64,000 bases of DNA, taken from positions 543,443 to 607,442 of the forward strand of contig JAJTUP010000042.1 in the NCBI GenBank assembly GCA_021399435.1, written 5' to 3'. Position 1 is the stretch's first letter; every line of letters begins with the position of its first letter. Shown here one piece after another: positions 1-64,000 of this stretch. The position numbers were made by a program, and so were the translations under genes. The notes under the pieces were generated by a model. The model saw nothing but the letters and a program-made list of their open reading frames with translations. It did not search any database and was not told the DNA's origin. The DNA comes from Diaporthe sp. PMI_573 (lineage: Eukaryota > Ascomycota > Sordariomycetes > Diaporthales > Diaporthaceae).

Positions 1-823
1 AATCATAACTACCACTGTGCGCCACTGAGCGCCCGCAATCTCCTGCACCTACTGTAAAATAGGATGGTGAGGACAATTTCGTTTCGATTCAGGTGTGTGA
101 CGCCAAATTCACACGACCTTGTATTCTTACCAAGCCTGGATACCCATGAGAATATTGGCCAGTCATGTTGCCACTGGCATGCGTGATGAGCTGCCGAGAA
201 ATGTCTGAATAATGATTTATAATTGGGCGGATAGTGCGGCAGAAGGCTATTTTCCCCCTTTGGAGGACGAAACATCTGATTCATCACCCCAACGCATGAA
301 ATCTCTACAGTTCGCACTTCATCAAGCAATCACTACGAGACGAGGAATGATATTAACAGGAAGAGAGTGTATAGAAATGCACATTTACAGCACATTCCAC
401 TTATCACTTTGCAGCGAAGGGAGAATGGAATTGTATGTTCTAATGAGTCAAGCATGGCTGCTGATCTATTATACATTATGTATCGTAATTATAGCTCTCG
501 CACTAATGATTGGTTGGACCCTGCACCTGGCATAGCTAATGACCGGCGCGTCTGATGTTAGGCTGGTTTCCAACAACATCCGTGGGTGATAGTGCATGTT
601 CCATGCAAGAGTCTAGGGCCTGTTTGTCGACTCCTCTAATCAAGGTTGGCGTACTTCTCGGGGTCCACTATACACCAACCTGTCGCGCAACCCTGTCACA
701 CAGCACGGCTTCCAGCCATCGCCGCTCCATGTTTAAGGATTAGAGCTCAAGACCTAAGGCGGTTACAGTCTTGATTCATCCGTCCTTCAGCAGCAGACAC
801 CCAGCTCCGCCGGTCCCCCACCC
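1..823. other. No gene recognised
   Basis: Only short overlapping open frames are present here, none with a recognisable motif or a convincing splice pattern. I see no terminal repeats or RNA gene. Confidence 0.4.
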
Positions 824-1219
824 GTGACCACGTTAATGAACAAGGTCCGGGATTTGGCGGCCGGAGTCGTATCCCATGTTGTGAATCCACTCGCTCAGCG
901 GCTTCATCTGATTCGCTATGCCGCCGGCGCTTCTCGTGTCGGTATCTTCAGTTCATTTGTGCCTTTCCCCCGGAGCAGTGGTATCATCGCTCTGTTGGAA
1001 GACCAGGTTCGCGCCGTTCTGAACTCGCGCTTCTTTTTCGACCTGGCAGGCACCATATTTCCGGGCCAGTTGCGCGGCATGATGCAGACGATAGGAGTCC
1101 CTAGCGACGGGCTGTTGTATGGTTCAGACTTTCCCTTCACCAGCGGGGACGGCAACCATAACAGATTCTTTGCCTCATATGTAATCCACACACTATCCTT
1201 ATTAACACCACAACCATAG
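824..1219 (+). pseudogene. Amidohydrolase-2 family 3' remnant
   Basis: The 131-codon frame has, in its second half, the order expected for the C-terminal part of amidohydrolase_2 (aminocarboxymuconate-semialdehyde decarboxylase-like) enzymes: a strand ending FFFDLAGT, then a helix with a GVPSDGLLYGSDFPFT segment. In that family the Asp of GSDFP is a metal/catalytic residue of a TIM barrel. Family members are usually 300 or more residues and start with a metal-binding HxH strand; neither the N-terminal two thirds nor that motif is visible upstream, so this is a fragment, not a working enzyme. The frame ends soon after GSDFP, where the family normally continues for about 40 residues. The call rests on motif reading alone. 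Confidence 0.45.
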
Positions 1220-2201
1220 GTCAGCGGCCACTTGTGAGATGGCTTCTTATCTGCTTGAGTATAGTGTCCCCTCTGACGTGTAAATCTTCTTCACAGCCCG
1301 CCTCACTGCAATTCATCTAGTATTGAGAAGTCCAGGAGATGTAGATAAATTATGTGGTCTCTTGGAATTTTGCTTACCATGTCTGGAAATGTTAATCACG
1401 AGTCATTGCGAGCGACACGGCGCCGTTATTGTTGGGGGTGTGTTCCTTTGCACTATACCATCCCAAGAGATTTGATAGGCTAGATGAAATAAACTTGAAT
1501 CTACCATCACAGTCCGTTCTCACCGTAATTTAACGATTCAGACCGACCGAACATGCAAAGACACTAATCAACATTTGTGGCGCTAAATAGACTTAACGCC
1601 AAGCTCTCCGCGGACTTTGCCATGCGCCACGCTGTTTGTGCCAGTGGTCTGTCAGCCGTGGCGCCAACCGTCTTTGATGATACTTGCGCCACTAGCATGT
1701 GAAGGTCAATGCAAAGGTGAGACCAAGTGCGTCGGAACACATGTCTGTCCAGCAGGAGCGTCCGAAGTCTGATTCGCTTTCGAAGTTGAGTCATGTCCAG
1801 ACTATGTGGCTTAAACCCACTGGTAATAGTGCCCTCTGGGAGTGATGGATTTGCAGGTGGAAAATGACGTCTCAATTTGCTCAGTCGACAAGAAGTAGTT
1901 TGGCAATGAGCACTGCCTATTTAGGAAAAGACTAATTCCTCCACAATCTTGTCACCGCTCTCCTGTAACGTCAGGTTGATCTCAAATATGGGAACATTGG
2001 AAAGGGAGAAAGGGGCTGAAGAACTATCGGGTGGCAGGGAGTCCCCTCAAGTATACGTTCATTCCAAATCTTCATATATCTTCAAATGGGCAGTCCAGAT
2101 ACCATTTCCTTTTCCCAATGGGACGACAGCTCTATTAGAAGTTCCTCATTCATGGTTTTTCACGTCATATAAGGGACTTCGTTTCTCCTTATCTCTTCAC
2201 G
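1220..2201. other. Intergenic, no gene recognised
   Basis: The minus frame at 1564-1875 has no recognisable motif. A purine-rich stretch near 1990-2040 and the last 200 bases may be the promoter and leader of the membrane-protein gene starting at 2202. Nothing else is seen. Confidence 0.35.
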
Positions 2202-3555
2202 ATGTCCGGGTTCCTTATTCCGCCGTGGTATCAGGCGGTTGCACCAGACTTAAACGACCTGCTTATTGCTACCATCATTTGGGGATTCTCAATTGGCTGT
2301 GGCCTTTTCTCTGCTTTCAAAGCAATTCGGCAGAGCAAATCGTCATGGGAAAGATCCCATCGAATCCGTCCCTATGTTGTGATGATCTGGGCGGAATGGC
2401 TCTCGTCAATGACAATGGGAGTCCTTGCCTGGGTATTTCTTCGTGGATTCCTAAAACCAAGGTATGCGAACAGCAGCGTCTCTTGAAGCTAGACAGGCAG
2501 TTGAACTTGCAATACAGTTTTCAGCTCTTCTTCATACTCGGTAAGGTGCACATCTTTGGGTGTATTGGCGTTGCCCTGCTAATGCAGATTTTAAGTTTGC
2601 ACCTGGGTAGTTCAGGCAAGTTTCAGCTGTCTCGCCGAGCGAGGAGTTCGTTGGCTTATAAAGATATAGATTCAAGTGCTGATGCAAATTATCATCAACC
2701 GAATTTCGCTTTTGATGATGCACAGATCTCGGGCAGAAAGATTGAAATGGACGGTAGCTGCTATTCTGGGACTAATCAACATCAGCGTGTTTTGCATTTG
2801 GATCCCAGCACACCTGCAAATATCGCAAGAGTTCATCAAGATAAACGACATCTGGGACAGGATCGAGAAGGTTATCTTTCTCTTCATTGATGCTGGCCTT
2901 AATTTCTACTTCATCTACCTGATCCGGGCCAAGTTGATTGCCAATGGCCTTTCAAAGTACATGCCTCTTTTCAGGTTCAACCTCCTCATAGTCGGAGTCT
3001 CAATGGCTCTAGATGTAAGTCAACCTCCGAGCAACTCAACTTTAACACAAAGTGGCTGAATGAGATGAAATAGATCACACTCATTGGGGTCATGTCGCTA
3101 CCTAATGGCTTTGTGTACGTCTGAGCTCCACATGCTTTGAGAACATCACCCTGACTCAGCATAGCTACGTCCAATTTCACCCACTTGTCTACCTTCTCAA
3201 GCTTCATATCGAGATGAATATCGCCGATCTTATTGTCAAAGTCGTTAAAGAGACCAATCACAATCACGAGTATTCTGGAGCTGGCACCGAACTACATACG
3301 AAACACAACACAGTCCGGGAGAGCGGGATCAACACAACAGCCCCTTTCCATGCCAGATCGGCCGTTTCAGCTACCTATGTTCATGCGCAACCGTCAGCTG
3401 AGCCAGTCGAGGAGTCGCTCAAAGGGATCAAGAAGACAATCTCGACCACAGTACTCTCGAGACCATGTGATGACGACGAATTTGGGAGTGAGTCGTCTTC
3501 CACGCGCCAGCTGAGAAATGAGATGCAGGTGAGAGCCTATGCGGCCGGGTCTTAG
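2202..3555 (+). CDS. Fungal multi-pass membrane protein, multi-exon
   Basis: This is a conserved fungal integral-membrane protein of unknown function, read across several exons. Exon 1 starts at ATG 2202 (MSGFLIPPWYQAV) and ends near 2461 at a GTATGC donor. A short exon before a GTAAGG donor at 2541 reads about SFQLFFIL. The next exon begins near 2670 (IQVLMQIIINRIS) and runs to 3014. Introns at about 3015-3073 (GTAAGT...TAG) and 3115-3164 (GTACGT...TAG) give a continuous reading through MSLPNGFVYVQFHPL into a tail of about 114 residues ending at 3555. Hydrophobic segments lie in exon 1 (two), around the IFLFIDAGLNFYFIYLI stretch and around LLIVGVSMALD, so at least four helices. The polar, basic tail is probably cytoplasmic. 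The phase between the short second exon and the 2670 exon does not close cleanly, so either a microexon is missed or the gene is damaged there. A large open frame at 1949-2890 overlaps but is not the gene frame throughout. Confidence 0.55.
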
Positions 3556-4292
3556 TAGTAGAGGGATGTGCACTTGTCGCGGTGGCGTACATGAGGTGGG
3601 ACAACGTCATGAAAATGACGGTGAGGGATGTGTTCGTAGTTTACATCGGACTGAGAACTTTTGGACCGGCCACAAAGAGCAGGAGCTGCAACCCGAGAAA
3701 TTAATGAACTGCACAGGCCTTGAGGCAGCCATCATGATGGATAAATATTTGGAAACAAGATGGTGCGGGAACTATATAGTATTCTCGGTGGATATATACT
3801 GTCTCCTCGAAACAGGAGCTCTTGCAATGCTTGGTGGCAACGTCGATGAAGCTATCTTGTAGCACTCGCTAAGCATAGCAGACACAAGCGGTGGGTGTGA
3901 GGTTTTATATTACTTCTACTCTTTTGCTCTAATAGCTCGCACCATCATTTTGTTTGAGTGCCAATAGCATCACCGTTGAGCCTGGAGGTAGCCATTAATG
4001 TCCCATTTCTAGGGGCCGCAATGAAGTGAAAAGAGAGTCTGAGACGGCGCGGCCATTATGAGTCACATCATCCATTCCTCGTGTACGGACATTCTATCTG
4101 TCAAACGCAGCCTTGTAACCCTTCCACAGCGCATAAGGTGCCTGCAAGGGGATAGTCAGAAGCGCTACACCGGCTTCAAGATAGCTCCTCTTATGGTGCT
4201 CAAGCATAACATAGTGAACTAAATTAGGTCCAGCATTACGTGTTCTACTCCACGACAAGGCTCCGATCAATTCAACATTATCAACATCCGTC
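3556..4292. other. Intergenic, no gene recognised
   Basis: A plus frame at 3539-3862 overlaps the end of the membrane-protein gene but shows no family motif. The rest, to the start of the hAT repeats, has nothing I can support. Confidence 0.3.
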
Positions 4293-4405
4293 AGCGCTCC
4301 TAACAGTTCAATTCAATTCAAGATGGGGCTTCATATTGAGCTGATATTGGTAACGTGAGCTCTATCTTGAACTGATATTGAATTGAATTGGATTGAATTG
4401 ATAAA
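4293..4405. repeat. hAT subterminal CAATTC/GAATT repeats
   Basis: Short direct and inverted copies of CAATTCAATTCAA and TTGAATTGAATT crowd this stretch next to the 3' end of the minus-strand hAT transposase. They look like the transposase-binding subterminal repeats of a hAT end. The terminal inverted repeat may begin near the CAGCGCTCC at about 4293, but the opposite end is missing, so this cannot be checked by pairing. Confidence 0.45.
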
Positions 4406-4480
4406 TCTTGATAACTAATTAGTAAGCCGTTATCAGAGAGCTCGGGACAACGTACCATAATATCTACCGATCTCTGAGCT

Positions 4481-6185
4481 TTAAACACGCTTGTTTCGTA
4501 CCCAAATCTTCAAGCATGCGAGCATCTCGATAGTTTCCGCTCTCAACGAGTGTCTCTGCGTGCCTATCGTGAGCTTTGTTCGACTAAAACAGCGCTCACA
4601 TTCACAAGCCGTTGAGGGTATCGTGAGATAATCCAACGCCATCTTGGCTAAACGAGGATACTCGTCCTTCCGCGCTATCCACCAAGCAAGAGGATCGGCC
4701 ACTGGGCGCTGTGGAAGCTCGAAATAAGCCTTGATTTCGTCTTTCTTGGCGAGATCTTCCGGCGGGTCGTAGTAGTCATCGTCGACGAGATGGCTTGTAG
4801 GTGACCGGTCCGGCTCTGGGGCAGGAGCCGGAGCAAGATGCTCGTATTCCTCCTTGAAGAGTTCTTTAAACATGGCAACCACATGCTCTCGGTGATCCTC
4901 CTTAAGACTCTGAGTGATCCATTTCGTCTTGTGGCCCGGGTGAAGGATCATGGCTGCCCAGTAAGCCGGCGAGTCCTCCAACTTCTTAACGTACTTCTCG
5001 AGCTTGTAGATAGCGCAGAGGAGGCTTGCGTTAATACCACGTAAGTTATCGTCACAGAGATCTCGGCGCTCGTGGTTGGGTAAGTCGACAAGGATGCTCC
5101 GGTCCGGTGGCTTGGCCGCGCGAGGCTCCGGCTCAGGCGAGCCAAGCTCACACTCCTGTATTCTGGCTGGTTGTGCTACTGTACGGCGAGATCGTTGTGA
5201 TTGTTCTGCCTGTGGAAGCTCTCCGGCTAGCCCTTGGTCCCCGACTCGAATCTCGGTCTCCGGCCCCAGTATCTCGGGAGCCGTGATCTCAGCGTTGACA
5301 AGGTTTTCACTGTAGATGGTCCGGAACTCGCGAAGCTTCTCAAGTAGCCAGTGAAGCTCACCGGCGAGCTCGTCAAAGGTGGGTTTATTACCTGTTCATA
5401 ATCTTCTGTCAGGAGAAAATGCTCAGCAGGAGGCATGTCGACCTACCTTCGAACTTCTTTGTTAAGACCTTGAATGGCTTTAGAACTTCGAAGTAAATGG
5501 CCAAATAGTGCCAGTCGTCAGCACTTAAAAAGCAATCCTCTGGGGGTCTTTTATCAGCGCTTCTTTTGGCAGCGAGCAAGCTCTGATGATAGCCGATTGG
5601 ACCCTGCAGTCGGAGCGCTCTTGCTACAGCATTATAGACGGAGTTCCATCTAGTGGTGTTTTCCTTCACTAGGTTCAATCCACCGAGCTCACTAATATCC
5701 CAAAGAACTTCGCCAAACTCTTGTTTATTCCCCTCAGAAATCTTGCCGTTTGTAGCATCGAGAAACGCGTCCTTTCGTTGGGTAGAGCCGCTGACCCAAA
5801 CCTCGTACTTTCGCAGCCTTGCAAGTGGCCCAGTCGGTCGCCAAACGGCGAGGAAGTGCAACGCTTCTTGTAGTTCCTTGCGCTCGTCAGAGTCGGCGGG
5901 GAGGCGTGCGAGGGTCTTGGAGAGCTTGCCAGCGTTGAAAGCAGTCGCAGAGAGGTTGATAATGTGATTGCCGCAGCGTAGCCTCCGGGGAGCGGACTCT
6001 TCATCAGGGAGCGTTAGTTCGAGGAGCTTGGTAACAGCATCGTCATTGTTCTTCGCGTTGTCAGAAACAGTATACCCAAGCGTGTCAGAGATCTCGAAGC
6101 CTGGCTGGCCGTCTTCTCCACGGCTCTGATAACGACATCAGACTTCCTTGCTGCTTGGCCTTTGTACTTAGCGGCAAATATCTTC
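4481..6185 (-). pseudogene. hAT transposase, 5'-truncated
   Basis: Cut-and-paste transposase of the hAT superfamily, read on the minus strand. From the upstream side it shows the core segment around TVSDNAKNND (a DDE-core Asp), then RRLRCGNHIINLSA, then ENTTRWNS at about 5660, and finally the hAT C-terminal dimerisation region (YPRLAKMALDYLTIPSTACECERCFS, about 4560-4660). A GT...AG intron at roughly 5448-5392 joins KKFEG to NKPTFDELAGELHW. The BED zinc finger and the N-terminal 200 or so residues are absent: similarity stops near 6185 and no second terminal repeat follows. The remaining part is unusually well preserved for a truncated copy, although I have not proved a single open reading across 5860-6185. 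Confidence 0.7.
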
Positions 6186-6460
6186 ACGCGAAAACATATT
6201 TGTACATCTTAATGACCACTCAATCAACCGACGGGCGGGCACTGGTTCTTCGTGATTCTATTGATCGTTGATCATTCCCTCTATCCTTGATCATCTCCAC
6301 GTCAAATAAATTACCGTCTAACTTTTGCGCCATCTTCGATTGATATAAAGGATTCCCAATGCTTAGGTCTCAGCATATCTCGCTCAGGGGATCATTCTTC
6401 ACTAACTAGGGGTCTTTGCTGATATTTTTTTTAGATTATTCTTCCTATACCCTGTAGCGC

Positions 6461-6730
6461 CTAACAATGGCAGCGCCGCCTTCGGGTCTTTTCTCGCGTC
6501 ACGGAAGCCTTAAACGTCGTATCGACCACTGCCTTGTCGACGTCCACGATAGTGTTCCCCATATATCTGGACTCTTGCGACTTGTTTCTCTGCATATTTC
6601 CTGTAACAATGATCGTATTTCTTTTTTCAGGCTCTGAGTCCCAGTTAAACTCTGGGACAATCCCGATACCACTGATATCTTTCTCGATATATCTACCAAT
6701 AAACTCGTATCCCTCTTCCTCTGCCAGCAA
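6461..6730 (-). other. Open frame, unknown
   Basis: An 89-codon minus frame with a charged, globular-looking composition but no motif I know. The DNA between the broken hAT and the next gene is otherwise undefined. It may be part of a degraded gene. I cannot assign a role. Confidence 0.15.
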
Positions 6731-6766
6731 CCGGAGTTACCCGAACGGCTCGCCTCAAGCGTACAA

Positions 6767-7057
6767 TTGTCACAGACACGCCTGCAACTCGTCCTCTCTC
6801 AGTCGGCGGGAGTGCTCATTGCCCCGCTAGCTATCAAGACTTTGACTCCGGCAACCCCATTCGATGAACAAGTACTCAGAACTATGCGACTGCTCTCATC
6901 TCCCACAATCGATATTTATCTGCCACCCGGCGATAATTTGGCGGAATATCTTCCCCAAATGTTATCCTCTTCCAACAGCTGCTATACACACCTGGATCTG
7001 AACACCTTCTACCGTGGCAAGGGCGGTAGGGTCATTCCGCCTAGTGGTACTCCTTAG
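6767..7057 (+). other. Open frame, unknown
   Basis: The 96-codon frame has an aliphatic first half (VLSQSAGVLIAPLAIKTL) and a second half rich in L, P and S. The reading also extends upstream in the same frame for about 15 codons without a start. No family is recognised; it may be an exon of a degraded gene. Confidence 0.18.
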
Positions 7058-7201
7058 AGACGTGTATAGCTCGTGATCGCGCTCGTCGTCATCTGACTCC
7101 TCCTTTGACCTCTTACAAAAGGCCTTGAAGACCGTAGTTGTCTCATAGACTTACTTTTCCACGTTGCATAAGGGAAATGCCAAGACAACAGTCCAGATTC
7201 A

Positions 7202-8175
7202 ATGGACCATGGAGACCTTATCGATAATTGGACTGTCAACATGAGCACCAACACCACTGCTTCGGACGAGGGAGTCTCACCTGCACAGCTGGCATATCTT
7301 TCGTTGCTCATCTTGTTCGGCGCTGAGTTCGTCATGGCTCTAATAGTATTCTTTCCTTGGTTTGTTTCTCCTCGCACGCCAATGGGCTCACTCGTTTTTT
7401 TTCCCCTCGACGATTAACAGAGGCCACAGGTATTTATTAAGGCGACTGGAACGCGAACGAATGGGCGTCCATCCGGAGGATCTAGAGGCTGCCAGAGGTC
7501 TCTTCTCAGTCGAAAACTTAGACCAAACAATTGCAACCCGGACCTACAAGAAATGGAAAGCCGAAACGAAAGATGCGGCGAGCTCCGCTGAACGGTCCGG
7601 CACCTTTCACCACTGGTAAGGGCTCCCAAAAACTCGGCGCACCGGTGTTTAGGCTCTAAGTCCACAGCTAGCGTCATTTGCTTGCAGACGTTGCAGGAAA
7701 CGGACACTGTCCGTCACTTGCCGTGCGACCACTCTCATGAGGTTCCCATTTGGTATAATGTTGCCGCTGCCGCATCACCATGGACGACGCTTACCGGTTT
7801 CTTCATTTTCCCACGCACCTTCACTTCCTTGAAGAAGTCACATGTCTTCGATGGCTCAATCGCTGTACAGACAATAGGAAATATACCTTTAATCGTCATT
7901 GCTAGTATTTATTATTCAGCAGGGTCTATAGGCCTTTGCTATCTTTGGTCTGAGTTTCGATCAGATTACTTTTGGCTGCTAGCCCACATATTCTTGTGAG
8001 TTTGCATCTTACCAGATGGTAGAAGCGTTGCTAAGTCGTAGCCCTGGGCTTCTAAATTGCATTAGTGGACTGCTCACCGTTCTTTTAAACGTCTATAGCG
8101 CTCATGATGGTTATGGTCACCGACAGCATGGGCCACCTTAGGAATCGTGTCATTTTCGCTCACCGTATTTCTAAG
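7202..8175 (+). pseudogene. Four-helix fungal membrane protein, 3' end lost to copia
   Basis: A fungal hypothetical membrane protein with about four transmembrane helices. Exon 1 (ATG 7202) holds helix 1 (LAYLSLLILFGAEFVMALIVFF). An intron from a GTTTGT donor near 7360 to an AACAG acceptor near 7423 leads to a charged cytosolic region (RRLERERMGVHPEDLEAA). A second intron ends near 7688. Exon 3 carries helix 2 and helix 3 (NIPLIVIASIYYSAG, LCYLW) to 7996. After a third intron, the last exon reads PGLLNCISGLLTVLLNVYSAHDGY. Near 8113 the expected Tyr-Trp pair needs one more base, so a single-base deletion shifts the frame; the continuation WATLGIVSFSLTVF is then readable in the frame used by the pol ORF. 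At about 8170 gene similarity stops and copia integrase begins. Confidence 0.6.
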
Positions 8176-10621
8176 GTCTCTCTCCGCACGAGATACTTGG
8201 AATGCCCTATGCCGGTGCTGGATATATACCTACCTCGGACCCCCAGATCACATCTCGCACGACCCAGGAACGAACTTTGCTTCTGAGGAATTCAGGAATA
8301 ATGCTAAGATCCTGGGTATATCGTGCGAAGAGATGCCAGTTGAGGCACATTGGGCAGTTGGGAAAGTTGAGAGACTACACGCTCCTCTCCGGAGGGCGTA
8401 CGATATTCTTACCCAAGAAATCGGCCATATTACAGACAAGGAGACTATACTCCAGATGGCAGTCAAAGCTCTCAACGATACTGCTGGCCCAAATGGTATC
8501 GTCCCAACCCTTCTTGTTTTCGGGGCATACCCCCGACTCAACCAAGACTCACCACCATCGCCGGAAATCACACTTCGTGCGGAAGCAATTCAGAAGGCCA
8601 TGAAGATGCTCCGAAAGATTCGCGCAGAGGTAGAGATCAACCGCGCGATCAACACAAGAAACGGCCCAGATCTACACGAAGTTCTCTCCCTACCATTAGG
8701 CGCCGAAGTGATGATTTGGAGAGAAAACAAGGGATTGACTGGACCGCACGAACTCAAGGCCAAAGATGAGCACAATTTGACTATCGAAACAGTCAATGGA
8801 CCTGCTACCTTTCGAGCTACCCAAGCTAAGGCATATCATCGTGCGGAGACACAGCCTGATGAGGTCCAAGACGAGATCGTCGTGCGACCAGAGCCAGAGC
8901 AGCCAAGGAGGCGAGGACGACCTCGGAAAACAACCGCACGATACTTCCAAGTATTCTTGACCCAGAAGGAGAAGGATAACTTCGAGTTAGCCCTCAAACT
9001 CCGTGCGGATAACGTTATCAATGTGCCAGGAGGTCCCTTTGAGGAATCAGATGCTCTGGAACTGAATGCCCTTGCAAATGAAAATGTGTTTTCCTTCGTA
9101 CGATACAAACCAGAGGGAATTCACAAAGGGCTTCGAGTATACAAGACGCGAATGGTACGAGAGATCAAGAACAAGCCTACCAAGCCTATAGAGAAATCCA
9201 GGCTGGTCGTACAAGGCTATGGGGATGAGGAAAAGCAAGCTATCCTCACCCAGGCCCCAACTATTCAGAGGATGAGCCAGAGGCTAATCTTTGCCTTGGG
9301 CCCTACCCTCGTACGAAATTTTGGGGCACAAGGGGAACTCAGGGACATCACTCAAGCCTATACTCAATCTGAGGACAGGTTGACTAGGACAATCATCGCA
9401 CGATTACCTGCGGAGCTTGAGGAGAGGTACCCCGAAGGAACAGTCCTCTTGATATCGAAGCCATTGTACGGGCTTGCGGAATCAGGGCTCTACTGGTTCA
9501 AAACATATCATTCGCACCACACGGAGGCTCTAGGGATGAAGGTCTCTACGTACGACCCATGTTTGCTATATACCACAGATGGCCCAGAGAACTTTGCTAT
9601 CACAGGTATGCAAACAGACGATACCTTTACTTTTGCAACTGAGCCCTTCTCGCACAAGGAGGAGGAGGAGTTGAGGAAGAAGAACTTCCGTGCGAAGCCC
9701 AAGACTATTCTGACCCCAGGACAACCAATTGAGTTCAACGGAGGCAGAATTAGTCTCGAAGGGGAGAACATCACCTCCGTACAAAAGGGACAGGCGAGTC
9801 AACTCAGCCTGGTTGACCCTCGTGCGGAAGACGCACCTCAACAGTACATAGCCCAAAGGGCAAGGGGAGCATACATTGCTTCCATCTGCCAACCCGAGGC
9901 TTCGTACGACCTATCAGCAGCAGCACAAGTCAAAGAGCCAGAGGAAAAAGACATCGAGGCTCTGAACGCGCGAATAGAGTGGCAAATGAGGAACCCATCC
10001 AGGGGTCTAACATATGTGCCACTTGACCTCGCACGAGCAAAACTGTGCATCTTCACAGATGGATCTTTTGCAAACAACAAGGACCTAAGCTCACAGCTAG
10101 GGTTCATCATCGTGCTGGCTACGGAAACAGGTCGTACGGAGAATGACTTTGAGATCCAGGGCAATATCATCCACTGGAGCTCTACGAAGTGTAAAAGAGT
10201 TACACGAAGCGTTCTGGCTAGTGAACTCTATGGCATGACTACGGGCTTTGATAGTGGGATTGCCCTTAGTACGACGCTCAACCGGATACTAGACTCTTTG
10301 AACATACCACGAGTCCCACTGGTGATCTGCTCAGACTCACGATCTCTGTACGAACGCCTAGTCAAGCTAGGAACTACAGATGAGAAGAGACTGATGATAG
10401 ATATCATGTCCCTCCGAGAGTCGTACGAAAAGAAAGAGATCTCAGAGGTACGATGGATCGATGGCAAAGACAACCCGGCAGATGCCTGTACGAAGAAGAC
10501 CCCCAACCAGGCCCTGGAACGCCTCATATCTACAAATACGCTCAGAATTCGAATCGAAGCGTTTGTGGATAGGCTGGACAAAAAGGAACCGCACGAAGCA
10601 AAGGAAGCTACCGTGCGATGA
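8147..10621 (+). CDS. Copia pol (partial integrase, RT, RNase H), chimeric 5' end
   Basis: The open frame of 824 codons starts with 13 or so codons from the upstream membrane-protein gene and then becomes copia pol without a stop. Integrase is present from after the first catalytic Asp: HDPGTNF supplies the second Asp and AVGKVERLH the Glu. Reverse transcriptase follows, with KPLYGLAESG and the catalytic box as QTDD (residues about 486-489) in place of YVDD. RNase H shows all four expected acidic positions (TDGSFAN, ASELYGM, CSDSRSL and a final Asp in GKDNPADA). No gag, protease or HHCC finger remains, so it cannot move by itself although its RT/RNase H could in principle be made. The frame ends at TGA 10619-10621. 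Confidence 0.75.
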   Translation: MSFSLTVFLRSLSARDTWNALCRCWIYTYLGPPDHISHDPGTNFASEEFRNNAKILGISCEEMPVEAHWAVGKVERLHAPLRRAYDILTQEIGHITDKETILQMAVKALNDTAGPNGIVPTLLVFGAYPRLNQDSPPSPEITLRAEAIQKAMKMLRKIRAEVEINRAINTRNGPDLHEVLSLPLGAEVMIWRENKGLTGPHELKAKDEHNLTIETVNGPATFRATQAKAYHRAETQPDEVQDEIVVRPEPEQPRRRGRPRKTTARYFQVFLTQKEKDNFELALKLRADNVINVPGGPFEESDALELNALANENVFSFVRYKPEGIHKGLRVYKTRMVREIKNKPTKPIEKSRLVVQGYGDEEKQAILTQAPTIQRMSQRLIFALGPTLVRNFGAQGELRDITQAYTQSEDRLTRTIIARLPAELEERYPEGTVLLISKPLYGLAESGLYWFKTYHSHHTEALGMKVSTYDPCLLYTTDGPENFAITGMQTDDTFTFATEPFSHKEEEELRKKNFRAKPKTILTPGQPIEFNGGRISLEGENITSVQKGQASQLSLVDPRAEDAPQQYIAQRARGAYIASICQPEASYDLSAAAQVKEPEEKDIEALNARIEWQMRNPSRGLTYVPLDLARAKLCIFTDGSFANNKDLSSQLGFIIVLATETGRTENDFEIQGNIIHWSSTKCKRVTRSVLASELYGMTTGFDSGIALSTTLNRILDSLNIPRVPLVICSDSRSLYERLVKLGTTDEKRLMIDIMSLRESYEKKEISEVRWIDGKDNPADACTKKTPNQALERLISTNTLRIRIEAFVDRLDKKEPHEAKEATVR

Positions 10622-11216
10622 AGGAAGAAAGAAGTCGAGGGAAGAAAGGGAGAGGAAGGGTGTTTAAACATTCGCCGGGACAGCGTGCGAGTGTGCGCTG
10701 TCGCCGTATCTTCCCTTTACGGCTGGGCAAGTGCTCACCCGTACGAATGAATCACTGACGGCAAAGGAAAATGCTGCTGAAAGTGCTGCAAGAAAGTTTC
10801 CTTTGTCTGCTGCTTGAGAAGTTGTTGCCGTGCGAAAAGGAGGAAGAAAAGGGGGAGAAAAGTGTCGTCGTGATACCCGGGGGCCAAACGGTTTTCCTGG
10901 TGTACCGTACGTCACTTACACCGAACTTGGTCAAAACTGGTCAGTTCAACCTGACCTTGGTTGCAAAAGATAGCTCTGGAAAAGAGCTATCGTACGAGCA
11001 ATTCAACTTGCTCAAAATCATGGTTTTCAGGGCGTGCGATCTCAAAAAGAAAAGAGAGTCTGTGTTGGAATAGCACCTGGTTGGATCGCACGTAGTTCGA
11101 TAGGTTGGGTGTGCTTAGTCAGCCGGGGGCCCGGCTGGGGAAGAGTGGCCTCTTCCCCTTCGTACGATAGTACACCCGTTTCCCTAAGCAAGCAATACAA
11201 TCAGAACCAACCAACA
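8175..11216 (+). mobile_element. Ty1/copia retrotransposon, 5'-truncated, with 3' LTR
   Basis: The element retains the second part of integrase, reverse transcriptase, RNase H, a 3' non-coding zone, a polypurine tract (about 11044-11059) and a 3' LTR (11063-11216). The 5' LTR, gag, protease and the integrase N-terminus are missing. Its left edge lies inside the last exon of a membrane-protein gene and its right flank is an RBR ligase gene, so the copy sits at a rearranged junction and has no target-site duplication to compare. The CGYRCG motif described separately starts at 8184 and continues into the LTR, marking the extent of the element independently of the protein evidence. Confidence 0.75.
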
Positions 11217-11231
11217 GACCCCTACGTACGT
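8184..11231. repeat. Dispersed CGYRCG (TCGTRCGA-like) motif array
   Basis: I count about 31 copies of CGTACG, CGTGCG or CGCACG in 3.05 kb, most inside a longer YCGYRCGR context. CGTGCG and CGCACG are reverse complements of one another and CGTACG is its own, so the array is one double-stranded motif in both orientations. Starts of the 8-mers include 8184, 8255, 8321, 8396, 8575, 8744, 8839, 8880, 8934, 9001, 9096, 9309, 9396, 9548, 9688, 9820, 9902, 10029, 10132, 10421, 10589, 10611, 10683, 10739, 10828, 10905, 10990, 11032, 11086 and 11160. Several more near-matches (for example 9207 and 10487) fill gaps. About two copies would be expected by chance at even base composition. The copies fall in all three codon phases and continue past the stop codon. 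Confidence 0.8.
11063..11216 (+). repeat. 3' LTR of the copia element
   Basis: The LTR begins TGTTGGAATA, a start typical of copia LTRs, directly after an A/G-rich polypurine tract, and ends CCAACA, giving a TGTTGG...CCAACA inverted pair. It contains two copies of the CGYRCG motif (11086 and 11160). The length of about 154 bases is short but normal for copia. It is followed, after seven bases, by a run of ACGT repeats. Confidence 0.6.
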
Positions 11232-11272
11232 ACGTACTATCGCCATATGGCAAAGGCCATTCAACAGCAGCC

Positions 11273-11986
11273 TTGGATAACGGCCACTCGGCTAGGCATG
11301 AGATTGAGGAAGCAATGTCGGCAGCTTTGATACGGACGTGCAACAAATGCTCAGCACCATTTATAAAGGAAAATGGCTGCAACAAGATGACTTGCACGAA
11401 GTGCAGAAACATCCAGTGCTACGTCTGCTCGAAGTCATGTGAATACAGCCATTTTGACGATGCCAGCCGGGGTGGAAAGACAGGCAACTGTCCATTGTTC
11501 GACGACGGTTACTTCGTAGAGAAGCGGCATCAAGAAGAAGTCCGAGCGGCGGAGGAACAAGCCAGGAAGAGAACCCGGGAGATGCACCCAGAGGTGCAGG
11601 CCGATCTGCTGGAGTTCCAATTGTCTGATCAAGTCAAGAAGGATGAGGAGAAAAAGGCGTCGGCTCCGCAACGTTAGTACCCTTTTGTACAGAGCATGCA
11701 GATAGTGAGAGATGACTTGGGTTTTAATAGATAGGCTCGCTAACTCAGGTTAGACATCCATCATCGTCACCACCATCACCATCACGGGCCAGGCGGTCGC
11801 CTGTGCACATTGGTACGCTTAAACGTGGGAAACATACTCGAGCGGGCTGGCAACCATCTCCTCGGACAAGCTCAGCAACCGCCACAGCCACAGCCACAAG
11901 CACTACCTCATCGTCGACCTCGTCCTATTCCACCTCCTGCTGCTACTGCTCCTCCTCCTCCTCCACACACCGGCACAAGGATTTGA
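11273..11986 (+). pseudogene. RBR E3 ubiquitin ligase (RNF216-like), 3' part
   Basis: The frame carries the end of an RBR ligase: HEIEEAMSAALIRTCNKC, then NGCNKMTCTKC and CYVC, which is the RING2/Rcat zinc pattern. In RBR enzymes the Cys of the NGC turn accepts ubiquitin as a thioester. A Glu/Arg/Lys-rich helix follows (RHQEEVRAAEEQARKRTRE). An intron from GTTAGT at 11673 to TAG at 11753 joins to a second exon that reads a His-rich run, then RLCTLVRLNVGNILERAG, then a Pro/Gln-rich tail, ending with TGA at 11984-11986. RING1 and IBR are absent upstream, where copia DNA ends at 11216, so the gene is 5'-truncated. Fungal RNF216-like proteins are several hundred residues; about 200 codons are left here. 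The remaining coding sequence has no stops, so the truncation seems recent. Confidence 0.7.
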
Positions 11987-13256
11987 TCATTGAAGCTGAG
12001 AGCGGCCGAGGCCGCCCGTGCAAATAATAGCCGATTTTACCGAGGCAGCATCATGGTAATAGAAAATGACATACAGCTAGATATGGATGACATTGAAAAC
12101 TACGAAACTTCTATCCGCCCAATACTCGCTGCACATATCGCTGAGAAACCTCTCCTCTTGTATAATATATGCGCGTAGGAGTATCGTACGACCTATCAGT
12201 AAGCAGCCTCCATCCGCCGCAAAGCGCACCACTTGGATTCGGTTCTGAACTTCCAGACAGCGAGTAGCAGCTACCTCCCAGGCTGTTCTCTTACTACCCG
12301 TACGTCTGTTCTCTGAGATGTAGGAGTTGACCAGAATAGTATTAGCTAATATTGCACGCTATCGTGTCTGGCATTTAGGGTAAATGACTTTGCCTCCGCG
12401 GCGTATTGGTGAGAACTACTGCCGGCCGTGAAGGACAACCTCGCTAGGTCTCATCCACAGTGCCACATAAAAGTTTTACGGATTTCTAATCCGTATACTG
12501 TACCGTTTAGTGATTCTTTACATTTGAAATCCGATTCCTCAAACCATTTTAAGATATGCAACATAGTCTCGGCAGTGGCGACTTTTTATCTGCCCCTTTT
12601 CAGAATAAGGAATTCACATCACGGGATTAAAAATTGTTGGAAGGCAGCACTTCGGGCCCGTCGGAGGCCCGGTGAAGGGCACCGTAGTATCGGCGAAAGG
12701 CACCGCAGCACCGCTCAGGCCCATACGGCGCCCAAGTCAGGGCTGAGCCTCGCTCAGGCCAGCGTGCATCGAGATCCATGAGGGATGGGCAGGTCAGGTT
12801 ATAAGATGGGTGGCTAGACGCACTAGAATCACAATGTAGTTAGGCATCGCAACATAGCACAGAATGTTCAGATCCTGATCTGCCCTCATGCAACCCCTTG
12901 CCCAGCATCTTCCCCAGTGACCTCTCGACAAAAATAAATTTCTTCATTTATGATATGTACATGCAGTACTGCAATCAAGCTTTACGGTTCTGAATATCAT
13001 TTGCACAATAACTTGATTCATGCATGTCTGCTGTTTTCGGGCAATCAGCCACTACTTTGTTTCTTAATTTAGAAATTCTTATCTTAAAAATGAAGAAGTA
13101 GATATTTAACAGTTTAATTTTAAAGTTCCTTAAATCCCTACACCTCACGCTCTAGAGCCCAACCTTTCAAAGCAGTCCTTGTAAGATGATACAGTGTAGC
13201 GGAGGTGCGGCAGTATCGTCGATACATTTATGTTAGTATGTCCTTTGTTAGCAAAA
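11987..13256. other. Intergenic, no gene recognised
   Basis: The frames at 11990-12178 and 12428-12781 have no motif. Two isolated CGTACG sites (12184 and 12299) lie here; the first shares a 16-base identity with copia DNA at 9902, so a scrap of the same element is possible. 12880-13140 is A/T-rich. Confidence 0.3.
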
Positions 13257-14420
13257 TCAGTTGCTTTTAAGCCAAAAGCTAAACACAAACCTGGATTCAA
13301 TGTATTTCCATGGAATAGCTCTGTACGCTGTGATAAACGCCTGGCATTTCCAGAAGACTGTTTCCTCCGCGGAAAGATTCCGCCGGATACCGCTTGCGGC
13401 CTCCTTGTCTAACATGTAAGCTTGGCCGGACTTGTTCAAGATGCTCCTCGAAAGCATGTCGAGGGCACGGCCAAGTGAGTCATCATCAGAGAGGAGACGA
13501 CTAAGGTCTGGTGAAAGGCCTGCAATGTTTGCATCTACCTCTTCAGTGTTGCCATGAACCGTCCAGCGTTTACGACGCGAACCTCCGTGGCGGAGGAAGT
13601 CTTGGGTTAGGTTGTGGTCTGGCGATAGGAATGAAAGTAGCAGTGCTGGGGCGTCTTTAGCTGAAGCGGTTGTCGAGTTAAGGCCGCCAGTCTCAGAGGT
13701 GGTGCGCACGCTTTCAGGCTCGGAGGCTGTTCTAGCCTGTGTATTGTGGTATCTTGATAAACAACCACCAGCCATGTCGAGGGGTTTTGGCTGGGGTCTG
13801 AAAATCGAAGTTTCGTCGCAAAACGAATGCGTAACTGCATACAATTAGCCGGTTTGTATATAACTGGCTGGAACCAAAAAGTAAGGCCCGCCGCATACAA
13901 AGTATTGATGCAAGTAAACGGTTAACGGGTATGGTGAGCTGCTCAACCTGTGCCCAGAAGGTTTTGTTTTGGGAAAGTATTCCGGAGGCCAGTTGAACGT
14001 CGACCGTGGAAGCTCTCTCCCAGCTAGGACAGGTGAGTGTTGTGGCTGGATTCGCTGTGTTGCCGAACAAACTTACACCGATAAGGAGTCCAACACGCAG
14101 AAGAGCCCTGTGACCTGGTCCTGGGATACGCCCGCAGAAGACGCAAAGCAGTCGAGGATTGTCGCCCACTTGTGACCAATGTGAATATAGTGAGTAATTC
14201 TGTTCTTCGCATGTTGGAATTTTTGCCTGATCGGGTCCAGTGATGTGGATTTTCTGTGCAGCTGAGCCAGTGCACAACACAGAATTCGCTGTATGCGGGA
14301 TTGGTAGTCGATGTTGACTTGGATGTCCTCTATAGCGCGAAAGAGCTTCGCAGCTGATGTGGCTGCATCAGAGCATGCAGAGAATTTGTCTCTGGCTGCG
14401 GTAAGTGTGTTTGACAGTCA
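13257..14420 (-). pseudogene. Fungal-specific gene, broken, function unknown
   Basis: Read on the minus strand, a likely 5' part at about 14404-14230 (after a CCGCAG acceptor) gives an alpha-helical segment (RDKFSACSDAATSAAKLFRAIEDIQVN). The 3' part, 13844-13257, gives a Ser/Thr-rich linker, then helices ending in KCQAFITAYRAIPWKY. The frames between (14280-13732) disagree and contain stops, so the gene is either multi-exon with lost splice sites or degraded. I do not recognise the family. The helical first part resembles the N-terminal helical bundles of fungal signalling proteins, but that is only an impression. Confidence 0.3.
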
Positions 14421-14606
14421 GCCCCCCAAACGTCTCAGCCTTTCAAGGCCTGGAGCAGATTGTATATCGCTTTGGTACGAGCATGCAGGAATTTTCGATT
14501 GTACGGGAATGGCTGTCCAGCACCGAGCTAGGAAAGTTATACTCAGACAGTTCAAGCACAGAGAAATGGACACATGTCTACCCGGACGAAACTCACGATC
14601 TAGGGC

Positions 14607-14790
14607 CAGTGTTGCTAATAATATAAACAATACGTATATTGGCAATATGGACCCCCTCGCAATAATATCGTATTGTCAAGAGGCGATATTGTATTACCCA
14701 ATATGAACATGACCCATATTGTATTGTATTGCCAAGAACCCAATATATTGGCAGTGTGACAATACATCCAATATATTCCACGTGGACCTC
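14607..14790. repeat. hAT terminus with CAATAT subterminal repeats
   Basis: The end appears to start with CAGTGTTGC at 14607 and is packed with CAATAT/ATATTG and TATTGTATTG units, close to the 3' end of the minus-strand transposase. The opposite end of this element is missing, so no target-site duplication can be compared. Confidence 0.5.
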
Positions 14791-14791
14791 A

Positions 14792-15965
14792 TCATTCATC
14801 TGCCTCAGCGAAAATCTCGTCACCTTGAAAATCTCGTATCCCAAACCATGACTTCAGGCACTCCAATGCTTCAATCACATCACTCCCAAGTCGATTTCGA
14901 CGGTCTGTAATCGCTATCTTTGCCCCAGAGAAGAGTCGTTCGGGCTCCGCAGAGATTGCAGGAATTGACAATATATCCACGGCCATCTTGCTCAGGCTCG
15001 GGTAGTTTTTCTGCTGCGTCTCCTCTAGCCACCATGCAAGGGCGCTCGTAAAACCATAAACCCGTTCAGACTTGCAATAACGCTCGTATTCGTCCGTGAT
15101 GAGTGGCGGCTGCAGGTGCTTGTTCCGCCAATTCAAGAACTCGTTCGTGGTCGCCGATGGGACCTCGCAGAGTGGAAGAGGTGATTCCACAGGCTTATAT
15201 TCGTTCCACAGCGCCTCAAGCAACTCCTTCGACGACTCAACCCACTCCTTTTTCCAGTTCTCCTGGATGTAGTGCCATTTATGCGAAGGGTGGAGCACGA
15301 TAGCTGCAACGTAGGCAGGTGATTCATCAGTAAGGCGGTAATACTTGTCCATCTTCGCCCAGCCCGAGTTATACATCGGTGCCATCACCGGTTCGTCGAC
15401 ATTTGCCTCCTTGCCGGCTTCGAATTGTGCCAATACGAAGTCCATAGCCAGGAGGACATTGTCGAGTGTTGCAAACGATGATTCGAGAGCCTTAGTCGTC
15501 ATCTTCAGCTTCTCTAAGAAGGACTTGATCTTCTCCAAGATGGTCCAGTCCTCTGAAGAGAGCTCGTCTCCAGCGCAGTCTGCTTCCATCCATTTGTTGA
15601 AATAGCCGTCAATTGCGTCTCTAAGATTCAAGGCCGCTCTCAACATGGTATACCACGAGCTCCACCTTGTGTCGTTGTCTCGCGCAAGCTTACGGTTATG
15701 GCTGATAGCAAGAAACTTTTGGCTGCGCTGAACATTCCGTTGGGTGTAAACGACGAAGTTGTGAAGCTTGCCAAGAGGTCCCTTCTTCCGCCACGCTTCA
15801 ATATGCTTTAGTGTCACATTATACAGACCTGGATCGTCGCGTTCGAGCTTCTCATTGTCGGTAACGAAGAGGAAGGCTTTAGCGGCGAGATTGATGATAT
15901 GACCTTGGCAGCGGAGTCGGTGAACTTTGGGATCGTATCGGATGTCATATCGGCGAAGGAGGCCT
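14792..15965 (-). pseudogene. hAT transposase C-terminal half
   Basis: An uninterrupted 341-codon frame plus an upstream extension (about 15965-15818, HRLRCQGHIINLAAKAF) encodes the C-terminal half of a hAT transposase. Landmarks in order are the RCQGHIINL core, KKGPLGKLHNFV, DNDTRWSSWY, DESPAYVAAIVLHPSHKW and the dimerisation region YPSLSKMAVDILSIPAISAEPERLFSGAK near the end. The N-terminal zinc finger and first catalytic Asp are absent; similarity breaks near 15965. The remaining half has no stop, unlike the hAT at 19.6 kb, so it was truncated rather than mutated away. Confidence 0.75.
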
Positions 15966-15995
15966 GTGGGATGTTAGAACCAGTCAGTAGAAACG

Positions 15996-16427
15996 GTGAG
16001 TTGTACTGACCAAGCGAAAGGAAAGTTTGAACCAAGGGAGCGGGACCCGTACGAGTGTGATGGGGAAGCACAGCTGCATCGGTTGTATGGCGATGATGGG
16101 TGGGACCGCGGACAGGAGGCAGAGCGTGAGCGGATTCGAAAATTCCGGTGCTCGCCACATGAGAATAAAGACGGACCGAGTCCGTACCCTCAACCGCGCT
16201 CGGCGGCGCCGGGTTCTGCGAACACCGAACAAATCAATGATGCCCTGCAGAGAGCTTCTCAGGATCACCCACACACCAGCCCGGATCGCTATGGCATGTC
16301 AATGTCTTCCCCTAGAGAATACACTCCAGAGCAGAAAAAGGACATCGTTGACCTCACCGTGGGCGTCCCCATTTCCAGTGCCATGGCTGTTTTCGCCATC
16401 GTATGTTGTCGCAAAGGCTCCTTTTGA
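15996..16427 (+). other. Open frame, unknown
   Basis: A 143-codon frame rich in Arg, Asp, Glu and Pro. The overlapping second frame has no better claim. No family or signal is seen; it starts 30 bases after the hAT breakpoint and could be a shuffled gene fragment. Confidence 0.15.
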
Positions 16428-16451
16428 GGCTTTCACGTTGATTCGTGAGCC

Positions 16452-16890
16452 CTAGGCCGCGATCTCTTTACGGAGGTCGTTTCCAACTCCTCGAAACTTG
16501 AGGCTCCCATCGGCCATGTCCTTTTGTCTTGTCTGCCGGAAAACTGTTGTCCAGGTTGGGATTATCCCTCCCAGAGCCTGTAGTAGATCTGGTACCCAAA
16601 CAATCGGGTCTTTGGTGGTCGAGAGGTCGTGTTTATTTCCTCTCGCCATGATGTCTTCCCATCGATTCACCCACGCTATGGCTTCACGGATGTTTCTTGG
16701 AGGTCTGATGGCTTGTTTGTAGGCTGCCAGTATTTCGCCTTTCTCTTCTGTTTTTGTCAGGGCACACCTGTTTTCCAGGTTCTGATGCCACTGCCATATC
16801 GGCTCGTCTTCCCCACAGCACGTAGCTTTGTAAGATGGAGACAATCCGAAGTACCCATTTGTTGAGCTTCTGGATGGCTTCGTTTTCGTC
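16452..16890 (-). pseudogene. Copia gag-like remnant
   Basis: Minus-strand reading gives, from the upstream side, KDENEAIQKLNKWVLRIVSILQS in one frame and then, after a frame change near 16810, a segment with AIAWVNRWEDIMARGNKHDL and IVWVPDLLQALGGIIPTW. The pattern of a helical gag core with W-anchored helices suits copia-type gag. No zinc knuckle or protease follows. It could have come from the same family as the pol-only element at 8.2-11.2 kb, but the two share no overlap to test this. Confidence 0.35.
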
Positions 16891-17254
16891 CTTGTAGATG
16901 AGTATTAATTCCAGGGCAGGTCACGAGCTAGCAGAGGCCCATACCGCACCCAAAGTTGCACAACGCTCTGTTGCTTGCCGTGTTACCTGGTGGGTCGAGA
17001 TCCGGGTCGACGCAAGACCTCATGCAGACGGTGTCATGCGGACATGCTGGTCAGAATTCTCGCACGCTCTAAAACAAAGGAGGCTGTGCACATCCAGAGC
17101 CAATCAAGTCGCGGGTCACGCACCTACTGCGGTGAGTCAGCTGATAAAAGGGTGTCATTTTGCCTTGGAAAGCGGGGTCGTATTTTGGGGGCTGGTAGTG
17201 AACCATCTCATTTTCTCCTAAGAGTCTTCTTGCACCAGAACTACAGCTGCATCC

Positions 17255-18089
17255 ATGGCTAAGAGACAGTCAAAACGCCAGGCCAGCCAGAAGGCTACAG
17301 CCGGGATAAAGGCAAGTTTCTTGAAGTCCACGAAAGTGAGCGGCACCAAGCGTCCTGCCGACGCCACGAAGAGCGAGAGCAAAGTCACATACAACGCAAG
17401 CAAAGCAACAGAGGCCAGAATGCTCATCTCAGCTATTCAACATGCAGATGATCCAATTCGATGTTTTGACGAATGTATGTTCTTTCTCTTTTCCTTTTCA
17501 TTCTACTTGAACGCTGAGGATAATGTGGGTGCTAGGGGAGGACTGCGAAAGGAGACTCTTAATAGAGGACCTGTTACTAAGCCATCGCAAACTGGCTGGC
17601 TTCCCACGTGCGGACCAGGCCTTGGCGAGTGAAGCTAAGCTTTTGGAAGGGGAGCAGCTCATCATGGATGATGATGAGTCTGACACAGATGAGGACCGTC
17701 GGGATAAGTTCTTGACGATGCATGGAGAACTGTGCCGCTCACCTCCCGCGACCACTGGCATCTGTTCACGGCCGGTGACTGTGGATATGGACGGCTATGT
17801 GGATTTGCAGCATGATGCGTATTGTCTTTCCAAACACTTCACAACACAGTGGGGTATACCAATGAATCAAAACCTCATGGAGGACTGGCGCCGGGCGCAC
17901 AACCCGAAACACCGTTGGAGCGATTGGGATTGGCGCTTTGAGGCAGAAGGTAAACATCCTGGTCTTCGGGTTGATTTCAGCAAGGTTTCAGGTTGCAGCG
18001 ACACAGATCTTCATGAACTCATCTCTTCACAACTTCTCCTATACCGGATTGTTACCAACTTTGGCTCCCCTCCGTGGACGGAAAAATGA
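17255..18089 (+). CDS. Two-exon gene of unknown function, 3' end cut by pogo fragment
   Basis: The gene starts at ATG 17255 with a Lys/Ser/Thr-rich basic leader (MAKRQSKRQASQKATAG), a candidate nuclear-localisation stretch. Exon 1 ends at 17474 before GTATGT; the intron of 61 bases ends at TAG 17535; the joined reading continues DEW-EDCERRLLIEDLLLSHRKLAG with no phase conflict. Exon 2 includes an acidic patch (MDDDESDTDEDRRD) and a W-rich globular stretch (HRWSDWDWRFEAEGKHPGL). The family is unknown to me. The frame runs into minus-strand pogo sequence near 18085, so the stop at 18089 is probably not native. A bona fide gene rather than a shadow frame is supported by the clean intron. Confidence 0.45.
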
Positions 18090-18714
18090 ACTTGACGAAG
18101 TTATTCACAACTTCAAGGTACTCTGCAGGAAGCTTGGTGGCCTTCTTAGTAACCCTTCTATGTGAAATCCTATGTCGATGTAGAAAGCCTCTAAACCAGC
18201 CGGTAGAGAATACCCAGAGGTGAACGCTTTCAGGGTAGGTGTCCTTAAATAGCCTTTTTGATTCTCGTCGAAACCAGCCGATAGAAACAATTCTATTTTC
18301 TGTTCGCCGTGTAAGAAAACAGGTGTAAAGCTTGTCTTCCAACTCTGGCCATCTAGGGTGATACCTTCGTTGATCCTCTTTGCGTACAAGCTGATCCCGC
18401 TTTTTCCACCAAGTCCTTATAGTTGCTTCAGGGATCTTGAAGAACTGGGAGGCTTCAAATAGTGTAGGAGGACGGAAGCCATCTTGGGAAGGTGGGAGGT
18501 CTTGTCGATAATGGCCACCTCTACCTCCAGTAGTTCCTGGGATACGGTGGTTCAAAAGAAATAGAAGAACTTCAACACGTTTTTTCTGCTTGTATGACCG
18601 TTCTACCCGTGTAACTGGCTTAAATGAAGGAGCTTTTCGCTCATGAAGGGGCTTGGGCTTTGGCCCTGGCTTTTTTTGTAGGATGTTGGTTGAGATTGGG
18701 CCTAGGGGAGGCAT
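18090..18714 (-). pseudogene. Pogo-family transposase N-terminal fragment
   Basis: The open minus frame covers the DNA-binding half of a pogo/Fot-type transposase: a basic leader (KKPGPKPKPLHERKAP), a helix-turn-helix (PPTLFEASQFFKIPEATIRTWWKK) and the start of a CENP-B-like second domain (RESKRLFKDTYPESVHLW...GWFRGFLHRHRISHRRVT). It stops near the point where the DDE catalytic domain should begin. Family members have 450-560 residues; about 208 are left. It differs in sequence from the complete pogo element at 40.2-42.5 kb and is a separate family. Confidence 0.6.
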
Positions 18715-19556
18715 TGTGACCCATGAGACCAGCAGTAAACAAATAACTTCAAGATCGACGCGTTAGAGACGTGATGGGCATCTCTGGGGGGCTAAACCTA
18801 GCGTAGATTAGTAAGGTGGCTATAGCTTCAGCCTAGGTAAGATTAGGCCTAATTAGGCGACCGGGGGTATCGTGAATTTGTCGAGTATATACGGTATCGA
18901 CCAAGCTGCCGGATCACGTGAGCGAGATTTTCCCCAACAAACCTGCGAAGTAAGCATTGCTGACCCTTGCCCGTCTCGGGCGGATTTTTGCACAGGAGAA
19001 CGTGTACAAAGGTTATACTGTTACATGTAATGTACTTGTATGTACTAAGTGACCCCCATTACTTTATTTATTTTCTTTTTGAGTTGCCAACGTTTAGAAA
19101 GTCCTGCATGCAATAATGACTGGGCACCTACCTTTACTAAATAGATATTACCCACATTTCGAAACCTTTAGGCTGCCGCGGCAGAAAATACCTTACCTTA
19201 TCACTTATACAGTACTGTACTATAATAAGTGTGGTTTTTAAAATATAGATACCCGAGGACATACTTTTCACTGACGGCCTGCTCGGGTACTCTACTTCCT
19301 GTAATGTACTTTCTTTAAGTTTATTCTTTTGCCAATTACGAATTACAGCGGAAGTTCAAGGGCTAATTGCTTGGGTGGGAACGTATTTCCCTCTTTTTCG
19401 TCAGCCACTGGTTGACCAACAATGACGAATCCCGGATTCCTAGGTGACAAGCCAACGACCCAGGTCAAGTTCCGCTGGCCTTCAGTTGGATATTGGAAAC
19501 GATGTCAAATAAAGCCTAGTAAAGAAGGCTGTCAATGCGAAAGACAGCATCCTAGC
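18715..19556. other. Intergenic, no gene recognised
   Basis: This A/T-rich stretch has no frame above about 60 codons with a recognisable motif. The left target-site duplication of the hAT lies at its end (19549-19556). Confidence 0.4.
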
Positions 19557-19559
19557 CAG

Positions 19560-19695
19560 ACTTGCAAACAAATAAATCAGATCCAAATCTATTCAAATCA
19601 AATCAAATTTATCCGAATCAAATCAAATCAAATTGCCCCTGCGCTGACTCAAATCAAATCAAATCGGAGAGCCCAGATTTATTTGGATATCTGAT
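19560..19695. repeat. Left subterminal CAAAT repeats of the hAT
   Basis: At least ten CAAAT/AAATCAAATC units in about 120 bases just inside the left terminal repeat. They match units at 22205-22320 at the opposite end and are probably transposase binding sites. Confidence 0.7.
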
Positions 19696-19928
19696 TATTT
19701 GGATATGCCCCACATCTGTAGCCAGGACCAATCAACGTTGAGAGCCTGCTAGGCCAAGAGTGCCCGCCGATGCGCAATTGCTTTTTGCAGGCCGTGTCAC
19801 CAAACTTTCTTTTTGCATTTTACGTGACGCGTTTGATTGTGAAATATATCTTGGGCGCGCTTGCCATATTGTGGAGGTAGATATTTGTAGCCGATAGCGA
19901 AACGGGGACAGCTCTGGCCTTCTCTGAA

Positions 19929-22217
19929 ATGGCGCAACCAGCAAGAGGGGAAGCGCCGTCAGTCGCCCTTTCTAGGGCATCCGCCAGTTTTAGCGTTCCC
20001 AAGAGCTCCCCTGACCTTAACTCAGTAGAGCCCGGCATGGACACAACCGGCAATACATCGCCTTCAATCGACTACATTAGATATGAAGGCATCGATTGGA
20101 ATCGCCTCGCAGGGTTCTCTATACGCAAGTATAGAAAAAGAGCGCGGACGGGATGGGTATGGGAACATGGGTTCGATATCGAGAAAAACGATTCCGGTCA
20201 TTGATTCTGGCTTTGCAAAGCCTGCCATCAGAAGAAGGCTACAATTACCCACATGTACGATGCTGCATCCACAAGTCAAGCAAACAGTCATATGGAAGAA
20301 ATCCACCACATCAACAGAGGCGGACCAATGCTACCACAGAGGAAGCAGCAGCGCACTCTTTTTGACATAGTTGATCTAGACTCCCACTGGCCCAAGGATC
20401 AGGCTTTAATGAACGCCTTCATATCATCCTTTGAACCGCTTCGCTTTCAGCATCTCCTTATACGCTGGGTGGCATGCGACAACATCCCATCTCACAAGCT
20501 GGAGAGTCCGTACTTTCGCGACCTTATGGCTTACGCGAACAGCGCCATCGCGGATTCGGGCAGTATCCCAACCCATAGCACAATCCGCGACTGGATTGTG
20601 CGGTCCTTCAATCGTCACAAAGGCGTCGTGACGGAATTGCTTCGTCGGTCGCTCAGCCGCATTAACGTCTCCTTTGATGCGTGGTCCTCTCGAAAATTTA
20701 CATCTCTACTCGGCCTTACCGTACACTTTCTTGATGACGAAGGGAAGTTCCGTACGTTTCTCCTCGGTTTGCCACGGATTGAAGGTCGTCACTGTGGAGA
20801 AAACTTTGCCGACTGTGTCAGCGAGATAATCCACGAGTATGGGTTCGAGGATCGCGTCGGATATTTTGTCACAGACAATGCGGAGAGCAATGACACGTGC
20901 CTTGAAGACTTGGGCATTGAGTTGGGGTTCAAAAAGCAGCATCGTCGGCTCCGTTGCTGTGGCCACATCATCAACCTCGTCGCCCGATCCATTCTTTTCG
21001 GTACGGACGCCGACGCGTTCGAAGAGGATTGCGAGGCCGACAAAGAGATCCAAGATGAGGTTAAACTTTGGAGATCAAAGGGCCCCATCGGCAAGCTGCA
21101 CAACATCGTTCACTGGGTGGAAAGGTCTGGCCAGCGCATTGAAAGGCTCCACAAGCTCCAATCCATTGAGAACACCGCCCTGGGCTTCGAAGACAAAACA
21201 ACCTACGATGTCGTCATGGATAACGCTACTCGCTGGAACTCGTCCGAGGCGATGATGGAGCGAGGTTACATGCTTCGCAATGCACTCGATTCGCTGGTCC
21301 AAGCGGAAGTGACAGAGTGGAACCAATACGTGGCCAGAAGGACACAGAACGGGGCAAAGCCGATGCCGAAGAAGTGCCGCAAGAAGCCTGCAATTGTGGA
21401 TGATCGGATGGCCGCTGAGGACTGGTCCGTTATTGCAGAGTATTTGGCGATCCTGAAACCATTGAAGATCGCGACGAAGCGTCTAGAGGGCCGGCCGCGA
21501 GAAGGCAAATTCGGCGCGATTTGGGAGGTTTTGTTGACAATGGAGTGGCTCCTGAAGCACTTAGAAGAGGCAAAGTTACAACATGAACGAGACGAGGAGC
21601 CTTACCTGCAAATTAGCTGCAATCTCGGCTAGATGAAGCTAGATTAATACTACGCCCTAACCGAGGACAGCCCTGCATACCTCGCAAGCCTCGTCCTCCA
21701 TCCCGCATTTCGCTGGTCAACCGTCGAGTCACAATAGTCTAATCATCCGGATTGATTGGCTAGAAGAAGGGTGGCCGTGCAAAAGCTATAGGAGGAGTAC
21801 CGAAGCCTCCCGGTCGAGCAAGATACAATACCGGAGCAGCCGACTATTGCAAGGAAGACAACAGACCTGGATGACTTTATGACTTCAATTAGAAAACTCG
21901 GCGCCCAGCCTGCGCCTTCAGTATGCTCCATGCGTGACGAGTACGCAGAATGGGTGGCCAGTACCAATCCGGGCAATTGTTTGGTAGACGACCCGATCCA
22001 GTATTGGCTTCTCCGCAGACACCAATATCCACGCTTGTCGCAAATGGCAATCAATCTCTTTTCCATTCCGGCTATGTCTTCGGAGCCAGAGCGAATATTT
22101 AGCCTTGCCGGACAGATAGTCACAGCTCAGAGAGGCCGCCTCAAAGCGGATCTTATAGGATCTGCTCAATGTCTTTCGTCGTGGGAGAAAAGTGGGGTTA
22201 TCCAGATATCCAAATAA
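19929..22217 (+). pseudogene. hAT transposase, full-length but with six in-frame stops
   Basis: One reading frame runs from ATG 19929 to 22217. It includes a BED-type zinc finger (WEHGFDIEK...FWLCKACHQKK), the core around RINVSFDAWSSRK and VGYFVTDNAESNDT (catalytic Asp positions), RRLRCCGHIINLV, DNATRWNSSEAM, EDSPAYLASLVLHPAF and the dimerisation segment YPRLSQMAINLFSIPAMSSEPERIFSL. Stops in this frame are at 20202 (TGA), 21630 (TAG), 21645 (TAA), 21735 (TAG), 21753 (TGA) and 21789 (TAG). By family pattern at least three (21630, 21735, 21789) sit where Trp is expected, that is TGG to TAG, as RIP produces. No frameshift is needed, so substitution rather than indel decay inactivated it. Confidence 0.85.
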
Positions 22218-22328
22218 GATCCAAATCGATTCAAATCAAATCAAATCAAATCAAATCGATGATTTTACTATCCAAATCAAATCAAATTGGACCCCTGATT
22301 TGATTTGATTTATTTGTTTGCAAGTCTG
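22205..22328. repeat. Right subterminal CAAAT repeats and terminal repeat
   Basis: Runs of AAATCAAATC and, nearer the end, the inverted form GATTTGATTTG lead into the right terminal repeat ending CAAGTCTG at 22328. Confidence 0.7.
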
Positions 22329-22489
22329 ATCCTAGCCCAATCGAGAATACGATTTTGGCGTTTATTGTCAATTGTGGGTTTCCCATGAGACGGCCATTTT
22401 GAAAATGCACGGCGCGAAAAAGGATGAAAATGCGAAATGATCTTAAAGATGGAACCTGCGTTGACAAATCACTATATGTTGGTCAGAAG

Positions 22490-23115
22490 TAGGGATGCCC
22501 AGGTACATGTACGAGACCTTTCGTACTGTGACGGCAGCCACGGTAGGCAAGCCCTCTGGCCGTCACAAGGACCCTAACCCTTAGCCCCACAGTCGCGTCA
22601 AGACTTCGCGAGCCAGGGACCGCCAGAGCTTCGCTCTCCCCTTTCTTTTCCTCTCCTCAGCTTAGAATATTCGTTGATAGCGCCAATAGACCCAGCTCCC
22701 ATGCTGCATCTCGCGCTGGCCGTGACACGTACAGTGTACGAGTACGAGAAGGTTCGTACTCGTACATGTACTCGTACATCTTGAGTAAAAGTGACTTTGT
22801 CCAATTGCCGTTTTAGGTTTAGTGTCAGGAGCTGCCGGACCAAGAAAACCTCACGATAGGATCAACTAGATGAGAAGGACTGGAAGGAACTAGAAGACAT
22901 ATATGCAGTACTTCTGCCAGAAAGAGGAGGATACAATGGAGGGAAAAGCTATCGCGAGCTTCGTTGACGATGAGAATATTATTGAGCTGGGCACAGTATT
23001 TGAGGATGAGGATGACTGAAAATATCACGAGATTTCCGACAAATGAAGCTACAATATGTCCCAAAATGGTAAGCCTAAAAAGTCGTACATGTACTCGTAC
23101 AAGTGGGCATCCCTA
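22490..23115. mobile_element. hAT-like MITE with 8-bp target-site duplication
   Basis: The element begins TAGGGATGCCCA at 22490 and ends with the reverse complement at 23115. It is flanked by an exact 8-bp direct repeat GTCAGAAG (22482-22489 and 23116-23123). Both ends carry GTACATGTAC/CTCGTAC units as subterminal repeats. It has no transposase frame, so it is non-autonomous. A solo LTR is nested within it, which accounts for 206 of the 626 bases; the MITE itself was about 420 bases. Confidence 0.85.
22527..22727 (+). repeat. Solo LTR (gypsy family) inside the MITE
   Basis: A 201-bp LTR starting TGTGACGGC and ending GCCGTGACA, flanked by the 5-bp target-site duplication CGTAC (22522-22526 and 22728-22732). 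It is closely similar to the LTR at 62198-62401 that heads a gypsy gag region, which identifies the family. No internal region is left, as expected after LTR-LTR recombination. Confidence 0.85.
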
Positions 23116-23155
23116 GTCAGAAGACGCTATAAAATATAGTAGGTACTGTACTACA

Positions 23156-23246
23156 CAGCGCTGACCCCAATTCAAGTATCAAGTCAAGTATATCAAGTAA
23201 GTCAAGTAAGTTGACCGCCCAAATTATTTCAAGTAAGTAAGTCTGT
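23156..23246. repeat. Truncated hAT terminus with CAAGTA repeats
   Basis: CAGCGCTGACCCCAATTC at 23156 resembles a hAT terminal repeat and is followed by about six CAAGTA/AAGTCAAGTA units. The stretch is cut at 23247 by an LTR fragment, so only one end is left. Confidence 0.4.
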
Positions 23247-23320
23247 TGTCACGGCCAGCACGAGATGCAGCATGGGAGCTGGGTCTATTGGCGCTATCAA
23301 CGAATATTCTAAGCTGAGGA
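23247..23320 (-). repeat. LTR fragment (gypsy family), reverse orientation
   Basis: The 74 bases from TGTCACGGCC match the 3' end of the LTR at 62198-62401 in reverse complement, and stop exactly where copia DNA begins (23321). The copia element apparently inserted in or recombined with this LTR. Confidence 0.7.
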
Positions 23321-23551
23321 TGTTGAAACAAAACACCATCACACCCACTACCGCTCCATCTACATATAGACCGTAGGCCCCAGCACCCTCTGAAGGGCCT
23401 ACTCTCACTTGAATTAACTCAATTCTTCTCTCATTTGACAGGTTATGAGCCCGGACGTCCCGCGGGGCGTCTGTGCCTAGCCGCACTGCACCGCTTCTTC
23501 CTCAACGAGAATGAATTGCACTAAAACGACTTTAAAACAACACCTGTTTCA
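23321..23551 (+). repeat. Probable 5' LTR of the second copia element
   Basis: TGTTGAAACA at 23321 pairs as an inverted repeat with TGTTTCA near 23545-23551. The 3' LTR is missing, so the end cannot be checked by comparison. Confidence 0.35.
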
Positions 23552-23708
23552 CATGAACACCATGAGAAACTCACTAGATTACTTTATTTCAGGGCCCCTG
23601 CCTCAGAATCCCCGCACAGACCAACGACGCTGTCCTCAAAGGGCAGTACCGGAAACGGGGGCCCTCTAAAGCTACATGCAAGTCAACCCACCTATCTATT
23701 TGCTGAAT

Positions 23709-26700
23709 ATGGCTTCTAGGAATCAGAACCAGCCCTGGGTACCAGTCTTTCGCCCCCAGGCCACTTCCGCCTCAAGTCATCTGAGACTGCTGAGACAACC
23801 GCGCTTTCCCGCCTTATCTCGGGAGGTTCAGAACTGGCGTGACGCCGGAATCGACCCCTGGGACGAGAACGATCACAGCGGCGAATATCAGACTCCAGCA
23901 GTCGATCTGGCGTCTGAGGAGGAGCTGGAAGCAGGCCCAGCTTCGATTCCTGAGCAGCCGAGCGAGATAGACCTTTATGACCTGGAAGTCCGCACTCCTC
24001 CCTCAGCTCAGCCAAGCTCAGAATCACCACGGCAAGGCCATGTTTCATCAGGAACAGTTAGAGCTTCAAGCACCTCAACTGGGAGATCAGTCGCAAGGAC
24101 CCCCCGGCGCTCAGAAGCACCTAAGTCAGCCCGAAACCGCTCTTCCTCAGACGGCAGCAGTGACGGGAACGGAAGCTCGTCGACAAGCTACATTTACACA
24201 TCCTCTTCCTCAACACCGGAACCTCACAGCTCTCAAGAACGCTACGAAACGCCACAAACAACACCAACTCCCCCTTTAAACAGGCTGGTACCGAGACCAA
24301 CACCAAGACCAGCAGCAATAATGTCTCCTCGCCAGCAGCAAATCAACGTTCAGGTCCAATCACACCCCGAAAAGCTTCAAGAACTCCGAATCAACGCACT
24401 AAACCTTAGCAACCTTGCCCAACTACACAAGGCTGAAGACTACCACAAATGGAGGACAGACAACCTTGCAACACTGGATCTGATGGGTGCTGGCGATGTC
24501 CTTGAGACCTACAAGACTCGCGAGGATGTCCCAGACCACCTACTGAGGAACTGGATCGAGAAACAACGACAGCTGGTTCGAATGATGCGTACAACAATGA
24601 CTGAAAGCATTGGTCAAATGATGTCTGCTGAGGACACAATCGTCAAAATATTTGACCGAGCAGCACTTGAGTTCCAGACACATGGCCTGACGGCGCTTCA
24701 GAAGGCCTATCAAGACTGGGAAGGCATCAACGTTAGCCAATTCCAGTCGGTCCGCGAATTTGGGCACGAGATTCTCCGAATTCAAGATGAATTCATCAAA
24801 GTCGACAAAAAACACGCACTCCCTGACTCGCACGTCGTCCTGAAATTCGTCAATGGACTTGGAAATGAATTTAACCCCTGGAAGACCGGCTTCTGGGGGA
24901 GACAAGACACAAAGGAAGCCACTATTCCGAACTTCCAAGACACACTACGGCAAGCCGAAAATGAGGAAGGACGACTACGCTCAGAAGCAACACCTGCGCT
25001 AATTGCGAGACCGCCAACAACAAGTGCCAACAAGCAATGGGTTGAAATGGATTTTTGCTCCTACTGTAGAGAGAAGGGATTTCCGTCAATCGGACACAAT
25101 CAGGAGACGTGCTTCCACCTACACCCTGAACTTCGAAAAAACAAGCGCCCTGGACGACCAAATAAGCGGAGGAGGACCGACAAGTCAGGGGAGAGCTCCA
25201 AGGACTCAAGGCCTGACGAACCAGACCAAGTGGTCGAGACTGCAAACTTTGCCCAGACGGAGTTCAGTTTTCATGGCCAATCAGTGGCATTTATGGCCTC
25301 AATAGGCAAGGAGTGCTCACTACGCACCCAGTGGTGTGTGGATTCAGGGGCTGGAAATACAATGGGGCACTGCAGAGAGGACTTTGAGGACTTCCGGCCA
25401 CTGGAAGGCACTGTGACAGGCATAGGAGAGTTTGAACTGCCCATCCGAGGATGTGGTACAGTTCGACTTAAGTGCCAAACACGCGCAGGAACAGTGGTGG
25501 AAATGTGCCTCCGAGATGTCTATTATGTCCCGGATGTCGGCGTGAATCTCCTCTCTGTCACCCACCTACTGCGCACTGGAGCCGAGCTTACAGTATCACT
25601 GGACGGGTGGTATATCAAGAAGCAAAACCACACTTTTATTGCTAAACGTTTTGGGAACCTCTTTGTTTTACAGACTGTTTCAACTCCCCTTCCTGCACTA
25701 ATTGCTTACTCTGTTGACCCAAAATGGAAACAATGGCATGAGCGTATGGCGCACCTAGGCCAGAAGAGCCTAGAGAGGATGCCTGAAATGGTGGACGGAA
25801 TGGACGAGGCACAGAACTTCTGCTTGTGTGAAGCCTGCCTTCAGGGCCGAATGCGGGAGCTCCCACACAAGGGAACGCTTCCGAAGGGTGAATAAGTTGG
25901 CGACGTTATCCACGCAGACATGTGCGGGCCCTTTCACATTACTGGATTTAGGGGAGAACGCTATTGGATCACACTCTTAGATGGCTTCTCTCGTCTCAGC
26001 GGGTCTGTCGCAGTAAAGACGAAAAAGGATGCTTGGTTATTTGTACGGAAGTTTGCTCTTATGTTGGAAAATCAGGATCCCCTCCGCAGAAGATGCCGCC
26101 GTATTCACACAGATCGAGGGGGCGAGTTTCAAGACTCAGACTTTGCCCAGTGGGCAGCAGGACATGGCACCCAACTCACCAACTCAACCACTGAACAACA
26201 CCAATCAAATGGAATGGCCGAAAGCCTGAATATTGTTATCCGTGACAAGCTTTTACCAGCTCTGATCGGTGGAGAAATCCCGAAGAAGTACTGGCCAGTA
26301 GTTCTGGAAGCAATCAACTATCTGAGAAACAGAAGCCCACACACTGCACTTGATAAGACACCATTTGAAGTTGTCTACGGGCAACGGCCTAATGTCTCTA
26401 ATATTCGTGTGCTCGGAACAGAAGCATGGTACCTACTTCCCTCCACTAAGAGAAAGAAGCTAGACGAGCGTGCACTAAAGTGTAAGCTACTTGGCTTTGA
26501 GGGATTACACACATACCTGCTTCTAGACCCTAGTGGGAAAGTTATTCGGTCAACAAATGTTCACTTCCCACCAGAAAAACTCACTAAATGGGCACCCAAG
26601 GGGGACACACGATCAATTGGGACACAAACGTCTCTGAAGACGCCTTGTGCCTGTCCTCTCTGCCGTGTGCTCTATCGTGCGCTGTGTAGCTCCGAGCACA

Positions 26701-26860
26701 ACGCTTTGAATTGCGTTAACGTTGCGGAGGAAGGAAGGAAAAGAACGATGCCTGACGTTATAATTGCTGAGGCGATTCAGTTGATGTCGTTCATGTCGCA
26801 AAATAACATCAAGGACGCATTGGGCTGCATCCAGGTCCTGGACCAAACCCCCAGTAGCGT
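23709..26860 (+). pseudogene. Copia gag-protease-integrase polyprotein, one in-frame stop
   Basis: The likely start is ATG 23709 (MASRNQNQPW); an in-frame ATG lies at 23676. Gag has a Ser/Pro-rich N-terminal region and a helical core (HKAEDYHKWRTDNLATLDL), then a zinc knuckle (CSYCREKGFPSIGHNQETC). The protease active site is WCVDSGAGNTMG near 25335. The pre-integrase zinc-binding region (HERMAHLG...CLCEAC) ends at a TAA stop at 25893-25895. The same frame then continues as integrase: HADMCGPF, HTDRGGEF and GMAESLN give the D,D,E triad. The domain ends with a canonical copia C-terminus (YGQRPNVSNIRVLG...LLGF). No RT is present. The single stop between the zinc-binding region and the catalytic core, plus loss of RT, make this non-functional. 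Confidence 0.8.
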
Positions 26861-27634
26861 TTGTACGCGGTCGACACGGAGGCTATGCCTGGGCCTGCAA
26901 AGGATACGCCAACGGTTTTTAAAGGTTGGGCGCTCTGGTATGGCGGCCGTGAGCCACTGGGGCCGCTGAAGCCCCCAGACAAGGCAGACAAGATGGTGCG
27001 GAGGGAGGCGGCCATCTACGGCGCCCTGGGAAAACATGACCGCATCCTCAACTATATCGGTGTTGAGGTGGGCGTCTTGGAGGCGCAGTCCGAGAGCCTA
27101 AAGCCTGGGCGATGCGCCTGGAGCGGGCTCTAAGGTAGCAACCTACGCTAGTACCTGTACAATAACCCGATGAATCCGCCTTGCGAGCAGACCCGGCTGG
27201 AGCTAGCGCTCCAGTTCGCGGTGGGTCTCGCATATATGCACTCGCGCGGCGTCGTCTGGAGCGATGTGTCGACCCGCGACGCCCTCATGTTCGACGGCTG
27301 GCGCCTGAAGCTCTGCGACTTCGGTACGTCGTCACTTTATGAGGATCATGACCACGAGTGGTAGGCCCGCCACCCGATGCGAAAAGATATCCTAGTCGGC
27401 ACGATTCACCGCGAAGTATTCGCTCTCGGCTCTGGTATCTATGAGATTGTTGAGTGGAAGGTGCCATATGGTTCAGAGTACGACGTATCGCCTGAGGAAG
27501 TCTACGAAATGCTGATCGCCGGCAAGTGGCCTGAGCTAAATAGCAGCAACCCTGCAAAAGATATTCGTCGGTGTTGGGCGTATGAGTACGAGACCGCGCA
27601 GCAAGTCGTCCTAACAGTAGGAAGTAGGGCATGA
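26861..27634 (+). pseudogene. Protein kinase-like pseudogene
   Basis: Conceptual reading gives a kinase small lobe with REAAIYGALGKHDRILNYIG, a stop at about 27131 and another at about 27144, then the catalytic segment FAVGLAYMHSRGVVWSDVSTRDALMF and KLCDFGTSS. Further downstream comes a helix (GSGIYEIVEWKVPYG...EEVYEMLIAGKWPEL) after a stop at about 27362. The HRD-equivalent Asp (WSDVS) and DFG are kept, but the Asn after the catalytic loop is Asp. The three stops and the copia breakpoint at the 5' end make it a pseudogene. It resembles the small single-domain kinases that are abundant in fungal genomes. Confidence 0.6.
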
Positions 27635-27722
27635 CCGGACACTCTGTGACAGCTATTCGGACCAGTCAATTATGAGCAGTTGAGCTCACCTTACAGATCC
27701 GAGCCTAGCTGCAAAAAAGTGC

Positions 27723-29950
27723 TCAGACCATTTCAGCCCCTATTCTAGACGACTCCCTCGCCCCTGTTCTCTTCCTGATGTTAGACATGGCCTCCGCTTC
27801 AAGTCTAGTCATCTTCTCGTGTAACTCATCTTCAGGGTCTTTCCGCTCTCTTATAACCCAACTTTGGCCCACCGACCGCTTCTGCGCCGTCTCTCTGGAC
27901 CGTTTTACGGATTCCTCGAGTACTCGACGGTTTTGCCATTCCCAGGCCCGTTTCAACCCCATATTCCTCCAAAGATATGTCATCGGGATCCGTATAAATG
28001 CCGTCCGGACCAACGTGCTGAAGGTCATGGACGCCAGGACGACGAACACGGTAGCGGAGACGCCAACTGTGGGGATCCGTGAGCGACAAGACGGCGCGAG
28101 CGAGGCATGGACATGCTTACCGGTGAGACCGACCTGCTGGCCGCGATCCATACAAGAATCGCCGGCAGAGTCGCAGCTTTGCATCCCGAAGAGAGCGGCG
28201 AGGAAGCAGAGAGGCAGCTACATTGAACGATGTGAGTGCGGGATCGAATCGAGTATAGGATGAACCAAGTCCTCACAAAGAAGAAGGCCGCGGCGGCAAA
28301 CGCCGATATAACGCGGCTCTGCGTTGCGGCTTCATGTGTCCGCCTGAGCGCTGTTTCGGCTTCGATTATGCCCACTTGTCTCTGCTTAAGATCCAGGAGA
28401 TTTCGGACCTATCTCGTGTTAGACAAGCCGCACAGGGTATGTGAGCCTCGTACCTGGTCGATCGCCACTTCAACTGCGCCCTCGAGGCCGCGCACCTCGG
28501 CACCCCGGTCCTGAATCTTCCGCAGGATGTCCTCTGTCTCTTCGACATCGGCGGCGGTCATGGCTTGGGAGACTAAGACTGGGCCCGTTTCCTTTCCTTT
28601 TGATACGGCTGTTCTAGTGGCATGGCTTCTAGATCCGATCTCAGCTTGCTCGCGACGGCGGGACAAGTATACGAGGAGGTCCGAGACTACGATCTCTTGC
28701 TGTTTAAAGAGGTCCGTAACTGCGGCGACGTTAGCAAAATTATCTCCTCGCAGGGGTTTTGAAATGGATCTCTAGGGGCTGGGAGTTGCGAGACACTCCT
28801 GCGGGACGCTATCAACGCTACGGAAGTGATGCCACCGGCTAAGATGGTAGCAAAGCGAGGATAAAGGGGGTGTCAGAGATATTCATACTAATTGCCAGTT
28901 CTTCGCTGATACCCTGGGCCTCTATTAGCAGAGTTTGCTCCGGCCTAAGGTTAAAACAGAATCGTGTTGAGGTGTCTTTCCCCAATTCCATGCTTTTCAA
29001 AAAGCCCATGGCGTTATCGGTCTGCGATTCTCTTAGCTGGATCCAGTGCTCAGGAGCTTATACGAAACCCACCACAGTCCGGATGGCATCCGCGAAGAAA
29101 TCCATCACCTGAGGTCGGTCGTCGAGGGGTGCCGAGGCGTCGAAGAAGACCTTGGAACACTGATCCATAACCAGGAGGGCTTGAAACGCGTTAGGACCCT
29201 ATTCCGTCGCTTGAATGAGAAGGATACGTACCAAGATGGTAGACGGACTGGATCTCGCCGCCCATGCGCAGCAGGGTCTCACGAAGTCCGTGACTAACAC
29301 CAGAAGCATCGGGTTTATTTCTGCCCCACCGCCTGGGGAAGCATGTTATGATCGTTCCTAAACACTGTCAGCCTCACTCCTCATCCCTCGGAGACTCGTC
29401 GGTCTTTCATCAAGACTCACTCTCATCCAGTACCCACATCCAAAGCTCGTCAACCATGAGCAGGCGCCGAGGTAGTTGCGTCTGTTTGGAGACAACTTGG
29501 CTCTCGTCCGGATCCAGAGATATGTTTCCGCGACTCAGCGCCGCTGACTGCCTCAGAGTTCTCCGAAGATGCAGCTGCGGCTCTTTGCTCCAAGCCTCTT
29601 CCATCGCGCTGTGGCAGAGAAATTGCTCGTCCAGGTCGTAGTCCATGGCAATCCAGAGCTGGGCCACACTGAGAAGGTATTGGCCCAATGCGAATCTCTT
29701 CATGTTGGGCATTATACGAGCATTGCCGGCCCGACTAAGGTATTTCCCAATGAATTCATCCAACGTCCTTGGAGGGGTAGTGTTGCGGTGACGTTTTGGT
29801 GGGGGGGGGATTAGGTACTTTCCACGCGGTTGTGTCTCCTCGCTGTAGAGGTTTTGGCCGCGAACTGCTTGCCGAACGGCTTGGGCAGTAGCAGTGAGTG
29901 CTTGCTTCTTTTCCCAGTGCAAATAGGGCAGCTGTTACTCAAGGTCAGCT
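27723..29950 (-). pseudogene. CorA-like fungal membrane protein, degraded
   Basis: Minus-strand segments in order match the fungal CorA-like (Mg2+ transporter-like) proteins that often accompany ankyrin or signalling genes. The region 29922-29410 contains RRTLRQS followed by LPRRLLMVDELWMWVL, a signature of the group. A frame change (or intron) leads to NMLPQAVGQK and MGGEIQSVYHLGTYP. Pieces near 29100 (DFFADAIRTVV) and 28900 (EAQGISEELAISM) follow with stops. Then EDILRKIQDRGAEVRGLEGAVEVAIDQVR at about 28500, the helical stalk, and a hydrophobic helix (VGVSATVFVVLASMTFSTLV) with a basic/Glu-rich tail ending near 27723. The CorA signature GMN is not seen. Several stops and frame changes prevent translation. 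Confidence 0.5.
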
Positions 29951-30369
29951 GCGTCGAATGGCCAGTGCGGGCGAGTTCCGGGGACTTGCGAAAATGGCGA
30001 GGCTCGGCGAGCTCCTCTGCGTGGACAGGCCATACGGGTCTGAAAACTGTTGTCAGCCAGCGAGACATACATCAGACGTATAACATGGCTCGGCGGACTC
30101 ACCTCTCATTTGTATACGGCAGAACCCGGGCTGTAGGTGCCTTCCCTTGCCCAGCCCGCCACCGCGCTGTCGACCTCGCCAGTTCTCGCGGGAGAGAAGA
30201 TTCTTCGTTCTTGTCCGGACGTCGAGATCGGAATGATCCTCGTGATAGTACCTAGCTATAGCCCTCTACCACACCGACACGTCAGGCTTGCCGTCTCCTC
30301 GAATAGTCGGACAGGGTATTTGCACTCACCTCCACCCATCCCATGTGGTTCGCCGGGAAATGAAAGTAC
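29951..30369. other. No gene recognised
   Basis: The frames at 29811-30255 do not show a motif. The DNA may include the upstream part of the CorA-like gene and the breakpoint with the hAT fragment. Confidence 0.25.
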
Positions 30370-30714
30370 TTGAGACGATCGGGCTCGCCGCTGAACTTAA
30401 GCCTGTGGACAAGTTTCAACATCGTTGTGCGTTTTCCTCGGCTGTCTTATATGGCTGTTGACTTTCTTACTATCGCATCGTCGTCTGCAGAAACGGAGAG
30501 AGACTTCAGCAGTTGCGGGAGGATGGTAACACCACTCAGGTCCCGCCTACGGCGGCATATTGTGGCCATGGCTCAGTGCCTTCGTTCCTGGAGCAAAGCC
30601 GGTATTTATCAGCCGACTCTTCCTTTTAGTCTCCTTGAAGGGGATAATTGGAGGCAAGTTCTTCAATTGGTGGGTAGGATCACCGTAGATAGTAACGACG
30701 AAGACCAGCATTGA
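30370..30714 (+). pseudogene. hAT transposase C-terminal fragment
   Basis: Only the dimerisation region is left: FPRLSYMAVDFLTIASSSAETERDFS and LRSRLRRHIVAMAQCLRSWSKAGI, which end hAT transposases, plus a short tail. The upstream catalytic core is missing. The subterminal repeats follow immediately. Confidence 0.7.
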
Positions 30715-30715
30715 T

Positions 30716-30852
30716 CGATTTGATCGCCGATCGACGTCGATCGATCGATTTCAATTAGTGATCGATCGATATCGATCGATTGAAGGTGACGATCGATATA
30801 AATCGATCGATCAGGGCTCGAAATCGATCTGTACGATCGATTTCCAACTCTG
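30716..30852. repeat. hAT end with ATCGAT subterminal repeats
   Basis: About fifteen GATCGAT/ATCGATC units in 130 bases lead to a terminus ending CCAACTCTG near 30852, that is, an element end reading CAGAGTTGG in reverse complement. The left end of this element is missing. Confidence 0.6.
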
Positions 30853-31267
30853 GAAATATGTGTTGAGTTGGGAAGAGGGACTAGCTCCTGAGACTTATCT
30901 AGTACTTTGGGGGCACAAATGACTGAGAAGCGTGCACGGACCAACATGTGCAGAAGTACCTGACCGACAACAGCTTGTTTTTAATTAGGTGCCGCCTACT
31001 GTAACACTGCCGCAAATATCTGTGACTAAACCGATTGGCCTCCGCTGTTCAAATATTTAAAGACTTAATTCCCATGTTTTCTACCTTATGGTATATTTCT
31101 CTGTACAACCATTTCATACCTATCTATCCAACGTCTGTTCTGTGATAAAGAGTATATTTCTAGAACAAGTCAGATGAGAAAGATCATACAGAGACCCTAT
31201 AGGGATATGTCAAGAAAAGACTGCGGCAAGTATCTTGAATCTTCTTCTGGTCTATGGCGACATTTTT
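30853..31267. other. No gene recognised
   Basis: A/T-rich sequence after the hAT end. No motif or repeat pair found. Confidence 0.35.
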
Positions 31268-31640
31268 TTAATCACCTTTCTTTTTTCTCTCACGAATGCC
31301 ACCCACGAAATAGCGACTAAAAATATAGTGTCTGATGCAATGAAGAGCACGCCCCCAACCCAGTCCACGTTGTTTAACGTCTATGTAGCGCGAGGCGGCT
31401 TTAATGTCAGAAGCTTTGGGACAAGGAGCAATCCGACAGTGCAAAAAGGAGACATGGCGTAAAAGATCCACCGCCATGTTGTCTTTTGCGCAATCATACC
31501 ACCTATTACTGGTCCTAGGCAGTTTCCTAACGCCCATGCGCCAAGACTCCCATGTGTCAGCCATAACCACAGAGTTGACTTGGTCGCCAAACAAGACGAG
31601 GCCCTCGGCAGCCCTCGTTCCCTGCAGCCTCAACGATCGA
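31268..31640 (-). pseudogene. MFS transporter fragment
   Basis: A minus frame at 31590-31381 gives a segment characteristic of drug-efflux MFS transporters: NCLGPVIGGMIAQKTTWRWIFYAMSPFC, which spans helix 5 (motif C-like GPVIGG) and the next helix. A second frame over 31380-31268 continues as a helix. The full protein would have 14 or 12 helices over about 500 residues; only about two to three are readable, and in two frames. Confidence 0.6.
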
Positions 31641-33026
31641 AGCCGTCAGCCCACCACCAAGAGGACGGACCGCCTGGCTTGGATTCAAAGGATACCTTCC
31701 AAGGACGTCCTGTCGGATGACCACTCTGTCTTGGTTGCAGCTAGATCTTCCTCGCGTTTGCTGACTGGTTTGTCATTGGCCTCCTGAATTTCGATCGCAT
31801 TAGGCCGCGGATTTCGGCGCCATATTACGCTTAAGGAACTACTCCACCGCCTGACCATTAAACAAGCTGCTGCCTGTTACTGCACCAGAAGTGCCATGCT
31901 TGTTTAGAGTACTGCACATATTGTACTTCAGATCACATCCAAATTTCGACTGGCTCGCCAGAATGCACCAATCAACGCCGATTACATGCAGGAATACGTT
32001 ACGGAGAAGATGATTCATCTCCAAGAACCACCAGTCTTAGTTCTCGAATCAGAGGAAAATACCATGCTGGTGCACAAGTCCGTTGGCTAAAGAGGTTTGG
32101 ATCCAATTCGCCGAGCTAACACACAAAGTTCAGTTGGTGGGCATCTACACTTTGGGCCGAACTGAACCGCACGAGAGGATTTGCGAGCTGTCAACAAAAT
32201 ATCATTAGCTGCCCATGACTTGAAGTGGTGCATTCCAAGACGGAGTTCAAGGCTAGATTGGTATGAAAATGCGGTCGCAGGTAGCCAGAAGACGCTGTTG
32301 GCTACGCGTCCAAATCAGAGACAGGATATGGGCAAAATAAGGCAGATCAATATATATATATACAGTAGGTTCAAGCTTGTCATCTCTGAAAAATATCCAA
32401 CCAATCAGCCAATCAACCAGGCGGGTTCCTCCACAGAAAACTAAGATCCCTTACTCAACTTTATTGAGCGAGGGATTTGTGGCTTGGGCGGGGGTAGGGA
32501 TTCATAGAGGGCACGACCAAGTACAGTGCTGTGCGGTGCCTTTCTCTTCACCAATCGATCAGTATTCGCCATCTTCCAGCCAAAGATATCATTAGTGGCC
32601 AATCGATTCCGTTGAAATCACTACAGGTCAATTGGTTGCCAAATACAACACCTAAAAGCATAATGGAGTTCCGTCGTAGCAACATTTCAGATGATCATGA
32701 CTGCCCAATCATGAATATTGTTGATCGCAAATATTCAGGAATTCGGGCATCTCCTCAGGAAGCCGCCTGCCGAGCGACCTCCGCTTGGTTAGGTGTCAGG
32801 CCTCCCAACTTACGTGCTTTGACTTCCCCTGGCCCCTTTTCTTCTTACCCTCCGCGATTGAGTCCTTTTTTATTATTCTTTTTTATTTTTTTCGGTCCAG
32901 CTAAGGCATCGTTTAGATAAAAGCAAGGCTGTACCCGATTTGTCATGCTGGATTTGACATCCTTCGAAATTTAGGATGAATGGATTTGTTTTCTCACTTG
33001 TGCTTCTTACGCGCGTGACTCACTCA
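31641..33026. other. No gene recognised
   Basis: Minus reading of 31641-31800 might include a poorly kept N-terminus of the MFS gene. A short (TA)n run lies at about 32351-32361. The frame at 32531-32920 has no motif. Confidence 0.3.
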
Positions 33027-34619
33027 CAGCCCTGGAATCAATCCCACCTAAACCCACTCCGCCCTTGTGTGTAGTGGATATGGAAGCCCCACCCAAATCC
33101 CTCAGTGTAGTGGGTTCAAGTGGGTGGCCCAAGATTCTAGTGTAATTAAATGGGTTTGAGTGGGTTCCTAAAATACCTAATTATAACTCTGGTGATTTAC
33201 CTAAATAGGAAATAGTCAATAGAACATCTACGGTAAGGCCGAACTGCTTCGTGACCTTATAGCCGGCCCTTCTACCTGCCCATTCTCGTCACGTGTCACT
33301 ATTGCCGCCGACAGCCCTAAGCCGCTAGCTCTAAGCAACCCACGCGCCTCTTGAGCTTCCCGTATAGAATCTGCTGTAGGCATAGTCATTAGGGCGATGT
33401 GGTCGGGCGCAAGCCTAATGATGCCCTAAAGATGCCACAATTGTAGTAACTGGCAAATAGCAATAGTATTGGCGTCAAGAATACCCCGGGAAGAGGAAAC
33501 TATACGGCCTGCTGACAAGAATAGTCGCTTAACTTCGGCACTTATCGCCGCCACAGAGAGGAAGTCTAGGGCTATCTGTAATAGCTGTGGGTAAATTTGC
33601 CGGCGCTTATACCAGTAGGTTAAGTGGTTAACAACGGCCTTGTCTATAGGCAGCCTATTAAACTGCCAACGCGTATACTTGTCTTGGTGACAGCTTGTAG
33701 TAGATGGCGCTGTTGGTAATGCTCTGTCTGGTGGTTCTGGCTGCTTCTATTATAGCGTATAATGCACACCAAATTTATTACCTAGGCGACATTATTGCTT
33801 AGTTGCTGGCTCGCCATGGTTATAAACAATGTTGTTATCTTTATATTCCTTATCCCAGACCTCTTAAATCATTGTCTTTGCAATAACAATCCACATAGGT
33901 GTCTTGGCCTAGGCATCCTCAAGCCATATCTACCGGTATACTGGATGGAGTACTATAGCAGCATAATAAACTGGCGTCTCGTTGAGTTTAGTGTAGTATT
34001 TATCCAATTCTGCCTAGGCGAGGTTGATGTTGATAGAGAAGTGCTCTGGCTGGGGGTACAGCTTTGCTACCTTCTTCCATCTCTCAAGGCAGTCGAGAAG
34101 GAATTTAAATGTAACTACATAGTCCTATATACAGCCAAAGGCCCCGTCTGACCCATCACGATGTTGTCGCAGCTGCCCATTACCTTCTAGCATTATTAAC
34201 ATATCCTTAAGGTCCTCCAGGACCTTGCCAGTAGCTGTAATAATATCTCAATTATTGTCGGACAGTTTCATATTATCACGGAAGATAAGGGGCCAGTTAG
34301 ATTCTCTTTTAGCGTTTTTGCGGGCTTCTCTTTTCCAATAGTCGTTCTGGTCTTGCCACAGCTCTGCAATAAAGGAACGTAGATAGAGGGCGCGGCAAAT
34401 AACAAATAACATCAACAGCTAACGCGTAGAGATGTAGATTACCACCTCCAGCGGCTTGCAGCCCCCAATAGTAGCATTGCCAGACTCATTAAAAGCAGCT
34501 TTCTATATCTCAGAAAGCGCCTTCCTTAGAGAATCCGATCTGTAGATACTGACAATAAGAGAAGCAAGCTTGCCAATAAGGCCCTTCCGCTGCCACTCTT
34601 TATATTATGTAATGGCGTT

Positions 34620-35410
34620 AGTTATACCTTGGCTAAGTTGGTTCTTAAATTTTAAAGCATTGTTGCCAAAAAGAAGCTAGCCGGCCATAAGATTCACGTT
34701 ATGGCCAATACAATAGATACGCCATTGCTTATCATTAAAGCCCAGCTAATAGCCAAGTTTCTACATTACTGTATCGTTATTGGTGGCATTGTCTAAGGTA
34801 AAATACCCAATCTTCTAGGTAATCTCAAATGTCTTTAGAACCTGAGCAACGTATATAGTAATGTTCTCGCCAGTGTAGCAATTACTAATCTTAGGCATAT
34901 TAAGTACGAGTTTCTAAAGGTTGGCCTGCTTATCTAGGTAGAAGATTACAATACCATATAAAGAGAGTTAATTGCCAGACCGCCAGCCATTAAAGGTAAT
35001 GTAAATCTTCCCGTAGACCTTGCGTAGATTCTTAATAACCACCTGTCTGTAACGGCCAGTAATATCCAGCATGGAAGCTGTTGTATTGGCACTACGTACG
35101 AAGATTCTAAGCTTAAGGAGAGAAGAAGGAAGGAAAGAAACTCGCGATGTGCGACGCGTGGAGAAGTTTAATAACCGTGGTCCGTGCCTGTGGCAGGGAC
35201 CAGCCCCTGCCAGCACCTTGTGGTGGTGTCAGCCCGTCTAGTGGTGACAACCGCCACACTGTCTATATGTCTTGTATACCCAAACAGCTTGGGCCCGTAT
35301 AGTCTTACGGGTAACGAGTGCTTTGGTATTTTTAACAAGAGGGTTGCAGTATTTGAGAAGGTCGTATAGGTAGGTTGACTTAACAATAAAGAAGGGGAGG
35401 TTTTTAACAA
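34620..35410 (-). pseudogene. Degenerate hAT transposase, interrupted by solo LTR
   Basis: The minus strand reads, through many stops, the hAT core: about KTSPSLLLSQPTYTTFSNTA upstream of the nested LTR, then LRKVYGKIYITFNGWRSGN and, with stops, KIGYFTLDNATNND and IYCIGHNVNLMAG. The motif order matches a hAT transposase (first Asp in FNGW, second in LDNATNND). Coordinates cover the clearly readable core only; weaker similarity may extend to about 33200. Confidence 0.55.
35048..35258 (-). repeat. Diverged solo LTR nested in the old hAT
   Basis: A 211-bp reverse-orientation copy of the gypsy LTR seen at 62198, starting TGTAACGGCC and ending CCGCCACA. It has many substitutions but is flanked by an exact 5-bp target-site duplication CTGTC (35043-35047 and 35259-35263). 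Confidence 0.75.
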
Positions 35411-36390
35411 CTACAGCAGTTACTAGCTTCTACTAAAAGACAGACTTGTTAAAGTTATTAATAAGGCTATTGGCAATCTATTACTCTCGTGTATCCCTAG
35501 TATTTAGCCCTATAGCCTCGGCAATATTACGGTTGCCCGGGGCCCGTCTATCTTGCCAGCCGGCCTTAATGGGCCTCTCTAGAGTTTCTAATGGGTCCCA
35601 GACATTGTGTTTAAGCCAGAGGTGGCTTTTTGCGTTCTAAAGCTCTTCTTTAGCGCAGTTGTAAGGGGGCTTGGGCGATTTCTTATAGGCGCAGCGGCAG
35701 CACACCCATTTGCGTTTCTAGTTGGCGCTATACTCGATATTATACCCGTACTTCCAAACCCAGTTTCGGACAGTGCCAGTGCGCTGGGAAATAGTAAATC
35801 CAGCAAAGAAACACTATAGGAAGGTATCAAACGACTTTGGGAACAGGTCTGTGATATATGGGGTTGTCATCTTGACAATAGCGTTAGTTGTGGTACGGTA
35901 AATCAGGAGGCATGAGCAATAGCAATGAAGCTGTGTACTGCTGGTGTTAACGCGTCGCGAACACAGTAAGGGGTGCACGCAACAGAACCAATGAGAAGGT
36001 TTGTTAGTAAAATAGCTGGGAATAGTCTTATTAGCTTAACTAGGCTGTATATTGCTTTTTTTATATATGTGTCTTAAGCCAATGAGACGATTTGCTAGTA
36101 AGCGAGGGTAGACATGACCCCTAAAACACCATAAAAAACATCATAAACCCATGCCAACCCACTCATTTCAATCCAGCCAGATTTGTGTGGAATTGAATTA
36201 AAAGACAAGATGGTTGTGTGTAATTGAAGTGGGTGGGCCTTTTAATTCAATTCAATTCAATACGCGTGGGTTCGTGGGATTGTTCCCAGGGCTGCTATCT
36301 ACGTTTCTGGGCCTAAAAATCGAGCCACGTCAGCGTCTCGGGCATTAGCGAATGGTGTAGTTAAAATAAATTCGCGCACATGGGGTTACA

Positions 36391-36435
36391 CGCTTAGTGG
36401 TCTATCGTGACCTGAAACCGGAGAACTTGCTCTCT
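36391..36435 (+). pseudogene. Protein kinase subdomain VIb scrap
   Basis: A short reading with VVYRDLKPENLL is an exact kinase catalytic-loop consensus (HRD as YRD, catalytic Asp and the Asn). No kinase sequence is readable on either side, so this is a fragment of about 13 codons next to the hAT end. Confidence 0.5.
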
Positions 36436-38776
36436 TTCTGGTCCTGGGCGTGGCCAAGCTGGACTCTCAACTGGCTGCGGAGAATGAAGACAGGCTGCAA
36501 TGGAAATCACACAAGATATGAGGAACTCGTAAGCCGCCGAAAAACTTGGTACACAGAGGTATCTATGCAAAGGTGCATCGTACCAACTCTGGTTTACTTG
36601 GATCATCAAAGAAGGCTGCACCTGTTTACAGTCCTGAAGGAAATAGGAGCCGTCCGGGAGCTTGCTGTCCACAGATTTCTCAAAAAATAATCTTGCACCC
36701 CCGCGAGCCATGATCCGCGCCGCGGCACCTCTCAAAATCTCAAGAGTGGATTGGGGTAGGATTGGAGAGCACATCGCCTTCCAGAAGCTGTGCGCCATGT
36801 CCCCTATGGAGTCTGTCCAGGTCCGCACATGCTAGAATTGACGACAACTTCTGATTACTGACGGCTGTGCAGAGCTGCCGCAGCCATCACGAGGGGGTTA
36901 TCTTACCCTCACGTCCTGAAGACAATCAGTGATTTCACTGGACGCGGCCGCAATGATCTCCTCGGCCAGGGGTAGGGCGTGTTCGAGCTTGCGGCACTCA
37001 GAAAGCCGGGCAAGCTTTTCTTAGTAATTCAGGCACTTCCTCTTTTTCAGCTGGATCAAAAGGACATTCCTCGCAGCCCTCCCCCCAACGACTGTCTCAC
37101 CATAGCGCAGCAGGTTGCGACTTGGCCTAACAAAGATATTTCTGCAATCATCTCATTAGCTCGTTCCAGAAAAAACGCAGACATTGATGAATTTTCTACC
37201 TTCTCAGTTTTCAGCTCTGCTTAGAGGTCGTCGTTGATGATTACGTATTGTGCGTCTCCATCAAGAATAATATCTCATGCTTCCGATACTACAATCACTC
37301 AACGTCCAACTCGGGCACCGAGCCACCCACTACACAGCATACTGCGAATTATGTTGTAAGCCGATGTGCCTCGCAACTCCGCGGCGGGGTGTAATTGGCC
37401 TACCCTCAAGACAATTGCTCGATCTCGGTCTTCTTTCTTGTGCCTGCTGTACAAATCCTTGCATCTCTTGGGAATTTGTCGTCGAACTGTTCGCCATCAG
37501 TGCGCTGGCCCAGATAGGACAATGGAAGCTTTAAAACGGCAATGCTTTGTGTTGGTACGGCCCTGATGCCGTAGGTCAGGGGATCTTTGCACGTGCAAAT
37601 AGAGGCGAGCAAAAGCCGTACTCTCTGGGTACGGGTTCGATTCTTGCTACGGAAGGAAGAAAGGAAGCTATCGCCATCGTGGGCGCAGAAGCGCTTGGTG
37701 TAGTAGCCAGCCCTTCTGCTGACTAAGCCAGACCGACCCTTCTGATTGGCCACAGCCGGGCCGGGCGTGTGGCCCCTTGGATTGCCCTCAACCCCACACT
37801 TTGTATTCCTCCCTTGGAAAAGCCACAATAATTATCTATGGCTGTATGTTTGGATCAGAACCAGCTTGCTATATAACAAGGGTATTTAAACATTTCACAA
37901 AGGAGAATCATGAATGATACAGTTAATCTCGGGGTTTTGTGGAATAAACTATTCAGAAGGACGATGTTGGAGGGGAGACAACGTGATGACTCCGGGCCTG
38001 TCTCATTAATTACATCTCGTATGAACCTGGTGGGGCCTTTGCATTTCCAGGCCTCTCGCAGTCTCCGGACTCCTCAATAGGCAGAACCAGTTCTTCTTGT
38101 GTGGGGTAATAAAACTCAGATCGAGCAAGTAAATGCAAAAAGAAAAAAAGTAAATAAAAGTGATGGCACGGATCTACCTCATAGTATGTGACGCTGTAGT
38201 TGCTTCAGAGCATCTACGCCCTCGTTAAGGATCTGAAGGAGACTGTCAGCTGCCAGCAGACGACCATCCAACGGCTCACCGCCGAGCTTCAAAATGTCAA
38301 CCAGCATTGCTGCTGCTCTACTGCCTCTCTAAACTAAATCTCAGACAGGAGTCGTTACCTTGAACATCACACTGAAACACGGAGGAGAAGATTAATCAGA
38401 GCGAAAGTGTACATAATCTAACTAATGGGGTGATTTCTAACGTGTAAGAGGATGCCAGAAACAAAATACGAGTAAAACTATTCATTTGCGATAAATATTC
38501 CCCCTTATATCTGTTTACTTCTTACGTTGTGTTGCAAATGAGTCTATAAAAGTGAAAAGCTAACACGAATCTAGCATTTATCAGTCCAGCGTACCTCGCT
38601 GTCCATCCCAGACAGGCTTCAGAAATCTGCAACCCCGTCTAAAACAGACCTTGTACAACGGAAGAAACATAGCCTTGATACTGGGGCCGCGCACGGCACG
38701 GTAACTTATGGACAACAGCAGAAACACGTTATGACTATAATTACAAGAGCACGCACTGAACGCAACAATGACATTC
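36436..38776. other. Long stretch with no supported gene
   Basis: Several frames of 60-145 codons occur (minus 36394-36828, plus 36979-37224, minus 37406-37828) but none has a motif or splice support. A plus-strand helical piece at about 38190-38330 (LVKDLKETVSCQQTTIQRLTAE) looks like a coiled coil of the type seen in fungal transposon gag proteins or regulators, with a stop upstream. Probably fragments of lost genes. Confidence 0.3.
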
Positions 38777-39730
38777 CTATTCGGATTTCGGGAACGAGTC
38801 CTTGTACTTGCGAAGATACTCCCAGTAGGCCGCTGGCTTCCTTCCTGTCAATTTCTCCACAGCGTCGGTCGTCCTCTTCATGTGGCCCCCAGCAACTATC
38901 TGCCCACAGCACAGCAGATCGTACATGCATAGTTTGCAAGGCGTCTTGGAAAAGTCCCCATACACATCGTACGGCAATCCCTTTGCTTTCCACCACTTCT
39001 CCAGCTCCTCGTCGCTCAAATTCTCGAACGTCCCCTTGTAGCCAGTCTGTCTCGCCATCCACTCGAAAATCTCTCTGTTTGTCACAGCCTCGGGCCCGGT
39101 GACGGTGTACACAGTGTTCGGTTCACCCTTGCCCATCAGCAGCGCACCGAGCACCCGCCCACAGTCGTCTCTCGCAACGAAGGCGCCCTTCTCATCCGCA
39201 TCGTTAGACAGCCACCTGTCGCCGGCAAAATGCCAGCTCTGCGCGTGGAACTGCGGGATGTTGTCCAAGTAGAGGTAGTTGCGCTGGATGTTGTACTGCA
39301 GGCCGCTCGCGCGGATCAGACCCTCGGTGTAGGCGTGGTCGCGCGGGAGGAAGGGCATGTCCTCGCCGCCGTCTCCGAGGTCGGCCCCGACAAAGCTCGT
39401 GTAGACGATGCGCCGCACGCCCGCGGCCTTGGCGGCGTCGATGACGTTCTTGTGCTGCCTGCGCCGGCCCTTGCCGATCAGCCAGGTGGAGATGAAGGAC
39501 ACCGCCTCGGCGCCGGCGAAGACGCGCACGAGGTGGGCAGGGTCGTCATAGTTGAGCAGCAGGAGCTTGGCGCCTTTTGCCTTGGCCTCGGCTACGAGGT
39601 CGTCGTGTACCCAGCCCGGCCGGTGACTGGTAAGCACGAGCTCGTCCTCCGGGCGGAGCAGGGAGAGGGCGTGGGAGGCGGCTACGCTGCCGAGGTTGCC
39701 GTCGCAGCCGGTCAGGACGTATTTGGGCAT
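38777..39730 (-). CDS. NmrA-like NAD(P)-binding oxidoreductase
   Basis: A 317-residue protein of the NmrA-like atypical short-chain dehydrogenase group, cytosolic. The N-terminus MPKYVLTGCDGNLGS has the Rossmann GxxGxxG loop. A second strand follows (LVLTSHRPG), then the NYDD segment, FAGAEAVSFIST, VRRIVYTSFVGAD (with the strand-5 tail), and the NYLYLDNIPQF region that shapes the substrate pocket. The C-terminal part (TGPEAVTNREIFEWMARQTG) is the usual NmrA subdomain. The length is normal and the frame single-exon and intact. NmrA-like proteins include quinone reductases, festuclavine dehydrogenase-like enzymes and redox-sensing regulators; the substrate cannot be told from sequence alone. 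A TATA-like box lies about 135 bases upstream. No biosynthetic partner genes adjoin, only transposons. Confidence 0.85.
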   Translation of the reverse strand: MPKYVLTGCDGNLGSVAASHALSLLRPEDELVLTSHRPGWVHDDLVAEAKAKGAKLLLLNYDDPAHLVRVFAGAEAVSFISTWLIGKGRRRQHKNVIDAAKAAGVRRIVYTSFVGADLGDGGEDMPFLPRDHAYTEGLIRASGLQYNIQRNYLYLDNIPQFHAQSWHFAGDRWLSNDADEKGAFVARDDCGRVLGALLMGKGEPNTVYTVTGPEAVTNREIFEWMARQTGYKGTFENLSDEELEKWWKAKGLPYDVYGDFSKTPCKLCMYDLLCCGQIVAGGHMKRTTDAVEKLTGRKPAAYWEYLRKYKDSFPKSE

Positions 39731-39864
39731 TGTGGCGACTTTTCACCAGATATGCATGAGGAATATTGACACTCAGGTTGGGGATGAGATAATTAGGGCG
39801 TGGTGCAGGTGAGTAGGTATTCTTCACCCAGAGACGGGATCGAATAAGGGCATGGAAGACCCCG

Positions 39865-39873
39865 TTTTATATA
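39865..39873 (-). promoter_or_regulatory. TATA-like box of the NmrA-like gene
   Basis: TATATAAAA on the minus strand, about 135 bases before the ATG at 39730, a normal distance for a fungal gene with a leader of about 100 bases. Confidence 0.4.
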
Positions 39874-40200
39874 GGCCGCATCCACGTGAATAGACCGGAT
39901 GGGAGTGAACCTGATGACACGAGATGGGCATCCTTTTCCCCGTGGAGAACCTGCGTGGGCTGCAGCTGTCTCATGAGCAATATCGGCCTTGAAAATCGCG
40001 GGGGAGGTTTCCTGCGGGTGACAATCATGCCACTTTTAGCGGATCTCATGAGGTAAACAAAAGTCGTGCCACGAGAGTCGTCCCGGATTCCATCGATGAT
40101 TCATATATTAGTTTATTCTTCTAAGGCCTTTAAGGTACTATTTACTATTTAGCCTTTTCCTTTTTATACTTTTTACACTTAAGTTAGGTCTATTATAATA

Positions 40201-40368
40201 ACGTGGTTTACCAGTCAGCCGGACATATCACATGCCCGGACAGTTTTACCAACTCCACCAACTTTAGCCAACCCTAGCACCCACCCAGGGCAGAAGAATC
40301 AATTGAAATTGGCACCAATTAGTGCCAACTGGTCCCAATTGCTCAATTTCAATTGATTTAGTCAATTT
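40201..40368 (+). repeat. Left terminal inverted repeat of pogo element
   Basis: The 168 bases are the exact reverse complement of 42358-42525. The repeat is long for a pogo element (Fot1 has about 44 bases) and holds inner CAATTG/CCAATT sites. Confidence 0.9.
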
Positions 40369-40522
40369 GGAGAGGTTAACGTGGCTGCAGTGCTAGTCTA
40401 AAGTGGCCGACTTTTGGTGGGAAAATCGGCTTCCCCACCAAAATGGAGCATTTCAGCCATGCAGAATCAACCTCAACCTACACCATCCAGACCAACTAAT
40501 TGGGCGGTCCGCCGCGGACCGC

Positions 40523-42205
40523 TTAAGAATGTACTATTATACACTCAGAATCTGACTGACTAGACCCTTCTACATCTTTCCGACAAGTTGTTGCATAATG
40601 CCCAGTCTCGCCGCAGTTGCCACATCGTCGTTTGCTCGGTCCGCCGCGGACCGCCTCCTCTGCGCTACCACCGATTTCACCAGCTGGCCGCTTCCCCTTC
40701 TGTTTTTCCTCGATTATCGCCTGGGAATCCTCAATACTAAGTGCCCCTCCAAGCTGTACCCGACTTCTTTTAGCTCTCCGGCGCTTGGCGAGCCCAATAT
40801 TAGCCTTCTCAAGGGTACGGACCCGATCATTCAAAAGAGTGATCTGATGCGCCATTGCTTGTGCACCCTTCGTGAACTTTTCAACTGCCTGGATAATTGG
40901 TGTAGGGGAGCTCCCCTGATGGTTAGAGATCTTGCTCTGAATGAAACTTGATTGCTGGACAGTCTGGTGGGCATTGGAGGGTGTCTGTGATTCCCATTTC
41001 GATGGTGACACGGGGAGGGATTGCACTGGAGTTTGTAGGCGGACATCCAGCTTAGAAATAACAGAATCTGGGTCCCATGGAGAAATACCAGCCCCTCTGA
41101 ACCCAGCTTTCATGTTTTCTTCTGTAAAGACCTTGTCGTGGGCTGCCTTGAACGCAATGAAGAACTCGGACTTGGTGATGTGGTTGATCGATGCCCGGAT
41201 GAAGAGGTTGATCTCATCGCCATATGCACGCTTCAACGGCGAGAACAATGCAACGTCCAATGGCTGGAGCAGATGAGATGAATGCGGTGGCATGCTAATA
41301 GGGATAATGTTGTTCTCCTTGCAGTACTGCTCGAACTCCGCTGATACATGGCTTTCATGTCCATCCAGGATAAGCATCCGGTATTTACCCTTGGTCCGCT
41401 TGACTGTATGCTTGTCGAAGTGCCGAATCCATTCTAGACCAGTCTCGTTATCTGTCCACCCATTTGGAGTAGGCTTGATTATCCAGCTTGGTGGGAAGCC
41501 AGACTCCGTTGTCCAGTTGGCAAGGTGGTAGGCGCCCTGGACGATCACGAACGGCGGGATACACCAGCCCTTCGCATTAATACATTCGATAGCTGTTGCC
41601 CATTCCCGGTTTCCAGGTTGAATAGATTTAGCTTTTCCATGTCGATCAGAACGTGTAACAATCAATGTTGCAGTTATCACGCCCATCATGAAGCCAGTCT
41701 CGTCGAAGTTATACAGGTCGTCATCTGTGATCCCATACTTGGCCATCATGTTGCGGAGTAGCCGGAACCAGTTCCCAATGACCTCTGGATCTTCGCAGAG
41801 GGCCCTCTGGTAGTCATAAGGCCGATTAAACCTAGTCTTCAAGGTAGGTTGTGCATCCACGAAGCGTCGTGCCCAGTGCTTGCCAACGGGCTTGCCATCA
41901 CGCGATGCCAGCAGAAGGTTGGCCATATCTTCCACACCAGAAAGTCGTAGTGGAAACCCTCGTGCATCTTGCTCAACGACGTATCGAACAAGTGTTTGCT
42001 CTTCAACTGGGTCAAGTTTATGCTTCTCGACGCGTGATTCTTCACGACGTGGTCGGTTGTTCATCCTGTCGGATATTGTGCTATGTGGAACGTTAAAAAG
42101 CCGTGCAGCCTGACGTGCACTTAAGGGTTTCTTTTGATTTTTTTTAGAATTCTCAATTGCCTGAAGCGCTAGTTTGATTTTCTCCTCTTTTGAGTAGATT
42201 GGCAT
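40523..42205 (-). CDS. Pogo-family transposase with C-terminal zinc knuckle
   Basis: A 560-residue transposase that cuts and inserts the surrounding element at TA sites. Residues about 1-55 form a helix-turn-helix (SARQAARLFNVPHSTISDRM); 60-135 form a CENP-B-like second DNA-binding domain (KHWARRFVDAQPTLKTRF). The DDE/DDD catalytic core follows: Asp168 in NFDETGF, Asp281 in LILDGHESH and Asp317 in LLQPLDVALFSPLK. A linker with a coiled-coil (VEKFTKGAQAMAHQITLLNDRVRTLEKA) leads to a CCHC zinc knuckle (CGNCGETGHYATTC, residues 528-541) near the C-terminus. All catalytic residues and both DNA-binding domains are present with no stop or frameshift. The start at 42205 is well placed. CCHC tails are found in part of the fungal pogo family. 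Confidence 0.92.
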   Translation of the reverse strand: MPIYSKEEKIKLALQAIENSKKNQKKPLSARQAARLFNVPHSTISDRMNNRPRREESRVEKHKLDPVEEQTLVRYVVEQDARGFPLRLSGVEDMANLLLASRDGKPVGKHWARRFVDAQPTLKTRFNRPYDYQRALCEDPEVIGNWFRLLRNMMAKYGITDDDLYNFDETGFMMGVITATLIVTRSDRHGKAKSIQPGNREWATAIECINAKGWCIPPFVIVQGAYHLANWTTESGFPPSWIIKPTPNGWTDNETGLEWIRHFDKHTVKRTKGKYRMLILDGHESHVSAEFEQYCKENNIIPISMPPHSSHLLQPLDVALFSPLKRAYGDEINLFIRASINHITKSEFFIAFKAAHDKVFTEENMKAGFRGAGISPWDPDSVISKLDVRLQTPVQSLPVSPSKWESQTPSNAHQTVQQSSFIQSKISNHQGSSPTPIIQAVEKFTKGAQAMAHQITLLNDRVRTLEKANIGLAKRRRAKRSRVQLGGALSIEDSQAIIEEKQKGKRPAGEIGGSAEEAVRGGPSKRRCGNCGETGHYATTCRKDVEGSSQSDSECIIVHS

Positions 42206-42357
42206 TATGGATGTTGTTTTCTAGCGTGTTGAATGTTTAAGTGGGTAGAGTGATGCGTGACTGACGCGAAAAATGGAGACGCGATCTGCACCAAAAACAA
42301 ACCCGCCCACCCAAACTCTAAATATTTGGACTAGCACTACACCCCCACCACGACTCT

Positions 42358-42525
42358 AAATTGACTAAATCAATTGAAATTGAGCAATTGGGACCAGTTG
42401 GCACTAATTGGTGCCAATTTCAATTGATTCTTCTGCCCTGGGTGGGTGCTAGGGTTGGCTAAAGTTGGTGGAGTTGGTAAAACTGTCCGGGCATGTGATA
42501 TGTCCGGCTGACTGGTAAACCACGT
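42358..42525 (-). repeat. Right terminal inverted repeat of pogo element
   Basis: Exact reverse complement of 40201-40368. It lies 152 bases upstream of the transposase start codon, so it may also hold the promoter. Confidence 0.9.
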
Positions 42526-42820
42526 TATATATTTATAAGGACAGGTATATTGTACGATTATCTAGTACATGGACGTGTAATTGGACAATCTGTTGGAATG
42601 TTTTAGCCGAATCGAGTATACAATTCGGCTAGAATACCTGACACCTAGTCTACTGGCAGGGTTAATTTGCACCTTGATGCTCTGACTCTGGTGGACTTTA
42701 CCCACTGTCTCATACTGAGAGTCAGTTTCCCTGTCATCCAATACGAGGCCGCGTCGTTATGCTTATCGGCACTTCAGCGACCCCATTGACGAACATCAAT
42801 GATGGAATCTATTTGCTTTA

Positions 42821-44002
42821 ATGTTGAGAACTGACAGCGTCCAGAGAAGAATCAAGAACCGTACATCAACTGAAAGCCGGTCAGCCATGTGCAGGGACAA
42901 CAACAGGAAAGCAGCATCCACGTTCGAGCGGCAGTACGGTAGCGATGTGCCCGAGTCCACATGTTGCCACTTTCCTTTCACCGAATCCACTTTGGCGGAT
43001 CCATGCTTCGCTGTCGACCAGACCTCGTCGGCTTCCTTCGGCGTCGGGACCATGGTATCAAGCGCCATCGAAAGGAACAACAGCTGCGTGGTGGAAGAGC
43101 TCGCAAGTAGCCTCGAGGAATCAAACTCCTACACAAGCGTTGCCTCTGCCTTTACACCACCTCGAAATGGCCTCGTAAATTCGGTATCTTCATTGGTGGG
43201 AGGCATGCGGCCATGGACGACGACCGTAGCCTCCTCCAATGGTAACCGCCATCATAACAGCAGCAGCAGCCCTCTATCTCCTCAAAACAAACCATGTGTG
43301 GCCACCCATGAGCAGCAGCCGTGCCCAAGCCCCGGAGAGGCATGCAACGCCATGGCTCTCCGGACGCTGAGGAACATCCACGTGGTAGCGGACGAGTGTT
43401 TGTCCAGCACGGACGACGGCGGGCAGGGGCAACAGCAGCTGCGGCCACGAGATCAGGCCCGTGAAACAGGCACAGTGCTGTCGCAGCTGGAAGACGGCCT
43501 GGCCGCGGCGACATCGATCCTCAGCTGCGGGCGCTGCGGCATGCGGCCGCAGCTGCAGCTCCTCGTGGCCACGATCCTGGAGATGCTCGTGCAGTGGTGC
43601 GGAGCCGTCGTGCGGAGCAGGACCCCGGCCACGACGGCCACGGACGCCCGGGCGTTCGCCCCGGATCCGTCATGTCGGGGACGAGGGGAGCTCGTCTGCG
43701 CGCAACCGGTCACGATCGGTGCTTACCAGCTCGACAGGGGACTCGAGGTGCCGGTGGTGGCCCACGTCGTTATGGAGAAGCTGCACAGGCTGGAAGGGCT
43801 GCTGGAGAGGCTGCTGGCGCGGATGGAGGAGTCGAACATGGCGGTTGGGTCGAAAAACGGGCACAGTCCGGCGACGTTCTCGCTGCGTGAGGTCGGCCTG
43901 CTGGAGATTATTCGGGAAAGGCTTGTGGATTGTTTAAGATGTCAGGTCGGTATGGTACGAGACGACGCGGTGCGTCTTCAGAGGAGTTCCGTCGGAGTGT
44001 AG
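42821..44002 (+). CDS. AflR-type transcription factor C-terminal protein
   Basis: The 393-codon frame has, at residues about 215-265, the pattern LEDGLAAATSILSCGRCGMRPQLQLLVATILEMLVQWCG, and at about 345-380 LREVGLLEIIRERLVDCL. Such helices, with a Cys-rich turn, occur in the C-terminal regulatory domain of AflR-like Zn2Cys6 factors of fungal secondary metabolism. A Ser/Asn/Gln-rich linker covers residues 85-215. The Zn2Cys6 cluster (CX2CX6CX5-12CX2CX6-8C), normally at the N-terminus, is not visible, and the pogo element ends only 295 bases upstream. The DNA-binding part may have been on a lost 5' exon. Whether the remaining frame is expressed is unknown. No metabolic gene cluster is adjacent. 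Confidence 0.5.
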   Translation: MLRTDSVQRRIKNRTSTESRSAMCRDNNRKAASTFERQYGSDVPESTCCHFPFTESTLADPCFAVDQTSSASFGVGTMVSSAIERNNSCVVEELASSLEESNSYTSVASAFTPPRNGLVNSVSSLVGGMRPWTTTVASSNGNRHHNSSSSPLSPQNKPCVATHEQQPCPSPGEACNAMALRTLRNIHVVADECLSSTDDGGQGQQQLRPRDQARETGTVLSQLEDGLAAATSILSCGRCGMRPQLQLLVATILEMLVQWCGAVVRSRTPATTATDARAFAPDPSCRGRGELVCAQPVTIGAYQLDRGLEVPVVAHVVMEKLHRLEGLLERLLARMEESNMAVGSKNGHSPATFSLREVGLLEIIRERLVDCLRCQVGMVRDDAVRLQRSSVGV

Positions 44003-44143
44003 CGTCAGCGTTGGTTTTCTCGTTGTTCTGGCTATTTCGCTAGGCGAAATCACACCATTTCCAGTTCGAATAGTCCTTTGCTTGTGTAGAATGGCATCTT
44101 TCATACATGTAAATATAAGGAAACATATGGCACCATCTAGAAC

Positions 44144-44650
44144 TCAAAAGTAATTCCCATTCCAGGCCATGTCTTCTACCCCGAACAGACAGCTATCAAG
44201 GTCAATGCCCAGGTCCTGAAAGATATCCTGGAAGTCTGCGTTGGAAAACGGCTCGTTGCAGCCCGCGAGAGGATCAACGCTGGCCTGACCAGCACCGGAA
44301 ACTAACTGCTGAGCCTCGGATATCTTTGCCGAAAGCGTCTCGAAAGTCGCAACACACTGCTGCACAGAGACGCTCAGGTGCGCATGTGCGCGCAGGGCCC
44401 GCATCGCCATCTGCCAAGACTGCGACACGGACTGCGTGAACAGGTCGTCGGCTTGCAGCATGGAAGCAAGCAAGACGGTCCCTGCCACATGGAGGTAGAA
44501 CACGCGATGCCACCACATGATGCTGCCGAGATTGGCGCTTGAGTTGTGTTCCTGGTGGACGAGTTCTGTCATTTTCTGAGCGTTTTCAATGCAGAGGACG
44601 GCGCATTCCCGGAAGACCTTGTCCTTCAGGCCCTGTCCGGGCAACTGGCT
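44144..44650 (-). pseudogene. Fungal transcription factor C-terminal remnant
   Basis: A 166-codon minus frame resembles the last part of fungal-specific Zn2Cys6 regulators with a fungal_trans middle domain: helices with IMWWHRVFYLHVAGTVLLASML, then SVSQSWQMAMRALRAHAHLSVSVQQCVATFETLS, and an acidic/aromatic tail (FQDIFQDLGIDLDSCLFG) that looks like an activation region. The zinc cluster and the main fungal_trans domain are missing upstream. An in-frame Met at 44644 is not a native start; an acceptor-like TTCTTCAAG near 44655 suggests an earlier exon that is lost. It converges with the AflR-like frame at 42821-44002. Confidence 0.55.
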
Positions 44651-45034
44651 TGAAGAACAAGATATTTAGGACAATGCACCACAACTTGGTCTATACATGC
44701 TCCTTTGCAAGCGTAGCATTGCTTCTTCAAAGTACACATAATGTTGAGGCTGTCTATGTTCCCAGACGTTGGTGTTGCTGAACCTCTATTGCGTCTGCTC
44801 CTGGGATTGAGCTTAAAGGATTGGACCGACACGGATTTGCGTGTTGTATGTTGTGCGCGCGGCATCAACCGGGAGCGAGTGATGTAATATATACAGTGCA
44901 ACTTTACCGAGACCGATTCGATGCACGCCTCTATCGGCCAACACAAGCTCCAAGAAAGCCCTCCAAGTAAGCCTGCAGAGTGACACTACAGCCAGCATCT
45001 AAGCACACAGCTGTTAACTTTAATAAACCTCAAA

Positions 45035-45511
45035 ATGGTCAAAGGATTTGGTCCACAGTCTTCTACAAGAAGATTGCCATTCACATATGCCGCCATGCAA
45101 TGGTTGAAGCCTCACCCTGAGCTGATGGTGATTTTCATCGGCCCAGAAGAGGTTCCTTTTAGCGTGCACAAGAACTTTTTCTGCGCAAAGTCATCGTACT
45201 ACCGCGAGAAATATGCCGGCAGGGCCGAGGATTCGTACATCGAGCGACTGCCTTAATGTCCCATCGAAGTGTTCGGCTTTGTTCAACATGTCCTGTACAC
45301 TAGCGTGGTCATCCCTGATGAACTCCTCTTGCCATCATACGAGATTCTGGTCGGAGTTTGGAAGTTGGGACATGAGCTTCGCATAGATGGTCTTTGCAAC
45401 CAACTTCTCGACGCAATGATAGTAGTGCGACGGGTTGGCGAAAATCTCATTTGGGTCAAGTTGAACCCTCTTCCTTTGGACAGTTCTGCTAGCTTCAATT
45501 TAACGTTCTAG
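45035..45511 (+). pseudogene. BTB/POZ-domain protein with premature stop
   Basis: BTB/POZ is a protein-interaction fold. The frame shows the N-terminal part (LMVIFIGPEEVPFSVHKNFFCAKSSYYREKY, the typical D/G-x-FSVHK-x-x-L pattern) and then a TAA stop at 45254-45256. The same frame continues past the stop as IEVFGFVQHVLYTSVVIPDE and LGHELRIDGLCNQLLDAMI, the second half of the BTB fold, with a donor-like site after LLDAMI. Fungal single-BTB proteins of this kind are about 200-300 residues. One stop separates the two halves, so as it stands it would make a 73-residue truncated product. Confidence 0.65.
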
Positions 45512-45620
45512 CTCTTGATTTTTTTGTGAGGCGGAACCAGCTTGAAACTAACCCTTGCATGAGTCAACAAGACATGGCTGATTTCCTCTACAACTAATAC
45601 CAGACCATATAAACAATTTA

Positions 45621-46766
45621 TTAACTTATCCATGGAGCGCTTACTTGCCGGGGGGCCTCAAGGCGTCGTTTCTGTGGTATAACAGCGGGACGCCCGGTAT
45701 CGAGGCGTCGTTTCTGTGGAACAACAGTAGGACACCCTGTATGGCCCCCTTGTTTGGCCAAGTGCGCCACCAGTTCTGCAGACTTCCAAGTAAGGGCGCC
45801 ATAGGCCTTTGCGACATCGTTGTTCGCGTTCGAGGCAGTCTCGCAAGCCTCTGTGACAGCTTGGAACAGCCTCAACGCTGTAGGGTCGTCATGTCGTACT
45901 GGAGAGTCGGCTCGAACCACTTCCTCCACTTCCTCCGTTTCCTCGTCGTCCTCGTCCTCCACATCCTTCTCCACCTGCTCCAGTGTCTCCCTGTTGCGTG
46001 TATGGCCTCCTTCATGGGTGTCAGTCGCTCCCTGCATGCCTGGCGACCTCCGAACCCCTTCCCTCACGGTCTTGGCCACGAGGAGCTCCAGGTGTGATAG
46101 ATCCCAAGGATGGTCCACCACCTGGCCCACCTTCAGGCCGGTCTTCTCCATCAGCCACCCTAATAAATAATGGTCTCCCCCCTTTTCGACGAGTCCCAGC
46201 AGGCGTAGCGAGCGCACAAGTCGGATGTATGAGTTCTGTGTCCTGCTTCGGTCCCATACCCGCTTGAGATTGACCTTGTTTGCAAACTGTCTGTCCTTGG
46301 CGGAGACGTAACGAGGCTTTGTGTCGGCATCGCTGTCAAAGAGGCTCATCGCAAATTGCCCCAGGCGTACCATTTGATCCTCGTCCTTCCCCTGCATCCA
46401 TTTCGCTGTGACGACTTTCAGCTCGTGGAATCCCCAAATACTCCTCGTCGCCTGGCATTCCAGTTTAGAGGGGTTGAAATCCTGAATAACATCAAATATC
46501 GGCTTGTTTCTTTCATACACGAATGCTATAAGCAGGCTCTTGGGGTCTGTTGCACTTATGCCGGTCCCGAGGAATTCAAGAGCCCTCAAAATTCCCATGT
46601 ACGAGTCCAGTGTGGAAGGAGCTTGTCGGCCCATAGTCAAGCTGTACACAAGGTCGACATGGTCTCTTGTCGTCTGCTTGAGCTTGTAGAAGCTTTGGAG
46701 CAAGGCTTCAGTATAGGTTCTGTAGTTCTCAACTCTGTCCCTTTTGGCATTCATGGCGGAGCACAT
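45621..46766 (-). CDS. 381-residue protein of unknown function
   Basis: A single intact minus frame starting at ATG 46766, about 108 bases downstream of a TATA-like box at 46874-46882. The N-terminal 240 residues are helical and globular (DLVYSLTMGRQAPSTLDSYMGILRALEFLG; RSLRLLGLVEKGGDHYLLGWLMEKTGLK). A highly acidic run (EDEDDEETEEVEEVV) follows at about residue 275, then helices. The C-terminal tail contains two copies of a PQKRRL unit (VVPQKRRLD and VIPQKRRLE), basic patches that look like nuclear signals. The globular part has a winged-helix feel (LLGLVEKGGDHYLL) but I do not recognise a family. The upstream short frames at 46867-47270 might be further exons. Confidence 0.5.
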   Translation of the reverse strand: MCSAMNAKRDRVENYRTYTEALLQSFYKLKQTTRDHVDLVYSLTMGRQAPSTLDSYMGILRALEFLGTGISATDPKSLLIAFVYERNKPIFDVIQDFNPSKLECQATRSIWGFHELKVVTAKWMQGKDEDQMVRLGQFAMSLFDSDADTKPRYVSAKDRQFANKVNLKRVWDRSRTQNSYIRLVRSLRLLGLVEKGGDHYLLGWLMEKTGLKVGQVVDHPWDLSHLELLVAKTVREGVRRSPGMQGATDTHEGGHTRNRETLEQVEKDVEDEDDEETEEVEEVVRADSPVRHDDPTALRLFQAVTEACETASNANNDVAKAYGALTWKSAELVAHLAKQGGHTGCPTVVPQKRRLDTGRPAVIPQKRRLEAPRQVSAPWIS

Positions 46767-46873
46767 TGTGGACTGGTTGCAAACGATGTGCGAAGCGTCG
46801 TGGTTTCTGTGAGTAAAGAATGGTGTGAATGGGAGTTTTGTCCTAACATGACCATGGACTGGGACTTTACGGC

Positions 46874-46882
46874 TTTATATAG
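46874..46882 (-). promoter_or_regulatory. TATA-like box
   Basis: TATATAAAG on the minus strand, 108 bases before ATG 46766, which supports that start for the unknown protein. Confidence 0.35.
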
Positions 46883-47471
46883 ACACTGGAGCTGTCTCGT
46901 TGAATGGGGTCCATGGTCGACCAACAGATTGTGGTTAGCCTCGTTGCAAGCCGCGATCGACGTGCCAGCACATCGCATCGGTTGAGGCCCATGGCCTGCG
47001 AGTACTTTTTCCACTTGGAAAGATGACAGAGGTCTTCGACCAACTGTGAGGGATCAGGCCGACGCGCCTTGCGTAGGCCCCCAATGGTAAACTTCCATTG
47101 ACCGTCGGGTGCCATTGCTCAAGGCCCAAGCGACCCGGTACCGTGAGTGTGCGTCCGTGATACTGGTGCCTTGACGCCTGCGCAGTTGCAGTAGGATTGC
47201 ACCCTTCATGAATCCTTTCGGCAACCACGCTTGCCCACCGCGTAGGAGACCAAGCGGCCGCCACTTTCATGGCGCCTGTGATGGCCTTGAGCGCCCAATG
47301 AACAAGAAAGAACGGAGGGCGATGAGTAGCCCCAACCTGACGCTCTCAGCTTCCAAGAATCTGGCAAAGGATTGGATGGACTGCCGGCCTTGTATCACCA
47401 ACCATGATCAGTTGGCCAAGGTGACCCGAAGCTTGATGTCATGCACGTCCCATAGCTTCCCCCTTCCTTTT
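46883..47471. other. No gene firmly supported
   Basis: Minus frames of 82 and 111 codons (47115-46867 and 47270-46935) could be small exons or shadow frames; the first reads MAPDGQWKFTIGGLRKARRPDPSQLVEDLC. No motif is recognised. Confidence 0.2.
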
Positions 47472-47951
47472 CTACCTAGCAGACAACTTCTGCTTTCGCC
47501 ACTGCTGTGCCACGGCGCTCGCGCTGCGGCCCAAATCAGCCCCTATCCGACCATCCTTCCACCCCTTCTGCTTCAGCTGGGCAAGTCGACGCCGTTCCCT
47601 CGATGACCACTGGCGAAGACGATGCCCACTCCTCTTCCGACGTGCTGGGTTCCTCCTGCCACCGCTGCCACTGCCGCTGCCACTGCCGCTGCCGCTTCCG
47701 CCACCGCTGCCGCTGCTTTCATCGCCCTCATCCTGACCCTCGTCCTCTTCCTCATTCTCCCCATCGTCATCCTTATCGCCATCGCTGTCCAGTGTAGCAA
47801 AGTCAATGGGGAAGTCAAGGAGAGCCTTAGACAGGGAAGCCTTAGGCAGGGAAAGACAGTTGTCGAGAAGGATCGGCGGTCCTGCCCTCTTGGTTGGCGG
47901 TCCTGCCCCGACTTGACATTCGCTTGTAGGTACGAGTTCTTGGCTAGTCAC
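47472..47951 (-). CDS. Myb/SANT-like helix protein with acidic and Gly-Ser tracts
   Basis: The 159-codon minus frame holds an acidic tract (DSDGDKDDDGENEEEDEGQD), then a GSGSGSG repeat of about 20 residues, and a C-terminal Myb-like helix-turn-helix (RLRQWSSRERRRLAQLKQKGWKDGRIGADLGRSASAVAQQWRK). The three Trp/aromatic-spaced helices fit a SANT/Myb fold that binds DNA or histones. The start is uncertain: the first Met at 47951 is preceded by an open stretch, and a GT...AG intron of about 60 bases could join it to the frame ending at 47994. If so, both parts form one nuclear protein. Confidence 0.4.
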   Translation of the reverse strand: MTSQELVPTSECQVGAGPPTKRAGPPILLDNCLSLPKASLSKALLDFPIDFATLDSDGDKDDDGENEEEDEGQDEGDESSGSGGGSGSGSGSGSGSGGRRNPARRKRSGHRLRQWSSRERRRLAQLKQKGWKDGRIGADLGRSASAVAQQWRKQKLSAR

Positions 47952-47993
47952 TAGACTGGCGGCCGCGTTGACGTTCCTTTGACCTCTGATGTA

Positions 47994-48710
47994 TCACGCC
48001 GACTTGCCTCCCCTCGCACCTTGTTTCATTACCTTCGTCGCCGTAAATCTCGACTGCTGGTCTTGCAACGCCACGGGTAATGGAGGTGCTGGTGCCTCTG
48101 CTATCCTTCGGCACGAGCTTCGGGGTAGGCTTTTGGCGGCGCCAGACCGAGTCACAACGTTCTGTAGCGCCTCTTGACGGGCCGTAATCCGAGCACTGCG
48201 ACGAAGCGGTTGGGTAGTTGTTGAAGACTGAGGTGCATTCCTTGTGCTCTCCCTTCGCTGCAGATGATCACTAGAGGGCTTGCTCCCCTTCGAATGTGGT
48301 CTTTCTGTAGTTCTCACTGCACGTTCGCCATCTGGTCTTCCAACCTCAGCAGTTCCAGACTCCTGTGAGTCCCCAGCCGATCCTGCATCAGCACCGTCAG
48401 ATGCCTCATTGTGAAAGCCCAGGTCGTCGCCGCCGCGTCTAAACCGCTTGGAAGGCGGTCCATTATCAGCAGTATCGTCGCGGCTACGCTTTGGTTTCGC
48501 TCCTTGGTAACCGGAACCGCCCTTGCGGCCTGGCGTCGGGCCAGGCTCACCAGCATCCCGCTTCTGCTTCTTGATGATTCGATCGTGGGTAGCCTCATCG
48601 TCGCCATCATGTCCGAATCTCTTCGTGCCACGTACGGCGTTCGGGCTGGTCTCGGCCACGCTGGATCCGTTCAACTCGGCCTCTATGAGCGGGACTTGCT
48701 GCAAAGCCAT
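47994..48710 (-). CDS. Basic, disordered nuclear-type protein, unknown
   Basis: A minus frame with a Met at 48710 (MALQQVPLIEAELNG) preferred over 48743. Almost the whole product is low-complexity and charged: RIIKKQKRDAGEP, KRSRDDTADNGPPSKRFRRGG, then QPLRRSARITARQEAL. Several KKQK/KR-type nuclear signals are visible. No folded domain is seen. It may be the N-terminal part of the Myb-like gene downstream. The composition agrees with a chromatin or RNA-binding protein, but nothing proves it. Confidence 0.35.
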   Translation of the reverse strand: MALQQVPLIEAELNGSSVAETSPNAVRGTKRFGHDGDDEATHDRIIKKQKRDAGEPGPTPGRKGGSGYQGAKPKRSRDDTADNGPPSKRFRRGGDDLGFHNEASDGADAGSAGDSQESGTAEVGRPDGERAVRTTERPHSKGSKPSSDHLQRRESTRNAPQSSTTTQPLRRSARITARQEALQNVVTRSGAAKSLPRSSCRRIAEAPAPPLPVALQDQQSRFTATKVMKQGARGGKSA

Positions 48711-48743
48711 GGAAAGGCAGGGCCCTCTCGACCAAAACGGCAA

Positions 48744-50121
48744 AATGGTCCCACGCCATTTAGCTCAGCAATGGTTGAGATCCCCATCTACGCCCCTGCT
48801 CCCAGCTCCCTCCCACCACCCATTTTTCTCCGATATGGCACAAGGCAGGGGCTCATCTCCCCATTGATCACAGCTTGGTCAAAGAATATGCGAATACCAT
48901 ACACGTTGGTCAACATGCAAGGCAGAGTTTTGAAGAAAGTAACATGAAGTACTTCGTAAAATACAATAATATGTGTATAAAGTACAGTACTTGTCAGAAG
49001 TATATCTTGGCGGGATAACTAAACCGATTCGGACCACGAGAATTGTTTGTCGTACTGTACTATCAAAGATTTCACTCTGTTCCTCATGCACACTTCCACA
49101 AATTTTTCACGCACGTCTTAATGACCAAGGAGACGTCGGGAGGTCGCGAAAGGACCGTCCTCGGTCACTGACGAGCAGGGCCACCCCAGCATCCCCTGGA
49201 ATGGTTCTGGGCTTCCTTCTGCGCCTTGGACGCGACGAAGACAGGGTACCATGAGGCAGAATCAGTATCACAAGTCTAACAAGGCAGTTTCCCGGAAATA
49301 CCAGCTTACAGGGTTGGACCAACTGTACACTGCGCCGCGATGCGATTTGTGCATACACGCTGGGATCGACAAGGTTTGTCGGAGGGCGAGACATTCACGA
49401 GGACACATCGCCAAGGACGGCTCGACACCATATGCCTCATGATAGGTTAACACGGTGTATCCTAGGTGGTGTGGGTTGCATGACAGGCTCAACCCGGGCT
49501 GTTTACCGCGATTGTGCCTCGAGAGGTTGTCTTGACTATGCATTGATAAACGTTGTACAGTATCGCGCGGCGTTGCCTGATTCTTTCTGGGAGCATTGTT
49601 TTATTGGCCATTTTCCATCCTATCGACAATTTGACGGCTTCACCTCCATTGTTTATCGTTTTTGTCTTTTTCGCCTTTTTCAGTAGGTTCGAGTTTATGA
49701 TTCTGCAGTCGAATGGTGTTGTCAAAACTATCAATCTTTACGATATCTTCTAACAGACTTTTCTATCTACTTTCAGGGCCAACATCTTCAGTCTGTGGCT
49801 ATAAAGCAGACTTTACAATCCAAGTAAAGTCTATATATACACCGAATAACACCTCTGGTTTGACAGGCTAGACCTTTTATCTTTCTTTTGACTCCACAAT
49901 ATGATTTTACCGTGGACTTGTCGCCCCTTTGTCATATGTGTTACCTGGACCGCTGGGCCCATAGGAGCACAAGCTAATGCATTATTAAAGATGAGTCACT
50001 GCCAACTATTAAATGCAACGTTGTATTCTGTACTAAACACAGCTGGGTCTCAACCTCTATTTCTGTTTTTGCACAACCAATTCATTTTCAACTTTCGAAA
50101 AACGAACTACATGTCCTCCAG
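48744..50121. other. No gene recognised
   Basis: The frames at 49107-49543 and 49553-49753 are shadows with no motif. A/T-rich from about 49600. Confidence 0.35.
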
Positions 50122-50685
50122 TTGGAGGTGAGTCCACTAAAAATGTGCAGACTTCATCCTGCCCAACTTGCTCCTGCCTCCATGGTGAAGCACCAGAAAG
50201 GGTATGAGCTAGAGAACATTGCACCTCCCGCAGACTGCCGTCATTCCCACACCTATAGTCGGTTCCCCATCCACCACACTGCGAAACCCATTCTCAAAGA
50301 TCAGTGTTTCGACCATGAGGCGGGGGCCATGGCGCGACAGGCACTTTGTCTTACCGGGGTCTTCGATGATGATACCAGCGCCGATGAGTTAGATTCTTAT
50401 GAGCGCTTCGACAGATTGATGCTTGCAAAATCCATCTGCCGTGGTTTTTACGAATTAAACACGTCTCTGAACGAAAAGAGTGTGCCTGACACTAAGGCAG
50501 GTCCTGTGCAGGTCCAAAGGCAACACAGGACCTGGAACGGACGCATCTCTAAGCGGAATGGCTCTCAAAAAGTTCAAAGGTGTTATTTCACCCAAAACGC
50601 AGGCCCAAAGAGAGGGAGACTACGCCCGTGCCAGGAGAAACAAACTGACATCAAAGTCGGGGACTGTATTGTTGTTAAGGGATAG
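50122..50685 (+). other. Open frame, unknown
   Basis: A 187-codon frame (start ATG 50122 or the internal ATG at 50143) without recognised motif. It has an acidic stretch with TGVFDDDTSADELDSYERFDRLMLA, which looks like real protein, while the C-terminal 60 residues, rich in Gln, Arg and Lys, overlap another open frame that reads better (ALKKFKGVISPKTQAQREG), suggesting a frame change near 50480. Confidence 0.25.
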
Positions 50686-51044
50686 AAAAGGAAGGAAATA
50701 AATTAAGCAGTTCTTGCAGTTTATCTCTATTAAAGGGGTTCATTGTGCTGGCACGTGGCTTTAGGACGCCCTATATTATGAATATTTATCAGGAGCTGCA
50801 AATAAATAAAATAGGTATCTAGTTTGAGACCGTTCGACATTTCGGGCGTAGGTAGCTCCGCACTGATGTGTCTGTTGATAAAGTCGGGGTCTGTCGTTAT
50901 AGGCCTGTGTACGGAGCGATCCAGGAATAAAAGGGAGTGCATGTGCGGGAGCCCACGCTTCTGGTACTCAATGGACCAGCAGTATGCGGTAACCTTGCCA
51001 ATACAATGAGTTCTGTACGATATCCCGACGCATTGCCTTCACCT

Positions 51045-51629
51045 TCATACGGAACACGAGCACAAGGATATCCGGCCGGTCCATTGGGTTCTGGCCGGGA
51101 CAGATTCGAAATGCGTCCGGAAACACCGATCGAGCTCAGAAGCCTCCTTCTCGGCTTTGTTGCGCTCGTTGAAGAGGTCCTGAATCATGGATTCAATATG
51201 GTTGATGTCCTCCTGAGAATCCGCCTTCTCGCGCTTGCTCTGCAGGGTGGTGATCTTCTGATAGTTCTTTTTGACCTCGGGCACGAACGTAACGAGGTCG
51301 TAAACGAACTTGCCGGCCTCGAACATGCGCAGCACTCCTTTCTAAGCGCGCCGAGCTTTCTCGAGAGCCAGCTCATCCCCAAACTGAGCGCGTTGCAAAT
51401 TGCGTGCAAACAGGAGAATGTCGTCTGGGACCTCGCGGCACTTATCGAAACCCCTTACGTCCGAGAAAATGAGAACGGAAAACAACGACCTTATGGATGG
51501 TTTCACCGAGTGAACTACTAAGCGACCCATAGTCCTGATTCCTTGGGAACCTTGTTGAATTTGCACTCGAAGGTATTCAACATTCGTTCCGTTGGTTCCA
51601 GCGGCCTCCAATATCCCGTAACATCGCAC
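51045..51629 (-). pseudogene. Coiled-coil protein remnant
   Basis: Minus reading gives DILLFARNLQRAQFGDELALEKARRA, a TAG stop near 51342, then VLRMFEAGKFVYDLVTFVPEVKKNYQKITTLQSKREKADSQEDINHIESMIQDLFNERNKAEKEASELDRC. The heptad spacing of the second part is strong. Family not recognised. One stop and no clear start. Confidence 0.35.
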
Positions 51630-52212
51630 TAGGACATATCGGATGTACCTGACAAAATATACGCGTAGCTAATGTGGTGTTAAACCTGGGAACAATTGCA
51701 TTCTTGGATGTGCCTTAAGCGTGCCCTTCATTCGACCCCTCCGCAGCCTACGCTATTGATCTAGCACCTACTTCAAACTCACTCTAAACGTTCGACCCTG
51801 GTACCTTCTTATCACGAGTCACTGCCAACAATGGAGTGGTTCTTATATATATCTTATTTTTCCTTCAAATTAAGCACGAGGTCGCAGACGAGGTCACAAA
51901 CTAGGTTATAGACATTCTGCTAATAGAGATCATAGAGAAGATTACGCACCGAGTAGTATCCTAGTATACACTTTATTATAATTCTCAGCATCTCCTAGGG
52001 ATAAATAATGTAACAGTAAGAATTTTATATATAAGGGGTATCATAAAGTCAAGACGCCCTAGGATGGCTGCAATTAGGTCTCGCCCTTTCCTCCCTTGCC
52101 CACAGGTTAGCACACCTAATAGCTTGGAGAGATGACCGGTGGATCTCTTCTAGACCAGGTGCACGCCAAGAAAGAAGACAACAGTGGTCGATACATGGGC
52201 ACCTTGAACTCC
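51630..52212. other. No gene recognised
   Basis: A/T-rich, no frame with a motif. It includes the 3' flank of the HNH gene. Confidence 0.35.
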
Positions 52213-53697
52213 TCATGATAACCTCTGTCGCTTCCTCGAAGGCGATAGTGAATGCAAACGCTTCTCCCCATCGTGGGCATGAGACCCGGATTTGAGTCCA
52301 TCGCGTCTGTCATCAATAACCACAGGGAAAGGTTGCCCCTTGACGGTCCAGCTCGTGCTGCCACCCCATGCCAGACCGTCATCGTCAGGCGAGTATGGAG
52401 ACTCAGTAAGGCCAGGTATTCTTTTCCCGTGCCGCGTACGTTTCAGAGAGCGGCCCCGGGGTGTATCCTCGTCGTCTGCCGTGTCTGTCTCGCCATAGGT
52501 CGAAGCCCAGCCTCCGTCGTCTTGTTCGCTGCTGCTGCTGCCGCGTTCTTGATTGCTGCTGCTGCGGGTACGCTTTGACCCTTGTGAACTCTGTGAGGTT
52601 GTACGCCGTTTTGTAAAGCTTCTGCTGGGCTTCCTAAATTGGTGGTCGGGGGATGTCGGGTTCCCCTTGGTGATGTACTGTATGGGTACTGCCTCCATGT
52701 CTAACTGGATACACCTCCGTTGCCAACCGTCATACTTGAAAAAAGTACATATGTGGAAGATGGCGTGGGCGAAATTGGCGAAGATGTACTCGGGTGTGAC
52801 ACCTTGGAGTGGTTCGAGGGAGCGCAGGTGGTAGAGGTCGAGGAGTTCGTGACCAGCGTCGGGTTTGAGCACGTAAGAGACGAGAGCGACCTGAATGGAT
52901 GTGTAGGTGGAGTCTTCTTCTGGCCGTGTTTGCGACTGTGGCTGCGGCCCTGAGTAGGTAGCGACCCCGGTAACGTCGTTGCTGGCGCTTCGGTAGGGAC
53001 GAGGGACGAAGACCAGATGTCCTTGGTCGGCAATGCTATGAATGTCTTTGGTCATCTGGAACTTGTTGAATGGTTGGTTGACCCAGTTGATGTTATCCTG
53101 GCCAACCTGATTTTGAAACCTATCCATCGAGTTCCTGTCGAACCAGAGTGACTGGGCCAAGGGGATCAAGTGTGCAGCCTCCAGGGCCATTTGTCGACCG
53201 GTGACCACACAGCGCCGTGGCAGAGGCTGTGTGGATCGTGAAGGGGGGATCGTGAACGACCGCCAGTATGATGGAAGGGTATCAGGAAACTGCCATGATT
53301 CGAAATCGGCCACGATGGGATATTTTAGATCGGACTGATATGCGGGATGATGGAAGTAGTAGCGGCTGTTGACTAGGATGCACTCAGGGTTATCAGAGAC
53401 CCGGGGCCCATCAGCTTCGTTGGCAGTCAGATACCCATCCCAGGCGTTGTTGGCAAGAATGGCGCACGCGATCCGAGCGGTGTCGTGGTGGACACCGAAT
53501 CTTTTGGTGGGCGTCGGCGCTGCGGCGTCCGGTTCGATCGCAGAGAGTCGAAAGAGGATGTTGTGAGGGTAGTCATAACCAGGATGACAGAACTCGATGG
53601 CCCGGTGGTCGCGTTGCGCATGCTTTTCTTCTCGCTCTTTCCAAGATGGCGTGCCTGCAACTCGTACGGAAGACAGCACGGTGCACTGTGATTCCAT
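52213..53697 (-). CDS. HNH nuclease-domain (HNH_2-type) protein
   Basis: The predicted product has 494 residues starting at MESQCTV (53697), preferred over the upstream Met at 53811 because a CCAAT box sits at 53815-53819, about 115 bases upstream of 53697. Counting from 53697, residues about 163-182 carry CVVTG and EAAHLIPL, and about 201-232 carry DNINWVNQPFNK and KDIHSIADQGHLVFVP: together the Cys-x2-TG start, the H of the first HNH His and the D-I-H end of the beta-beta-alpha metal fold, as in fungal HNH_2 proteins. The N-terminal part is globular; the C-terminal 130 residues are Ser/Arg/Asp-rich and disordered (KRTRSSSNQERGSSSSEQDD), ending RKRQRLS. HNH_2 proteins are numerous in ascomycete genomes and their role is unknown; metal-dependent DNA cleavage is inferred. 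Frame intact, no intron needed. Confidence 0.75.
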   Translation of the reverse strand: MESQCTVLSSVRVAGTPSWKEREEKHAQRDHRAIEFCHPGYDYPHNILFRLSAIEPDAAAPTPTKRFGVHHDTARIACAILANNAWDGYLTANEADGPRVSDNPECILVNSRYYFHHPAYQSDLKYPIVADFESWQFPDTLPSYWRSFTIPPSRSTQPLPRRCVVTGRQMALEAAHLIPLAQSLWFDRNSMDRFQNQVGQDNINWVNQPFNKFQMTKDIHSIADQGHLVFVPRPYRSASNDVTGVATYSGPQPQSQTRPEEDSTYTSIQVALVSYVLKPDAGHELLDLYHLRSLEPLQGVTPEYIFANFAHAIFHICTFFKYDGWQRRCIQLDMEAVPIQYITKGNPTSPDHQFRKPSRSFTKRRTTSQSSQGSKRTRSSSNQERGSSSSEQDDGGWASTYGETDTADDEDTPRGRSLKRTRHGKRIPGLTESPYSPDDDGLAWGGSTSWTVKGQPFPVVIDDRRDGLKSGSHAHDGEKRLHSLSPSRKRQRLS

Positions 53698-53814
53698 TGT
53701 GTTGTCTGTTGCGTTGAATGGAGATGGCCGGATGAAGATCTGGGAGGTTGGGCACAGCGACGCAGGGCATCTGGGCCTTAGGGGCTTGGGCGCCTGGCGG
53801 CCAAGCCCCACCCG

Positions 53815-53819
53815 ATTGG
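53815..53819 (-). promoter_or_regulatory. CCAAT box of the HNH gene
   Basis: CCAAT in minus orientation (ATTGG on the plus strand) about 115 bases before the preferred ATG, near a GC-rich palindromic stretch. It decides between two possible start codons. Confidence 0.3.
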
Positions 53820-54214
53820 CTCACGAGCCGCGCCCCTGGGGACCATATCTGCCCGGCTATTCACGGCTGAACGCGGACAGTCAGGTTTCGGCTTTGAATC
53901 TGTCAGATTATCACCCTTTTAGGTATATGGGACGTGTAATTATGGTCCAATTGATGGGGTGGTCACTGTGTGTATTGTGATGATGTCTTGTCTTGGTTCT
54001 CTAGCGCGACCCCTCCCGTTGGGGGCTGGTTTTGTCATGACGGACATATTGATGCCTCAGGCACACACCTCTTGGCTACCCGTCACATCTGACAGATGTA
54101 GCTACATGGGTTAATCCTGCATTTGGTTTCGGATCTCGAATCTAATTATTTTATCTTCTTTACAACCTTTGAAATACCTGGTGGCCGCTTGACGGAGATT
54201 CTGGCCACTGGTGG

Positions 54215-55525
54215 ATGTCTGGTGTTGCGAACCCCGCATCAGACGTCATTGTCGTCATGGAAGGCGAACAGGATGTTCCGGGCGGGGGATGTCATCGTCC
54301 CCTGCGTAAAAGGACCAGAACGACGAGGGCGTTGGAATCCGAGCAGCAAAAAGGTGCTATGGAATGGCAGGAAGAGGAGAGCAGTGAGGGAACTCCGAGT
54401 CATACCCGAGCTAAGAAACAGGCCGCGCCTAAGGCAGCTGGTAGCATGAGCGAGGTTGCCCAGAGCCTAAAACGACTCCTGGAACAAGATTTCAATAAGA
54501 GAATGGAATCGATGAAGGCAGAATTTCAGCTCGAGTTTGCTAAGCTTAGGGACCGCATGGCTGAGGAAGTTACTAGGACTACGGCCCAGATGGCACAAGA
54601 ATTATCGCAAGTCCGACAGCAGCTTACCCAGGTTTGCGACAAGCTGGAGCAGACCCGACTACAGCTGGATACACTGAGTAAGGCTCAGGCACCACGATCG
54701 CCGGGCCGGACATATGCAGACGCGGCCAGAATGACACCCGTTAGTACTCCCATCCAATCTCCATCTACGGCCCGATCGGCGACTCCAAAGCCGGTGTTCT
54801 GCACAGTGGACACATCCAGGGTGCCCGAGGATCACATTGGAGACGCTACACCGGCAATGATTCGCAAAACCGTTGAACAGGAAATGCGAATGTCCAGCGA
54901 CCAGCCGAGTTGGCGATGTGTTGCAGTCACCAAAGATGGACGGAATACCAACCGCCTGAGGGTGATTGGTAGGAACGAGGAAGAACTGAAGAGGATCAAG
55001 GCGATCATCGAGGCCAAGAAGGCTCCAGGTGCAAGAGTGCTCCGAGACCAACTGTACCCAGTCAAAGTTGACAATATCAACCGTGCTGCCGTTCTCGACC
55101 AGGAAGGCAAGGTCCTTCCTGGAGCGATGGACGCTTTGGGCCAAGAGAATGAAGTTCAAATTGCCAAGATGGCCTGGTTGAGTCGAAAGGACAACGCGAA
55201 AGCATATGGATCCATGGTGGTATACCTCACCAAGAACAGCGATGCCAGGAGACTCCTACAAGAACGCTACTTCCTTGCAGCGGGTGAATCGGCGTACACT
55301 AGCGTGTTCGAGCGGAGAGCCGGACCGATACAATGCTACAACTGCCAGGAGCTCGGCCACAAGGCTTTCTCGTGCAGCAAGAATCGGGTATGTGCGAGGT
55401 GCGCTGCCGAAGACCACCATCATAGTGAGTGCCAGACGCAGGTACCCAAGTGCGTACCCTGTGGTGGACCGCACGAGTCGTTCAGTCGCAGCTGCCCGAA
55501 ACTCTACCCTACTCGGCATGAGTAG
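54215..55525 (+). CDS. LINE ORF1, gag-like nucleic-acid-binding protein
   Basis: A 436-residue protein thought to coat the LINE RNA. Residues about 85-155 form a coiled coil (SQVRQQLTQVCDKLEQTRLQLDTL). A Pro/Ser/Thr-rich linker follows, then a globular region of about 200 residues, and three CCHC-type zinc knuckles at 374-387, 393-406 and 413-427 (CYNCQELGHKAFSC, CARCAAEDHHHSEC, CVPCGGPHESFSRSC). This arrangement is typical for Tad1 and other fungal LINE ORF1 proteins. The stop TAG at 55523-55525 overlaps the ORF2 start. Confidence 0.85.
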   Translation: MSGVANPASDVIVVMEGEQDVPGGGCHRPLRKRTRTTRALESEQQKGAMEWQEEESSEGTPSHTRAKKQAAPKAAGSMSEVAQSLKRLLEQDFNKRMESMKAEFQLEFAKLRDRMAEEVTRTTAQMAQELSQVRQQLTQVCDKLEQTRLQLDTLSKAQAPRSPGRTYADAARMTPVSTPIQSPSTARSATPKPVFCTVDTSRVPEDHIGDATPAMIRKTVEQEMRMSSDQPSWRCVAVTKDGRNTNRLRVIGRNEEELKRIKAIIEAKKAPGARVLRDQLYPVKVDNINRAAVLDQEGKVLPGAMDALGQENEVQIAKMAWLSRKDNAKAYGSMVVYLTKNSDARRLLQERYFLAAGESAYTSVFERRAGPIQCYNCQELGHKAFSCSKNRVCARCAAEDHHHSECQTQVPKCVPCGGPHESFSRSCPKLYPTRHE

Positions 55526-58500
55526 AATATTCCAGGTCATCCAACTGAATGTAAGAAAACAGGACACGGTACACGAGAGCCTAATGAACGATACGCGACT
55601 CCAGGATTTTGCAGTTGTGGCAGTCCAAGAACCACAGGCATGGAAAAGTGACGGCAAACTATTAACAGTCCCGATGGGGCATCCCAGATGGATTAAAATG
55701 GTCCCTACGATTTGGAGAGATGGCAGATGGCCGATCCGGAGCATGTTGTGGGTGAATAGGGACTTGGGGGCCGACCAAGTACCAATACAGTCCTCGGACT
55801 TGACAGCAGCAGCCATACGACTTCCGGACCGAATAATGTTGGTTGTGTCAGTGTATGTGCCGGGACGCAAGCCCCAGGCTCTTCGAAACACATGCCATAC
55901 CCTGCACCAGGTGATCCTCGACCTCAGGAGCAGGTCAGGGATGGCGGTGGACGTCATTCTGGCCGGAGATTTTAATCAGCACGACCGGCTATGGGGAGGA
56001 GACGACGTGGCCTTGGCAAGGCAAGGCGAGGCCGAACCGATTATCGACGTCATGAACGAGCACGGCCTATGCAGCCTCCTCCCGAGAGGCACAAAGACAT
56101 GGCAAGGCCCCGACAAGGAAAGCACAATCGACCTGATGCTGGCGACGGCAAAACTGGCAGACGAAATGGTGACGTGCTCCATACACCCGACAGAACACGG
56201 ATCGGACCACCGGGCGATCCAAACGACGTTCGATCTCGCGATGCCTGATCGGATTGTCACGGAAAGACTGTCGTTCAAGAACGCACCATGGACAACAATC
56301 AGAACCAGGGTGAAGAAAAATCTCCGAGAGCTCCCCTGGACTGTCGGTGTGCAGGAGCAGACAGACCAGTTAATGAGGGTCGTCCTCGAGGCGATCCACG
56401 ATCTGACACCCCGAGCACAACCAGTACCGTACGCGAAGCGCTGGTGGACGAAGGATTTGACAGGACTTCGGCGGGTGTACACATTCTGGCGAAATCAGGC
56501 CAGGGCACAGCGGCGAGCAGGCCAAGTGAGGCCCGACCTGGAAAGACGGGCCAAGGAAGCATCCAAGGAGTACCATGATGCCATCCGGAAACAGAAAAAA
56601 CTGCACTGGGACGACTTCCTGGCAGAAGATGTCAACATATGGAAGGCGGCCAAGTACTTAAAACCAGAAACAGGTGTTATGGACGACAGGGTGCCCCCTC
56701 TGAAGAGGGAAGACGGTTCCACCACGGAAGATACGGTGGAGCAGGCAGAGGAGCTGCTCAGCACGTTCTTCCCCCCGTTGCCGGCTAAGATTGACGATGA
56801 AGGCGAGCGACCGCAACGGACGGAAGTGCACATGCCAGACCTCACCATGGAGGAAGTTGAAGAAAAAGTGCTAGCAGCGAAACCTTGGAAAGCACCTGGA
56901 GAGGATGGTCTGCCAGCAATGGTGTGGAAACAGCTTTGGCCAGTGGTTAGATACCGTGTCTTGCACCTTTTCGACACTTCCCTCAGGGACGGTGTGGTAC
57001 CCCACCAGTGGAGGAGTGCGAAGATCATCCCGCTAAAGAAAGCAGACAAGGGAGACTACACAGTGGCCAAGGCATGGAGACCGATATCCCTGCTGTCAAC
57101 ACTGGGCAAGATACTCGAGGCAGCCGTTGCAGAGCGGGTATCCTATGTAGTGGAAAGCTATGGACTGCTGCCTGCAAACCACTTCGGGGCAAGGAAGCGA
57201 AGGTCAGCCGAACAAGCACTGATACTGCTGCAGGAGCAGATCTACAAGGCATGGAGGGCCGGCAGGGTGCTCAGTCTGATCAGTTTCGACGTCAAGGGTG
57301 CTTACAACGGAGTGTTCAAAGAACGACTACTGGAGAGGCTGAAGGCGAGAGGCATACCTGGTGGACTGGTGAGATGGATTGACGCCTTCTGCTCTGGACG
57401 CATGGCCACCGTGGTGGTAAATGGGTACAAGTCACAGCTACGGGAGTTGCCACAGGCAGGTCTCCCGCAAGGATCACCACTGTCGCCGGTGTTGTTCCTG
57501 TTCTTCAATGCAGATTTGGTGCAGAGAAGAATCAACGCAAGAGGTGGTTCGATGGCATTCGTGGACGACTACTCAGCCTGGGTGGTGGGACCAACAGCGG
57601 AGGAGAATCGAGCCGGCATCCAATCAATTATAGACGAAGCACGGGGCTGGGAAAGACGGAGCGGTGCGACGTTCAACGGAGACAAGACGACCATCGTGCA
57701 TTTCACGCGAAACGCCGCGCGTACCAGCGACAAAGCGTTCATGATCAAAGGAAAAGTAGTCAAGCCCAAGGCGAGCGCCAAGATCCTGGGAGTGGTCATG
57801 GACGCGAAACTGCGGTACAAGGAACACATAGCTAGAGCCGCCGCAAAAGGGCTCTCGGCTGCTATGTGTCTGAGAAGACTGAAGATGCTGTCACCGCGGA
57901 CTGCGAGACAACTGTTCGTAGCAACAGTAGCTCCCACCATGGACTATGCGTCCAGCGTGTGGGCGCACTCATGTGGCATTAGAGAAGCTGCCTGGCTGGA
58001 CAAGGCACAGATGGTCGGAGCACAGGCGATCACGGGGGCTTTCCGGACCGTCGCAACGGCGGTGGCAGAGGCCGAAGCTAGCATCCAACCGGTGCAAGAA
58101 CGGCATGCGCAAGCGGCAACAAGGTTTTGGATCAACCTCCGGACCCTTCCCAGGACACACCCGTTGGCGACACTGAAAGTGAAAGTGTGTCGCCGATTCG
58201 TATCGCCGATGCAGAGGATTGCTCAAGTACAAGGGGAAACAGCCACTGAACGAATGGAGATCATTCGGGAGCACGCGTTACCGCCATGGAGGAACCGTAT
58301 CCCGGTGTCGTGCGACCCTGACCGGGAGAGAGCGGTGGAAGAAGCAAAGAGGGTGAATGGCATAGTTATTGCCACCTGCTCCTCGCAGAGAAGGGGCATG
58401 GTAGGCATGGGAGGTGTCGTACGAGATACGGCGATCAACAAAGATGACGAGGTAGTGGCCAGCTACTCCATCACTCTCGGGTTGACGGAGGAGCTGAACC

Positions 58501-59297
58501 TATACATCGCCGAGTTGGGAGCTATAGAGATGGTATTGAGATGTATGCCGTCTGGACTCTGCTGGCGGGATGTGACTGTCATGACGAGCAGCCGCTCCGC
58601 ACTAGAAGCCATACGGCGGCCACGACAACAATCCGGCCAACAGATCATACGGCAAATATACGACCATATGAAGCGTCTCGAAGACGAGGGCCACTCTCTC
58701 CGGATGTTGTGGGTTCCAGCAGGAGAAGAGGATTTTGCGCTGGGACCAAAAGCCAAAGCAGCAGCGCGGAAGGCCACAGAAGGAGAATGCAGACCAGATG
58801 TGCCACCACATCTTGCAAGATCCACAAGGATAAGACTAGCGATAACCAAGCAGCGGCAAACAAGAACACTACCAGAAAGAGTCGGGAAATGCTCGAAGCA
58901 GATAGATACGGCACTGCCAGGCAAGCATACCCGTACTCTATATGACCCGCTGAAGAGGAAGGAAGCAGACGTACTATCACAGCTCCGCACCGGAATGGTG
59001 AGACTTAACAGCTTTCTATGCAAGATAGGAACGGTGGAATCGGACACTTGCGAATGCGGGCTAGCATCAGAGACAGTGGAACACTTCCTATTCCGCTGTG
59101 CAAAATGGACCGCGCAACGGGAAGGCATGTTGCGATGCTCACAGGCAAAGATGGGAAACCTATCATACTTCCTGGGGGGAAAGGCGGCGTCTGACGGTGA
59201 CAAATGGACACCAGACATGCGGGCAGTACGGGCGACGATCAAATTTGCCATTGCAACGGGGAGGCTTGACATGGACCAGAAGCCTCAGGCACACTAA
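55518..59297 (+). CDS. LINE ORF2: endonuclease, reverse transcriptase, RNase H-like
   Basis: The frame is 1259 residues from ATG 55518 (MSRIFQVIQLNVRK). Residues 1-235 are an APE-type endonuclease (VQEPQ, LAGDFNQHD, GSDHRAI, with the expected catalytic Glu/Asp/His). The reverse transcriptase occupies about 430-780 with IIPLKKADKGDY, WRPISLLSTLGK, HFGARKRRS, DVKGAYNGV and the active box FVDD at 681-684. A further RNase H-like domain follows at about 945-1085, then a C-terminal zinc-binding motif (CECGLASETVEHFLFRC). The first and third RNase H acidic residues appear replaced (ATCSS for DGS; TSSRSA for TDNxxA). The frame is open in the same phase back to 55206, but ORF1 is the real coding frame there. 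The start overlaps the ORF1 stop as ATGAGTAG. Confidence 0.9.
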   Translation: MSRIFQVIQLNVRKQDTVHESLMNDTRLQDFAVVAVQEPQAWKSDGKLLTVPMGHPRWIKMVPTIWRDGRWPIRSMLWVNRDLGADQVPIQSSDLTAAAIRLPDRIMLVVSVYVPGRKPQALRNTCHTLHQVILDLRSRSGMAVDVILAGDFNQHDRLWGGDDVALARQGEAEPIIDVMNEHGLCSLLPRGTKTWQGPDKESTIDLMLATAKLADEMVTCSIHPTEHGSDHRAIQTTFDLAMPDRIVTERLSFKNAPWTTIRTRVKKNLRELPWTVGVQEQTDQLMRVVLEAIHDLTPRAQPVPYAKRWWTKDLTGLRRVYTFWRNQARAQRRAGQVRPDLERRAKEASKEYHDAIRKQKKLHWDDFLAEDVNIWKAAKYLKPETGVMDDRVPPLKREDGSTTEDTVEQAEELLSTFFPPLPAKIDDEGERPQRTEVHMPDLTMEEVEEKVLAAKPWKAPGEDGLPAMVWKQLWPVVRYRVLHLFDTSLRDGVVPHQWRSAKIIPLKKADKGDYTVAKAWRPISLLSTLGKILEAAVAERVSYVVESYGLLPANHFGARKRRSAEQALILLQEQIYKAWRAGRVLSLISFDVKGAYNGVFKERLLERLKARGIPGGLVRWIDAFCSGRMATVVVNGYKSQLRELPQAGLPQGSPLSPVLFLFFNADLVQRRINARGGSMAFVDDYSAWVVGPTAEENRAGIQSIIDEARGWERRSGATFNGDKTTIVHFTRNAARTSDKAFMIKGKVVKPKASAKILGVVMDAKLRYKEHIARAAAKGLSAAMCLRRLKMLSPRTARQLFVATVAPTMDYASSVWAHSCGIREAAWLDKAQMVGAQAITGAFRTVATAVAEAEASIQPVQERHAQAATRFWINLRTLPRTHPLATLKVKVCRRFVSPMQRIAQVQGETATERMEIIREHALPPWRNRIPVSCDPDRERAVEEAKRVNGIVIATCSSQRRGMVGMGGVVRDTAINKDDEVVASYSITLGLTEELNLYIAELGAIEMVLRCMPSGLCWRDVTVMTSSRSALEAIRRPRQQSGQQIIRQIYDHMKRLEDEGHSLRMLWVPAGEEDFALGPKAKAAARKATEGECRPDVPPHLARSTRIRLAITKQRQTRTLPERVGKCSKQIDTALPGKHTRTLYDPLKRKEADVLSQLRTGMVRLNSFLCKIGTVESDTCECGLASETVEHFLFRCAKWTAQREGMLRCSQAKMGNLSYFLGGKAASDGDKWTPDMRAVRATIKFAIATGRLDMDQKPQAH

Positions 59298-59529
59298 CTA
59301 TTCAGATTGAATCCTACTAACATCATACAGTCTCATTTTGGCAGACCGTGCTTCAGCTGCTGAGGATAGGATGCTGAACACTTGGAGAAATTGGCCTTCA
59401 AGCAGGCCTGTCACTGCATATACATCAGATTGGACCAGTCAGTAGAGTGAAATTGTGGGGCTTCGGGTGATTATGGAAGAACCGTACGAAACGAAAATAG
59501 CTTAGCGCAAAGGCCCTCTGGGGTGTGTC

Positions 59530-59562
59530 CCCCCGGGCGAAATAAAATCCATCCATCCATCC
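59530..59562 (+). terminator. LINE polyadenylation signal and CCAT tail
   Basis: AATAAA followed by three CCAT units that end the element. Tad1-like elements of other fungi have similar simple-repeat tails. Confidence 0.4.
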
Positions 59563-60415
59563 TCAGTAACTGTATGTGTGTCGATATCAGCCAACAGCAT
59601 CCAGCACCGAGCACATGAAAGCCGTGCTACACTATTACCATAACTAATATAACTTTTCACACTGTCGTAGGGCATGGGACAAGGTTAACTGTATTCTTGG
59701 CGTTATAAACCCACATACGTTGCAGCAGAGGGTTCTACAATCTCCTTGAGCCCTGAAGGTAGTGAGCGTTGCACATGCATAGTTAGCGCCCTCCTTTCTG
59801 GCCAGAAGTCTAACAGGAAAAGAAACAGTAAATGCACAAACGACACAGTAATAAGAATCAGCACATCAAAAAGGCCATCTTCGCTTCGCCATTATCTTCT
59901 TTTTTGCCATTTCTTGGTCCCCAGTGTTGGATGTATAGACCCAAGCTCAGACTTTCTCATCGTAACTAGCTGACCATTCCCTCATCCTTAAACATACCGA
60001 TACCGGCCGACTTATACGAGCTTTCAAAGGCTCATTCAAATCACTACTCAAAACCGTTTCTGTACTTAAGGTACTAGTACAGGGAGACCTACGGTGCATC
60101 AATGTCACGTCAAGGACTAAAAGGTGCCTCACCTAATTCGGAACGGTCCTGCTTTAGAAAGAGTATGTACTTGATAGTGGTCTCTGGAGTGGCCCCAGCC
60201 TTTTTTGAATGCTCGAACGAGGCAATACTCTTATTTCGATCCCGTATCCCGAGCCCAGAGGTCCATTCAGCTTTCCCAGTAAGCACGCGTCGCTCGAATG
60301 GTGTTCCGGCGATTAAAACTGAGTGGTCTCTAGGGTGTGAAATACCGCCTCTACGGGTGTCAACTCGAACCAATGGCAGCTTGCTAATAAATAGATTACA
60401 CCTAAGTTTAGCCTC
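59563..60415. other. Intergenic, no gene recognised
   Basis: Nothing with a motif. The downstream part may be the 3' flank of the NmrA-like gene. Confidence 0.35.
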
Positions 60416-61592
60416 CTAGATCGATGACTTCTGCTTCCACGCCCTCTCTAGGAACGGCCTAAACTTAAGGACCTCGATATCTGAGAAGCTCTCGTTCGCA
60501 GTCTTATCGGAGCCCTTCTGCGTCGGCAGGTTGAACCACCCTTTGGCGAAGCCAAGGCTCCAGACTGACAAGATACCATCCAGGAGCGGCTTCGGGGCAA
60601 CGGCGTACCGGGGCACATTTGCGGGCAGCTCGGTGATTTTGGAATTCTCTAGATCCTCGATCGTGTCGTAGGTAACATCAAATTTTTTACCTGCGGTTAA
60701 TGGTTAGCAACGCACGCGGGATACCTAGGTAGATTAAGCCAGCCATACCTCGGACATCCTCGGCGATTCGGAGAGCTTCGTTCCAGGAGAGAGTATCGCC
60801 GACAATCCACGACTTGGAGGGCCAGGCGGGTAGGTCCAGGCTGGCGGTGACGAACTTCGCGATTGTCTCTGAATGTGTAAGGGTGACGGGAGTCTCGCCG
60901 TCAACGGGGATGCCGGCGCGGTGGTTCTCTAGATCGAGGACAACGGCGAGGGGCAGCACGGGGATAGGCTCGGCGGGGAAGCCGTAATAGTCCATGAGGA
61001 AGCCGATGATGAAGCGTGTGTGCTCCATGCCAGTGGTCTGGAGCTTTTCAAAGGCCTGCACCTTGTACATGGTCGATTTGTATTCACCCAAACCCGGAAC
61101 GGGGCTGGGGAAGCCGCTGGTAGGACGTCAGACCCGATGCGAGAAGGGCCAGGAAACACACGGTCGACTCACCTCTTTATGGCGGCGACGTAGTCGACGG
61201 CGAACTCACTCGGAGCAAACCGCTTCACCGTACCAGAGCGCTCGGCGCCATCGATTAGGTTCATTTGCGAGATGTGCGTGTCCTCGAAGAGGATACCGAT
61301 GGTTGAGAGCACAACCTCGACATTGTTGCTGCGGAGGACGCCAGCGATGTTGTCAATGTCCGAGTAGTCCACCTCCAGAGTCTGGATCTTTGTTTTATCT
61401 CCTGAATCGCTTTTGCCCTAAGGGATATTCGCTACCGCGTCAGCACCATCCTGCCCATGATCACCACGCCCGCCGGCCAGGACCGACCTTTCTCGATAGC
61501 ACCAAGACCTCGTGCTTGCCGGAAGCGGCGATCGTTTCTGTGATGACTCGCCCGAGTCCTCCGGACCCACCGGCAATGGCTACTCTGACCAT
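60416..61592 (-). CDS. NmrA/isoflavone-reductase-like oxidoreductase, four exons
   Basis: The minus-strand gene has exons 61592-61488, 61417-61173, 61116-60749 and 60690-60416, with introns of 70, 56 and 58 bases (donors GTCGGT, GTGAGT, GTATGG; all acceptors AG). Joined they give 330 residues without a stop. The N-terminus reads MVRVAIAGGSGGLGR, a Rossmann NAD(P) loop. Conserved elements follow: VDYSDIDNIAGVLRSNNVEVVLSTIG, KRFAPSEFAVD (the reductase KRFxPSEFG equivalent), then TRFIIGFLMDYYG, and at the C-terminus the region with WNEALRIAED. These resemble fungal isoflavone-reductase/phenylcoumaran-benzylic-ether-reductase-like (PCBER) proteins of the NmrA group, which reduce small aromatic substrates with NADPH in the cytosol. 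The first donor GTCGGT is unusual. Frame, splice phase and motif order agree, so the gene looks intact. Confidence 0.85.
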
Positions 61593-62197
61593 GATGGAAT
61601 GTCGTCGCGTGGCTGTTTTGCTCTTCAGGAAAAACAGATGCGGGATCTGGCCCTTCTTTTAGCCATTCACTTTGGAATGTGCGTCTCTTGGAGGAATACC
61701 GAGGAGAGCCTCGGCTACTAGTGGGGCTTTACTCTGGAGTTTGACTTGCCTTGAATACTACTGTGGTTGACTTGCAACCATGTCATTGGTTGTTTGCGAG
61801 TCAAGTACCTCGGTAGATCGAAGCATCAGCCTGCATAGCTGTCAGACCACATTTGCGCCCAGAAATGGTAATATGACTGTGAGCCGAGGTTCACGGATGA
61901 ATTGAGGGCTGCCTTCCTTCACCTGCACACGAATTAGTCGCGCTCTTCTGCATGTGCTATTCGTCTAGAATAGTCTATGGATGGAAACTGCCGAACAGCA
62001 CTATGGTTCTGAAACTCTGTAATCTGATTGGTCAGGCGCCACGGGTGTACACAGGCCGTATAGAGGGTATAGTATCTTAGACTACAACTATAGTTTAGCT
62101 CTAGAAATAGTAAAAGCTGATTAGCTAAGACTTAGGGAAAGTTTAATTGGTTAGAATTCTAGAGAGGCTTTTCCTCTCCTCCCCTACCCTCTTTTTC
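61593..62197. other. Intergenic, no gene recognised
   Basis: Upstream region of the NmrA-like gene, with no evident TATA box close to the ATG. The stretch before 62198 leads into the gypsy LTR with no matching 5-bp repeat visible in the window, since the other end of the element lies outside. Confidence 0.3.
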
Positions 62198-62401
62198 TGT
62201 GACGGCAGCCACGGTCCAGCAAGCCCTGGCCGTCACAAGGCCCTAACCCTAAGCCCCACAGTCGCGTCAAGACTTTTACGCAGTCCAGGGGATCGCATGA
62301 GCTTCGCTCTCCCTTTTTCCTTCTTTCTCTTTAGCTTAGAATATTCGTTGATAGCGCCAATAGACCCAGCTCCCATGCTGCATCTCGTGCTGGCCGTGAC
62401 A
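62198..62401 (+). repeat. 5' LTR of the gypsy element
   Basis: 204 bases starting TGTGACGGC and ending GCCGTGACA, closely matching the solo LTR at 22527-22727, with small indels. The gypsy assignment comes from the gag-like reading downstream. Confidence 0.8.
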
Positions 62402-62509
62402 CTATTCTAAGCTCGCCAATTCCCTCGCTGACCGAGCGATCAATAAATACGGGACCCAACCCTCACGTCGACGCGACCGACGAAAAAGACCTCGCCCAAG
62501 ACCCAAGAC

Positions 62510-63095
62510 CCGAGACCCGCGTGTTACCACATGCCAAGAAGAGTGACTGGGGATCGACGAGTCGACAGTCAGCTCGACTCAATCCGATCGGAAACCCAGC
62601 ACAGTCTGAGACAGCAGAAGACAACGCGTTTCTCGGGGAGCCAGACTCAGAGCTCCCTCAGATCAGACCAGTCCAGATATAAGGACCCCAGAAGACCAAG
62701 AGGAGGACAACAGCAACTTGTTCCAATCCACCCTTGAAGCAGCTAGTATAGCTGAAGAAGACCAGACCGTCCTGCCGTCTGTAGAGCCGACAGAGACCCA
62801 AGACCTAAGACCCGCGTGTTACTACATGCCCAAGAAGAAAGACTGGGGATCGACGAGTCGACAGTCAGCTCGACTCAATCCGATCGAAAACCCAGCACAG
62901 CCCGAGACAGCGGAAGACAGCGCGTCTCTCGGGGAGCCAGATTCAGAGCTCACATCAGACCAGAGCGGTCCAGAAACAAAGACCCCAGAAGACCAAGAAG
63001 AGGACAACGACGATTCGTTCCAGTCCACTCTTGAAGCAGCCGGCGAGGCTGAAGAAGAAGATCAGACCATTCCGTAGACAGTCGAGTCGGCAGAA
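62510..63095 (+). repeat. Tandem duplication in the gypsy leader/gag N-terminus
   Basis: Two successive copies of about 295 bases each (for example GCGTGTTAC at 62519 and again at 62814, and GGATCGACGAGTCGACAGTC in both). The second copy is open and encodes MPKKKDWGSTSRQSARLNPIE...QSTLEAAGEAEEEDQ; the first carries a small indel that shifts its frame. Confidence 0.75.
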
Positions 63096-63185
63096 ACCCT
63101 CAGACCAAGACCCAGCAGAACAACTTCCAAAGAGAAGCGATGTCTAAACTACGGCAACGACCAAGGCCACCAAGATGAGCTTGCA

Positions 63186-64000
63186 ATGCTCAGGGCGAGG
63201 ATTGCAGAGCTCGAGGCCCAGGAAAGAACCCCGAGCCCGCCTCGACGGCAAACGCGAACCCACCGTGGAAAGCGCTTTGGTGGCAGCTTTTTTCAGACCG
63301 ATGGGCATGGCCCGCCCTGGCCGGTGTTTGAGAAGTATATGGGAAACAGATGGAAAGAACCCAAGTTACGACCGCAAGGAGAAGCCCCTCGCAAGGACCC
63401 CTCCGTCCTTTAAGGGCGACAAAACAAACCTTTGACAACTGGATTCGGAGCTAGCCGACAGTTCGAGGAAGACAAGCCTTGTTTCCGAACCGAGCAAAGT
63501 CGGATGAGACACCTGATGAACCTGCTTGAAGGCAATGCGGAAAGAGCACTGGAAACGCGGTACCAGTCTGAGACACGACCGTTCTCCTGTGGTCGCAGAG
63601 ATGATTCAAGAGCTGGAAACCGTTTAACCACGACCCGAACCAAGCCTCAGCAGCCAGAGAGGCCCTGAAGACTCACGAGTACGACCCAGCCAAACGCCAC
63701 GACATCCATGAATTCATCGCCAAGTTTAACTCACTAGCCCGTAAAGCTAGATCCCAGAAGAAGACTGGAAGCGAACCTGTGGGACCATATTCCTCCGACA
63801 CTCGACCACCACCTGTTAAGATACAGCAAAGACCCAAATGTCACATACGAAGAGTTCTGTCAGTGTGTGGCCGACGCTGCTTACAGCAGTCAGCGAGCGT
63901 ATGAGAAACGCCAGGCAAAGCAACACACCCGGTCGAAGGATGGTACGGAGAAGGTGCAAACTCGCGAGAACGACAAGCGCCAGTACAAGAACCCCAGGAA
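63186..64000 (+). pseudogene. Gypsy gag, frame-shifted
   Basis: The gag-like sequence reads in pieces across frames: RARIAELEAQ, then FFQTDGHGPPWPVFEKY, RMRHLMNLLEGNAERALETRYQSE, then EALKTHEYDPAKRHDIHEFIAKFNSLARKA and, up to the window end, a basic tail (YEKRQAKQHTRSKDG). The order fits a gypsy gag with its capsid core. Several frame changes and stops separate the pieces. Protease and later domains would lie beyond 64000. Confidence 0.6.

Follow-up and report, generated by a model that had tools for sequence, protein, structure and literature searches.

In Arabidopsis, the VANDAL elements, which are Mutator-like, carry target motifs for anti-silencing VANC proteins, and binding of the motifs goes with a loss of silent chromatin. 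According to two reports (PMC5735166, PMC10398659), these motifs are mainly non-coding, occur as tandem repeats in one orientation and vary by family, and their reader is encoded by the element. The array that we describe here, in a retrotransposon of the fungus Diaporthe sp. PMI_573, resembles this system. A short, dense motif is present in one transposon group only and is rare elsewhere, and density seems to matter more than single sites. However, the array occupies both coding and non-coding sequence, mainly the former, uses both orientations, is evenly spaced rather than tandem and consists of a single word that the families share. In its long frames, the element shows no visible reader. 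The element is also not a Mutator-like DNA transposon, but an LTR retrotransposon with RT and integrase. At a threshold of 5.0, 218 sites lie within long open frames and 84 outside, although some of the latter are in broken coding sequence of family D. The same word is found in families A to D and, by proxy, in two clades of related proteins.

In the gypsy retrotransposon of Drosophila, many sites for the host zinc-finger insulator protein Su(Hw) are clustered in a single place close to the 5′ end. Our element may be analogous, in that it is a retrotransposon with many putative sites for a host DNA-binding protein, but here the sites cover the entire 6.4 kb of a family A copy. Neisseria and Haemophilus have DNA uptake sequences, short words that occur across the coding sequence of whole chromosomes and are read by an uptake receptor. 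The fungal word is likewise dispersed in coding sequence, more evenly than random, but in one group of retroelements rather than in whole bacterial chromosomes. In small RNA viruses, packaging signals are degenerate RNA stem-loops dispersed along the genome and spaced by some tens of nucleotides. The array shares with them its degenerate sites along a genome at this distance, but its word is near-dyad-symmetric and the variants that it tolerates fit DNA better.

Structure of the element in the window

The window, a stretch of 64,000 nucleotides, contains a 5′-truncated copy of family A (Table 1). Its left end is a break, and on the right the copy stops where the 3′ LTR ends. A fuller copy extends 5′ past the equivalent of this break to the 5′ LTR. 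Judging by its sequence, the element belongs to the Ty1/copia LTR retrotransposons, as integrase is predicted upstream of RT in one frame and there are two LTRs. In locus L006, gag_pre-integrs (398-445), rve (465-546) and RVT_2 (820-986) follow this order within a single frame, with all three matches below the curated cut-offs. The RVT_2 score in the window copy, 25.4 bits, is also below the curated cut-off of 31.6, and the RNase H-like end and AT-hook-like stretch were assigned by eye. Another copy (C208) has both LTRs, which are 98% identical, without an established target-site duplication, while the window copy retains only the 3′ LTR.

Family A has one long gag-pol frame, and no other frame was prominent when long sense frames were compared. 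A Pfam search of the gag-pol frame gave matches to gag_pre-integrase, integrase and RT models only, all under the cut-offs, and no further domain.

Table 1 Features of the family A copy and its array in the window (array positions are the first base of the hexamer core)
Feature	Position	Strand	Basis
Family A copy, 5′-truncated	8168..11266	+	window 7000-12500 searched by blastn: 97-99% identity to L006-L009 and L012, 8167/8168 to 11266-11274
Truncated gag-pol frame: integrase end, AT-hook-like RRRGRPRK, RT (RVT_2-like), RNase H-like end	8168..10621	+	ORF 8108-10621
AT-hook-like RRRGRPRK stretch in this frame	8906-8929	+	recognised by eye
Stop codon of this frame	10619-10621	+	
3′ non-coding zone, sites persist	10622..11060	+	9 CGYRCG in 10622-11231, LTR part counted in
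3′ LTR, TG(TG)TTGGAATA...TTCAACA, about 205 bp	11061..11266	+	
Whole array	8185..11230	.	41 matrix sites; 33 strict hexamers
Array of 41 sites, part 1	8185, 8256, 8322, 8397, 8576, 8621, 8642, 8745, 8840, 8881, 8935, 9002, 9097, 9208	.	matrix scan, threshold 6.5
Array of 41 sites, part 2	9310, 9397, 9465, 9549, 9651, 9689, 9778, 9821, 9903, 9967, 10030, 10133, 10268, 10347	.	matrix scan, threshold 6.5
Array of 41 sites, part 3	10422, 10487, 10590, 10612, 10684, 10740, 10829, 10906, 10991, 11033, 11087, 11161, 11225	.	matrix scan, threshold 6.5

Density and conservation of the array

The original prediction placed about 31 copies of CGTACG, CGTGCG and CGCACG between 8184 and 11231. The exact count is 31 (12, 11 and 8, respectively), or 33 with two CGCGCG, versus a mean of 1.39 and a maximum of 6 for the same words in dinucleotide shuffles (n=1000). 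The array is real in this interval, but the copy itself runs from 8168, its truncation point, to 11266, and the array continues 5′ in the fuller copy at the same site density. There it spans all 6.4 kb with no gap above 179 bp, including a gap of 130 bp across the junction of the two pieces of this copy. The count is also unlike that expected from codon use, given that the coding part has 23 words versus a mean of 2.4 and a maximum of 8 in synonymous-codon shuffles (n=2000). These words are distributed 8/8/7 over the codon phases and hence, as had been argued, encode no repeated peptide. The array was also correctly said to run past the stop codon into the 3′ non-coding zone and LTR (nine words) and to be rare outside the element, with 38 strict words in the remaining 61 kb. 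With a learned matrix, the sites of the window copy are 76 bp apart on average (CV 0.39). The remaining 60.9 kb of the window contain 87 sites.

Among 6-mers, CGTACG or a variant ranks first or close to first in enrichment in families A, B, C and D, but not in the relative E. Site density in families A to D is 12.2-14.1/kb (283 sites in 21.4 kb, seven segments, learned matrix, threshold 6.5). The corresponding values are 1.08/kb in eight random 6-kb genome stretches, 0.60 in E and 0.51 over 20 RVT_1 loci. A matrix trained on family A only gives 11.1-13.4/kb in the held-out families B, C and D. Among the loci examined, only this element group has the array, which E, the 20 RVT_1 loci and three further copia loci lack. 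E has 265 CpG in 3 kb, yet only 2 motifs.

Most sites also stay in place in related families, which was proposed as a test of the array: 59-78% are kept between families in five comparisons, versus 21-23% for 191 control motifs. Because the four families share ancestry as well as most of their sites, they count as fewer than four independent tests.

Form and spacing of the sites

The consensus common to families A to D is TCGTACGA, whose inner G and C are nearly invariant. The learned site holds no information beyond one flanking base. CGYRCG, the motif first proposed, is too narrow: T may replace the outer C and A the outer G (TGTACG 29, CGTACA 34), while inner changes are not enriched (CATACG 2, CGTATG 2). 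The site is nearly dyad-symmetric, and both orientations are used (CGTGCG 38, CGCACG 49), as had been observed.

The sites are far more regularly spaced than random in families A to D, with a mean spacing of 67-79 bp and a mode of 60-75 bp. In the seven segments, the CV is 0.42-0.59, below the 0.85-0.90 of a null with exclusion (P 0/2000 in six segments and 0.0025 in C5). Gaps of 45-105 bp account for 182 of 276 (null 93), while those below 30 bp number 24 (null 80) and those above 165 bp number 9 (null 26.5). This even spacing did not figure in the original prediction.

Occurrence in other species

Proteins indicate that the array is present in other species and in two clades. Our proxy was the pattern VR|RT|[SPT][YH][DEGV] in 214 protein rows, of which 44 have z>2, versus none for the reversed pattern. 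Rows P0002, P0084, P0123, P0127, P0131 and P0063 represent elements of Colletotrichum truncatum, C. tabaci, Xylaria grammica, Truncatella angustata and Coleophoma cylindrospora. The two clades, c1 and c2, were named only once scores were seen. They are far apart, and in both, from proteins alone, CGTACG has the highest group mean of all 4096 hexamers. Even spacing is seen in proteins too, with the CV below null in 28 of 30 c1 rows, 7 of 8 c2 rows and 61 of 150 others. Two rows outside both clades (P0041 and P0048) are positive as well, and the two foreign DNA loci examined are array-less.

A single clade for c1 and c2 is rejected by the AU test (p=0.0007), which suggests that two separate copia lineages acquired the array. 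In that case, the array probably has a reader in the cell, although this two-clade case for a host reader stands on the protein proxy.

Possible readers of the array

Our best explanation, to which we give not quite an even chance, is that a dimeric DNA-binding protein, supplied by the host, recognises the array on the element's double-stranded DNA. We infer all four parts of it: protein binding, host encoding, action on DNA and benefit. Copies of TCGTACGA would be a genome-length set of putative binding sites. Most likely, the reader would be a protein of the fungal host that is conserved between classes of ascomycetes, and at least two copia lineages would have come to use it. With sites 60-75 bp apart and gaps above about 165 bp being infrequent, the protein could cover the element evenly, on either the integrated copy or new cDNA. 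The most likely function would be to give the element, over its full length, a special chromatin or coat, which might guard against silencing or mutation (e.g., heterochromatin or RIP) or aid DNA formation. No binding protein for the site is known, and none was found.

A bolder version, to which we give a slightly lower chance, is that the reader is an undescribed, conserved fungal DNA-binding dimer, for which at least two copia lineages independently rewrote their whole genomes, including coding sequence and amino acids, to one site per 60-75 bp for even coating. A body-wide coat code would then lie over the gag-pol gene and serve either the evasion of silencing or RIP or the handling of cDNA.

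A regularly spaced word over a whole retrotransposon, visible in proteins and in two lineages that together are not one clade, indicates a host factor or replication step in fungal copia elements for which we found no earlier account. We found no description of such an array in the literature searched, in line with the initial impression that it was new for fungal copia. The array supplies TCGTACGA as an exact bait for finding the reader, and protein databases alone could detect such arrays. It also allows a test of how retroelements persist where a fungus mutates its repeats. Should the reader be a host protein, the array would be a ready-made probe for as yet unexplored chromatin or genome-defence biology.

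It is unlikely, but worth weighing, that the array works in RNA. A Gag nucleocapsid or host RNA-binding protein might read CGYRCG about 75 nt apart in the genomic transcript, or the sites might pair and condense the RNA for packaging. All sites are within the transcript, but every site is in both DNA and transcript, so location cannot separate the two. A residual asymmetry on the sense strand (GGTACG 18 versus CGTACC 4) is consistent with RNA; flanking-base asymmetry matches the strand's A/T skew in size. Adjacent sites of asymmetric form are complementary to each other more often than expected (opposite 33 versus 22.5 expected, same 12 versus 23.2), as local RNA pairing also predicts. This complementarity exceeds that of shuffles in two analyses (P 0.011 and 0.008; 0.006-0.042 when one family is dropped), identity is not raised, and the trend flips at lag 3. 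In local RNA folds of A5, A3, C3 and D3, sites are slightly more paired than controls (0.33-0.39 versus 0.42-0.45 unpaired). However, a single-strand reader would not be expected to give symmetric degeneracy at three levels. RNA duplexes predict that CGUAUG (G-U wobble) is tolerated and CGCACG (mismatch with CGUACG) avoided, but the opposite is observed (2 versus 49). Moreover, the wobble-permitted TG-TG neighbours are depleted just as CA-CA neighbours are (4 versus 8.5 expected and 8 versus 14.7 expected). On balance, a double-stranded DNA motif, as originally proposed, is more probable than an RNA one.

Less likely again is a VANC-like reader that the element encodes, as part of Gag or integrase, and that binds element DNA. 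Such a reader would fit the confinement of the array to element lineages rather than all transposons of the genome, as well as the AT-hook-like RGRPRK stretches in the pol frame. This early suggestion finds no support in the single gag-pol frame and its three Pfam matches. In addition, no polyprotein section unites c1 and c2 or is common to both yet missing from array-less relatives, which favours an external reader.

We regard it as improbable that the sites build up by a copying bias, without benefit of being bound in place. Their even dispersion in coding sequence and conservation via interchangeable variants do resemble bacterial DNA uptake sequences, but other retroelements of the same genome, and thus the same cell, are without the array. 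Chance, CpG content or codon use has a negligible likelihood, as nothing was found in its favour and it is refuted by the shuffles, the control motifs, the CpG-containing but motif-poor relative E and the reversed dipeptides (0/214).

The element and its copies

The window lies on contig C155 of the 84-Mb host genome and carries a broken copia-type retrotransposon (see table). A search of this genome gave at least 46 matches, a lower bound given that 40 of 163 candidates were scored; copies are 95–100% alike and relatives 69–74% alike. A fuller copy on contig C208 retains two LTRs, 98% identical to each other, and a single long frame matching gag_pre-integrase, integrase and RT, all three under the curated cut-offs. 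Named protein relatives of the element belong to ascomycetes. Judged by eye, the element is inserted at or in an RBR E3 ligase-like gene.

Features of the window and how they were assigned
Feature	Positions	Strand	Remarks
Copia-type LTR retrotransposon copy	8168-11266		5′ end broken; LTR of about 205 bp at other end
Stretch scored for CGYRCG	8184-11231
AT-hook-like RRRGRPRK	8906-8929		Between integrase and RT; by eye; family D has two, array-less relative E one
Frame resembling hAT-type transposase end	4481-6137	minus	By eye
Frame resembling hAT-type transposase end	14792-15973	minus	By eye
Frame leaving LTR and entering cysteine-rich stretch	11171-11677		Resembles part of RBR E3 ligase; by eye

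The motif array in the window copy and in related families

The original prediction of a motif excess beyond chance and codon use was borne out. The scored stretch has 33 CGYRCG motifs, compared with a dinucleotide-shuffle mean of 1.39 (maximum 6, n=1000), and its coding part has 23, compared with 2.4 (maximum 8, n=2000) under synonymous-codon shuffles. As also claimed, the motifs use all codon phases (8/8/7 in the coding part). CpG is not elevated, at 41–57 per array kilobase, inside the window range of 28–98.

Grouping by blastn gave four array-bearing families with a mutual identity of about 66–79%: A (that of the window), B (loci L021, L022, L029), C (L031, L032, L036) and D (L023-L027, L033, L037). 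In each family, CGTACG and variants of it rank first or close to first among over-represented 6-mers. The symmetrised matrix from A–D is T(C/t)GTAC(G/a)A. Its information reaches 1.95 bits at the inner G and C and is close to nil past the first flanking base; the unsymmetrised matrix is similar, its right half being somewhat stricter. At threshold 6.5, the symmetrised matrix, which was seeded and trained on the array-bearing elements themselves, finds 12.2–14.1 sites/kb in seven A–D segments versus 1.08 in random stretches of the genome; RVT_1 loci have 0.51 and E has 0.60. A matrix from A only still gives 11.1–13.4/kb in B, C and D.

Relative E (L068, L069; protein identity 60–61%) has two motifs in 3.0 kb, with 265 CpG there, and one in 2.0 kb. 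The motif occurs at 0–1.15/kb in 20 RVT_1 loci, 46 times per 48 kb in eight random 6-kb stretches, and not at all in three other RVT_2 loci of 1.5 kb each. The sequence TCGTACGA is found 1074 times genome-wide, below its reversed control (1478), and nine times in the full A copy alone.

Family D copies L023-L027, on contigs C217, C211, C97, C67 and C1, are 99.8–100% identical over 4.6 kb, and on C1, C67, C211 and C217 the matched piece stops about 9.0 kb short of where the contig ends. This suggests a duplicated subtelomeric block carrying a copy with two stop codons. Just past the frame of L023 is a short tandem repeat (oriented about 3175 and 3205), with GGTACGA in the two units seen.

Spacing and conservation of the sites

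The sites are evenly spaced. Among 276 gaps (283 sites, 21.4 kb, seven segments, threshold 6.5), 58 fall in a peak at 60–75 bp (null 25); gaps below 30 bp number 24 (null 80), and no gap is longer than 240 bp (null 8). The gap CV is 0.42–0.59 versus 0.85–0.90 when sites are placed at random under the same exclusion, and P is 0/2000 in six segments and 0.0025 in C5. Three gaps spanning junctions of fetched pieces, outside the 276, measure 130, 80 and 134 bp. When only strict CGYRCG is counted, family A shows strongly even spacing; the effect weakens in C5 and D3 (P 0.024 each) and loses significance in D5 (P 0.17) and C3 (P 0.15).

The expectation that related elements keep motif positions also held: positions are kept for 24/33 sites in A3-D3, 28/36 in A3-C3, 18/28 in A3-B, 17/29 in B-D3 and 17/26 in C3-D3, while 191 control motifs, derived from the matrix by relabelling and permutation, keep position in 21–23% in these five pairs. 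Pairs without control motifs gave 15/15 (B-C3), 3/5 (A5-C5) and 5/8 (C5-D5); in A5-D5 nothing aligned. Core base identity in the five control-tested pairs is 0.77–0.82 versus 0.70–0.75 outside. In these alignments, sites vary within tolerance yet remain sites, with a turnover of 22–41%.

Conservation is lower at codons under sites than at other codons in comparisons with array-less E (0.49, n=93, versus 0.60, n=830) and with array-less proteins P0147, P0143, P0139 and P0156 (0.44–0.52 versus 0.51–0.57), but about equal in comparisons with array-bearing P0127 and P0131 (0.63 and 0.63 versus 0.65 and 0.61). This suggests that the array has shaped the protein sequence.

DNA or RNA

We consider it fairly probable that the array acts as double-stranded DNA. 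Degeneracy is symmetric (CGTGCG 38, CGCACG 49; TGTACG 29, CGTACA 34) and does not extend to the inner positions (CATACG 2, CGTATG 2), whereas RNA pairing predicts that CGUAUG is tolerated and CGCACG avoided. Flanking A exceeds T (127 versus 68; further counts 164 versus 112 and 65 versus 39), an excess matching the size of the strand's A/T skew (0.307/0.194). Three observations count against a pure DNA reading. GGTACG outnumbers CGTACC (18 versus 4), with at least four of the 18 from one conserved Met-Val-Arg; local RNA folds show slightly more pairing at sites than at controls; and neighbouring asymmetric sites favour opposite orientation (33 versus 22.5 shuffled; same orientation 12 versus 23.2), a trend that vanishes at lag 2 and turns the other way at lag 3. 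Across families, these counts are not independent.

Arrays in other species

Depending on which of the three frames is read, TCG[TC]ACGA gives RT, [VA]R or S[YH]D, so that array presence can be scored from proteins. Two protein searches (the best 120 of 714 and the best 120 of 310) gave 215 different proteins; with families A–E these made 220 rows, and 214 after six (P0094, P0101, P0107, P0175, P0192, P0211) were dropped for extent of alignment to the query, P0101 and P0107 among them having z >4. Scores for the pattern VR, RT or [SPT][YH][DEGV] lie above residue shuffles (z>2) in 44 of these 214 rows; with the reversed dipeptide pattern, none of the 214 does so. Positives comprise 34 of 37 rows in clade c1 (support 100, including A–D), all eight in clade c2 (support 97) and 2/169 elsewhere (P0041, P0048). 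The c1 misses are P0010 (z 1.0), P0011 (z 0.9) and family D (z 1.96), although D DNA carries the array. Where DNA is also readable the sign agrees, positive in A, B, C and D and negative in E, L074 and L075.

When all 4096 hexamers are ranked by group mean, with no word assumed beforehand, CGTACG tops the list in both clades; in c1, CGTGCG and CGCACG come next. CGTACG is also the best of 64 palindromes for 20/33 c1 and 6/8 c2 proteins; for the other 168 it is outside the eight commonest best palindromes. Even spacing is visible at the protein level as well: the CV is below the null in 28/30 c1 and 7/8 c2 proteins, compared with 61/150 others.

Among named species, this protein proxy points to arrays in Colletotrichum truncatum, C. 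tabaci, Xylaria grammica, X. palmicola and Truncatella angustata (c1) and in Coleophoma cylindrospora (c2). P0107 of C. incanum, outside the tree, also scores highly. The contigs L074 (JAPYPR010000046.1) and L075 (NYXK01000080.1), filed under bacterial metagenome assemblies, encode fungal-type copia polyproteins and are probably fungal contamination.

Probable dual origin and possible function

An IQ-TREE phylogeny of 39 rows chosen from the 214 places c1 and c2 apart, with array-less lineages between; a tree constrained to unite them is 79.5 log units worse (AU p 0.0007), the two groups having been named after the proxy scores were seen. Among 22 polyprotein sections, none has c2 clearly nearer c1 than the rest (largest difference 0.02). 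Given this separation and the lack of a uniting section, the simplest account is that the protein recognising the array would lie outside the element, as a protein of the host that is conserved among these fungi. Alternatively, it may be a protein of the element in which a few residues have converged. For the Gag N-terminus, a confident helical domain is predicted; a Foldseek search with its model gave no significant match.

Since cover is even at 60–75 bp over the whole element, coating or a chromatin role seems likelier than a promoter role. We favour the possibility that the array would protect the integrated copy from silencing or repeat-induced point mutation (RIP). A literature search covering few subscription journals found no description of such an array. 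On many contigs of the genome, most of the more distant polyprotein relatives contain between ten and thirty-odd TAG/TAA stops, a pattern resembling RIP, while A, B and E copies are open. Because E copies are intact, the array is not required for intactness. RIP is a C-to-T change at CpA; CGCACG and CGTGCG would thereby become CGTACG, so the site would survive it.
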